The notes under the pieces were generated by a model. That model was not told the origin of the DNA. It did not search any database and saw nothing but the letters and a program-made list of their open reading frames with translations. A stretch of DNA of 45,155 nucleotides, taken from Planctomycetota bacterium. GTDB lineage: Bacteria; Planctomycetota; Planctomycetia; Pirellulales; Pirellulaceae. A program made the position numbers and the translations under genes. Below, piece after piece: positions 1-45,155 of this stretch (its first letter is position 1; each line of letters starts with the position of its first letter). Location of the stretch: NCBI GenBank assembly GCA_014381825.1, contig JACNKX010000085.1, positions 1 to 45,155 of the forward strand. Direction: 5' to 3'.

Positions 1-13
1 CAACCTCGGCAGG

Positions 14-830
14 CTACCAGAACCAGAATTCACCCACAGATTCTTTTAGGGAAGCATAAATTAAGTCATCGCCAGCACCATACCCCGAAGCAAAGGCATC
101 GTCGGTATCGCCGTGGATCGTGTCGAACCCAGGGCCCCCGTATAGCTTGTCGGAGCCCCATCCTCCGTTGATGAAGTCACCACCCCCACCGCCATAGATC
201 TCGTCTACGCCGGGACCGCCGCGCAGGATATCGTCGTCGTTTTCTTCGGGTTCGCCACCAACGATGAAGTCATTCCCGAAACCTCCATCAATAGTGTCGA
301 TACCCTCGTGTCCCCAAAGGAAATCATTTCCGCTACCTCCTTCGATTATGTCGTTTTCGCCTCCGCCGTAGATCGTTTCACCAAAAAGACTCCCCTTAAC
401 TGTATCTTCATCGGGACCGGCATCGATGGTGATACTTCCGTCCAGGTTGGCGAACCCGCCGAAAAACGAGTTCACGTCTTCAAGGTCTATCGAGTCGTCT
501 CCATCAAGGCCATTGACCGAAATCGAAGTGACTGCGCTTGTGACCGCGAGATCTCCTGCCGGCGTGTCGTTCAGCCCGTCCCAGTAAACCGACCCGCTTA
601 CTTCGACATAATTCACTCCATTGATGGAGACATGCCCGACGTCTATCACGTCGTCGTCCTCCGTCCCAGTGATCACTAAGCTTCCGCCCCCCCCACGCCA
701 CGTTCACGGCAAGTAGTTGGCGAGATTCCAATGTCTCGAAGAGAATCGGTCGACTACGGTACTTCGCGCGTGAGCGCCGCTGGATACGTATAGACGAGAA
801 CACAGTCTTGATGTGCGAGCGACGTGACAT
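14..830 (-). pseudogene. LEPR-XLL / RTX-type calcium-binding repeat protein, frameshifted
   Basis: Two overlapping reading frames make one gene. The upstream frame begins at ATG 830, with GGAGG five bases before it (an ATG at 842 is also possible). It encodes a basic leader and the motif FETLESRQLLAVNVAW, which resembles the planctomycete N-terminal LEPR-XLL motif of large surface or secreted proteins. The downstream frame, ending in TAG at 14, encodes GGxGxDxxxGG nonapeptide repeats of the haemolysin-type (RTX) calcium-binding kind. The frames meet at a run of eight G on the coding strand (687-694 on +). With seven G the product would read AVNVAWGGGSLVITGTED and continue for about 271 residues. 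The repeats indicate an exported calcium-binding protein. It is short for this class and ends abruptly. It is either a real or switchable frameshift, or a sequencing error in the homopolymer. Confidence 0.75.
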
Positions 831-859
831 AGCTGCCTCCATTAGAAACGCGATAAGAA

Positions 860-2038
860 TCAGTCAACAATTAAGGTTGATCCCGGGGCAATCGTGTGGA
901 TGATGTGATACGACGTGGGCTTAAGTCCCGTCAGTTCGCGCAAACCGCTCAGCGTCTTTGAAAACGCGTAATCGGTCATCGCCTGACTGTACCAACGCGC
1001 CTTCTCGTTTGGATTCAAGTTGGGCTGGTCACGGCCATAAGGGACTTCAGTGACACGGCGTTCGCCGCGGAAGACGTCGGCTGAAGGCATGTCACCGTGG
1101 CAGCCCGGCAGCGATGCGGCACCGTGACTCTCCCCATAGCGCCGCAGGGTTCTGGTGCTGCGCACAGCCTCAATCAAGTCCTGCCGTTCATAGCCTCCCA
1201 GGATGACCCCAGCCAAAGTCGTGCCCGGCGCAACCTCAAGATCCCAACTGAGTGGATCGTAGGCCGACAGGAACAAGACGACCCGCTTGCCGGGCCGGCT
1301 GACCTTGATCTTCACGTCAGCCTCTGTCTCGCCACGCGGCACTTGTTTGCCGCCCAGTTGCCGAGCGATGTGAAAGCTGACGAAGTGCAGTTCCGCCGCC
1401 GGATCTCCTTTCGGAATCCAATCCTCCATCAAAACAATCGGCACATCGGCGAGCGCAGCGTACTGCGCTGTGTAGGAGGAGAAAGAGAGACCGGTGTGCT
1501 CCCGCATCCGCCGGGCCAACTGCGTGAATTTGTAATCTGTTTCTTCCTGCAGAAATGCCTTTCTATCGGTATTGGCACGCAGCTGAGGCCGCTCCGACAC
1601 GAGACGTTTTCCTTCGAGTACGTCACGCGAGGGCATCTTCCCTCTTGTGCCAATCATCGTACTGTCCATTGCATCTTTGTACGACAGATGCTCAATGGGG
1701 ACAGCTTCAATGTCGCCCATCACTTCCTGGTGGTAATATCCACCGACAATAATCCGTTCCAACACCGTTTCTTCCCGCACAGTGAGATGCCAGACCGTTC
1801 GTTTGCCAGCACCTAGAAAGAGCACAATGTTTGTCCCTGGGTGATCGACTACCACTCGCGCACTGCCCGCCCGTTTATCCCTTGCAAGCCGGCGCTCACC
1901 GGCGGGAAGTCCGCCGCGACCGATGCTCACACCGTGCAATTCCGGCTTTCGACTGACATCCGCTTTCAATCCCTCGAGCGACTGCGGTTCGGCCCCCAGG
2001 GCGACCGCGATCAACTGCATATAAACGACGTGGATCAA
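860..2038 (-). CDS. Exported-type protein with two copies of an unrecognised module
   Basis: This 392-residue protein has no family I recognise. It starts at TTG 2038, two bases after the stop of the upstream gene, with GGGAGAG before it; an in-frame ATG at 2020 is the alternative. The N-terminus is hydrophobic, ending near ALGAEP, so export is likely. Two similar modules follow at about residues 33-195 and 215-390. Each has an LHxVS start, a hydrophobic strand (IVLFLGAGK or VVLFLSAYDP), a GGY turn, a GxMPSxDVxxGxRxVxExP stretch and a final DYxF...R...TGLxxxSY segment. The same module occurs once in the neighbouring gene at 2041-2814, so the pair arose by duplication. The close spacing suggests one transcript. 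Function unknown. Confidence 0.8.
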   Translation of the reverse strand: MIHVVYMQLIAVALGAEPQSLEGLKADVSRKPELHGVSIGRGGLPAGERRLARDKRAGSARVVVDHPGTNIVLFLGAGKRTVWHLTVREETVLERIIVGGYYHQEVMGDIEAVPIEHLSYKDAMDSTMIGTRGKMPSRDVLEGKRLVSERPQLRANTDRKAFLQEETDYKFTQLARRMREHTGLSFSSYTAQYAALADVPIVLMEDWIPKGDPAAELHFVSFHIARQLGGKQVPRGETEADVKIKVSRPGKRVVLFLSAYDPLSWDLEVAPGTTLAGVILGGYERQDLIEAVRSTRTLRRYGESHGAASLPGCHGDMPSADVFRGERRVTEVPYGRDQPNLNPNEKARWYSQAMTDYAFSKTLSGLRELTGLKPTSYHIIHTIAPGSTLIVD

Positions 2039-2040
2039 CG

Positions 2041-2814
2041 TCAGCGTTCTCTCCCATCTTGGGGTTGGTCGGCAGGACTAACGAGCAACGGCGCTCCAGC
2101 CACTAAGATTCCGGTCTCGTCCTGAACCTCATGAACCGCGACATAGGAGGCAAAATCAAGGTCCGTAAGTTCGTGCAACACCCGTCCGATCTGGCAAAAG
2201 TAGTAGTCGTACTGCGCCTGCTCGTAAGCACGATACTCTTCGGGTCGCAAAAACCGCCCATGGGCAAATCGAAGGTCTGGCTCTCGCTCGACGATGCGTT
2301 TCCCCGCCAACACGTCGGCAGAAGGCATGAAACCATGAGTCCCAGGAATCTTTCGTCGGCCAGGGCGTTGCCTGGACGCGTCGATTACTCGCGTCATGCC
2401 GACTAACCTTTCGGCAACGCCTTGTTCGTTGTAGCCGCCTAACACAATTCCTTCCAGAGTCGTTCCCGGTTCCAATCTCACATCCCAAATCACGGGCTCG
2501 TACGAGGACAGAAACAAGATCACACGCTTGTCTGGTCGATCCAAATGAATCAGACCAATGCCGGGCCTTTGCTCTAACCTGCGCCTTGGCACTTTGCCAT
2601 AGCTGCCGTAGTAGAGACTGACGCCGTGCAGTTCCGTCCCCTCGGGAATGTCGTCCCACGCCTTGAGATTTGCCTCGGGAGCATTCGCCGAAGTAGGCGG
2701 CGTCGCTTGGGTTCGATCGCGACCGTCTGCCGACTCCGGCGGTTCCGCCGCGTAGGCTACGCTTGCGATCAAAAGCAATTGCAGTCCAAGTAGCCAATAA
2801 AGATTTCGGCCCAT
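2041..2814 (-). CDS. Exported protein with one copy of the same unrecognised module
   Basis: This 257-residue protein starts at ATG 2814, with a perfect AGGAGG nine bases upstream; the longer GTG start at 2838 would place that site inside the gene. A signal peptide is clear: MGRNLYWLLGLQLLLIASVAYA, with likely cleavage before AEPPES. A polar linker to about residue 40 is followed by one module of the kind found twice in the downstream gene: LHGVS, VILFLSSYEPVIWDV, PGTTLEGIVLGGY, GTHGFMPSADVLAGKRIVE and a final ELTDLDFASY. The GFMPSADVxxG segment is the best-conserved part. No catalytic or metal-binding motif is obvious. It probably heads a small operon with the next two genes. Confidence 0.8.
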   Translation of the reverse strand: MGRNLYWLLGLQLLLIASVAYAAEPPESADGRDRTQATPPTSANAPEANLKAWDDIPEGTELHGVSLYYGSYGKVPRRRLEQRPGIGLIHLDRPDKRVILFLSSYEPVIWDVRLEPGTTLEGIVLGGYNEQGVAERLVGMTRVIDASRQRPGRRKIPGTHGFMPSADVLAGKRIVEREPDLRFAHGRFLRPEEYRAYEQAQYDYYFCQIGRVLHELTDLDFASYVAVHEVQDETGILVAGAPLLVSPADQPQDGRER

Positions 2815-2963
2815 AAATCCAGCCCTCCTGCCAAGCACTCACAGATGTGATGCGCCCCCAACGTAGCAGCACGCTTCTGGTTCTGTCAAGAAATTACTTC
2901 TGCAATTCGACACGTCTCGGTGAACGCCACCGCGATCCGCGATATCCCGAAGGGATGCGAGCG

Positions 2964-3117
2964 ATTAGCCGGTGGTCGAGCGCAGCGAAAACCACCGGAA
3001 ATGAGAGCGAATCGTGTTCAATCCCGAAGGGATTGCAGACTGCTGGCATCCCGTTCGGGATGCTGTTCGTCGTTGGATATCCGTCCAGTGGTCGCGCTCC
3101 GCTTACCACCGGCTAAT
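2964..3117. repeat. 154-bp inverted-repeat element (REP/MITE-like)
   Basis: The element is bounded by a perfect 13-base inverted repeat, ATTAGCCGGTGGT at 2964-2976 and ACCACCGGCTAAT at 3105-3117. Inside each end is a smaller hairpin, CCGGTGGT/ACCACCGG at 2969-2998 and CCAGTGGT/ACCACCGG at 3085-3112. The centre holds the palindrome ATCCCGAAGGGAT (3021-3033) and its variant ATCCCGTTCGGGAT (3048-3061); another copy of ATCCCGAAGGGAT lies just outside at 2944-2956. Short open frames crossing it are by-products of the repeat. I infer a mobile or REP-like intergenic repeat of a kind scattered in planctomycete genomes. Confidence 0.7.
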
Positions 3118-3434
3118 TGCTGTAACCGCTCCGCGGTTGGTTGCAGCTCATGGTGGTGTTCATCGAGAAGTGTCTGCAATTCCAGACGTCGATAACCGAT
3201 CGTCATTAATATCTCGCCGATAGACCCGCGGCACAGAGTTCCGCATTTCGGATCATCGCCGGATTGGCAATTGAAACAGTACTTTGCCAACAGCGGCTTG
3301 ATGCCCGTTTCGAAAGCTTGGGGTGCGTGTTCGTCTGCGGACAGTTGTGTAAAGGCAGAAGGCAGCGCGCAGAGCAGTAAAACTGACTGCATCAATGGCG
3401 AACGGTTCAACGAATGTGCGGTTGCGGATGACAT
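3018..3434 (-). pseudogene. Remnant of a planctomycete cytochrome c (PSCyt1-type) gene
   Basis: The first 85 or so residues resemble the start of planctomycete PSCyt1/DUF1549 proteins: a hydrophobic leader (SVLLLCALPSAFTQLSA) and then AFETGIKPLLAKYCFNCQSGDD. In intact relatives the motif is CxxCH. Here the histidine is replaced by glutamine (codon CAA), so haem could not attach in the normal way. The similarity ends after about residue 95, and the rest of the frame runs into the inverted-repeat element at 2964-3117. Complete family members are several hundred residues longer. I read it as a decayed, truncated gene whose 3' end was replaced by repeat sequence. It could still be transcribed, but there is no sign of function. 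Confidence 0.55.
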
Positions 3435-3529
3435 CAGGTGGAACGGCGTATCTTCGCGAGGTTCGAAATAGAAACAGGAGGCTTACGTCTGCTGTTTCAT
3501 GATCGACTGAACTGCTGACTTTCGCAATG

Positions 3530-5107
3530 CTATCGGTCAACTTCCGCCATCTCGACCGATTTCGTCGACCCTTCGTCGTCGACGTCAAGTTCCGACACTT
3601 GCGTCGAATCAACTGCTCCGAGCGGTCGAATGCCCAGTGCTTTTGCCACAATAAAGGCAGCAACGGCACCGAAGAAGCTCAATAGCGCTCCCATCTTCAC
3701 CGAATCCTGAACCGGGCCTGGTGTCCTGAACGCTGCCGTCGAAACGAACAACGCGACAGTGAATCCTATCGACGCGATCGTACCGAGCGTGATGATATGC
3801 CGGTAGCCCATGCCCTTGGGCATTTCGAGCTTGAAGACTTTTTGCGCCACCCAAGTTAGCGCAGTGATCCCCAGCGGCTTACCGATCAACAACCCAATCA
3901 CAACCAGCCAAGTGCCGACTCCGATCGAGCTGAGCACGACGCCAGCGTTGGCCAAGCCAAAGACACCCAAAACTAACTCGACTGGATTCTTCCACCAATG
4001 TTCGAATTCGTTTAGCGTGTCGTGGCGGTTAAGTTCTTCGCGCGCAAAGATGCCGAGATCGGTGTGAGCGTGCGGCAATAACGGGATGATCGGCACGAGC
4101 CCTAGAGCTGCGTGAATACCCGCCAGATCGAACGAAATCCAGCTAAGAACTCCAGGAACCAGCAAATAGGCCCAGAAGCTTTGCACTCGCATCTTTCGTA
4201 ATCCATAAGCCATCGCCATGGCGACGGCCGTAATCAACAACCACTGCAGCTCCAGCGGCTTGCTTGGATAGGCAACGGCGAGGATCACCAAGCCAGCGGC
4301 ATCATCCGCGATCGCCAGTAACAACAAGAACGCGATGGCAGGATGTCCGCTACCAAAGATCAATCGAGCAACCAGATAGCTAAAGGCGATATCCGTTGCG
4401 CAAGGAATCGCCCACCCAGGGGCAAGTTCTCGAACACCCGCTGCATTCGGGCTGCTAAACAACATCATTCCCAACAGATACAGTCCAGCGGGCCCGAGAA
4501 TTCCGCCAAGGGTTGCCAGCAACGGGGTCGCGGCCTTGCGTGGATTCGACAGTGCTCCGCCGGGCAACAGCGATTCCCAAACTTCCTTGGCCGCGATCGC
4601 AAAGAATAGCGCCATTAAGACGTCATTAATCAGAAAATGGATCGTGATTCCATGTCGTTCGATCGTTCCGTTGGCATTAGGCATCGGACGATTAACGAGC
4701 TTGTCGATGATGTTTCCAAAGAAGCCGGAAGGGGCCGCCGGATCTACATGTGCAAGAGCAGCCGGTGTCGCATCAGCATGGTCATGACTGGTCTTCGCAT
4801 GCACATCTCCGTGCTCTGCAGCACTGGGATGTGCGTCGATATGCGAGTTATGGGTTGGATGTTCATCCGGATGCAATCCCGCCTCGTGACTATGGCCGTC
4901 GCCGTGCTCATCCCCGCCAAACAAACGGTGATGGACAAAGCTGTTGTAGCTGCCGTGATGTGTGATCTCGCCGGCGGGATTCCGCACATCGGGGTCCGTG
5001 TTCGCCCAGAGCAGGGCACCGATAGCACCCGCGATAAGGAAGACCGAATTCTCAAATAGAAATCGGATCGGACGTGGTGTTTTACTTGGCTTGGCGTCGT
5101 GTGACAT
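3530..5107 (-). CDS. nhaA: Na+/H+ antiporter NhaA with histidine-rich insertion
   Basis: This 525-residue inner-membrane antiporter exchanges sodium for protons to control internal pH and sodium. The family signature is clear. ATDIAF (Asp239) and IADDA (Asp268-Asp269) match the ion-binding aspartates of E. coli NhaA (Asp133, Asp163, Asp164), and multiple hydrophobic helices follow the usual order. It is longer than E. coli NhaA (388 residues) because about 80 residues are inserted between the first helix and the NRPMPNANGTIERHG region. The insert carries 17 histidines between residues 50 and 120 with many Asp and Glu, suggesting divalent metal binding or pH sensing on an exposed loop. There is also an acidic C-terminal tail. 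Start is ATG 5107; it appears monocistronic. Confidence 0.93.
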   Translation of the reverse strand: MSHDAKPSKTPRPIRFLFENSVFLIAGAIGALLWANTDPDVRNPAGEITHHGSYNSFVHHRLFGGDEHGDGHSHEAGLHPDEHPTHNSHIDAHPSAAEHGDVHAKTSHDHADATPAALAHVDPAAPSGFFGNIIDKLVNRPMPNANGTIERHGITIHFLINDVLMALFFAIAAKEVWESLLPGGALSNPRKAATPLLATLGGILGPAGLYLLGMMLFSSPNAAGVRELAPGWAIPCATDIAFSYLVARLIFGSGHPAIAFLLLLAIADDAAGLVILAVAYPSKPLELQWLLITAVAMAMAYGLRKMRVQSFWAYLLVPGVLSWISFDLAGIHAALGLVPIIPLLPHAHTDLGIFAREELNRHDTLNEFEHWWKNPVELVLGVFGLANAGVVLSSIGVGTWLVVIGLLIGKPLGITALTWVAQKVFKLEMPKGMGYRHIITLGTIASIGFTVALFVSTAAFRTPGPVQDSVKMGALLSFFGAVAAFIVAKALGIRPLGAVDSTQVSELDVDDEGSTKSVEMAEVDR

Positions 5108-5334
5108 GCGTAGATTCCGTTGCGATTGTCTCGTAGTTCCTGACTGCCCTCATCGCAAGTTCGCCAGCGTACCGAACGCGCAGCACGTGAGATGAGCCCC
5201 GAGAGAAGATAGGTTGGCCAGTTGGCGCAGCACGAACCGGAACCGGTCAGGAAACAAGAAACTCGCCGCGCCAGATCACCTATCGAACGAATGTACGGAT
5301 TGTGAGGCCAGATACCGCTCGCAGGTACCGACTC

Positions 5335-6795
5335 TCAACTTCGCCAACCCCGTGCCAACTCGACGAGCGTGCGAACAAAGGCACCGCTGCCACCGGCGTC
5401 AAGCCAGGGCTTCGGACTGTCCAAGAATGCTGGTCCTGCGATATCGATGTGGACCCAGGGTTTGTCTTGCACAAACTCCTCGAGAAACTTGGCCGCCGTG
5501 ATCGACCCACCCCAGCGACCCTCTCCGATATTCTTGATGTCTGCGACCTTGCTGGCGATCTGTTCACTAAATTCCGGATACATCGGTAGCTGCCAAGCGG
5601 CTTCGCCACAGAGCTGTGCTGCGTCGGAGAGTTCATCACACCAAGCCTGATCGTTCGTCATCAAGCCGGCGGTATCCATTCCAAGTGCCACCAAGCATGC
5701 TCCCGTCAGCGTCGCGAGGTCGACGATCTTCGCGGCACCCTGTTCAACCGCAACGTCGAGTACATCCGCCAAAACGAGTCGACCTTCGGCGTCGGTGTTT
5801 AACACTTCGATCGTCTTTCCGCTGCGAGCAGTCAACACGTCGCCGAGCTTAACAGCATCGCCGTTGATCATATTCTCTGTTAGACCGACCAGTCCAATGA
5901 CGTTGACGGGAAGTTGCAATTCGGCGATGGCTTGCATCGCACCGACAACGGTCGCCGCGCCTGCCATGTCACACTTCATGGCCTTCATGCCATCACTCGG
6001 TTTGATCGAGAGCCCACCTGAATCAAACGTCACGCCTTTGCCGACCAGCGCGAGTGGAGCGTCGCCTCTCTGTCCACCGTTGTGGCGAAGTATCACCAGC
6101 CGCGGCGGTCGTGTCGAACCTTGGGACACGCCCAACAAGGAACCACAACGTTCGGCCTTCAGTTTGTCTTCATCCCATACTTCCACTTCAAGCCCGCACT
6201 TGGCCGCCACATCAACAGCGACATCGGCGAACGATTCGGGATAGATTTTGTTGGCTGGTTCATTGACCAGTCGCCGCGTCAACGCAACCGCATGGCCCAG
6301 AGTTTGGCCCGACGAAAGTACCGGCTCGCCAGCCGCCGCCCAACTGATTTTCTCGAAAGGCAATAACTTCTTTTCGGCTCGATACAAATCTTGTCCTTGC
6401 GAGCCCGTCATTGATCCGCAGATTGCGGCCTCGACGAGATCCGCGTCCCAATTGTCGTTCAAGTAAAACGCAACATGAGCCCGCTGCTTCGAGGCCAGCA
6501 ATTTCGCGGGAGCCGCCGCCGCACGAAACGCTCCACGCCGATCTAGTTCATCGCGAGCCCCAAGCCCCACGAGGATCACTTGCGTCGCAGCAATGCCGCT
6601 GGGCGCAAGAATTCGAGTAAGTTCGCCAGCTTTGCCAACGATCTCCTTTGCTTCGATAAGCCCCGTGATCGCGCCAGCGGCAGCTTGATCGATCGTCGTC
6701 GCGGCTGGCTGTAATTCGCCATCTGCGTAGCAACCGACAACAACAGCATCTGCCTGGACGGATGCAGCAGACTCGTTCGTAGCACTAATCTTCAT
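5335..6795 (-). CDS. pepA: Leucyl aminopeptidase (M17, PepA)
   Basis: This 486-residue cytosolic metallo-aminopeptidase removes N-terminal residues from peptides. The C-terminal catalytic domain contains GKGVTFDSGGLSIKPSDGM, which carries the metal-binding Lys and Asp, and NTDAEGRL, the hallmark M17 motif with Asp and Glu ligands and the catalytic Arg. The N-terminal third is the variable domain of the family. ATG 6795 is preferred over the longer frame because GAGG lies eight bases before it and homology begins at MKISATN. Length is normal for the family. The gene is divergent from the DUF1499-MsrB gene; the 198 bases between the starts must carry both promoters. Confidence 0.93.
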   Translation of the reverse strand: MKISATNESAASVQADAVVVGCYADGELQPAATTIDQAAAGAITGLIEAKEIVGKAGELTRILAPSGIAATQVILVGLGARDELDRRGAFRAAAAPAKLLASKQRAHVAFYLNDNWDADLVEAAICGSMTGSQGQDLYRAEKKLLPFEKISWAAAGEPVLSSGQTLGHAVALTRRLVNEPANKIYPESFADVAVDVAAKCGLEVEVWDEDKLKAERCGSLLGVSQGSTRPPRLVILRHNGGQRGDAPLALVGKGVTFDSGGLSIKPSDGMKAMKCDMAGAATVVGAMQAIAELQLPVNVIGLVGLTENMINGDAVKLGDVLTARSGKTIEVLNTDAEGRLVLADVLDVAVEQGAAKIVDLATLTGACLVALGMDTAGLMTNDQAWCDELSDAAQLCGEAAWQLPMYPEFSEQIASKVADIKNIGEGRWGGSITAAKFLEEFVQDKPWVHIDIAGPAFLDSPKPWLDAGGSGAFVRTLVELARGWRS

Positions 6796-6993
6796 CGGAG
6801 TGACCTCATGGGCGAATCGTCGTGAACTAGGGTGGTGAGCCATTCTAGCCGTTCGTCGAAGCGGCTCCCAGGTGCGGCTGTCGACATGCTGTCCGCCTTT
6901 GCAGAAGACTTTCGCGATGCTGCTAATGACAAGACACGCTTACTGTCTAGAATGTGTAAGTTGACGGACAACTCGTTACTCGGATTACAAGGG

Positions 6994-7932
6994 ATGTGGA
7001 ACATCGTGAGTGGTCGCGGCAAAAAGATAATCATCGGGACGATCTCTATTATGGTCGTTGTGTACGGCGGCATCGTCGTAATGAACAGCTTGTCGTCTCC
7101 GTCGACAGGTGTCGGTACGGCGCTGGCGGAACTCGCTCCCTGTCCCGATAGTCCGAATTGTGTATCAACTGATGCAAGCGATTCTGCACATGGGATCGAA
7201 CCGTTGCCACTGGCCGACTCCGAGCAGCAAACGGTTGCGATACTTGCATCGTCGGTCAGCGAGTTGCCAGGAGGTCAGAGCGTTCTGACAAAGGACAACT
7301 ATCTGCATTTCGAGTTTCGCAGCCCGTGGCTTCGGTTTGTTGACGACGTCGAGTTTCTTGTCGACACGGACGAAAATGTCGTTCACATGCGTTCTGCAGC
7401 ACGCGTTGGCCGATCGGACCTTGGCGTGAATCGCGAGCGGCTTGAAGAAATACGAAGGCGATACGAATCCGCGTTACGCGCGAATGTGAAACCAGAAATA
7501 GACGAGTTCGCAACGATCGAGAAAAGCGAAGCGGAATGGCAACGGCAATTGACTCCGGAACAGTACTATGTGGCGAGGAAGCATGGCACTGAGCGAGCGT
7601 TTACGGGACCGAACTGGGACAACAAAGCGTCGGGCACTTACTTGTGCGTGTGCTGCGAATTGCCGTTATTCAGCTCTGAGACGAAGTATGAATCGGGGAC
7701 GGGTTGGCCTAGCTTTTGGAATCCACTTAAAAAGACAAGCGTCGAGATGCAATCTGACGATAGTTTCTTCTCTCGACGAACCGAGGTTCACTGCCGTCGC
7801 TGCAAAGCGCACCTAGGGCATGTTTTCGAGGATGGTCCCGACCCAACCGGGCTGCGCTATTGCATGAACGGAGTCGCCATGCAGTTTGAGCCGACGAAGA
7901 AGGAGTCCGAAGAAGCTGGCGGCGAAGAATAG
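6994..7932 (+). CDS. msrB: Membrane-anchored DUF1499-MsrB fusion (methionine sulfoxide reductase)
   Basis: This protein of about 312 residues begins with a membrane segment (residues 11-30, IIIGTISIMVVVYGGIVVM). A DUF1499 domain follows at about 45-160 (APCPDSPNCVST ... FRSPWLRFVDDVEF ... RSAARVGRSDLGVNRERLEEI), then a full MsrB domain at about 180-302. MsrB reduces the R-form of methionine sulfoxide in proteins. The zinc cysteines are C218/C221 and C267/C270; the catalytic cysteine is C290 in RYCMNGV. With the anchor, the enzyme probably sits on the outer face of the membrane and repairs oxidised envelope proteins. The role of DUF1499 is unknown. Start is uncertain: ATG 6994 precedes the membrane segment, but no strong ribosome site is seen and upstream in-frame starts exist. 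Confidence 0.88.
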   Translation: MWNIVSGRGKKIIIGTISIMVVVYGGIVVMNSLSSPSTGVGTALAELAPCPDSPNCVSTDASDSAHGIEPLPLADSEQQTVAILASSVSELPGGQSVLTKDNYLHFEFRSPWLRFVDDVEFLVDTDENVVHMRSAARVGRSDLGVNRERLEEIRRRYESALRANVKPEIDEFATIEKSEAEWQRQLTPEQYYVARKHGTERAFTGPNWDNKASGTYLCVCCELPLFSSETKYESGTGWPSFWNPLKKTSVEMQSDDSFFSRRTEVHCRRCKAHLGHVFEDGPDPTGLRYCMNGVAMQFEPTKKESEEAGGEE

Positions 7933-8054
7933 CTCGGCTCGAGCCCCATGCACTCGAAATCGGCGTAGCGGTTAAACAGAGTCGGTCGCTGCGGTCATGT
8001 AAGTGTGACACACTTTCAGCATTCGAATCGCAACGAACCCCCTAAAAAGACCCA

Positions 8055-9431
8055 ATGAGCTGCGAGGTATTCAATCGACGCTTGCTCTTGCCGGTTCAGG
8101 CCAGTGAAGCGTTTGCCTGGCATGAGCGTCCCGGAGCCCTAGATCGATTGATCCCTCCCTGGGAGTCGGCGCAGATTGTTGAGCGCGGTGACGGTATTCG
8201 CAATGGCAGTATCGTGAAGCTCGTCACAGCACTCGGACCCCTAAAGTTACGCTGGCTCGCGGAACATCACGATTACAGCGCGGGCCGAAGCTTCCGAGAC
8301 ACACAGCGTTCCGGGCCGTTCGCCTCGTGGGAACATCTCCACAAGTTCGAGTCTGACTCCAGCGGACAAGGGACTTTAGAAGACCACATCGAGTACCGAT
8401 TACCAGGTGGTCCCGTCGGGTCGCTGCTCGGAAGTAGTTTCGTGCGAGGCAAGATTCAGAGACTGTTCGACTATCGACACAATACGACTCACGCGGATCT
8501 CGCGGCACATTCCAAGCATCAAGGAATTGGACCAATGCAAATCGCGATCACAGGTTCTAGTGGGCTGGTCGGTTCAGCCCTCGTTCCATTTCTAACAACT
8601 GGCGGCCACTCAGTGACCCGTCTCGTACGTCGCGAAGCGGCCGAAGGCGAAGTCACCTGGGATCCACAGGCTGGCTCGTTTGACGCTTCACCTCTCGATG
8701 GTATCGACGCAGTCGTCCACCTAGCGGGCGAAAACATCGCCGCTTCGCGTTGGAACCCTCGCGTAAAACAACGTATGCGAGACAGTCGCGTCGTTGCCAC
8801 TCGAACGCTCTGCGAAGGGCTTGCCAAGATGTCCGCTCCGCCGAAGGCCCTGATCTGTGCTTCGGCAATCGGGTTCTATGGTGACCGAGGCGAAGAGTTC
8901 TTGGATGAGAAGGCACATCCCGGATCCAGCTTTCTGGCTGAACTTGTACAAAATTGGGAAGCTGCAACCCAACCGGCCGCCGAAGCGGGAATCCGTGTCG
9001 TTAACCTCCGCTACGGTGTGATCTTGAGTCCCAAAGACGGCGCCCTCTCGAAGATGTTAATGCCGTTCAAGCTCGGAGGAGGCGGACGAGTTGGCAGTGG
9101 CAACCAGTATTGGAGTTGGATCTCGATCGACGATGCGGCCGGAGCTGTCCTGCATGCGATAATGACGGACGAGCTCTCCGGCCCTGTAAACGCGGTTGCA
9201 CCGAATCCTGTTACGAATCTGGAGTTCACCAAGACACTGGGGCGAGTTCTCCGGCGACCAACGATCATTCCGATGCCCGCGTTTGCAGCGCGGCTCGCGC
9301 TCGGCGAGATGGCCGACGAGTTGTTACTGGCAAGTAGTCATGTCGACGCAACGAAATTGATCCGCAGCGGCTACGAGTTCCGTCAGCCGACGCTCGAAGA
9401 AGCGTTGAGACATCTGCTCGGTCGCACTTGA
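8055..9431 (+). CDS. SRPBCC domain fused to TIGR01777-type NAD-dependent epimerase
   Basis: This 458-residue fusion has two parts. Residues 1 to about 150 form an SRPBCC (START-like) ligand-binding domain (LLPVQASEAFAWHERPGALDRLIPPW ... DHIEYRLPGGPVG). From residue 161 there is a complete short-chain dehydrogenase/epimerase of the YfcH/TIGR01777 type. It has the nucleotide loop GSSGLVGSAL, the strand DAVVHLAGENIA, the active-site region SAIGFYGDRG, and the C-terminal DUF1731-like segment ending FRQPTLEEALRHLL. Stand-alone TIGR01777 proteins are about 300 residues, so the N-terminal domain is an addition. Substrate unknown. The start ATG 8055 has only a weak A-rich region ahead. It may share transcription with hemH, which starts 90 bases downstream. 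Confidence 0.88.
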   Translation: MSCEVFNRRLLLPVQASEAFAWHERPGALDRLIPPWESAQIVERGDGIRNGSIVKLVTALGPLKLRWLAEHHDYSAGRSFRDTQRSGPFASWEHLHKFESDSSGQGTLEDHIEYRLPGGPVGSLLGSSFVRGKIQRLFDYRHNTTHADLAAHSKHQGIGPMQIAITGSSGLVGSALVPFLTTGGHSVTRLVRREAAEGEVTWDPQAGSFDASPLDGIDAVVHLAGENIAASRWNPRVKQRMRDSRVVATRTLCEGLAKMSAPPKALICASAIGFYGDRGEEFLDEKAHPGSSFLAELVQNWEAATQPAAEAGIRVVNLRYGVILSPKDGALSKMLMPFKLGGGGRVGSGNQYWSWISIDDAAGAVLHAIMTDELSGPVNAVAPNPVTNLEFTKTLGRVLRRPTIIPMPAFAARLALGEMADELLLASSHVDATKLIRSGYEFRQPTLEEALRHLLGRT

Positions 9432-9521
9432 TGGCTCTTCGCCCCACCTGCTGTGAACTGCCCTTGGTTTGCTATCATGCCGATTGACAGACGACAGTCG
9501 CCACTTCGTCCGGCAGCAACC

Positions 9522-10544
9522 ATGAGTGAATCTTACGACGCAATCCTTGTTGTTTCCTTTGGAGGCCCAGAAGGTCCTGAGGACGTCATGCCCTTTCTTG
9601 AGAACGTATTGCGCGGCAAGAACGTTCCCCGCGAGCGAATGCTCGAAGTCGCAGAGCACTATAAGCAGTTTGATGGCGTCAGTCCGATCAATCAGCAGTG
9701 TCGCGAGTTGATGGAGGCTCTCAAGAACGAATTGGCGGAGTACGGGCCCAACCTTCCGATTTATTGGGGCAATCGCAACTGGCAGCCGCTGCTGGCCGAT
9801 ACATTGCGTCAGATGAAGGTAGACGGAGTCAAACGTGCTTTGGCGTTCATGACTTCCGCGTTCAGCTCGTATTCCGGCTGTCGTCAATATCGAGAAGATG
9901 TCGCCCGCGCCCAAGCCGAAGTTGGTGAGGGAGCCTGCGAGATCCATAAGCTTCGAATGTTTTATAACCACCCAGGCTACATCGAGCCGGTGCGCGAACA
10001 CGTCGGAGCGGCACTAGATAGAATTCCTGCCGACCACCAAGCGACGACTCAAATCATTTACACCGCGCATAGCATTCCGAACACAATGGCCAATGGTTGC
10101 GATTACGAAAAACAACTCAAAGAGTCATGCCGCTTGGTAAGTGAAGCCTTCCCTGAACAGAGCTGGCGACTCGTCTATCAAAGCCGCAGCGGTCCACCTT
10201 CGCAGCCATGGCTCGAGCCCGATATCTGCGACTATTTGAAAGAGTTGCACGAGGCCGGCGAGGCGACCGATGTCATCGTTTCGCCGATCGGATTCATCTC
10301 CGACCACCTGGAAGTCCTGTTCGACCTCGATACAGAGGCCCAAGACCTTTGCGGTGAACTTGGATTGAATATGATCCGTGCGGCGACAGTCGGGAATCAC
10401 CCTCGATTCATTGAAATGATTCGCGAGCTGATCTTCGAGCGGGCGAGCGATGGCCCGAAGTCTTGCTGGGGCGAACTTGGTCCGAATCATGACGACTGCC
10501 CAGAAGATTGTTGTTTGCCGGAACGCCCGATGCGACGAGGTTAA
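9522..10544 (+). CDS. hemH: Ferrochelatase (haem synthesis), probable [2Fe-2S] type
   Basis: This enzyme of about 340 residues inserts ferrous iron into a porphyrin. The family signature is plain: DAILVVSFGGPEGPEDVMPF at the N-terminus, SAFSSYSGCRQYREDVARA, the catalytic His183 in YTAHSIP, QSRSGPP and SPIGFISDHLEVLFDLD. ATG 9522 (MSESYDAI) matches the start of homology; an in-frame ATG at 9453 would add 23 unrelated residues. Cys120 (in SGC) together with the C-terminal cluster C315, C326, C330 and C331 resembles the ligand set of [2Fe-2S] ferrochelatases. The sequence cannot show whether the substrate is protoporphyrin or coproporphyrin. The selenoprotein gene follows 45 bases downstream, possibly in the same transcript. 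Confidence 0.92.
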   Translation: MSESYDAILVVSFGGPEGPEDVMPFLENVLRGKNVPRERMLEVAEHYKQFDGVSPINQQCRELMEALKNELAEYGPNLPIYWGNRNWQPLLADTLRQMKVDGVKRALAFMTSAFSSYSGCRQYREDVARAQAEVGEGACEIHKLRMFYNHPGYIEPVREHVGAALDRIPADHQATTQIIYTAHSIPNTMANGCDYEKQLKESCRLVSEAFPEQSWRLVYQSRSGPPSQPWLEPDICDYLKELHEAGEATDVIVSPIGFISDHLEVLFDLDTEAQDLCGELGLNMIRAATVGNHPRFIEMIRELIFERASDGPKSCWGELGPNHDDCPEDCCLPERPMRRG

Positions 10545-10589
10545 ACGCACACGTAATGCTAGAACCTGACACGAGACAGGAGTAACAAC

Positions 10590-10937
10590 ATGTCGAAGAT
10601 CGATTGGAGCTATCACCGCCGTGGCTGAGTGACCTGCGGAAAGACGCAGGAGTTTCTTGCGAATGCCGATGTCGAAGTCAAAGAGGAACAAAACGCCACG
10701 AAAGAAACGATCAAAGCCGCAGACGCCTTGGTGTTGGCCCGAACGGTGAACGACATCTACGCCGCTAAAGGCAAGAAAGTTGTTCACGTGAATATGAAGA
10801 AAGACAAGCCGGACGACGAGACGCTTGCAAAACTGATTGTCGGCCCGAGCGGAAATCTTCGGGCCCCGACATTGAGAAAGGGTAAGACCTTGATCGTTGG
10901 GTTCAATCAAGAGACGTATGAACAATTGTTTGGTTGA
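10590..10937 (+). CDS. ArsC-like selenoprotein with UxxC redox motif (TGA read as selenocysteine)
   Basis: The frame from ATG 10590 has AGGAG seven bases upstream and reads MSKIDWSYHRRG, then TGA at 10626-10628, then VTCGKTQEFL and on to TGA at 10935. Read through, it gives 115 residues with a U13-V-T-C16-G-K motif. This matches the CxxC-x-K active site of ArsC/Spx/glutaredoxin-fold proteins, with selenocysteine at the reactive position. The C-terminal RAPTLRKGKTLIVGF is the usual cis-proline/strand region of that fold. A SECIS-like hairpin follows the TGA at 10645-10661. Conserved coding on both sides of the stop in one frame, with the stop exactly where Cys is expected, argues against a pseudogene. 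Likely a thiol/selenol oxidoreductase; substrate unknown. Ordinary gene callers would truncate it or start it late. The selA-D genes are not in the window. Confidence 0.88.
10645..10661 (+). promoter_or_regulatory. Candidate bacterial SECIS hairpin
   Basis: CGCAGGA and TCTTGCG can pair with one G-U wobble to give a 7-bp stem closed by the loop GTT. The loop starts 23 bases after the TGA, and its first base is G. This fits the known layout of bacterial SECIS elements: a small hairpin within the coding sequence shortly after the UGA, with a G at the start of the loop. A competing perfect 6-bp hairpin (10633-10650, CCTGCG/CGCAGG, loop GAAAGA) overlaps it but lies closer to the UGA than usual. 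Confidence 0.6.
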
Positions 10938-10958
10938 CCTACGCCGAGGAGTACGAGT

Positions 10959-11780
10959 GTGAAACTATCGTTATCGGTTCGCATTGCCGAAGCGGCGTGT
11001 AAGACGAAGCTCAATGTGGAACTCGCGGAGATCTTACGCCTAGCCGTCGAGAACGGGTACGAGGCGGTTTGCATGCGAGCAAGCGTCGCAGGCATCCAGA
11101 CTTCCCAAGATAAACTTGGTCGCATTCGAGAGCAGGTTGCGCAAGCCGGACTCGTCGTTTCGATGGTGACCGCTGACTCTGATGTCCCGTTGAACAATGA
11201 GAACGGGCCAAACAGCCTTCGCGACATTACGCCAAGTCTGGATGTTGCCTCGGCTCTGGGCTGCGACTTGATTCGCGTCTGTCTGAAACAAGATTCGGAC
11301 ATTCCACTGGCGCGCGAAGCGGCGGACCTAGCTGCGGATCGCGGAATTCGATTGGCGCATCAATGTCATACGACGACGTTGTTCGAGCAGATCGATCGTT
11401 CGATCGAAGTCTTGCAAGCGATCGATCGAACGAACTTTGGACTGATCTACGAACCGGCGAACCTCATGCTGTGCGGCGAGCCTTATGATGTGACAGCACT
11501 GCAGCGTCTACAGCCCTATCTCATGAACGCCTATGTCCAGAATCATCGACTCGACGCGCAAGGCCCAGACGAGCTTGAGACTTGGTGTCACGGACCAGTA
11601 CGATTTCATCATCTCCCGCTTTGGGAAGATGGTGGCGTCGACTTTCGGGCTGCTGTTGATGGCCTAAAAGCCGTCGGGTATGACGCTTACTTAACCGTGC
11701 ATCAGCACTATGCCCACATCATGGGACCAGACGAAGCCGCGATTGAGAGCGGACGATATTTGCAAAAGCTTATCGGTTGA
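10959..11780 (+). CDS. Sugar phosphate isomerase/epimerase-like TIM-barrel protein
   Basis: This 273-residue protein starts at GTG 10959 with GAGGAG seven bases upstream, 21 bases after the selenoprotein stop. It is probably in the same operon. The pattern matches the AP_endonuc_2/xylose isomerase-like TIM-barrel superfamily (IolE/Hyi-like): LAVENGYEAVCMRAS, SALGCDLIRVCLKQ, GIRLAHQCHTTTLFEQ, NFGLIYEPANLMLCGE, HHLPLWEDGGVDFRAAVDGL and GYDAYLTVHQH, with His, Glu and Asp residues in the usual metal-ligand strands. Such proteins isomerise or epimerise sugars and cyclitols in the cytosol. The actual substrate cannot be told. Full length for the family. Confidence 0.82.
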   Translation: MKLSLSVRIAEAACKTKLNVELAEILRLAVENGYEAVCMRASVAGIQTSQDKLGRIREQVAQAGLVVSMVTADSDVPLNNENGPNSLRDITPSLDVASALGCDLIRVCLKQDSDIPLAREAADLAADRGIRLAHQCHTTTLFEQIDRSIEVLQAIDRTNFGLIYEPANLMLCGEPYDVTALQRLQPYLMNAYVQNHRLDAQGPDELETWCHGPVRFHHLPLWEDGGVDFRAAVDGLKAVGYDAYLTVHQHYAHIMGPDEAAIESGRYLQKLIG

Positions 11781-11822
11781 TACGTTGCTCGCAACATTAG
11801 ACGCCCGTTAAACGACGAATTA

Positions 11823-14114
11823 TTACCTCTTCGGCCAGTCCAAGTGCTTATGCAAGAATTCGTACGTCCCCTTACCGTTGATCGTGTGCGGGCCGACGAA
11901 CCATTCGATTTCCGTGCGGTCGCCGATCCCTAACTTCGCCTGATACAGATGGCGGACCTTGGCAAATTCGTAGGCGACCCATTCGTCTTCGCCGACGCCA
12001 TCAAAATGCCCTCGCTCGACCATGAAAGGACGCGGGCAAATTAATGCTGCCATCTCGGCGTAGTTAAACGTGCTGCCGAGATCGAACTCGAAGATCTCGT
12101 ATTCACCGGTCCACATATAGCTGAAGTTGTGGCGCGTGCTGGCGTTCTTGAGAACCCATTCATTAAAGTCCGCTGAACATATTGAAAGGCAGTAGTCGGT
12201 GACCAGTGCCGGAAGCCGCATCGCGGACTTACCGCCATAGCTCAGGCCATAGAACGCAATTCGATCGGGATCAACATTCGGCTGTGTCTGTAACCAATCT
12301 ACGATCTGTTGATGCTGCGGCACCATGACGGAGAAGAGCGTCTTGCCCACCGAGTTTGCTTTGCGTTGAAGCGTGCGGAAACGGTCCTTGAAGATGTAGA
12401 TGTTCTGCGGAGAAAATGTGATGAAGCCCCGCTCACAAAGCTTGGCGGCAAAGTCGTGGTAAGCACGATGGTCGTTCAGGAAGATATCCGTTGGTCTTCC
12501 TTCGAGACCGTGCTGGCAAACTACAACCGGTCGCTTCTCACCTTCCTTCAAGTCTTTGGGAACCAGCAGTACGCCATAAGCGAACACATCTGGGAAAACA
12601 TCGAGCATCACCTCATATCCGGTCCATTTTTCTGTTTCCCAAGACTTGCGTGATCGCGCGTTGAACGGCAGTAAGTCTTGATCGAAGTGACCAATCGTTT
12701 CGTTTCGGAAGATATCGCGGTACGCTTCGGCGCTCTTCTCGTAGGCCTCGACAGACGAGGTGTCGAGCTTGTTCATGAACTCCTTGCGAACGAACGGACT
12801 TTCGCGAAGTAGCCATTGATTGTGGCGATCAAGTTCGTCGAGTTGACGTTGTTGGCGAGTTGCCGAATCGCCCGACGTCGCTGCCGGTCGAACTGGATCG
12901 TGATCACTGAAGACATCTTCAGAAACGTGGCGGAACGAGAATAGCACATATGGCTCGATCGCATTTCCAGGGGAGCGATCGGTGTCGGAGTTCGCAAAAT
13001 GGAAACTTGCGTCCAAGTCTGCGTCGCCGAAGGTTGCACGAATTCGCTTCCATTCAGTCTCCGCTCCTACGGGAGATACCAATTCCGCCGGTGCGCCACC
13101 TTCGCTCGGCAACGTTAGCGTTGGACCATCCGAATTTTCGACCATCAGCGCTCGTGGTGCGATCATTGTCGCCAGCTCGGCGTCACCAAACTCGCTCAAC
13201 AGGCCATATACATTTCGCGCGAGGGGAGCACTCCAATTTCGTTGCCTGGAACCGAAGTAGCCGCTTACGAAGACGGAATCAATTCGTACATCGAGAGCGC
13301 CGGCGTGCAAGGCAAGCATCCCACCTTCGCCATAACCCGCCACACCAATCTTGGCGTTGGCATCTCCTGCATCTTTCTCAAACCAGTCGACGCACGCTAA
13401 GACCTTTTGTACTTCGTAACCGATCAAGTGCCTTCCCATCTCGAATGCCGATCGATAGATGTATTCACGATTCGTCATGTTTGCGCGTCCACCAAGTCCT
13501 GGAGGTGCGCGACGGCTCCTCTCGCGACTGATCAGCGTCGGCACAATCACTCGACAACCGGCCTCGGCCATTCGTCGCGCAAATTGCGATTCGGCCGGTA
13601 CTCCTTCGGCGAGGCCCACGATCTGCTCGGGTGTTTGATCAGCGTCGGGGATCGCGACGACGTCGCCGATTGGTTTGCCGTCGGTCGGTACGAGCAAAAG
13701 CCCTTCACCATGAACGTTACCAAACGCCGGCCAGCGGACGGCAAAGATGTCGAACCCATCGCCTTTGCCAACGAGGGCCGGTGAATCAGTTGTGGCAATC
13801 AGCTCCGGTGCGTCGAACGGAACGCGCGCGTCGCGAACTCCTAAGATGTGGGCCAAGCGTTGGCGGTTCGGTTCAATCGACTTGTTGTAAGCTTCCGGTG
13901 ATGAGAAGTCTCGATTCCAGTGACGAGCGCGTTGCTCCACCGACTGTTCAATCTCGCGCAACAGGAAGCGATCAACGCCGTCGATCATCTGCGACGCGAT
14001 ATCACCTTCGACAGTTAGCGGCTGTGTTCCGCGATACGGTTCGGCGGACTGAACCATCGCTGACGTGATCGCGATGGAAACGAATGGGACCATGAAAACT
14101 AACGAGCGCGGCAT
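11823..14114 (-). CDS. Exported protein with two alpha/beta-hydrolase (dienelactone hydrolase/esterase-like) modules
   Basis: This 763-residue protein starts at ATG 14114, with GGAG ten bases before it; the longer frame to 14210 adds a non-signal-like stretch. The signal peptide MPRSLVFMVPFVSIAITSAMVQSA is clear. Two related hydrolase modules follow. In the first, the nucleophile elbow reads GYGEGG with Glu263 in place of Ser. In the second it is GLSYGG with Ser625, and a candidate catalytic His lies in VGPHTINGKG near the C-terminus. Acetyl-xylan-esterase/dienelactone-hydrolase-like enzymes of this type are common in planctomycetes and often act on polysaccharide esters. The first module is probably non-catalytic. 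It lies 100 bases downstream of the kinase gene on the same strand, and may be cotranscribed. Confidence 0.85.
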   Translation of the reverse strand: MPRSLVFMVPFVSIAITSAMVQSAEPYRGTQPLTVEGDIASQMIDGVDRFLLREIEQSVEQRARHWNRDFSSPEAYNKSIEPNRQRLAHILGVRDARVPFDAPELIATTDSPALVGKGDGFDIFAVRWPAFGNVHGEGLLLVPTDGKPIGDVVAIPDADQTPEQIVGLAEGVPAESQFARRMAEAGCRVIVPTLISRERSRRAPPGLGGRANMTNREYIYRSAFEMGRHLIGYEVQKVLACVDWFEKDAGDANAKIGVAGYGEGGMLALHAGALDVRIDSVFVSGYFGSRQRNWSAPLARNVYGLLSEFGDAELATMIAPRALMVENSDGPTLTLPSEGGAPAELVSPVGAETEWKRIRATFGDADLDASFHFANSDTDRSPGNAIEPYVLFSFRHVSEDVFSDHDPVRPAATSGDSATRQQRQLDELDRHNQWLLRESPFVRKEFMNKLDTSSVEAYEKSAEAYRDIFRNETIGHFDQDLLPFNARSRKSWETEKWTGYEVMLDVFPDVFAYGVLLVPKDLKEGEKRPVVVCQHGLEGRPTDIFLNDHRAYHDFAAKLCERGFITFSPQNIYIFKDRFRTLQRKANSVGKTLFSVMVPQHQQIVDWLQTQPNVDPDRIAFYGLSYGGKSAMRLPALVTDYCLSICSADFNEWVLKNASTRHNFSYMWTGEYEIFEFDLGSTFNYAEMAALICPRPFMVERGHFDGVGEDEWVAYEFAKVRHLYQAKLGIGDRTEIEWFVGPHTINGKGTYEFLHKHLDWPKR

Positions 14115-14213
14115 GGGTGAGAATCTCCGGCGTGTAGGTCGAAAGGCAGGGGCCAATGGCGACTCTCTTATAGCCGATCGCGATTCGAAAGCCAAACAAT
14201 TCCGGCCCACTTG

Positions 14214-15857
14214 CTAGGAATCGGCGTTCACTTCGACGGGCGGATGGAGCCTCTGTTCAGCTCGTTCAACGAGCGACTCGAACTCTGATTTGTTGCCGTA
14301 GAGCTCGATGATGCCTCGCCAGATCTTCTTGGCGTCGAGCTCCTTGCCCTTTGTCGAAAGTTGATCTGCGTCTTGCAATCGTGATTCAATGAAGTCAATT
14401 CGGTCGTTGTCGGAACCTTCGGATTCGATCTCGGCAATATTGCGGCGAGCCAAGTTCACGAAGGCCAATCGATTCGCATCTTCGTCTCCATCGACAAGGA
14501 TTGCGACCATGCTGCGATACTTTTCTAACGCCGCGATGCGGTCACCAAACTGCTCGAAGTCCCAAGCGTCTTTGTACAATCGTTCGGCTTCGGATTTCGG
14601 CTCGCGACTATACTTCACATTGAATTCGAATTTCCGCTTCGCGCTGGCAATGTCGAGCGTCTTGATGTGCTCTTCCGCAGCATCGGCCAACTCGCCGTTG
14701 GGATACAAGCGAAGCAACTTTTCGAGATAAGGGCGCGCGTTCTCGCGTTGGATACCTTCCTTCGACTCGATGACGGCAACCGCACGGCGCAGCAAGCCGG
14801 CTTCGCTTGGTGGCCACAGCAACCAGGTCCCGATACCACCGATCAAGAGGACCAGGCAAAGTGCCAAGAACCATGCTCGTTCGTAAAACGGTGTCCCATC
14901 TTCGGTATTCTTTTCCTTTCGAGTCGACCGCTGCGCCTCTTGAAGTAGCTCGCGAGCAGCGTCCTTTGTGCCATAGGATTGCAAGGCGCTGAAGCCACCA
15001 GCTGCGTGGGCGATGGTCGATGTCCCGGCGGCAACTTGCCGAGTTGTTTCGCTCAACGCAAGCGAGACCGCACCGGCTCCATGGGGTCGCTTCGCGGGAT
15101 CCTTTTCGAGCAGCTGTGCGATGATGGTCGACAACCATACGGGACACTCGAAAATGATGCCGTCGACGCGAGGCGCTTCGTCCTCGCGATGTTGCCGAAC
15201 GAGGTCTTCAACCGTATCACCGACAAACGGCGGTTTGCCAACCAGCATCTCGAACATGATGCAACCAAGCGAGTACAGGTCGGTCTTGTGAGTCGGTTCC
15301 TGATTGCCAGCGAGTTGTTCAGGCGCACGGTAGGCGGCGCGTTCGAGCGTCAGCCGAGTCGATGTTCCGCACCACGGATTCCGCGATCGATCGATACGAA
15401 AGTCGGCAATCTTGACCGTCCCATCCTCGGCGATCAGGATCTTGTCTGGATGGAGATCCTGGTGAACCACTTTCTGTTCATGTGCGCACTCAAGTCCTGC
15501 CGTCATCTGATACGCATAGTCGATGACCGACTCCCACGCTAATCGATCACGTCGCTCGAGTAATTCCTTGAGCGACTCGCCTTCGATGAATTCGGACGCG
15601 ACGCAACCTCGCATCTCTTCGAGGATGCCGCCATAACATCCAACGATGTTCCAGTGCTTGAGTTTCTTAAGCCGGTCCATCTCCTGAACCAAGGCTTGTT
15701 TGGCTGCCGAGTTCTTTGCAACGAGGGGCGCATCAAACACTTTGACCGCTACCATGCGGCTCTGTGCGACGTGAATCGCGCGATAAACGGCTCCACTCGG
15801 GTCTTCGCCGAGCTTTCCTTCCAAAGCGAAAGGGCCGAATCGGGACATTTCCTTCAC
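14214..15857 (-). CDS. Membrane Ser/Thr protein kinase-like protein, catalytic motifs altered (possible pseudokinase)
   Basis: This 547-residue protein has a Hanks-type kinase domain at residues 8-270, a membrane helix at 328-349 and an external tail of about 200 residues with TPR-like helical character. The glycine loop (GKLGEDPSGAVY), Lys39 (VAVKVF), APE (178-180) and DLYSLG are kept. The catalytic loop reads HQDLHPDK instead of HRDLKPEN: Asp134 stays, but the Arg, Lys and Asn are changed to Gln, His and Lys. DFG reads DFR (152-154). Loss of the metal-binding Asn and the Gly suggests weak or no phosphotransfer. It starts at GTG 15857 with AAGG seven bases upstream; ATG 15848 is an alternative. 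It is divergent from the giant gene at 16188 and upstream of the esterase gene. Confidence 0.88.
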   Translation of the reverse strand: MKEMSRFGPFALEGKLGEDPSGAVYRAIHVAQSRMVAVKVFDAPLVAKNSAAKQALVQEMDRLKKLKHWNIVGCYGGILEEMRGCVASEFIEGESLKELLERRDRLAWESVIDYAYQMTAGLECAHEQKVVHQDLHPDKILIAEDGTVKIADFRIDRSRNPWCGTSTRLTLERAAYRAPEQLAGNQEPTHKTDLYSLGCIMFEMLVGKPPFVGDTVEDLVRQHREDEAPRVDGIIFECPVWLSTIIAQLLEKDPAKRPHGAGAVSLALSETTRQVAAGTSTIAHAAGGFSALQSYGTKDAARELLQEAQRSTRKEKNTEDGTPFYERAWFLALCLVLLIGGIGTWLLWPPSEAGLLRRAVAVIESKEGIQRENARPYLEKLLRLYPNGELADAAEEHIKTLDIASAKRKFEFNVKYSREPKSEAERLYKDAWDFEQFGDRIAALEKYRSMVAILVDGDEDANRLAFVNLARRNIAEIESEGSDNDRIDFIESRLQDADQLSTKGKELDAKKIWRGIIELYGNKSEFESLVERAEQRLHPPVEVNADS

Positions 15858-16012
15858 GGGAGTGCCTTTAGCACAAATGCAATCACTGGATTAACAACAC
15901 GCGAACCCGGGAAGAAGGCAGGACATCACCGCCTGAAGCTCGTTGTCCAACCAGTATTCTACGCTGGGAGAAGCGTGGATTGAAAGTGCCGGGGCATGCT
16001 CCCAGGCGAATC

Positions 16013-16078
16013 GTCTTTCGTTGTCGGAGTTGCACTTCATCTATTAACTGGCCGGAGTGCAACTCCAACCTACGAAAA
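16013..16078. repeat. Imperfect inverted repeat between divergent genes
   Basis: A perfect 11-base inverted repeat, GGAGTTGCACT (16026-16036) and AGTGCAACTCC (16056-16066), is separated by 19 bases. Similarity extends outward with a few mismatches (CTTTCGTTGTC against the complement of AACCTACGAAAAG). It lies in the 330-base gap between the kinase gene and the giant gene. It is too far upstream to be a ribosome-level control for either gene. It may be a small REP/MITE-like repeat or an operator. Apart from this, the gap shows nothing I recognise. Confidence 0.55.
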
Positions 16079-16187
16079 GGCCGGGAAAACCAGAATCGTG
16101 CCGACCTCGTCTAATCACCTGTCTGATGATGCGCAGCTACAATTGCAATGACAGAACGGGCCGACCGATATCGAAGGAGTTATGACA

Positions 16188-19100
16188 ATGAATCGTTTTG
16201 CAGCACTTGCGATCACCCCAGTAGTCGCGGCAGTGATCACGCTCGCGACGAGCCTCGAAGCGAACGAAATCGGATTTATCGAGGACTTTGCACTGGCGAA
16301 AGATCGCACCGAAGCGTTGAAGCGACTGATTCCTGGGTCGGAAGAGTATTACTACTTCAACTGCTTGCATCTGCAAAATACGGAGAAGTTCGATCAAGTC
16401 GAGGAGCTGCTCGCGGCTTGGATCAAGCGATACAACTACACCCCGCTAGTGCGGCAGATTCAGACGCGGCAGGCGTTATTGACTTACGAACGCGAGCCCG
16501 AGAAATCGCTCGAGTTTATTCGCCGTCAATTGGGCATCGAGTTCAATCACCAGCGCGAGACGCTGGGCGAGAAGCCGAATCTACCGACGCAGCTCAACCA
16601 GAAATTGATCAGCCGTGAACATCTCTCCCAGATCGCAAAGGTCAACCACAAGGATCTAAGTGGTTTCACCGACGCGGCGCTCGATTGGCTCGTCGCAACC
16701 GATCTCGATCCAGATCGCCGACGTCATTTGTTACAGCGTCTTGCGCGGCCCGACCATCCAAATCTCGCGAAGCTGATCGTCGACGACTTGAACTATCGGA
16801 ACAGCAAGCCATTTGGATCGATGGCGATTCACACTCAGCTCCTGACGGAACAGCTTGACGAGTGCTTGCGACTGAAGCCGGATTTGCTCAATCAAGCGAA
16901 CTTCGTAAACGCGTATCTCAGTAAGCTGCATCCGAGCGACGACGTCGAGTGGCAACATGAGACGGACGAGTACGAAGCGTATCTCGATCGGATGTGGCGA
17001 TTCGTGTCGCGATTGGCTCCGGTTCATAACTCGTTGAAGACGCACGTCCTGTTCCATCGCCTGACGTTTGATCGCGCGAGAGGCAGCCACGACAAAGACC
17101 GCTTTATGACGTACATCCGGCTGCCGCGAAACGTCGCGTACATCGAGCCAAAGTTTTTGCAGTCGAATGAGAATCGGCGTTACGCTGCCGATCTGAACGC
17201 AAACTTTGAAGCGTTCACGTTGCTACCACCTGTCCGAAACGACGAGCCACTCATTCGGAGCTACTTTCACCACTTTTTTGTGAACGAGACGGCGACGAAG
17301 CCTTACGAACCGTTTATCAGCGATACCTACCTGCGTCACAATCTCGCCGAGACGAAGATCGTGAACGGGCTTGGCGAACCAGAGCAATGGTACTCGCTGC
17401 TGCCGCCAGATCGTTATCAAGCGTTAAAAGATCGGATTGACTTGGACTTCGCACCGACGAATCCCAAGTTCTTCACCGCGAACGACCCGGTCAGTCTCGA
17501 CTTGCATGTCAAGAACGTCGAGACGCTGATCGTTCGTGTCTTCGAGATCAACACGAAGAATTACTATCGCGAGCATAAACGCGAAGTGAACGCCGATATC
17601 AACCTCGACGGGATGGTCGCGAACAACGAACAGACGTTTGCGTACAAGGAACCACCGCTCCGTCGCGCTCGCCGACACTTCGACTTTCCCGCATTAACCA
17701 AGCCGGGCGTCTACGTCGTTGACTTCATCGGCAACGGCATGAACAGCCGCGTTGTCGTCCGCAAAGGACAGCTTCGCCATCTGGTCCAAACCACGAGCTC
17801 GGGCCAGTTGTTTACCGTGTTGGACGAGAAGAACGAGCGCGTGCAAGACGCTTCGATCTGGCTGGCGGGGCATGAATACCTGCCCGAGGAAGACGGCAGG
17901 ATTCTGGTGCCTTTTTCGACACAGCCCGGTCGACAGCCGATTATCTTATCACGAGGTGACTTTTCCTCGTTGGCGTTCTTTCAACATCAGGCGGAAAACT
18001 ACCAACTTGCCGCTGGTATCTATGTCGATCGCGAGTCGCTGCTGAAGCGGACCATTGTGCCTGTCGTGGTCCGACCGGGTTTGTACTTGAATGGCAGTCC
18101 GGTTGGCATTGCTGATTTGGAAGATGTTCGCTTGACGATCGCGTCGGTCGATCACGATGGTGTTTCGTCGACGAAAGAAGTGAAAGACTTCAAGCTGTTC
18201 GAGGATCGCGAATCAATCTATGAGTTCCAAGTTCCGCCTCGGCTCTCGCAACTCACGTTCACACTGCAAGCCAAGATTCAGAGCTTGAGTCAGAGCAAGA
18301 AGATCGATCTACAAGCTGCAGACACCTATCAGCTAAACGAGATCGATAAGAGCGAGAAGGTTGCCTGTTTGTACTTTGCCAAGATCAACGATGTCTACGT
18401 CGTCGAGTCACGAGGAAAGTCCGGAGAATCGCGGCCAGATCGACCTGTGGTCCTATCGTTACAGCATCGGGATTTCAGCTTCCCGATGACCGCGACGGTT
18501 CAAACCGATCACACGGGCACCGTCGCACTTGGACCGCTCGAAGGCGTCGTGTCGGTCACGGCGACCGATCCTGACGGCACAGCGCAATCGTGGAGCCTGT
18601 CGCGTGACGAGTACTCCTATCACCAATCGATTCACGCTGCTGCCGGTGCCACGATTGAGATCCCTTACATGGGCGCGCGTGACAAGCCAGCGCGTGATGA
18701 GCTTTCGTTGCTGGAAGTTCGCGGCAAGACTTTCGTGGCCGATCGTTTTAACGCGATACGGTTCAAGGGTGGCATGCTCCAACTGCGCGGCTTGCCACGG
18801 GGTGATTACGACCTGCTGCTGAAAGATCGCGGCCATAGCTTTAGGGGGCACCGCATTCGTGTTCGCGTTGCGGATGGTAAGGTTAACGAAGGCTATGCGC
18901 TGGGAAGTTCGCGTCATCTCGAATCACGACGCGCGAAGCCATTGCAAATCGCGAGTATCGAACGTGCTGAAGATCAGCTTCGAATTCTTGTCAACAACAG
19001 CACGAAGTTCTCGCGCGTCCACATCTACGCGACGCGATATCGGCCCGCCTTTTCGGTGTTCAGCAAACTCGTTGGCGTCGTCGATCCCGAACCGTACCAG

Positions 19101-22100
19101 GTCGATCCAGGGCAGATGACTTCATTGTATGTGGCGGGAAGGAGCATCGGAGACGAGTATCAATACATCATCGATCGCCGCTATGCGAAGAAGTACCCCG
19201 GCGTGCTCGTCGAGCGGCCGAGCGTTTTGTTGAATCCGTGGGCAGTGCGCAAGACGGAATCGGGGAAGCAGGATGCTCAGACCGGCGACGATTTCGCCCC
19301 GTCTGCTGAACCATCAAGCGAGATGTCGCAACGAGCTGCGGCTGCAGCGGCACAGGTTGCTCGGCGTGGCGACTTCGCCAACCTCGACTTTCTCGGCGAA
19401 GCTTCGGTAGTTCTCGCGAATCTGCAACCGGACAAGGACGGAATCGTCGTGATATCGCTCGACGAACTAGGATCGCATCAGGACTTGCATATCGTAGCCG
19501 TCGACCCGCAAAGCACCGTCTATCGGAACGTGTCATTAGACGAGAAGCCGATGAAGCTTGTTGACCAGCGGCTGTTAACCGGACTTGATCCTGAGCGGCA
19601 CTTCACGCAACAGAAACGCGTTAGCGTCGTCGCGAAGGGTGAGCAGTTCGTGCTGCCCGACATCGCGACATCACGATTCGAAGCCTACGACACGCTTCCT
19701 CGCGTGTACTCGGTGTATGCGACGCTAAGCGGCGATCCGAAGTTGGCCGAATTTCGCTTCATTCTCAACTGGCCGAATCTCAAGACCGCTGAAAAGCAGG
19801 CATTGTACTCGAAGTATGCCTGCCACGAACTGAACTTCTTCCTGCTGAAGAAGGATCGCAAGTTCTTCGACCAAATCGTACGGCCCTATCTCACCAACAA
19901 GCGTGACAAGACGCTGCTCGATGATTGGCTGCTGCAGTACGATCTTGAGGAGTACTTGCGAGCGTGGAATTACTCGCGGCTCAACATCGCCGAGCGAATC
20001 TTGCTATCGCAACGAGTCGCCGACGATCGGCAGCACACAACGCGCGACGTCCTTGATCAGTTTTCGCTGCTCACGCCCGACACGAATCGACTGAACCAGC
20101 TATTCCTCACCGCGGTTAAAGGACGTGCGCTGGAAGCGAGCGACCATTGGGGCTTTGAAGCTGCCAAGGATGGATTTATTTCTAACCTGATGGATGTAGA
20201 TATGGATGTAGATGTAGAAGCGTCTTCCGTGCCGTTGATGCGCGGGCGAGCCGGTGTGGCCTATGGAGGTGCCGCAGCACCTGCAGGTGCTGCGGCCGAC
20301 AAGCTATTCGGAGCCGTACCTGCCGCTGACGATTCTTCCGAAAGCGAATTGATCGCGGGCAAACCAGCAGCGAAACGTCGCGCTCTCAGCGTTAGACCTC
20401 GCATTGCGCGCGAGAGAGCGTCAGTCGCTGGTGATTATTTATCTTACTACTCTCGCTTGGGTCGTAAGAGCGGCAGGGTTCGCGCTCTGTATGAATTGCT
20501 CGACAAGACCCAGGAATGGGCCGAGAACAACTATTACCACTTGCCGATAGAACAACAGCTCGCCGGACTCGTGTCCGTCAATGCTTTCTGGCGCGACTAT
20601 GCGGAGCATGATCCTCGTCAACCGTTCCGCTCGACGAACTTCGCGGATGCCTCGCGAAACTTTACAGAGATGATGTTGGCGTTGTCGCTTCTCGATTTGC
20701 CATTTGAGTCGGCAGAGCATGCCACAGATTTCGCCGATGGTAAGATGACGCTGACGGCTGGCAGCCCGATGATCGTCTTCCACGAGGAAATTCGAGAGGC
20801 GAGCGAAGTCGTCGAACAAACACCGATTCTGGTCAGCCAGAACTTCTTTCGTCACAACGATCGCTATCGGCAAATCAACAACGAGCGGCTGGACAAATTT
20901 GTGACCGACGAGTTCCTCGTCCACACGGTCTACGGCTGTCAAGTTGTCCTCACGAATCCAACATCGTCGCCTCAGAAGCTTGACGTTCTGTTACAGGTCC
21001 CGCTCGGTGCTATCCCGGTGTTGAACGGTCACGAGACGCGCAGCGTGCAGCTCGATCTTCAGCCTTACAACACACAAACGGTCGAGTACCACTTCTACTT
21101 CCCAGCCGCAGGTCGCTATCCACACTATCCCGTTCATATCGCGAAGAACGAACAATTGTTGGCTCACGCTGATGCGACGACGCTGACAGTTGTTGAGAAG
21201 TTGAGCCGCATCGATCGCGAATCGTGGCCTTACCTCTCGCAGTATGGTTCTGCAGAAGACGTTCTGGAGTACCTTCGCCAGAACAATCTTCATCAAACGA
21301 ACTTGGACAAGATCGCGTTTCGTATGGGAAACAAGGCGTTCTTCCTAGAAGTTGTCGAGCTGCTCGAACGACGGCACGCGTACAATCACACGCTGTGGTC
21401 GTACGGCATTAAACACAACGACATGCCGGCGATCAGCCAATACCTGCAACACGCTGATGGCTTCGTACAACTATGTGGTGCCGCAATTGATACTCCGCTG
21501 CTTCGCGTCGACCCAATCGCCAGGCATTCGTATCAGCACCTGGACTACCGTCCGTTGGTCAACGCCCGAGCACATCAACTCGGGCGAAGGCGTCAGATCC
21601 TGAATGCTCGACTGCATCAGCAGTACCACCAGCTGCTTACGATCCTGAGCTGCGGACGAGATCTCAGCCAAGACGACTTGATGGCCGTTACGTATTACCT
21701 GTTGCTTCAGGATCGCGTCGCCGAAGCGATGGACTTCTTCAGCCGTGTGAACGCCGCCGACCTAACGACGTCGCTTCAGCACGATTACTTTACCGCTTAC
21801 TTGAATCTATATCGAGCCGATACCGACGCGGCGCGAGAGATAACGTCACGCTACGCAGGCTATCCCATTGATCGCTGGCGGAACGCGTTCGTTTCGATCG
21901 ATCGACAGCTGGACGAGATCAGCAGCGGCGACGTCGAACTCGTTGATCCGGAGAATCGCGACCAGCGTCAGGCCGAGTTAGCTGCAACCGCGCCGTCGTT
22001 CGACTTGAAGGTCGAGGCGAAGAAGGTTCAACTAGACTACCAGAACTTAGAGCGCGTGCTTGTCAACTACTACCTGATGGACATCGAGTTGCTATTTAGC

Positions 22101-22565
22101 CGCAATCCATTTGTACAGCATTCGTCGGGGCAGTTTTCACAGATTCTCCCAAACTTGACCGACACGATCGAGTTGCCCGCGCGCGGCAAGAAGTTCGAGT
22201 TCGCCTTGCCAAACGAACTTCTGAACCGCAACGTACTAGTCGAACTTGTCGGTGCGGGACAAACAAAGTCGCAGGCTTATTTCTCGAACTCGTTGTCCGT
22301 ACAGTTGATCGAGAACTACGGTCAGTTGCGAGTCACCGCAGCGGGCACTGGAAAACCCTTGTCAACGGTTTATGCCAAGGCGTATGCTCGGATGAAGGAT
22401 GGTTCGGTACGTTTCTTCAAGGATGGCTACACCGACTTGCGTGGCCGCTTTGATTACTCGTCGCTTAACACGAACGAACTTGACAACGTCGAGCGATTCG
22501 CCCTGCTGATCCTGAGCGAAGAACACGGAGCCATCGTGCGAGAGGCAACTCCGCCGAAACGGTAA
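16188..22565 (+). CDS. Giant exported protein, alpha-2-macroglobulin-like layout, no thioester
   Basis: This 2125-residue protein is of unknown function. ATG 16188 is chosen because AAGGAG lies eight bases upstream; ATG 16182 is too close to it. It has a signal peptide (MNRFAALAITPVVAAVITLATSLEA). The first 430 residues are helical and repeat-like. From about residue 440 come beta-rich stretches resembling macroglobulin domains (FTANDPVSLDLHVKNVETL, KPGVYVVDFIGNG, VVRPGLYLNGSPVG). A low-complexity linker near residues 1335-1390 (MDVDMDVDVE, then Ala/Gly-rich) separates a C-terminal part of alternating helical and beta segments. The GCGEQ thioester of classical alpha-2-macroglobulins was not found. 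A secreted or periplasmic scaffold or protease-trap-like role is inference only. The neighbours give no direct clue. Confidence 0.8.
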   Translation: MNRFAALAITPVVAAVITLATSLEANEIGFIEDFALAKDRTEALKRLIPGSEEYYYFNCLHLQNTEKFDQVEELLAAWIKRYNYTPLVRQIQTRQALLTYEREPEKSLEFIRRQLGIEFNHQRETLGEKPNLPTQLNQKLISREHLSQIAKVNHKDLSGFTDAALDWLVATDLDPDRRRHLLQRLARPDHPNLAKLIVDDLNYRNSKPFGSMAIHTQLLTEQLDECLRLKPDLLNQANFVNAYLSKLHPSDDVEWQHETDEYEAYLDRMWRFVSRLAPVHNSLKTHVLFHRLTFDRARGSHDKDRFMTYIRLPRNVAYIEPKFLQSNENRRYAADLNANFEAFTLLPPVRNDEPLIRSYFHHFFVNETATKPYEPFISDTYLRHNLAETKIVNGLGEPEQWYSLLPPDRYQALKDRIDLDFAPTNPKFFTANDPVSLDLHVKNVETLIVRVFEINTKNYYREHKREVNADINLDGMVANNEQTFAYKEPPLRRARRHFDFPALTKPGVYVVDFIGNGMNSRVVVRKGQLRHLVQTTSSGQLFTVLDEKNERVQDASIWLAGHEYLPEEDGRILVPFSTQPGRQPIILSRGDFSSLAFFQHQAENYQLAAGIYVDRESLLKRTIVPVVVRPGLYLNGSPVGIADLEDVRLTIASVDHDGVSSTKEVKDFKLFEDRESIYEFQVPPRLSQLTFTLQAKIQSLSQSKKIDLQAADTYQLNEIDKSEKVACLYFAKINDVYVVESRGKSGESRPDRPVVLSLQHRDFSFPMTATVQTDHTGTVALGPLEGVVSVTATDPDGTAQSWSLSRDEYSYHQSIHAAAGATIEIPYMGARDKPARDELSLLEVRGKTFVADRFNAIRFKGGMLQLRGLPRGDYDLLLKDRGHSFRGHRIRVRVADGKVNEGYALGSSRHLESRRAKPLQIASIERAEDQLRILVNNSTKFSRVHIYATRYRPAFSVFSKLVGVVDPEPYQVDPGQMTSLYVAGRSIGDEYQYIIDRRYAKKYPGVLVERPSVLLNPWAVRKTESGKQDAQTGDDFAPSAEPSSEMSQRAAAAAAQVARRGDFANLDFLGEASVVLANLQPDKDGIVVISLDELGSHQDLHIVAVDPQSTVYRNVSLDEKPMKLVDQRLLTGLDPERHFTQQKRVSVVAKGEQFVLPDIATSRFEAYDTLPRVYSVYATLSGDPKLAEFRFILNWPNLKTAEKQALYSKYACHELNFFLLKKDRKFFDQIVRPYLTNKRDKTLLDDWLLQYDLEEYLRAWNYSRLNIAERILLSQRVADDRQHTTRDVLDQFSLLTPDTNRLNQLFLTAVKGRALEASDHWGFEAAKDGFISNLMDVDMDVDVEASSVPLMRGRAGVAYGGAAAPAGAAADKLFGAVPAADDSSESELIAGKPAAKRRALSVRPRIARERASVAGDYLSYYSRLGRKSGRVRALYELLDKTQEWAENNYYHLPIEQQLAGLVSVNAFWRDYAEHDPRQPFRSTNFADASRNFTEMMLALSLLDLPFESAEHATDFADGKMTLTAGSPMIVFHEEIREASEVVEQTPILVSQNFFRHNDRYRQINNERLDKFVTDEFLVHTVYGCQVVLTNPTSSPQKLDVLLQVPLGAIPVLNGHETRSVQLDLQPYNTQTVEYHFYFPAAGRYPHYPVHIAKNEQLLAHADATTLTVVEKLSRIDRESWPYLSQYGSAEDVLEYLRQNNLHQTNLDKIAFRMGNKAFFLEVVELLERRHAYNHTLWSYGIKHNDMPAISQYLQHADGFVQLCGAAIDTPLLRVDPIARHSYQHLDYRPLVNARAHQLGRRRQILNARLHQQYHQLLTILSCGRDLSQDDLMAVTYYLLLQDRVAEAMDFFSRVNAADLTTSLQHDYFTAYLNLYRADTDAAREITSRYAGYPIDRWRNAFVSIDRQLDEISSGDVELVDPENRDQRQAELAATAPSFDLKVEAKKVQLDYQNLERVLVNYYLMDIELLFSRNPFVQHSSGQFSQILPNLTDTIELPARGKKFEFALPNELLNRNVLVELVGAGQTKSQAYFSNSLSVQLIENYGQLRVTAAGTGKPLSTVYAKAYARMKDGSVRFFKDGYTDLRGRFDYSSLNTNELDNVERFALLILSEEHGAIVREATPPKR
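20190..20213 (+). repeat. Two tandem 12-base repeats in the giant gene
   Basis: ATGGATGTAGAT occurs twice head to tail, followed by a partial copy (GTAGA). In frame this encodes the MDVDMDVDVE start of the low-complexity linker. Such slippage-prone repeats can vary in copy number without breaking the frame. Confidence 0.8.
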
Positions 22566-22675
22566 GCGTACCATGTGGGCCAATAGCCGATCAACGCACA
22601 AATGGAGTAAAAGGATACGAGAAGTTGCGTGGCGGCAGTGCTTCGTTGCCTTCTGTTCGAATCAAATTCAGCGGT

Positions 22676-24391
22676 CTACAGAGGAGATTGCTGGACCGTT
22701 TCGATTTCGTCTTCGGTGATCGCGTAGATGTGAAAAACAAGGCGGTCGATCTCTCGATCCGCCTTCGCGTCCATCGGTCGAAGTCTATCAACCAACTTGA
22801 TGATTCTGTCTCGAATGATCACGGACTCCTGATCATCCTCATCCACTCGACGAATTGGCAGCTTCGCCAACTGACTCTTATTGATCGCCAAGTACCCGCC
22901 GGCCAAACGTTTTGCTTGAAAACGCGTGCGAAGCAGGTAGGACATGAGTTTCGAGTTCAAGATGCCTAATAGGTATCGCCAGTCCTCTGCCAGATCTGCG
23001 ACCGCGTAAACTTGTACTCCTAGTGCCAATCCACCGGGATCAAACGCGGCTTCCAGACGGCGACCCATTCCCGCAATGACGATCTTCGGACTAGCGAACA
23101 GACTTCGCTTGTTCGTCGAGATGATATCCGTATCGACCGCGAGAACTGGTTGCGTGAATGTCCGTTTCATGAACCTGACGTTGCCAAGAGTGATCGAGTA
23201 ACGATCGACGTTGCCGCTGACAACGAAGTCGAACTCGCTGTCTTCATTCTCGCGATTCTGTTCACGCAACGTCTCGGCCAATTGCTCGGCGCAAAATCCC
23301 GTCGTTCCACTGTGGATCGAACCACATCGGTCCAGCGGTCGCGTCGCCACACGAGCCTCGACGTCGAGCCCGTTGTAGAGTGCTATTCCCGTTTCGGCCG
23401 ACCAGGCGGCTTGCCGAACGACGTGCGAATATCCCGTCGTCGCGAGATCGTCCGCTTTAAGAATTTGAACCGTGTGTTCTTGCGCAGCCAGACGTTTGGT
23501 CCAAGTGACGATATACGGATAGACGTTGGCACCATTGAACAGCTTTAGATCAGAGACATCGGTGATCGTATCTATCGTCGTCTCGGTTAGCAGTAACTCG
23601 CGACATGGTCGAGCGTAGTCGAGTGTCGCGATCTTGTTCGGTACGATCAGGCCCGCGCGCCCTCCTTCGCGAAGTAATTCGTGTGACCGTTCGATGAACA
23701 GCACGTACAAGTCAAAAGCTCCACGTGCGCAACGATACTTCTCTCGATAATACTGCTTAACCGTTTCACCCTGTTCTTGCTTGACGAGTCGTGCATTTAC
23801 GTAGGGCGGATTTCCGACGATGACGTCGAAGCCTCCGGCAGCGATCACCGAAGGAAACTCCGTCTCCCAATCGAACGTATGGATATCGCAGCGAGGTTGA
23901 AAGTCGGAACTGATTAAGCTGTTACCACAGCGCAGATTTTCCAAAATTGGCGATGCCGATTGCATCTCGGCATGCATCTTTCTGAGAAGGGACTGTTTTG
24001 CGAGGCCCAACGCATGCCCGTCGATGTCGACTCCGAAGATGTGGTCGCAAAGAATCCGTTGTCGTTCACGGATCGTCAGTTCGAGCCGATCTTCGACTTG
24101 GCATATCGTAGCGTGGGGTTGGTTCGACCATGTCTCAGGTTCATGCTCGGAGTACCATTGCAAACACCAATCGAGCAGAAACTGATAGGCGCCAAGCGGA
24201 AAATTCCCAGTGCCACACGCTGGATCCAGGATCGTCAGCGGATGCGAGTCATAATCACGCTCCCAGCTGTGCGTTCGACCAGCGAGTTGCATGGGCGACT
24301 TGCCTTCGAGCAACGGACTAAGCGTGGTTCGCACGATGTAATCGACAACCGGACTCGGCGTGTAATAGACACCTTTCGCCTTGTCCGTCAT
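22676..24391 (-). CDS. N6-adenine DNA methyltransferase, Eco57I/TaqI-like, N-terminal part missing
   Basis: This 571-residue protein has motif X (KGVYYTPSPVVDYIV, residues 6-20), motif I (LDPACGTGNF, 55-64), the catalytic NPPY (194-197), and a C-terminal TaqI-like target-recognition region (LLGILNSKLMSYLLRTRF, then AINKSQLAKLPI). It should methylate adenine in DNA. Type IIG enzymes with this core usually carry several hundred residues before KGxYYTP, including the nuclease domain; those are absent here. The ATG overlaps the stop of the upstream MMPL gene in ATGA, implying translational coupling, so the short N-terminus looks real rather than a start error. A longer open frame to 24589 only overlaps MMPL coding sequence. 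No separate restriction nuclease is visible, so it may be an orphan methylase. Confidence 0.87.
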   Translation of the reverse strand: MTDKAKGVYYTPSPVVDYIVRTTLSPLLEGKSPMQLAGRTHSWERDYDSHPLTILDPACGTGNFPLGAYQFLLDWCLQWYSEHEPETWSNQPHATICQVEDRLELTIRERQRILCDHIFGVDIDGHALGLAKQSLLRKMHAEMQSASPILENLRCGNSLISSDFQPRCDIHTFDWETEFPSVIAAGGFDVIVGNPPYVNARLVKQEQGETVKQYYREKYRCARGAFDLYVLFIERSHELLREGGRAGLIVPNKIATLDYARPCRELLLTETTIDTITDVSDLKLFNGANVYPYIVTWTKRLAAQEHTVQILKADDLATTGYSHVVRQAAWSAETGIALYNGLDVEARVATRPLDRCGSIHSGTTGFCAEQLAETLREQNRENEDSEFDFVVSGNVDRYSITLGNVRFMKRTFTQPVLAVDTDIISTNKRSLFASPKIVIAGMGRRLEAAFDPGGLALGVQVYAVADLAEDWRYLLGILNSKLMSYLLRTRFQAKRLAGGYLAINKSQLAKLPIRRVDEDDQESVIIRDRIIKLVDRLRPMDAKADREIDRLVFHIYAITEDEIETVQQSPL

Positions 24392-26955
24392 GGCGTCGCG
24401 ACCTTGCTGCGACGAGATCGTCCTGCTTTTGCTCGCAGCAGAAATGCGAGAAATGCAGGTACGAGGATGGTTCGTACAATGAACGTATCCAGCAGCACGC
24501 CGAGTGATAGGGCGAAGCCCAGTTCCACGACACCACGCAACGTACCCGTCGTCATCGAAACGAACGTGCCAGCCATGATCAAGCCGCAACTGGTGATGAT
24601 TCCACCAGTTTTGACGACGCCCTCGCGTAAGCCAGCGAACGGACCTCGCAGCTTTTGCTCTTCGTTGATCCGCGTAACGAGATAGATGTTATAGTCCTCG
24701 CCGACGGCGACCAGAATCACGAACAGGAAGATCGGCACCTTCCAATCCAAGCCTTGAAACGTGTCGCCGTACTGCCACGAAAAGAACAACTCGGTCGCAC
24801 CAATCGTGATGAAGTAGCTGAACAGCACAGATGCGATCAAGTAGAGGCAAAGAACTGGCTGACGAAGGATTACGACAAGGACGATATAGACGGCGGCAAC
24901 AACTAGGACCTGAATGCGCCAGCGATCCGAGCGAGTGACGTCTCGCAAGTCTCGGATCCCAGCGGTCGTGCCCGCGACTGAGAATCCTGCGTTCTTCCAA
25001 AACGAACCGGCCTCCCTCGATTGCGCTGCCAAGAACTCTTCGACGCGAACCAAAGTTTCGATTGATCCACTCGAAAACGGATCGTGGTTTAGTATCAATT
25101 CGAACCGTGTAACGTTGCCTCGATGCTCTGGCGATTGAGCCAAAAAAATCGATTCCGTGAGGCGATGCTGCCGGAGGGAGTTCTTCTCTATATCTGTCAG
25201 TGACCATCGCGGTGGATCTCCCAAGGGCTCGGCAAGGCTTCGCACTGCGCTAACTCCATCGATATGAGTCAACGCCTCAGTCAGATCAAAGATCGCGCCC
25301 ATTGCAATGGCTGCCGTACGTTTGTCGTCGCTGTTGAACCCAGCGTTCTGTTTGTGTGCGAGTACAACGATCGGACTTCCTTCGCCGATCGGAAAATGCC
25401 GCTTTAACACAACGCTTCCCCGGAAGCTCTCACGTGAACGTTCGAGAGCATTCAGTAAGTCGAATGTCGTATGATCTGCTGAGAATGATCCGAAGTACGC
25501 AAGTGGAGTAAGTAGCAGCACGCTCGCGACGAGAACCTTGCCGGGATGACGTACGATGTTGCGAGAAAGACGAAACCAAAGACTTGCGAATCGTCCGCGT
25601 CGCGGCGGCACATCTACGCCAACTTTCACCTTAGGATGAAAAGGCCAGAAGACGACCGAACCCAGTGCTCGCAACAGCGCCGGAGCCAGCGTCAGACATG
25701 CACACAGTGTGACCAACAAACACAATCCGATCGCTGGACCACTGCTCCTGAACTTGCCAAAGTCGGCGAAGAACATCATTCCGAGTCCGACGATCGTCGT
25801 CAGTGCACTCGCGGTCAAAGCATCACCGACGCCTGCGAGTGATCGCGGAATTGCGGTTTGGTGTGGAATTCCCTCTTCCAACGACTCACGAAACCGGGCA
25901 ATTAGGAACAGACAGAAGTCTGTCCCCGCCCCGAACAAGATCACAACGATAAATATTTTTGTCGTCTTGAAGACCTTAAAGGTCCACCACTCGAAACCGG
26001 GCGTCCCCGCCAACTCGGCAAGCATCGAAAGCAAATTGATCGAGACGGAGAGCGATACACCGATGGTGGCTAAGGGCACGATCACGATCAGAGGAGCGCG
26101 ATAAACTGCCAAGAGAATCAGAATTACAAGAGTGATGGTGAAGAGCTCTGTGTTTTGAATGCTCTCGGCGGCCGACTGCAGCATGTCGCCCCCGATCGCG
26201 GCTGAACCTGACAGATTCACGTTCAAGCCATTGAGATCTCCGCCTTGGATCTGGCTTCGCAAGAGGTCGACCTCTTGCTTGACGAAATCGAGCGCCGCGA
26301 TGTTCTCGGTCGCCATAAACTCGGTGTCGAACTGCAAGATGATCAGTTGAGCTTGCTTGTCGACGCTGCGAAGTTTGGAACCGACGACTTTGTTGTGTCG
26401 AGTCCAAACATCCGTCAGGGGAAGCGGGCTTTCAGCACGTGGCGCGAATGTGTTCGGCGAGGAGCGAAGCGTGGGATTCAATTCCCAAGCAATCTCGCGA
26501 TCCATCTTGGCGTCGTCATGCTGTTTGAGTCGCGAACGAATAATGGCTCGGTTATGAAGCGAGTCAGCGCTCTCCGGATCGAGTCGAAGGGCTTCGTCGA
26601 GTTGTTCGAGGGACGCCTCCGCATTCCTTGCCGCCGCGAGTTGAATCGCCAGGTGGTTATGAAAGCGGCTAGCGAATCGATCAGACGTCTTGAGGTCGGC
26701 TTGTGTCAGCGGTTGGCCATCTCGCGAGAAGATCAGAACAAATTGGCTCTGCGACCGATTCTCGGGAAAGGCTGCCACCTTGAGTTGCTCGCCGATGACA
26801 CTAGGCATATCGCTTGGTAAGAACGCCAAATCGCCATCGCGAGTAATATCGTCCCAGCGCGGTGCCACGAGGCGCAATCCAACGACCACACTGAACCAAA
26901 TCAGTATGGTCAGCCACCAATAGCGGGAGACAGCATTGCCAAGACGCAAGAACAT
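24388..26955 (-). CDS. MMPL/RND-family exporter with TPR-like insert
   Basis: This 855-residue membrane transporter is of the MMPL branch of the RND superfamily. It is made of two similar halves, each with a first helix, a large external loop and a bundle of helices. The conserved charged motifs are GAGTDFCLFLIARFRE in the first half and VGEDYNIYLVTRINEE in the second. Relatives export lipids or hopanoids using the proton gradient. The first external loop contains a TPR-like helical pair (ASLEQLDEALRLDPESADSLHNRAIIRSRL, shown here in part), unusual for the family. ATG 26955 (MFLRLGNAVSRYWW) is preferred; the TTG at 26979 adds eight residues. Its stop overlaps the methyltransferase start (ATGA). 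Confidence 0.88.
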   Translation of the reverse strand: MFLRLGNAVSRYWWLTILIWFSVVVGLRLVAPRWDDITRDGDLAFLPSDMPSVIGEQLKVAAFPENRSQSQFVLIFSRDGQPLTQADLKTSDRFASRFHNHLAIQLAAARNAEASLEQLDEALRLDPESADSLHNRAIIRSRLKQHDDAKMDREIAWELNPTLRSSPNTFAPRAESPLPLTDVWTRHNKVVGSKLRSVDKQAQLIILQFDTEFMATENIAALDFVKQEVDLLRSQIQGGDLNGLNVNLSGSAAIGGDMLQSAAESIQNTELFTITLVILILLAVYRAPLIVIVPLATIGVSLSVSINLLSMLAELAGTPGFEWWTFKVFKTTKIFIVVILFGAGTDFCLFLIARFRESLEEGIPHQTAIPRSLAGVGDALTASALTTIVGLGMMFFADFGKFRSSGPAIGLCLLVTLCACLTLAPALLRALGSVVFWPFHPKVKVGVDVPPRRGRFASLWFRLSRNIVRHPGKVLVASVLLLTPLAYFGSFSADHTTFDLLNALERSRESFRGSVVLKRHFPIGEGSPIVVLAHKQNAGFNSDDKRTAAIAMGAIFDLTEALTHIDGVSAVRSLAEPLGDPPRWSLTDIEKNSLRQHRLTESIFLAQSPEHRGNVTRFELILNHDPFSSGSIETLVRVEEFLAAQSREAGSFWKNAGFSVAGTTAGIRDLRDVTRSDRWRIQVLVVAAVYIVLVVILRQPVLCLYLIASVLFSYFITIGATELFFSWQYGDTFQGLDWKVPIFLFVILVAVGEDYNIYLVTRINEEQKLRGPFAGLREGVVKTGGIITSCGLIMAGTFVSMTTGTLRGVVELGFALSLGVLLDTFIVRTILVPAFLAFLLRAKAGRSRRSKVATP

Positions 26956-27019
26956 CTGGCAATTATCTCGCAGACGCAACCGTATGGAAAGGGCGTGCGA
27001 AAACTAACGAACGCAACTC

Positions 27020-28675
27020 TTAACGCTGAGTGAGTTGCTGGCGGGCAATTTGAAGGCTGGCCGTCAAAGCAGCATCATGGTGTTGATCAGCGACCGGTAA
27101 CAGCTCTTCGATCGGCTTGGCGACAACCGTTTGGTCCGATGCTTTCACCTCCACATCGGGCGAGACGCCGCGTTGGCTGATCGCTTGCCCGCTGGGTGAA
27201 TAGAACTTTGCGGTCGTCAGACGTACGCCCGCATTCGCCAGACTGAGTGGGAAGATGCCTTGGACACTCCCTTTACCGTAGCTACGTGTGCCGACTAGCG
27301 TGCCGCGTCGGTGATCGTGAATTGCCCCGGCAAAGATCTCGCTGGCACTCGCTGAATCGCCATCGATCAATACGATCAGCGGAACTCGCCAGGTACCAAC
27401 GGCGTGAGCTTTGTAATCGAAATCTTCGCCTGAGCTGCGGCCACGTGTCGATACGAGGGCTCCTTGCGACACAAATTTGTCGGCAACTTCGACCGAAGCG
27501 GTCAGTAATCCGCCAGGGTTGCCTCGCACGTCGACGATCAAGCTGCGCATCCCTTGCTCGTGGAGCTTCCACAACGCCGCGTCAACATCGCGGTTCGTCG
27601 TCTTCTGAAAACTAGTCAGGCGAAAGTAACCGATGCCATAGTCCTTGTCGACAAGTTCAATATTATCGACACTCGGCACATCCACTCGCCGTCGCGCGAG
27701 ACGCATTCGCCGGGCGTCATCCTTACGATCGAGCAGCACGAGATTGACAAAGCTTCCTTCGATGCCCTTCAGCATATCGGCTGCCACGTCGGTCGAAATG
27801 TCTCGCGTGGATTGGCCGTCCACCTCGACGATTCGATCACCAGATCGGATTCCAGCTTCGCCAGCGGGTCCGCCTGGAATGACGCTGACGATCCGCAATG
27901 CTTGGTCGTCAGCCTTCAGTTCGATTCCCAAGCCGACGAAGTTTCCTTCGATTTGGGACAGGACATCGTCCAGCTGGTTGCCGGTCAGAAACGCCGAGTA
28001 ATCGTCGAGTGAAGCAGCTGCTGCGCAAGTAAACTCAGCGATAATGACTGCTGCTGGTATTCGAAACCGTTGTTCGAAAGCGTCAGCCACTTCGCCAACT
28101 CGCTTCCGCGCGTCGTGCCGCGAATAGACAGGTCGCGATTCCAGGTGTTGACGGATTTCGCTCAACAGCAACTGCGAATCACTTTCGCGAACATTGATTC
28201 TGTGCTTCGCCCGAAAGCTCGGTTCCGCAATTGCAACTTCCATCGCGATGAGGCCACGCGTTAACAACTCGTTCCAGTCGGCTCGCTGGACGTGATGAGC
28301 TTGAATCTTGAGAAGCACTTCGCCGTACAAATCGAGCGCACCTTGTTCACCAATCGTCTGAACGGTCTCGATAAAACTCGAGTCCGAGTACCGCCTGACG
28401 ACTTCGTAGTGAAACCGGGCGACGGTTAAGCGATGTTCAAGTTCTTGCCTCCCCGGATGTTCCTTGCGCGCCTTTTCATAATGCGACAGAGCCTCGCCCC
28501 AACGTTGCTCTTGTTCTAACTGGTCACCGACACGGAACACGTTTTCCAACTCGGCAACATCAGCTAGCGCGGCTGAGGGAATACGTACTTGTGCATGAGC
28601 CCAACTGGGGAGAACGGCAGCGACGAGCACGATCGCCAACGCCAATCGGCGCAGAAGTGAAGTCCTACTTCGCAT
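27020..28675 (-). CDS. S41-family C-terminal processing peptidase (CtpA-like) with PDZ domain
   Basis: This 551-residue exported serine protease has a signal peptide (RRLALAIVLVAAVLPSWAHA). A TPR-like helical segment follows (VGDQLEQEQRWGEALSHYEKA), then a helical region, a PDZ domain (VGLGIELKADDQALRIVSV, PAGEAGIRSGDRIVEVDG), and the S41 catalytic core (DVRGNPGGLL, LIDGDSASASEIFAGAI, GTRSYGKGSVQ). The Ser in SASAS and the Lys in SYGKGSVQ form the expected Ser-Lys dyad. Such proteases trim C-termini of periplasmic proteins and degrade misfolded ones. The long N-terminal region makes it larger than minimal CtpA. It is separated from the MMPL gene by 64 bases on the same strand, and is divergent from the STAS operon. 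Confidence 0.92.
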   Translation of the reverse strand: MRSRTSLLRRLALAIVLVAAVLPSWAHAQVRIPSAALADVAELENVFRVGDQLEQEQRWGEALSHYEKARKEHPGRQELEHRLTVARFHYEVVRRYSDSSFIETVQTIGEQGALDLYGEVLLKIQAHHVQRADWNELLTRGLIAMEVAIAEPSFRAKHRINVRESDSQLLLSEIRQHLESRPVYSRHDARKRVGEVADAFEQRFRIPAAVIIAEFTCAAAASLDDYSAFLTGNQLDDVLSQIEGNFVGLGIELKADDQALRIVSVIPGGPAGEAGIRSGDRIVEVDGQSTRDISTDVAADMLKGIEGSFVNLVLLDRKDDARRMRLARRRVDVPSVDNIELVDKDYGIGYFRLTSFQKTTNRDVDAALWKLHEQGMRSLIVDVRGNPGGLLTASVEVADKFVSQGALVSTRGRSSGEDFDYKAHAVGTWRVPLIVLIDGDSASASEIFAGAIHDHRRGTLVGTRSYGKGSVQGIFPLSLANAGVRLTTAKFYSPSGQAISQRGVSPDVEVKASDQTVVAKPIEELLPVADQHHDAALTASLQIARQQLTQR

Positions 28676-29203
28676 GGTGAAGTTCCATCGGTGGGGAGGG
28701 AACGTCCGCCAACTCCGCGGAGCGATTGAGTCAAGTGACTCAAACGATGGGGATCACGGGAGTAACGGACGCAGTCTGGATTCACATAGATCTGGCTGAA
28801 GAAGCAAGGGACGGAGTTCAGCCAAAAAAATATAGGTCACGTTTTGCCCATCGTCAAAAAATCGTTGCGAAGTTTTTGCACGTACGACCCGGTTAACCGG
28901 CAGAGGCTAAACAGAGGGGGTTTGCCTGTCCCGTTTGGTCGTAATCTCGCGTGAAAACTCGTTGCGACGAATGCGCGTCCTGGCATGTCGCTGCCTGTTG
29001 AACCAGGCCTCGAAGGGCGTCGAAGAATACTACGCACACTCATCCGTTCGGTCAAATCGACCGAAACAATAGGGGAGAGTTCACGTTTCGGTGAACCTTT
29101 GCAGTCTGTCTCGATCACATGCAAGACGCCTAGCAAATGTAAATGGCGGCCCTCGTTATCGACTTACTGTGGCTTGCGACCCCGTTGCTGGAGAACTAGA
29201 TTA
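28676..29203. other. 528-base divergent intergenic region with a possible structured RNA
   Basis: This stretch lies between the starts of the S41 peptidase gene and the STAS gene. It contains a possible three-way junction at 28884-28942: a closing stem ACGACC/GGTCGT, the palindrome CCGGTTAACCGG, and a bulged stem formed by CAG...GGC..AAAC and GTTTGCCTG. An A-rich stretch lies before it. An open frame running into the STAS gene from 28985 has no convincing start or codon pattern. No known riboswitch class was recognised. Confidence 0.35.
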
Positions 29204-29608
29204 ATGGCCACCGAAGCCCTCGCATCCCGGAAATCCCTGGCTCCACGGAATTGTGGCATGAAAGTAACCGTCCAATCTGAGAGCGGTGACCCAGTCCTTC
29301 TTCGCGTCGAAGGTCGTGTCTCGCAGCGAGACGTAGAAGTCGACGACCCGTTCGTCGATAGCCTCGGTGAAGACGCGTACAGTCGTCAACTAGTCGTCGA
29401 TCTAAGCGAGGTGGCATTGCTCGATTCAAGCGGCGTGAACTGGCTGCTCGTGTCGCAAAAGCGGATGCAGGAACAAGGTGGCAAGCTCGTACTCCATTCG
29501 CTGTCGCCAATCGCGAACAACGTCCTTAAAGTTCTCAACTTGCACGCTGTATTCCAGGTTGCTGAAAGCGAAGCTGCCGCCGTTCGACTGCTCGGAGGAG
29601 AAGCCTAA
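29204..29608 (+). CDS. STAS-domain protein (anti-anti-sigma-like)
   Basis: This 134-residue protein is a single STAS domain. ATG 29204 has GGAGAA upstream; the open frame reaching back to 28985 is not preferred. The strand-helix pattern (VLLRVEGRV, QLVVDLSEVALLDSSGVNWLL, GGKLVLHSLSPIANNVLKVLNL) is that of SpoIIAA/RsbV-like anti-sigma factor antagonists. The DSSG at residues 74-77 is the usual phosphorylation loop. Such proteins switch partners when a serine is phosphorylated by an anti-sigma kinase. Its TAA overlaps the ATG of the GspE-type ATPase by one base (TAATG), so the two are made together and may act in one pathway. Confidence 0.88.
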   Translation: MATEALASRKSLAPRNCGMKVTVQSESGDPVLLRVEGRVSQRDVEVDDPFVDSLGEDAYSRQLVVDLSEVALLDSSGVNWLLVSQKRMQEQGGKLVLHSLSPIANNVLKVLNLHAVFQVAESEAAAVRLLGGEA

Positions 29609-30840
29609 TGAGCCAAGCACCCACTGGTAAGTTCCGAGTTACTGATCTCGTCAAGATGGAAGCCGGGGAAGCTGTCAACGCGCTGCTTGAACAAGCAGCT
29701 CAGCTGCGCGCGAGCGACCTCTTTTTGCTCAGCGACGAGCGGTTCGTGACTGTCAGCATTCGCCGTATGGGTTCCATCGAGAAGCTGGCGGTTGTTTCGT
29801 CCGAACACGGTCGTCAGATGCTTTCTCACATCAAAGCCCTGGCAGGCATGGATATCTCCGAGCGGCGACGGCCTGCCGATGGTCGATGGATTCATGAAGC
29901 CGGAGAACGCAAACTAGACTTGCGGATCAACTGCACGCCGATGCTGCACGGCGAAGACATGGCCTTGCGCATCTGGGACCACTCGATGGGGTTGTTCGGT
30001 ATCGATGAACTTGGCATGTCGCGCGCCGATATGAATAAGTTGTTGTTCATGCTGAATCATCCCAGTGGCCTGATCCTAGTGACCGGACCTACCGGAACCG
30101 GAAAAACGACATCGCTGTATGCGTGTCTCCAGTACCTGAACGATGGATCGAGAAAGATCAACACGCTCGAAGATCCTATCGAGTACGCGATCGATGGAAT
30201 TCGACAATCGCAGGTGAATGCGAAACGCGGCTTGGACTTTCCCGAATTACTGCGTAATGTTTTACGTCAAGCTCCCGATGTCATCATGATCGGCGAGATT
30301 CGCGATGAGGAGACCGCGATGACAGCCGTTCGCGCAGCGAACAGCGGACACCTTGTTCTGGCGACGCTTCACGCACCGACCGCCTCGAGCGCCGTTCACA
30401 GTATGTTGGCGCTCGGATCGCAGCCGTACTTTTTGTCCGGATGTTTGCTTGGCGTAATCGCGCAGAGATTGGTGCGAACGTTGTGCCCCAATTGTCGGTC
30501 CGAGTACGATATCAGCGTGTCCCCGCAGACATTCCAAGAGATCGAACCGCTGCTTGCCGAGGGCGAAGGGAAGGCGATCTACGGACCGAGTGGGTGCGAA
30601 GAATGCTTCCACCTCGGCTACATTGGTCGGTCAGGTTTATTTGAAATCTTGTCGGCCAATCAAGAGATTCGTCGCCTTGTCTCGGAGGCCGCTTCAAGCC
30701 AAGCTATCCAAGAGGCAGCGATCCGTTCCGGCATGACGGTTTTCCGTCGCGGAGCGTTGCTCAAGGTCGCTCAAGGGATCACGAGTACCGAAGAGATTCT
30801 TCGTGACGTCCCAGCCGAGCAACTGGGATTGGAAGATTAG
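29608..30840 (+). CDS. GspE/PilB-family secretion or pilus ATPase (short form)
   Basis: This 410-residue hexameric ATPase powers type II secretion or type IV pilus assembly from the cytoplasmic face. Walker A is GPTGTGKT (160-167), with an Asp box near LEDPIEYA. Walker B is VIMIGEIRDEET (225-236), with a His box in HLVLATLHAPTA. The C-terminal zinc tetracysteine C293, C296, C330 and C333 is typical of GspE/PilB rather than the retraction ATPase PilT. The large N-terminal MshEN-type domain (150 or more residues) of full PilB/GspE is absent. It is translationally coupled to the upstream STAS gene. No pilin or secretin genes are nearby. Confidence 0.92.
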   Translation: MSQAPTGKFRVTDLVKMEAGEAVNALLEQAAQLRASDLFLLSDERFVTVSIRRMGSIEKLAVVSSEHGRQMLSHIKALAGMDISERRRPADGRWIHEAGERKLDLRINCTPMLHGEDMALRIWDHSMGLFGIDELGMSRADMNKLLFMLNHPSGLILVTGPTGTGKTTSLYACLQYLNDGSRKINTLEDPIEYAIDGIRQSQVNAKRGLDFPELLRNVLRQAPDVIMIGEIRDEETAMTAVRAANSGHLVLATLHAPTASSAVHSMLALGSQPYFLSGCLLGVIAQRLVRTLCPNCRSEYDISVSPQTFQEIEPLLAEGEGKAIYGPSGCEECFHLGYIGRSGLFEILSANQEIRRLVSEAASSQAIQEAAIRSGMTVFRRGALLKVAQGITSTEEILRDVPAEQLGLED

Positions 30841-30886
30841 GCTAGAGCGATCGCTCCTTGTGAACGACGGTTGCCAGTAACTCGTA

Positions 30887-31933
30887 TCAATTGACTGTCT
30901 GTACTTCGACAGCACTTCCGCACGCCGCACTGTTGGCAACCGCCTCGGTGAACTCCATATATCGAACTCCCGTTGCAAAGTCCGTGAACTGCACCGTTTC
31001 GATCCTACGGATGGCGCTGATGAACTCCTCTTCTACTCGCCAGCCTCCCGCTTTCTCCGGCGGTATCACGACCTCGCGAAGTGACGATTCGTCTTTCATG
31101 CCAATCGCGAGGTGGTCATCCCCATCAAAGCTGTACTTGAGCGTCCCTTCGCTACCGTAAAGGTGAATCTGCATTCCTGGGCCGTGATGGATCGCTCCAC
31201 TGAGATGATAGACGCCTCGGGTGCCGCCCGGAATCTCCGTGAGTATCTGGACAGAATCGGGAGTGCCAACTTGTTCGGCACGACCCACCGCTGGATCATG
31301 TCGTGTGGCTGTATAGATGTGTGTCTGGGCGAGAACTCGCGTTGGATGGGCGACCCAACGCACTAAGGTTTCATGGAGGATACCGAGGGCAAGCATGTTC
31401 AGCCCGCTTAGCTCAGCCGATTGACGCCAGTGAATTGGCAGGGTCGCATCAGCCACAGCGTTGTTGACGCCCAAGACAACTACCTCGCGCAGTTGTCCGA
31501 GGAAGCCTTCTGCAAGCAATTCCTTAACGACTTGATGCACTCGCAACCCGAGAGGGCTTGGGACGATCTGCGCGACCAGTTCGGGATGGTTCTTGCTAGT
31601 CGCATGCATCTCACGAGCTTCGGTTGCATTGCGAGCCATTCGCGCTTCTGTCAGCACGTGCTTTCCCAATTCGAGCGACGCGACGGTAATGTCACGGTGA
31701 AGGTAAGGCCACGTTCCGACCATAACCGCGTCGATCGCAGGATCTTCAACGAGATCCTGCCAACGCGAATAAGTCTTTGGAATTCCGAATTCGTCAGCAG
31801 CAACCTGTGTGGATTCGGGGCGGCGGTTACATACGCCAATGATTTCAACGTCCGGGCACGCTCGAAAACCGGGGACGTGCCGGAGTCGCGTATTCCCACC
31901 TAGGCCGACGATACCTATTCGAATGGTGCTCAT
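30887..31933 (-). CDS. Gfo/Idh/MocA-family oxidoreductase, catalytic residues replaced
   Basis: This 348-residue protein has an N-terminal Rossmann fold (IRIGIVGLGGNTRLRHVPGF) and the family C-terminal alpha/beta domain. Typical members oxidise sugars or cyclitols with NAD(P), using the Lys of an EKP motif and the Asp and His of DxGxH. Here EKP reads EAR (residues 96-98), and the second motif reads LALGILH (181-187), with Ala and Leu at the Asp and first His positions. It may bind dinucleotide without normal dehydrogenase chemistry, or use different residues. ATG 31933 has AGAAGGGC before it. It follows the thioesterase stop by 12 bases, so it is the last gene of an operon of three. Confidence 0.87.
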   Translation of the reverse strand: MSTIRIGIVGLGGNTRLRHVPGFRACPDVEIIGVCNRRPESTQVAADEFGIPKTYSRWQDLVEDPAIDAVMVGTWPYLHRDITVASLELGKHVLTEARMARNATEAREMHATSKNHPELVAQIVPSPLGLRVHQVVKELLAEGFLGQLREVVVLGVNNAVADATLPIHWRQSAELSGLNMLALGILHETLVRWVAHPTRVLAQTHIYTATRHDPAVGRAEQVGTPDSVQILTEIPGGTRGVYHLSGAIHHGPGMQIHLYGSEGTLKYSFDGDDHLAIGMKDESSLREVVIPPEKAGGWRVEEEFISAIRRIETVQFTDFATGVRYMEFTEAVANSAACGSAVEVQTVN

Positions 31934-31945
31934 GGAAAGCCCTTC

Positions 31946-32395
31946 TCATTTGAGGTCTGATTGAAATCGTCGAAAGTCGTCGATCACTTCTTGCGATATG
32001 CGACGTGGAACACGGTGTTCAAAACCGATAAAGGCCCAATTCGTCTCCGCCTCGGCGAGCAATGTCTCGTCGATACCACGAAAGATCTTATAGCGTCGAA
32101 GCGATGTCACCTTCTTGAATCCAGCCACCCACGTTCTGACGATAATGCGATCGTTCGCCAAAGCCGAGTTAAAGTACTCGATCTTGTGCGAGCGAACGAC
32201 CCATCCTGCGCCGGATTCCAGGTACCGCTCGGTCGTCCAACCACAAGCGGACGAATGCGCCATGGCGGCGGATTGCATCCATTTTAAGTAAGCGAGATTG
32301 TTGACGTGGCCTAGCGCATCGATCTCGTCGTCGCGAACATGATGCTCGAAAACAAAGACCGCCGATTCGCGTGACTCTTGGGATTCGTCATCCAT
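31946..32395 (-). CDS. Hotdog-fold acyl-CoA thioesterase (4HBT/YbgC-like)
   Basis: This 149-residue protein is of the 4-hydroxybenzoyl-CoA thioesterase class. The signature DEIDALGHVNNLAYLKWMQ holds the catalytic Asp and the GHVNN turn. The later strands (VVRSHKIEYFNSALANDRIIVRTW is the central part, then SLRRYKIFR and AEAETNWAFIG) complete the hotdog fold. It should hydrolyse a fatty or aryl acyl-CoA in the cytosol; the exact substrate is unknown. It starts seven bases after the FG-GAP protein stop, and the Gfo-like gene follows 12 bases on, so the three are likely one transcript. Confidence 0.9.
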   Translation of the reverse strand: MDDESQESRESAVFVFEHHVRDDEIDALGHVNNLAYLKWMQSAAMAHSSACGWTTERYLESGAGWVVRSHKIEYFNSALANDRIIVRTWVAGFKKVTSLRRYKIFRGIDETLLAEAETNWAFIGFEHRVPRRISQEVIDDFRRFQSDLK

Positions 32396-32402
32396 GACTA
32401 TT

Positions 32403-33587
32403 TCACTCGGCCTTCTTCGCTAGATTCTCGTACCAAACGACGTTTTGGCTGAGCTGCCCCGCAATCAGCAAGTCAACATCATTATCACCGTCCATGTCGA
32501 TGGCACGGATGTCGTAGGCAGCTTGATTCGTTCCGATGATATGTGTCGTGAAGTTTCCTCTCCCGTCATTCTCGAACCAAGCCGCGATCTGATCGTCCTT
32601 CGCGCAGGTCGCTGCGTCAACATCACCGTCACCATCGATATCGGTCACCGCCAAGCAGTGCGGGCCTTCGAATGTCGTTTGAATGTCATGCAACTTCCAG
32701 CTAGGCGCTTCGAACCACACCAAGCCGTGTCCGTGACCTCGTGAAGCGACAAAATCCGTATTCCCATCGCCGTTCACGTCCGCTGGATGAATGTTCGTCG
32801 CGCCCGACTGCTTATCGGCAAGCAAATGCTTCCTCCAAATACCCGTGGGGTCTTGCGGAGCTTCCCACCACGCAAACCATTCACCCAGGCCGTCGGCGTC
32901 TTGTGGCCCCCCCTTCGCCGCGCTGGCTGCATCCGGTCGTCCATCGCCGTTCACGTCACCAACACCGAGGTAGTGACTTAAACCCGGCGCATCTCCATCT
33001 GCGATGACATAACGCGGCCATGTTTGGGCTTCAGTCGCGTTCTCCGGAGCACGATACCAGACGAGCGAATTCGCGAACGGTCCCTTCGGCTGAGCACTGT
33101 TGGCGAGCAGATCAGGTTTACCATCCACATCGACGTCACCAACCAGCAAGCCGTGAATCCCATCAACTTTGTCATCGACCAGATGATAGGTCCATCGATC
33201 TTTCAACGGATATTTAGGTCGTTCGAGCCAGAAAATGAGCCCTGGCTTGTATCGCGTGCCGATGAAATCGGGATCTCCGTCCTGATCGACGTCCATGGTT
33301 TCGCTATGGATCAGCCCGAGTTTACTCTCGCCATCGAGTATGACTTCGGTCCAATCCGGCGCAACCAGCAATCGGGTCGCACCGCCTGCATTGCAAATAA
33401 TATCCACCAACTTGTCGCCCGTGAAATCGGCTGCAACCGCCGTGTTGCAATGTGCGCCGGAGTAAACAGTGTGCTTGCGCCATTCGTTCTCCGCCCCAGT
33501 CGCTGGCATCCAACTAGTTGAAACGAACAGCAGCGTTGCGGATACAACCGCCACGCGAAGCCAGTCGACGGATCTATTGTCTTGCAT
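32403..33587 (-). CDS. Exported FG-GAP/VCBS-repeat protein
   Basis: This 394-residue protein is predicted to form a beta-propeller. ATG 33587 is chosen because GGGAGAAG precedes it directly and a signal peptide follows (VAVVSATLLFVSTSWMPATGA); the open frame upstream to 33719 lacks these. Seven repeats carry calcium-loop-like motifs: DFTGDKLVD, DVDQDGDPD, DVDVDGKPD, DVNGDGRPD, DVNGDGNTD, DIDGDGDVD and DMDGDNDVD. Each is followed by a W[FY]E or WYRAP segment. Such proteins are secreted or surface-bound and probably bind carbohydrate or protein partners with calcium. Function in this organism unknown. It heads the operon with the thioesterase and the Gfo-like gene. Confidence 0.9.
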   Translation of the reverse strand: MQDNRSVDWLRVAVVSATLLFVSTSWMPATGAENEWRKHTVYSGAHCNTAVAADFTGDKLVDIICNAGGATRLLVAPDWTEVILDGESKLGLIHSETMDVDQDGDPDFIGTRYKPGLIFWLERPKYPLKDRWTYHLVDDKVDGIHGLLVGDVDVDGKPDLLANSAQPKGPFANSLVWYRAPENATEAQTWPRYVIADGDAPGLSHYLGVGDVNGDGRPDAASAAKGGPQDADGLGEWFAWWEAPQDPTGIWRKHLLADKQSGATNIHPADVNGDGNTDFVASRGHGHGLVWFEAPSWKLHDIQTTFEGPHCLAVTDIDGDGDVDAATCAKDDQIAAWFENDGRGNFTTHIIGTNQAAYDIRAIDMDGDNDVDLLIAGQLSQNVVWYENLAKKAE

Positions 33588-33680
33588 CTTCTTCTCCCGG
33601 GCAAAGCAAGGTGGATAGGAGGGCCGACGCTCGACTCGCATCGGCATAATCGAACGAGTCCACAAAAACAGACTTAACCA

Positions 33681-33768
33681 TAGTCCGAGTCGTGACTCAA
33701 GGTGCCTGATTCCCATCACGTCGTATCCAGGCCCAGATTAATGCCAACGGCTCGTTTGACTCGGACTA
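33681..33768. repeat. 11-base perfect inverted repeat in a divergent gap
   Basis: TAGTCCGAGTC at 33681-33691 is the exact reverse complement of GACTCGGACTA at 33758-33768, with 66 bases between. A small hairpin, GAGTC/GACTC, starts inside the left arm. It sits in the 303-base gap between the FG-GAP gene and the GGDEF gene. It could be an operator pair or a repeat remnant. Nothing else was seen in this gap. Confidence 0.5.
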
Positions 33769-33890
33769 GCCACGACCTATCTATCAGGTAAGAGGTTTCG
33801 TCAGGCTTCTATTTTGCACCCGGGCAGGGGCGATTTCTACAGACGACACGGCCAACTGTCGCTGTGAATCACTATTTGGAGACAACAACG

Positions 33891-35411
33891 ATGGGCGCGT
33901 TGCTATTCAAAATCAGCTTTTTGGGATTGGCTTCCGCCATGGGCGCGGTCGCGGGTTGGTGGATTCGCGGGGCCAGTTCAAGTACCACGCCCTCGTCGGA
34001 ATCCAACTCCGAACCATCCAACAGCAACTCGCCGACCGAAACCGCCGAGGGGCAAGCGGATTTCGACGATGTCGAGATCATGATGGCACAATTACAGCAA
34101 TTGACCGCCACCGTTGCGGCTGACGTTGGTGAACATAGCAGCAAAGTTCAAGAGATTAACGATGAATTGACCGCCGCATCTGCCGACGGAACGAACGTAT
34201 TGACTGTGGTCGAGAAACTGGTCAAAGCAAACGAGGCCATGCAGTCGCAGTTAGTACAAGCGGAAACGCGACTCAACGAGCAAGCCACCGAGATCGAAAC
34301 ACACGTCAAAGACGCTCGGACCGATGCCTTGACGAAGCTCTGGAATCGGCGTTATTTCGACGACGAAATGCAAAAGTGTAAGGACGCTCTCACGACGTCT
34401 GGTCGGCCTTCTTGTGTGATGATGCTCGACGTTGATCACTTCAAGAAGTTCAACGATACCTATGGTCATCAGGCCGGCGACGAAGTCCTCCGAGGAGTCG
34501 CTCGCACGTTGAAGAAAGCGGCCGGAAAGAATGTCGTCTGCCGTTACGGTGGTGAAGAGTTTGCGATCATCTTCCCAAATGCGGATATCGACGCAGCCAT
34601 GTCGATTGCCGAGAAGGCTCGAGCTGCGATCGCGGAACAAGTGTTTGAGTTCGAAGAGTTGGATCTCAAAGTCACCGCGAGCGGTGGGTTGGCTCAGCAA
34701 CAAGAAGACGAATCTGTGTTGGAAGTTGTCAAGCGGTCTGACGAGGCTTTGTATGTTTGTAAAGCGAACGGTCGGAATTGCGGCTACTGGCATGACGGCG
34801 AAGATAGCAAGCCACTGAACGCGTATCGGCCACCTGCCTCCAAGTTGGATGAACCAATTGAGTTTGCGTTTGACGAACCAAAAGAGGATCATCGTGATCG
34901 GATTAGTGGATTGTCCGACCGCACAAGCTTCCTCAGTGACGTTGATCGACGGGTGGCCGAATGGAAGCGAGATGGATCAACCGTATCGGTCTTGTTGGTC
35001 GAAGTCGACAAGTACGATGCAATCATCGATTCGTATGGCGACAAAGCTCGCGAAGTCGTCCTGCGTGCGGCCGCTCAATTTCTAAAAACGGCGATGCGGG
35101 AGATGGATCACATCGCACGATATGAAGATCACGTCTTTGGGCTGCTGTTGCCCGGGGCGGACGTGGCAGAAACGTGCTCGGTTGCGGAACGGTTGCGTGC
35201 CGCGATCGCCCGCTGCACATTGCCACTAGATGACGAGAAGCTGACGTTCACTGTAAGTCTCGGATCGGCGGAAGTTGCGACAAACGACACCGAAACAACA
35301 TTGCTGTCGCGAGCTGGATCATCACTTGAAGCCGCCAAGGGTTCAGGCGGCAATTGTTGCTTTGCGGCAACGGCATCGGGCGAGATCCGCTCCATGGAAC
35401 TTGCGTCTTAA
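33891..35411 (+). CDS. Membrane-anchored diguanylate cyclase with two GGDEF domains
   Basis: This 506-residue protein starts at ATG 33891, with GGAG nine bases upstream; the GTG at 33864 would add nine residues. A single membrane segment (about residues 4-24) is followed by a Ser/Pro-rich linker and a coiled coil (65-140). The first GGDEF domain, at about 141-300, has GGEEF at 220-224, DHFKKFNDTYGHQAGDEVL, and the acidic residues needed to make cyclic di-GMP. The inhibitory RxxD site is not present before it. A second GGDEF-like domain at about 335-500 has YEDHVF (411-416) in place of the motif and should be inactive, probably regulatory. Likely role: cyclic di-GMP signalling at the inner membrane. 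Confidence 0.92.
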   Translation: MGALLFKISFLGLASAMGAVAGWWIRGASSSTTPSSESNSEPSNSNSPTETAEGQADFDDVEIMMAQLQQLTATVAADVGEHSSKVQEINDELTAASADGTNVLTVVEKLVKANEAMQSQLVQAETRLNEQATEIETHVKDARTDALTKLWNRRYFDDEMQKCKDALTTSGRPSCVMMLDVDHFKKFNDTYGHQAGDEVLRGVARTLKKAAGKNVVCRYGGEEFAIIFPNADIDAAMSIAEKARAAIAEQVFEFEELDLKVTASGGLAQQQEDESVLEVVKRSDEALYVCKANGRNCGYWHDGEDSKPLNAYRPPASKLDEPIEFAFDEPKEDHRDRISGLSDRTSFLSDVDRRVAEWKRDGSTVSVLLVEVDKYDAIIDSYGDKAREVVLRAAAQFLKTAMREMDHIARYEDHVFGLLLPGADVAETCSVAERLRAAIARCTLPLDDEKLTFTVSLGSAEVATNDTETTLLSRAGSSLEAAKGSGGNCCFAATASGEIRSMELAS

Positions 35412-35433
35412 GACTCCGATTGAGAATCACCGC

Positions 35434-35463
35434 GGGATGGAACGTACTTCCATCCCGTTTTCG
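35434..35463 (+). terminator. Rho-independent terminator after the GGDEF gene
   Basis: GGGATGGAA (35434-35442) pairs perfectly with TTCCATCCC (35448-35456) around the loop CGTAC and is followed by the T-rich tract GTTTTCGTTT. It lies 22 bases after the GGDEF stop. Confidence 0.85.
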
Positions 35464-35672
35464 TTTCTTGATCGCTAGCAAGACTCTTTTTATTTTCGCG
35501 GCAACAAGAAACGGCCTTGACCCTCTCCGTCGATTCTCATATTCTGCCGCCTCGTTGAACAAACGAGCCATCGAGCAGCGAGACAGGGAGGTCACAAAGT
35601 CGATCCGCTCTCGCCTTGCTGGCAACAAGACACTGATCGACGCGGACGAGCCCGCATTGGGAGAATGTTATC

Positions 35673-35759
35673 ATGCATTTTTCTGCGGACCGACTGAGTA
35701 TCCCGTTGGCACGGAAGCCGACGATTACTTTGAAACGCGTTTGTCACCGCGCCGGATGA
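35673..35759 (+). CDS. Possible 28-residue leader peptide before mscS
   Basis: A short frame starts at ATG 35673 with GGGAGA eight bases before it, and encodes a basic peptide (MHFSADRLSIPLARKPTI...). It ends in TGA 11 bases before another short frame. It lies in the 536-base gap between the GGDEF gene and mscS, ahead of the hairpin at 35800. The good ribosome site is the only support; there is no recognisable homology. It could be a leader peptide or chance. Confidence 0.25.
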   Translation: MHFSADRLSIPLARKPTITLKRVCHRAG

Positions 35760-35769
35760 CAACCACCGC

Positions 35770-35943
35770 ATGGACGCACCGGTTGTCTACCGTCCAATCG
35801 CTCCCGGAAAAGATGCGAGTCCTCCGCCCCCCTGGGACCCGTGGATTCCGGGAGCCTTTTTTTGCGCTCACCGAACGTCTTCTGACTTCGATCCTTTGAT
35901 ACTGCCTTTCCATCCATCTCACATCCGTTGCTTCGATCGGTAA
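35770..35943 (+). CDS. Possible 57-residue Pro-rich small protein overlapping a hairpin
   Basis: This frame reads MDAPVVYRPIAPGKDASPPPPWDPWIPGAFF and ends four bases before the mscS ATG. No clear ribosome-binding site is visible, and it crosses the terminator-like hairpin at 35800-35863. It may be chance, or it may link ribosome movement to that hairpin. Unrecognised. Confidence 0.2.
   Translation: MDAPVVYRPIAPGKDASPPPPWDPWIPGAFFCAHRTSSDFDPLILPFHPSHIRCFDR
35800..35863 (+). terminator. Terminator-like hairpin (possible attenuator) in the mscS leader
   Basis: GCTCCCGGAA (35800-35809) and TTCCGGGAGC (35846-35855) form a perfect 10-bp stem around a 36-base GC-rich loop, followed after one base by seven T (35857-35863). 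It ends 84 bases before the mscS start. This gives it the form of an intrinsic terminator inside a leader. Alternatively it ends an independent small RNA beginning downstream of 35463. Confidence 0.6.
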
Positions 35944-35947
35944 TCAA

Positions 35948-36910
35948 ATGAATGCGATTTGGTTTACAACCGCTCTCCTCGGACAACAGTCGCCTGCAGA
36001 AACGCAACCAGGAGGCGAGACCACCGAACAATTTGAGTCCACTTTTGGTGAACTCGTACAGCGTGTTCAAGATGTCCGCGCAGATTCGTCCAACCTGCCG
36101 GAATTGCTCGAATTCATCGCCATTCAATGTCTCGGTCCGATCGTGATTAACTTGTTAATCGCGGGAGTGATCTTTCTAATAGGGCGTCGGGTGGCTCGCG
36201 CCCTCACTAGAATAGTCGGAAAAGTCGCGAGTAGAGCGAAGCTTGATGAAACGCTCATCAAGTTTCTCGAGAACATCGTCTATGCAGTCCTGATGGTGAT
36301 CGTCATCATGGCGGCACTCGATCGAATTGGTGTACCAACCACTTCGTTCGCCGCAATCTTGGCAGCTGCAGGATTCGCCATTGGCATGGCTCTCCAAGGA
36401 TCACTTGGTAATTTCGCGTCTGGAATCATGCTGATCATCTTCAAACCCTTCAAGGTCGGTGACTTTGTCGAAGCTGGTGGCTCGTCTGGCGTCATTGAAG
36501 AGATCCATATTTTCAACACACTCATGCGAACGGGTGACAATATTCAAATCATTGTCCCAAACGGTTCGATCACCAGCGGTACGATTACTAACTACTCAGC
36601 GAAAGCCACGCGTCGAATTGATCTCGTCATCGGTTGCGGATACGACGACGACTTGAAGGCCGTGAAGCAGTTCCTGCAAGTAGTTGTGGAAGCCGACGAG
36701 CGAGTACTCGATGACCCAGAGCCACTCGTAGCGGTCACCGAACTGGGCGACAGCAGTGTGAACTTCATTGTTCGCCCATGGGTCAATAGCTCCGATTACT
36801 GGGCAACTCGTTGGGACTTGATCGAGGCGATTAAGCTTGGCTTCGACGAACGCGGTTACAGCATCCCCTATCCGACTCGCGACGTGCATGTGTTGAAAGA
36901 CACCGCGTAG
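35948..36910 (+). CDS. mscS: Small-conductance mechanosensitive channel (MscS family)
   Basis: This 320-residue inner-membrane channel opens under membrane tension to release solutes on osmotic downshock. Three hydrophobic helices (IVINLLIAGVIFLIG, AVLMVIVIMAALD, SFAAILAAAGFAIGMAL) are followed by the pore-lining helix 3 pattern (GFAIGMALQGSLGNFASGIMLIIF). The MscS beta domain begins FKVGDFVEAGGSSGVIEEIHIFNTLM, with IVPNGSI further on, and the C-terminal vestibule follows. The extra N-terminal stretch (about 55 polar residues after MNAIWFTTALLGQQ) may be periplasmic. Start is ATG 35948. The leader contains a terminator-like hairpin, suggesting control by early termination. Confidence 0.92.
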   Translation: MNAIWFTTALLGQQSPAETQPGGETTEQFESTFGELVQRVQDVRADSSNLPELLEFIAIQCLGPIVINLLIAGVIFLIGRRVARALTRIVGKVASRAKLDETLIKFLENIVYAVLMVIVIMAALDRIGVPTTSFAAILAAAGFAIGMALQGSLGNFASGIMLIIFKPFKVGDFVEAGGSSGVIEEIHIFNTLMRTGDNIQIIVPNGSITSGTITNYSAKATRRIDLVIGCGYDDDLKAVKQFLQVVVEADERVLDDPEPLVAVTELGDSSVNFIVRPWVNSSDYWATRWDLIEAIKLGFDERGYSIPYPTRDVHVLKDTA

Positions 36911-36950
36911 CGTCTGCGAGTGCTTCGTTTAACGCGAGCCGACGGAACTG

Positions 36951-38264
36951 TTACACCACGAGATTTCGAATCACCTTGCCTTGGCTAATAATCATCGGGC
37001 GCCCCACTGGTGTTTGTAGTTCTTTCTCGAACTCGATGCCTAGCGAATGCAACACCGTCGCATGAACATCCGCAATGTTATGCGGATCGCTGAGTACCTT
37101 CGTCTTGTCTTCAGCATCTAAATCCGGCTCAGGGGAGGTTTCGCCAATCACGCGTCCGCCAGCGATTCCGCCTCCGGCCAGGGCCATGGTAAATCCATGT
37201 GGCCAATGATCGCGACCGCCAGCTGGATTGATTCGCGGAGTTCTACCAAACTCGCCGCCACAAATCACGGTTGTACGATCGAGCAATTCGCGCTCGTTCA
37301 AGTACCGGATTAGCGCTGCAAACGCCGGGTCAAGTGTCTTCGCGTTTTCACGATGATTCTCATGGTTGTTTGCATGAGAGTCCCAACCGTTCAGAGTCAC
37401 CTCGACGCAGCGAACGCCGACCTCGACTAATCTTGCCGCGGCAAGGCAACCGCGGCCGAACGAAGTATCTCCGAACTCAGCGCGAACGCTTTCGGATGCT
37501 TCTTTCACGTCGAAGGCCTTCAGTTGCTCTGACGCCATCATCTTTAAGGCGGCCCGTGTCGAGATACCCTGCAACGTCTTGCTTGAATCCAATTCGCGCA
37601 GCCGACCGCGAGCGAATTCTCGCTCGACGACCGCCAAGTCGCTAATCCTACGATCGTAACGCTCGTCGGAGACTTGTCGCGTGATATCGGGAATCGGCCC
37701 TTGTGGGTCGTTGATTTGAAAAGCGTCAAACTGATCGCCGAGATAGCCGCCACGAGCTGGCCACGGCCCCGGCAAGATCGATACGTGACGAGGGATCTCG
37801 ACGTTATCCGGTTGCTGATGACAAAGGATCGAGCCGATCGATGGATGCACGAGCGTCGGGTCAGGTCGGAAGCCAGTCTTGGTGTTGTAGGTCGCTCGCT
37901 CGTGATCGCCTTCCTTACTCGTAATGCTTCGCACGAGCGAGACACGCTGCATCTGTTCTGCCAGCTGTTCATAACCTTCGGCAAGTCGAACTCCTGGCAC
38001 TGCGGTATCGATCGCCTTTGTTCCACCTGCGATGCTGCTGCCTGGCTTCGGATCAAACGTCTCGAGCTGGCTGGGCCCACCCGCGAGCCAGAGAACGATT
38101 ACCGATCTCGGAGGCTTGCCACTCACGTCCTTGTCACTGGCGCGCGTCAACGCCTCGGCAACTGGCGTTAGCCACCCCATACCGCTCAGCCCAGCCGCCT
38201 TCAGCAAGGTACGCCGGTGAAAGTGACTCAAAGTCCCGCAACTTGATTCCAGTTCGTCTTTCAT
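36951..38264 (-). CDS. DUF1501 protein with Tat signal (second copy)
   Basis: This 437-residue planctomycete-type DUF1501 protein belongs to the alkaline-phosphatase/sulfatase-like superfamily. A twin-arginine export signal is present (HFHRRTLLKAAGLSGMGWL, RR at 17-18). Conserved features are SVIVLWLAGGPSQLETFDPKP, LVRSITSKEGDHERATY, GWDSHANNHENHRENAKTLDPAF, GGEFGRTPRINPAGGRDHWPHG and HATVLHSLGIE. The many His and Asp residues suggest a metal site. ATG 38264 has AAGGAG eight bases upstream. The gene follows another DUF1501 gene by 12 bases, and both lie downstream of a DUF1549/DUF1553 cytochrome-type gene. This is the arrangement usual in planctomycetes. The biochemical role of the family is not established. 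Confidence 0.92.
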   Translation of the reverse strand: MKDELESSCGTLSHFHRRTLLKAAGLSGMGWLTPVAEALTRASDKDVSGKPPRSVIVLWLAGGPSQLETFDPKPGSSIAGGTKAIDTAVPGVRLAEGYEQLAEQMQRVSLVRSITSKEGDHERATYNTKTGFRPDPTLVHPSIGSILCHQQPDNVEIPRHVSILPGPWPARGGYLGDQFDAFQINDPQGPIPDITRQVSDERYDRRISDLAVVEREFARGRLRELDSSKTLQGISTRAALKMMASEQLKAFDVKEASESVRAEFGDTSFGRGCLAAARLVEVGVRCVEVTLNGWDSHANNHENHRENAKTLDPAFAALIRYLNERELLDRTTVICGGEFGRTPRINPAGGRDHWPHGFTMALAGGGIAGGRVIGETSPEPDLDAEDKTKVLSDPHNIADVHATVLHSLGIEFEKELQTPVGRPMIISQGKVIRNLVV

Positions 38265-38276
38265 TTGTTGAACTCC

Positions 38277-39638
38277 TTAACTGACCAGCTCGCGGACCAA
38301 CTGCCCGTCGCGATTCACTTGAATCGGACGACCACCAGGTGTGTGCAATAAATGCTTCGCATCGATCCCTAGCAGATGATAGATTGTGCAGGCTAAATCT
38401 GCGGGTGTCACCGGTCGATCTTTCGGACCTTCGCCAACAGAATCACTCGTTCCAACGATTTGTCCTGCCGCGACCCCACCGCCTGCCATCGCGACGCTAA
38501 AGACACGCGGCCAGTGATCACGTCCACCGGACACGTTCAACTTCGGCGTTCGACCAAACTCACCCATCACGACAATCAGAGTTTCGTCCAGCAGGCCTCG
38601 TTGTTCCAAATCCTCCACCAGCGCGGAGAAAGCAACGTCGAGTGACGGTATCAATCCAACCGGCACTTTCGCGCCGGTGTAGCCTTCCTTCAGGCGTGTG
38701 TACGCGTTTTGATGCGTATCCCAGCCCGGATTATTCACGGTGACGAACGGAACGCCACGTTCGACCAAACGTCGAGCCAACAGACAACTTTGCCCGATCG
38801 TCTTCGGGCCGTAGCGCTTTCGAATCGCTGCAGGTTCACTTTCAAGATCGAAAGCTTGCTTCGCTTCAGCTGAAGTGACGAGTCGGTAGGCTTGTTCAAA
38901 TGCTGGGTCGGCAGCTTCGCTCGACGATTCGATCAATCGCTCTGCGTCGCCGTGAAAACGGTCGAACGCATTTAGAAAACTGCGACGGCGATCGAGTCGG
39001 TTCGCGGTCACCGATGGATAGAGGTCAAGGTCTCGAACCTGGAAGTCGCGTTTTGCTGGATCGCCACCCACTGAAAAAGGACGATTCTGCTCTGGCAAGA
39101 AGCCTTGCCCCGACAACTTTCCGCCGCCGACCCGAAAGCGCGGAACAGCGATGTTGTTCGGAAGGACGCCTTGTTCATTGTGGAGATGCGCCACGACGGA
39201 CCCGAAACTAGGGTAGTCGATTACCGGACTCGGCTTGTAACCCGATAACAGATAGTGCGCGCCAAAGTTATGCTCACCCAGCGGCGAAGTCATCGAGCGA
39301 ACGATCGCAACGCGATCAAGCACGTCGGCTGTACGCGGTAACAGTTCGCAGATTTGCGTTCCGGGAACTGCGGTCGAAATCGGTTGAAAAGGGCCTCGCA
39401 CCTCCGAAGGCGCATCTGGCTTCAAGTCGAAAGTCTCCAGATGGCTCGGCCCTCCATCCAGCCAAATCAAGATGCACGCTCGTGCCTTGCCGGAAGCCTT
39501 CTCGCTTGCACCAACAGCATTTCGCAGCCGGAAAAGATCTGTCAAACCAAGGCCCATCGCAGTTAGGCCTCCGACACGCACGAAATCGCGTCTCGTGACA
39601 CCGTCGCACCGATCGTTCTGTCTTACAGGCTCGTCCAT
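38277..39638 (-). CDS. DUF1501 protein with Tat signal (first copy)
   Basis: This 453-residue paralogue of the next gene starts at ATG 39638 (MDEPVRQND), with AAGGA eight bases upstream; the frame to 39713 adds residues before the export signal that do not fit. The Tat signal reads VTRRDFVRVGGLTAMGLGL. The conserved blocks are CILIWLDGGPSHLETFDLKP, IVRSMTSPLGEHNFGAHYLL, NPGWDTHQNAYTRLKEGYTG, VMGEFGRTPKLNVSGGRDHW and CTIYHLLGID, ending in the family C-terminus GGRPIQVNRDGQLVRELV. Probably exported folded, with metal bound in the cytoplasm. It sits between the cytochrome-type gene and the second DUF1501 gene in one operon. Confidence 0.92.
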   Translation of the reverse strand: MDEPVRQNDRCDGVTRRDFVRVGGLTAMGLGLTDLFRLRNAVGASEKASGKARACILIWLDGGPSHLETFDLKPDAPSEVRGPFQPISTAVPGTQICELLPRTADVLDRVAIVRSMTSPLGEHNFGAHYLLSGYKPSPVIDYPSFGSVVAHLHNEQGVLPNNIAVPRFRVGGGKLSGQGFLPEQNRPFSVGGDPAKRDFQVRDLDLYPSVTANRLDRRRSFLNAFDRFHGDAERLIESSSEAADPAFEQAYRLVTSAEAKQAFDLESEPAAIRKRYGPKTIGQSCLLARRLVERGVPFVTVNNPGWDTHQNAYTRLKEGYTGAKVPVGLIPSLDVAFSALVEDLEQRGLLDETLIVVMGEFGRTPKLNVSGGRDHWPRVFSVAMAGGGVAAGQIVGTSDSVGEGPKDRPVTPADLACTIYHLLGIDAKHLLHTPGGRPIQVNRDGQLVRELVS

Positions 39639-39720
39639 CTTCCAGATCCTTGGCCAAGTGCGTATTAAACCCCGGACTGTCGCCCATTGTTTCAATAACT
39701 CTAAATCGCGCATTCGAAGG

Positions 39721-41823
39721 TCAGTGATTCGTGAGAAATTCCTTCGAGTTTAGCAATCCCCAAACGAAATCCTCAACCGCCGCTCGATCCACTCGATTTT
39801 CTTCGGATTCAAGCCTATCGCGCCAGTAGCCAAGTTCGTCATCGCTTGGGAATCGGCTCATCGCAAGAACGTAAAACTCAACGATGATTTTCCGCGTGTT
39901 AGCGCCGGATCGGATGAGCTGATTGAGCTTCCCTTCCTTGTCTCGCAACCGTCGATTCAGCAGCGGTCCATTCAACAGATGCAATTTGGTCGTTAAACCA
40001 ACGGTCGATGATTCACTCGTCTCGCACGAGTCGACGCGGTCGCATCGTCCGAGTAGCTCCAATGCTTCCGATTCGGGAGGTGTAAATAACGTGATCGCTC
40101 GTGTACCTAGAGGTTGGTTGCCATACGATTCGGCGATACCCGTTACATCGGCGATTGCGTCGGCGAGGACTTCGGCCTCTAAGCCTGTTGAGAAGGCATG
40201 CGAATAGAACTGATGGTCGCCGGCGTTATCGCCGGTAGCGCGACTACTGCGTGCGTAAGCGGCAGAAGTCACTATCGTTCGGATCGTTTGCCGGATTGAA
40301 TAGCCGTTGGCGACAAACTCGCTGGCAAGTCGATCTAGTAGTTCTGGATGTGTTGCCGGATTTGTAGCACGCAAATCGTCGGTCGGCTCGACGAGCCCTC
40401 GCCCCATCAACGCCTTCCAAATTCGATTGACCATCGCACGAGCGAAGTAGGGGTTGGAATCTGACGTGAGCCACGCCGCGAGAGCGCGACGAGCGTCAGG
40501 CTCCTCCGAAAGAAATCGCGTACCGGGAATTCGAGCCACGGCTAGATCGCCAGTGACCGGATGAATCACTGCTCCGCTGGTTGTATATCGCACTCGTCGA
40601 CCGCGCTCAACACGCGCGAAGATCGCTGCCAATCCGTGATAGTCATCTTGCGTCCAGCGGTCGAGCGGGTGGTTATGGCAATTCGCACAACTCAATCGCA
40701 CGCCCATCAGCAGCTCACTCGCGTACTCCGCTTGGGCTCTCGCATCGCCGCCAACAAGATAAAAATTCGCTGGTCCAACATTGTGCGTGTCGCCTTCGGC
40801 CAACAATAAGTCGGTGGCGATCTGGTCCCAACCAATATCCTCCTCCAGCTGTTGCCGCAACCAGCCGTGAAACGCCTTCGTCGCAGGGAGATTAGTAGGC
40901 TGTGGACGAATACGAAGCAACTTGCTTAGCCGGTACGTCCAGTACTCGACAAACTCGTGCGAATCGAGCAGTTGATCGACGAGTCTGACGAACTTTCCCG
41001 GATCGCGGCTCAAAAAATAGGGAGAGATCGTGTCCGCTCGCGGCAGTCGTCCGGTCAGATGAAGCGAAACGCGACGGAGCAACGTTGTATCGTCCGCGGA
41101 GTCCGACGGCGAAAGATGCAGCGCCTTCAAAGTGCTGATGATTTCTTCGTCTACCCAGTCATGTTGCGACGCTTCGCTGCGTTCAATAGGCGCATCAGTC
41201 AGCGGTGCAGTCACTTGCACGGATTGGACATCCGTGAGAAAGCGGACCAAGACATGGTGCCGTCCGCGACGTAATAGTTTAAGCAGACCCGCATCGCTTG
41301 CCTCGACCGCAGCTGGGTCAGACGAAGTGAAAACGGAAAGATCTGTCACGTCTTGCTTCCTGTTATCGTCAAATGTGGCCGTTACTCGCAACTGGACTTC
41401 GTCGTTCAACATGACTAACGAATTGCGAGGCTCGATCTCTATCTCGACGAGTCGTCGCGAACGGGCGCGACCGGCGCCGCCTTCGATCCAGCGGGAAAGC
41501 ATTGCTGCTTCGGGGCCATCGTAATCAAAGCGAGTTCCACCCTCGTGAGCTAACTGCTCGGTGGGCTTTGCGATGACGAGACTTGTGTCTGGAGATTTCG
41601 GGTTAATCCGGCGGCCTTCGAGTCGATGAACGATCTCGTCAAAGTCCCACGCCGGATCGCCACCAAACAACGAAAGCTTGAACCCTCCGCGCCCAGCGGC
41701 CGAGCCGTGGCACGATGCCGCGTTACAACCGGCTTTCGTCAGAATCGGCACGATCTCGGTATCGAAGTCGACTGGTGCCGCTTCAACTACTAAGAGAGTC
41801 ATCATCACGGTAATAAAGTTCAT
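39721..41823 (-). CDS. DUF1549/DUF1553 cytochrome-type protein (planctomycete PSD family)
   Basis: This protein of about 700 residues is exported (MNFITVMMTLLVVEA). It starts with a PSCyt1-like haem region in which C33, C38 and H39 form CNAASCH, the CX4CH variant. A bacterial Ig-like region follows (RNSLVMLNDEVQLRVTATF), then DUF1549, with a second possible haem motif CANCH (C379, C382, H383), and DUF1553 with RAMVNRIWKALMGRGLVEPTDD. These large proteins are almost confined to planctomycetes and relatives and normally sit next to DUF1501 genes, as here. The role is unknown; an electron-transfer link to the DUF1501 partner is inference. GAGG lies five bases before ATG 41823; GTG 41829 and ATG 41826 are alternatives. 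Confidence 0.92.
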   Translation of the reverse strand: MNFITVMMTLLVVEAAPVDFDTEIVPILTKAGCNAASCHGSAAGRGGFKLSLFGGDPAWDFDEIVHRLEGRRINPKSPDTSLVIAKPTEQLAHEGGTRFDYDGPEAAMLSRWIEGGAGRARSRRLVEIEIEPRNSLVMLNDEVQLRVTATFDDNRKQDVTDLSVFTSSDPAAVEASDAGLLKLLRRGRHHVLVRFLTDVQSVQVTAPLTDAPIERSEASQHDWVDEEIISTLKALHLSPSDSADDTTLLRRVSLHLTGRLPRADTISPYFLSRDPGKFVRLVDQLLDSHEFVEYWTYRLSKLLRIRPQPTNLPATKAFHGWLRQQLEEDIGWDQIATDLLLAEGDTHNVGPANFYLVGGDARAQAEYASELLMGVRLSCANCHNHPLDRWTQDDYHGLAAIFARVERGRRVRYTTSGAVIHPVTGDLAVARIPGTRFLSEEPDARRALAAWLTSDSNPYFARAMVNRIWKALMGRGLVEPTDDLRATNPATHPELLDRLASEFVANGYSIRQTIRTIVTSAAYARSSRATGDNAGDHQFYSHAFSTGLEAEVLADAIADVTGIAESYGNQPLGTRAITLFTPPESEALELLGRCDRVDSCETSESSTVGLTTKLHLLNGPLLNRRLRDKEGKLNQLIRSGANTRKIIVEFYVLAMSRFPSDDELGYWRDRLESEENRVDRAAVEDFVWGLLNSKEFLTNH

Positions 41824-41875
41824 CATCACCTCGCATTGCTCTATTGTGCCAAAAGTCGCTTCATGAGGCTACGAA

Positions 41876-41911
41876 AAACGCGGCCACGCCGAAATCCGAC
41901 GGGCCGCGTTT
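41876..41911 (-). terminator. Rho-independent terminator of the isomerase gene
   Basis: AAACGCGGCC and GGCCGCGTTT form a perfect 10-bp stem around a 16-base loop. On the minus strand the second arm runs into TTTTT, ending the isomerase transcript 27 bases after its stop. On the plus strand the T run is only three long, so it works mainly in the minus direction. Confidence 0.8.
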
Positions 41912-41937
41912 GATATATGTTTCTTGTTATCGCTTGA

Positions 41938-42933
<996 letters not shown>

Positions 42934-43094
42934 ACCGAACTCCTTGTATCGAGATTCCAACTAAATGACAGACAGGAAGAATAGCGATCTTGCACACTCC
43001 TACGCCCGCGTCGGCGCAAGTCGAACCATACATTCTGGCGATTGAAATACGGTGCCGCAACCAGTGCTGCGCCGCTCGGCGTAAGTAATCAGCG

Positions 43095-43122
43095 GTACGA
43101 TGCCCTCGGAAGGCCATCGTAC
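43095..43122. repeat. Palindromic hairpin downstream of the RAYT gene
   Basis: GTACGATG (43095-43102) and CATCGTAC (43115-43122) form a perfect 8-bp stem with a 12-base loop, 74 bases past the transposase stop. REP-type hairpins often flank RAYT genes, so it may be a recognition or end structure, or simply a terminator without a T run. Confidence 0.45.
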
Positions 43123-43195
43123 GAAGCAAACCGTGTGATTACCACGGCTTCGGTCGTCCAGCGGCTCAGTAAATTGACGCCAACGGAGCCGGAGT

Positions 43196-43921
43196 TTACG
43201 ACGGATCGACGTAAAGGGGGCAGGCGTCTTTGTTGGTTTCTTTGGCTTGCGGTCGTACTCGTTGTCGGCCACGCGGACGTATGGTTGATTCCAGATTAAG
43301 TCGACCGGCAGTTGATTTCACCCATGCTTCATCTCCTAGCGGGCGGCCTCGTTGGGCGGACAATCGAACTGCGTCCAGTTCCCTCTTCGTGAGCGGCTGG
43401 TTGACTCGTTTCACCCACTTCGGCAACCTTGCAATGGGCCATGGAGATAACAGTTTCGGATCTGGCTCGGGTGTTTGAAGCCATCGCCAGAGCGATCCCC
43501 AACGCCAATCTTGGGCACGTTTCACCAACTCGGCACGCAATGCATTTTGTTCCACGTAGCGACAAACGACGATAAAGTGGCTATCGTCCTGAATAGGAAA
43601 GCTCTTGTAACGTTGCTGGTAAACATGTCCCAGTCCGCTGGTGTGGTAGTGCGCGTGATACCGCATGGTGTGAGTGCCACCAATCCAACCCATAAACCGA
43701 CTCATCTCGCCATCCATCAAAGGACGCAGAACTAAATGATAGTGATTGGACATCAGTTGATAGCTGAACAGTTCAATCTCGTAACGCTGTAAACCCTCAT
43801 GCAAGATTTGTTCAAACGCGACGAAGTCAGCTTCTTTGCGGAAAATGTCCGCTCTGAGGTTACCGCGATTGAGGGCGTGATACAGTCCACCAGCTTCATC
43901 GGCGCGGGGTGGTCGAGGCAT
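43196..43921 (-). mobile_element. REP-associated tyrosine transposase (RAYT, IS200-like Y1 family)
   Basis: This 241-residue protein starts at ATG 43921 with CAGGAG nine bases upstream. The HUH motif is HYHLVL (in LMSNHYHLVLRP). The catalytic tyrosine is expected in YVEQNALRAELV, and the N-terminal MPRPPRADEAGGLYHALNRGN is typical of the RAYT branch. RAYTs cut and join single-stranded DNA at REP hairpins and are usually domesticated, single-copy genes rather than parts of a moving IS. No target-site ends are evident. A hairpin lies downstream and a GACCCC/GGGGTC repeat upstream. The inverted-repeat element at 2964-3117 is a candidate substrate, but nothing shows a direct link. Confidence 0.88.
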
Positions 43922-43987
43922 TTGATTTGACTCCTGGGAACACAAATCATAAATCTACCACAACCGAATCGTCAATCAAAGACGCCT

Positions 43988-44038
43988 GACCCCTTTGAGT
44001 TATCCTACCCCTTATTGCCCTGTCCAGTTATTGGGGTC
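43988..44038. repeat. Short inverted repeat upstream of the RAYT gene
   Basis: GACCCC (43988-43993) and GGGGTC (44033-44038) flank a 39-base A/T-rich spacer, just before the end of the neighbouring gene. It resembles flanking sequence of RAYT or REP loci but is too short to be certain. Confidence 0.3.
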
Positions 44039-44042
44039 CACT

Positions 44043-44615
44043 TCAGACCCGCTTCTTTTTCTTCTCTGGGGTGAGCAGGCGTCCTCGACATTCATCAAAC
44101 AAAATAGTCGCTCCCAACACGCACTCAGTCAATATCATGACCAACCCAACAGCAAGAACGCCGTCACCCAAGCTGTTTGGAATCGTACATGCAATTGAGA
44201 TTATCAATGGCGTAATCATTAACACTACCAAGCCAACTGCAAGACTTACTCTAGATTGGCGATAAAACGTTGCCCAAATTCCAATCAAGAATAACGCTGG
44301 AACGACCACAAAGTCGACAAAGAACCCCTTCCAATAGAACCAAGGAAACGGCGTTGGCGAGACGCTAATTGAGCCCATTTTAGGAATGTAGATTACTCGA
44401 AGTTCCAATTTGTACGTTAGTGGCCAACCGTAAGATCGATATTCATTCTCCATGTCCAATGTCATGGACCCGCCTCCCGGTAATCGCTCTATGCGCGGAA
44501 TCAGAAACGCGCGATATCCAAAACAAATGACGGCATACATTGCAATTACCGTCACGAGGACTCGAGACACTCGTTGTGAAAAGCTAGGGTTGGCTCGCAT
44601 TGAAATGCTGGTCAT
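44043..44615 (-). CDS. Membrane protein of unknown function
   Basis: This 190-residue protein has about four hydrophobic segments: VLVTVIAMYAVICFGYRAFL, FFVDFVVVPALFLIGIWATF, LAVGLVVLMITPLIISIACT and GVLAVGLVMILTECVLGATI. It ends in a basic tail (LLTPEKKKKRV). It belongs to no family I recognise. The loop between the first two segments (about 50 residues) is predicted to face outside. ATG 44615 overlaps the stop of the upstream gene in ATGA, so the two are translationally coupled. This pair is visibly richer in A/T than the rest of the window and sits beside the transposase gene, hinting at acquired or accessory DNA. Confidence 0.65.
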   Translation of the reverse strand: MTSISMRANPSFSQRVSRVLVTVIAMYAVICFGYRAFLIPRIERLPGGGSMTLDMENEYRSYGWPLTYKLELRVIYIPKMGSISVSPTPFPWFYWKGFFVDFVVVPALFLIGIWATFYRQSRVSLAVGLVVLMITPLIISIACTIPNSLGDGVLAVGLVMILTECVLGATILFDECRGRLLTPEKKKKRV

Positions 44616-45155
44616 TTGGTTGATGAGCCAGGAGTGAATTGAAACTTAGGCGCGTGAGTGACGGGATCAAGCCACAACTTGAAGCTTTGTGTTAACGTGG
44701 CTTTAACGTTACCGTTAGTATCAAGTATAGAGATCTTTTGGTTCACGGTCATAGCTGTAATAAACGTGTGCTGCGGGCTGAGGTACTGGTTAAAGTGCGG
44801 CATGTCGAGGATTATCATTCGCGTGTCGCAAGGTTGATGAGGAACTGGATCAGGAATCTTTTCCCAAAGAAAGTTCGCTGTGTTGTCCGCGGAAGCGATA
44901 GGTCCTAGTGTCTGGGTCTTGGAGCTTGGTTGCTCTAACTCTATGTCTTCGTACGTAACCCACTTGCTCGTGGCAGGGTCCCAGATATGCATAATGCGAT
45001 CGTACTCATGGTGAACAACAGTGCAATCTCCGCAAACGTCTGCTGTGTTCACTATCAAGGCTGAAATTACCCCGTATTCGCCAGGCTGAAAGACGACTCC
45101 ATTTGGGCCCGTAAACGGTTTTGTGTTGGTATTAAAGACAGGCGTTCCCGTTGCT
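44612..45155 (-). CDS. C-terminal part of an unknown protein, cut by the window edge
   Basis: The reading frame is open from the window edge to a TGA at 44612; 180 residues are visible, and the start lies beyond 45155. An internal TTG at 45058 is not a likely start because coding character continues upstream (PVFNTNTKPFTGPNGVVF, QPGEYGVIS). The visible part includes VCGDCTVVHHEYDRIMHIWD, with paired cysteines and histidines, and PHFNQYLSPQHTFITAM, with beta-strand-like alternation. No family is recognised. The ATGA overlap with the downstream membrane protein gene suggests the two act together. Confidence 0.6.
   Translation of the reverse strand, partial: ATGTPVFNTNTKPFTGPNGVVFQPGEYGVISALIVNTADVCGDCTVVHHEYDRIMHIWDPATSKWVTYEDIELEQPSSKTQTLGPIASADNTANFLWEKIPDPVPHQPCDTRMIILDMPHFNQYLSPQHTFITAMTVNQKISILDTNGNVKATLTQSFKLWLDPVTHAPKFQFTPGSSTK

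Follow-up and report, generated by a model that had tools for sequence, protein, structure and literature searches.

A probable ArsC-related selenoprotein gene of the NF041106 family with an in-frame TGA in a Planctomycetota genome

Described relatives and the reading frame at 10590-10937

ArsC-like selenoproteins have been reported from the Sargasso Sea (PMC1088965) and from deltaproteobacteria (PMC1794560), and selenocysteine (Sec) genes were described in planctomycetes from Porphyra (PMC4807772). The Global Ocean Sampling selenoproteome of 2008 lists an 'Arsenate reductase 2' (cd03032) with a UxxC motif and 42 sequences (PMC2398784). More recently, a 2026 review listed an 'Arsenate reductase-like protein, NF041106, UxxC', for which it cites its reference 61; the entry directly before reference 62 in that review is PMC2398784 (PMC13188914).

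In this study, we analysed a window of 45,155 nucleotides from a Planctomycetota assembly (the whole stretch of DNA, of which the gene is a small part). A putative selenoprotein gene, assigned by sequence and profile match to NF041106, occupies positions 10590-10937 of the plus strand. Its start codon ATG (10590-10592) follows a ribosome-binding site AGGAG (10578-10582, plus strand) at a spacing of 7 nt. The frame meets a TGA at codon 13 (10626-10628), continues for 102 sense codons and ends with a TGA stop at 10935-10937, so that the product has 115 residues including Sec13. Translation from ATG 10590 reads MSKIDWSYHRRG-U-VTCGKTQEF.... Judged from the sequence and the codons of homologues, the in-frame TGA most likely encodes selenocysteine as the first residue of the motif U13-V-T-C16, which has the UxxC form of the UxxC or CxxC motif expected of NF041106 members. 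Cys16, which presumably serves as the resolving thiol, is encoded at 10635-10637. In the table-11 list of open reading frames (at least 100 aa), the sole entry in this frame is a 102-aa ORF from GTG 10629, which has neither the N-terminus nor the active residue. The preliminary description had drawn attention to ATG 10590, the AGGAG, the TGA at the U of UxxC and the 102 further residues, all of which are borne out by the sequence. It had also foreseen that standard annotation would lose the N-terminus, which is what happens; the catalytic residue of this gene is missed under the table-11 reading, and the reading of the raw sequence was right.

The read-through protein matches the NCBIfam model NF041106 'ArsC family (seleno)protein' (ArsC_rel_Se_1) with 144.1 bits (cut-off 85), from protein residue 4 and over model positions 1-107 of 107. 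It also matches Pfam ArsC (27.8 bits, cut-off 24). Among 392 genomes of the phylum, NF041106 had matches in 112 and matches above the cut-off in 80, whereas none of 14 control genomes reached the cut-off; the match table of the 392 genomes comprises 118 places, 81 above and 37 below the cut-off. Six more relatives came from named records, five of them MAGs of Planctomycetota, Planctomycetales or Planctomyces and one from Bryobacterales (Acidobacteriota). In an alignment of 70 proteins (the window protein and 69 of 76 loci, omitting the window's duplicate and six near-copies), R10, C16, G85, G88, L90, P93 and G104 are invariant. Searches of plasmid and phage collections gave no match at E ≤ 1e-5.

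Selenocysteine decoding and the codon at the motif

The host assembly has 9.69 Mb in 238 contigs and is 99.93% complete with 2.71% contamination. It contains a tRNA-Sec (67 bits, gathering score 47) with the anticodon tca (UCA), SelB (352.3 bits, cut-off 242.25), SelA (470.1 bits, cut-off 22.8) on the same contig C59 as SelB, and SelD (345.4 bits, cut-off 125). A Sec decoding system had been predicted from the window gene, and each of its four components was indeed found above its cut-off in the same assembly; since these genes lie on contigs other than the window, they can be ascribed to the organism only so far as the assembly is clean. In the 14 control genomes, the tRNA-Sec model alone exceeded its cut-off in five, and SelB, SelA and SelD did so in two each. 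The SelD gene of this genome (L022, minus strand) also has a TGA in frame, close to the N-terminus (ASCAGUAGK), and therefore SelD itself looks like a selenoprotein. A second SelD-like match (L023, 284 bits) lies in an open frame of 741 codons on contig C45.

We compared the motif codon in 76 family genes, consisting of 30 NF041106 loci (one being the window's own copy), 40 further NF041106 places (39 above the cut-off, plus G107 below it) and the six relatives from named records; 12 of the 81 places above the cut-off were left out of this comparison. TGA stands there in 65 genes, a Cys codon in 10 and GAC (Asp) in one. The preliminary description had proposed to check whether homologues have TGA or Cys at position 13, which is so in 75 of the 76; the sole exception, L071, is a distant copy with 36% identity. 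L071 (positions 1983-2330; G045:C12) has kept the resolving Cys beside the Asp codon at the Sec position, and its genome, which is SelB-positive, also carries a TGA copy (L081, G045:C5). On sequence grounds, the frame with TGA at codon 13 is more than chance, because it gives a match of 144.1 bits to the family model and because this codon is TGA in 65 of the 76 family genes. The table-11 reading would have the gene start at GTG 10629, or be a remnant that has lost its active residue, with the TGA serving as the normal stop of a fragment upstream. This is highly improbable, as the residues before the TGA lie within the family profile (match from residue 4, model positions 1-107) and the same TGA recurs in 65 of 76 widely diverged genes.

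All 81 places above the NF041106 cut-off were then set against SelB; the count excludes the 37 that scored lower, of which 5 have TGA and 32 do not. One TGA is present in 70 of the 81 and no stop in 11. The SelB search of the same 392 genomes gave matches above the cut-off in 235, and a genome was called SelB-positive when its best SelB E was under 1e-70. SelB-positive genomes host 68 of the 70 TGA forms and 3 of the 11 non-TGA forms (Fisher p 2e-7, with genes treated as independent despite their kinship). The other two TGA forms come from G302 and G225, genomes that are 79% and 84% complete and in which no SelB match reached this threshold. The three non-TGA forms in SelB-positive genomes (G150, G135 and G045) are all from a single family group, f44. 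The phylum-wide comparison is a clean case of Sec/Cys exchange, with 8 of the 11 non-TGA forms in SelB-negative genomes. Mapping the Sec label onto a tree of these 76 proteins takes five changes, four of them forced by well supported branches. The SelB-negative Cys forms fall in three parts of the tree, one with six members of family group f4, one with G141 and one with G268. Built from few columns, with 22 open forks and midpoint rooting, this tree does not fix the direction of change between Sec and Cys. A reading of the TGA as Trp or another standard residue, through near-cognate suppression or a changed code, is scarcely conceivable, and nothing in its favour came to light: the 11 non-TGA codons stand for Cys in 10 cases and Asp in one but never for Trp, the TGA form goes together with SelB, and the gene's own stop is TGA.

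A predicted SECIS hairpin downstream of the TGA

RNA folding predicts a bacterial SECIS hairpin at 10645-10661 (plus strand), with a 7-bp stem including one G-U pair and the apical loop GUU at 10652-10654, 23 nt from the TGA at 10626. The published bacterial SECIS model has a loop of 3-9 nt that carries a G within its first two positions, a stem of 4-16 bp, a distance of 16-37 nt from UGA and an energy of at most -7.5 kcal/mol (PMC13188914). With its GUU loop, 7 bp and 23 nt, the hairpin falls within this geometry; its energy is borderline, because the bare stem has -7.1 kcal/mol, slightly short of the published limit. The fold of 10641-10664 (24 nt) has -8.2 kcal/mol, compared with a mean of -2.64 in 200 shuffles, none of which was as stable.

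Covariation in a fixed register is weak in the family: in 63 distinct TGA rows, 49.4% of the stem positions are paired against 43.6% in shuffles, and shifting the stem by one column raises pairing to 63.3%. The stem therefore seems to shift between relatives, and for this reason a test against synonymous codons was chosen over covariation. The test covered nt 15-39 from UGA and used local codon usage, with genes treated as independent though they are related. In the window, this stretch has z -2.96. Mean z is -1.56 in the 65 TGA genes (Wilcoxon p 1e-11), compared with -0.25 in the 11 non-TGA genes (p 0.32), and the difference between the two sets has a one-sided p of 0.001 with kinship ignored. 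In four later control stretches, the TGA genes have mean z of -0.71, -0.29, -0.41 and -0.22 (p 2e-5, 0.02, 0.03 and 0.13). These stretches are also a little more stable than expected from synonymous codons, so that the signal is strongest, though not alone, after the TGA. Over a longer stretch of 48 nt from UGA, the two sets lie closer together: TGA genes average z -1.59 and non-TGA genes -1.00 with dinucleotide shuffles (p 0.12), and -1.36 and -0.62, respectively, with synonymous codons (p 0.03), again with kinship ignored.

In the window, the 48-nt fold from UGA prefers a competing hairpin, in which 10633-10638 pairs with 10645-10650; over these 48 nt, the window has z of -0.45 against synonymous codons. 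This hairpin (10633-10650) excludes the SECIS stem and was considered as a possible switch. With codons +1 to +5 resampled, no excess of the alternative pairing was found in the 65 TGA genes (mean z 0.08), and it was therefore taken as a by-product of coding. Among the ten genes listed, the pairing is outstanding in L057 (z -2.75) and L050 (z -2.55), while the window has -1.17; the folds of L050, L057 and L060 show a hairpin like that at 10633-10650. In the nt 15-39 folds, G lies within the first two loop places in 46 of the 65 TGA genes. When genes were scanned with the whole published SECIS model, 34 of 65 with TGA passed, as did 3 of 11 without. As coded here, the published model misses part of the family members.

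Proposed function and comparison with described families

The locus very probably encodes a 115-residue selenoprotein with Sec13 inserted by means of SelB and the hairpin, probably a cytosolic thiol-disulfide oxidoreductase with a thioredoxin fold of the ArsC/Spx type. Building on the computed reading frame, family match, Sec machinery, hairpin and TGA/Cys exchange, we infer a course for Sec insertion, for the redox chemistry and for the reductant. With the ribosome at UGA 10626, SelB carrying Sec-tRNA(UCA) would bind the hairpin 10645-10661, and this binding would lead to insertion of Sec13. The fold and the motif suggest a selenol-disulfide oxidoreductase, in which Sec13 would attack the oxidised substrate and Cys16 would resolve the mixed bond as a selenenyl sulfide. 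The reduced form may then be restored by a cell thiol or by thioredoxin.

The gene neighbourhood gives no substrate clue that is common across the family. The upstream neighbour in the window is a ferrochelatase (9453-10544, plus strand, profile match), which also precedes the gene in L055 and L056, its two closest relatives, and the downstream neighbour is a xylose-isomerase-like TIM barrel protein (10959-11780, plus strand, Pfam match). Among the 105 flanking frames of family loci that were scanned (of 146 listed), no Pfam family occurred in more than three, and ferrochelatase was found in two. Within single lineages some neighbours do recur: in one family group, 12 loci have an upstream neighbour in common and 11 a downstream neighbour. 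L034 belongs to these loci; a BtuF-like protein (74.2 bits, cut-off 234) precedes its family gene and a rhomboid-like one (28.5 bits, cut-off 84) follows it. Elsewhere in the window, a plus-strand frame at 6832-7932 fuses a DUF1499 domain with an MsrB (SelR) domain, and a single open frame of 2127 codons spans 16182-22565 (plus strand).

The structure model of the window protein has a mean pLDDT of 89.2. Foldseek matched eight PDB chains at E ≤ 0.001, all of them Spx or the Spx-family protein SMU.1142C, with a best E of 2.9e-5, TM of 0.53-0.56 and rmsd of 6.5-7.9; YffB and ArsC-related proteins follow close behind. A sequence-profile search of the PDB placed the putative arsenate reductase 2m46 first (E 7.9e-10) and Spx chains as matches 2 to 7 (best E 1.1e-9). 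The preliminary description had called the protein ArsC-like, a name that stands for the fold and not for an activity. A role as selenocysteine arsenate reductase, at which the family label hints, is unlikely. The Pfam ArsC match, the top rank of 2m46 and the published label 'Arsenate reductase-like protein' (PMC13188914) speak for such a function, but the equivalog model TIGR00014 (arsC) gave no match at E ≤ 0.001, and a distinct gene of the genome encodes a canonical ArsC (L001, TIGR00014 134.5 bits) with the motif CTKS where the window protein has UVTC. In a weak profile alignment, the window protein has A, A and F at the places of the L001 arginines in IRRKE, ERP and GRPPE; arginines of this kind in ArsC bind arsenate. 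With a probability of 70% and an identity of 16%, the alignment may be shifted by one residue. In the same alignment, the conserved R91 of the window protein is one place off the ERP arginine of L001. Arsenate reductase is therefore doubtful as the function, as the arsC model does not match, a canonical ArsC is encoded separately and the nearest folds are Spx.

The fold ranking could also point to an Spx-like regulator, which would bind RNA polymerase and sense redox state through the Sec-Cys pair. The eight Foldseek chains and the six Spx chains in the profile search would agree with such a role, which is nevertheless quite improbable, because the Spx/MgsR model TIGR01617 scores 33.1 bits, under its cut-off of 75.05, and because YffB and ArsC-related proteins rank near Spx in both searches. 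One might speculate, with small prospect of being right, that the UxxC protein is a redox regulator with a Sec-Cys switch rather than a plain reductase; in that case, gene control in many planctomycetes would be tied directly to selenium supply and also to peroxide or metal stress. Our literature search found no work that joins Spx and selenoproteins with UxxC, or with arsenate reductase, and it found NF041106 in a single paper.

For the preferred reading as a thiol-disulfide oxidoreductase, Spx (PDB 1z3e and 6gho) is a structural relative: the fold is alike, and the CTSC of Spx stands opposite the UxxC of the window protein in the profile alignment. However, Spx has Cys where the window protein has Sec, identity is 19-22%, and the window protein stays under the Spx/MgsR cut-off. 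The Sec arsenate reductase of the Sargasso Sea (PMC1088965; TIGR00014 in PMC13188914) belongs to the same superfamily, and Sec likewise replaces the catalytic Cys, but it has UxxS and a separate family model, whereas the window protein has UxxC. 'Arsenate reductase 2', known from marine metagenomes (PMC2398784), shares an ArsC-type domain with UxxC; here the comparison is one of domain and motif. With the NF041106 family the window protein shares a full-length match above the cut-off and the UxxC motif, and nothing essential sets it apart. In summary, the selenoprotein finding is correct and is not new in kind, because the family has already been catalogued (NF041106, PMC13188914; 'Arsenate reductase 2', PMC2398784), and the window protein is a further member of it.
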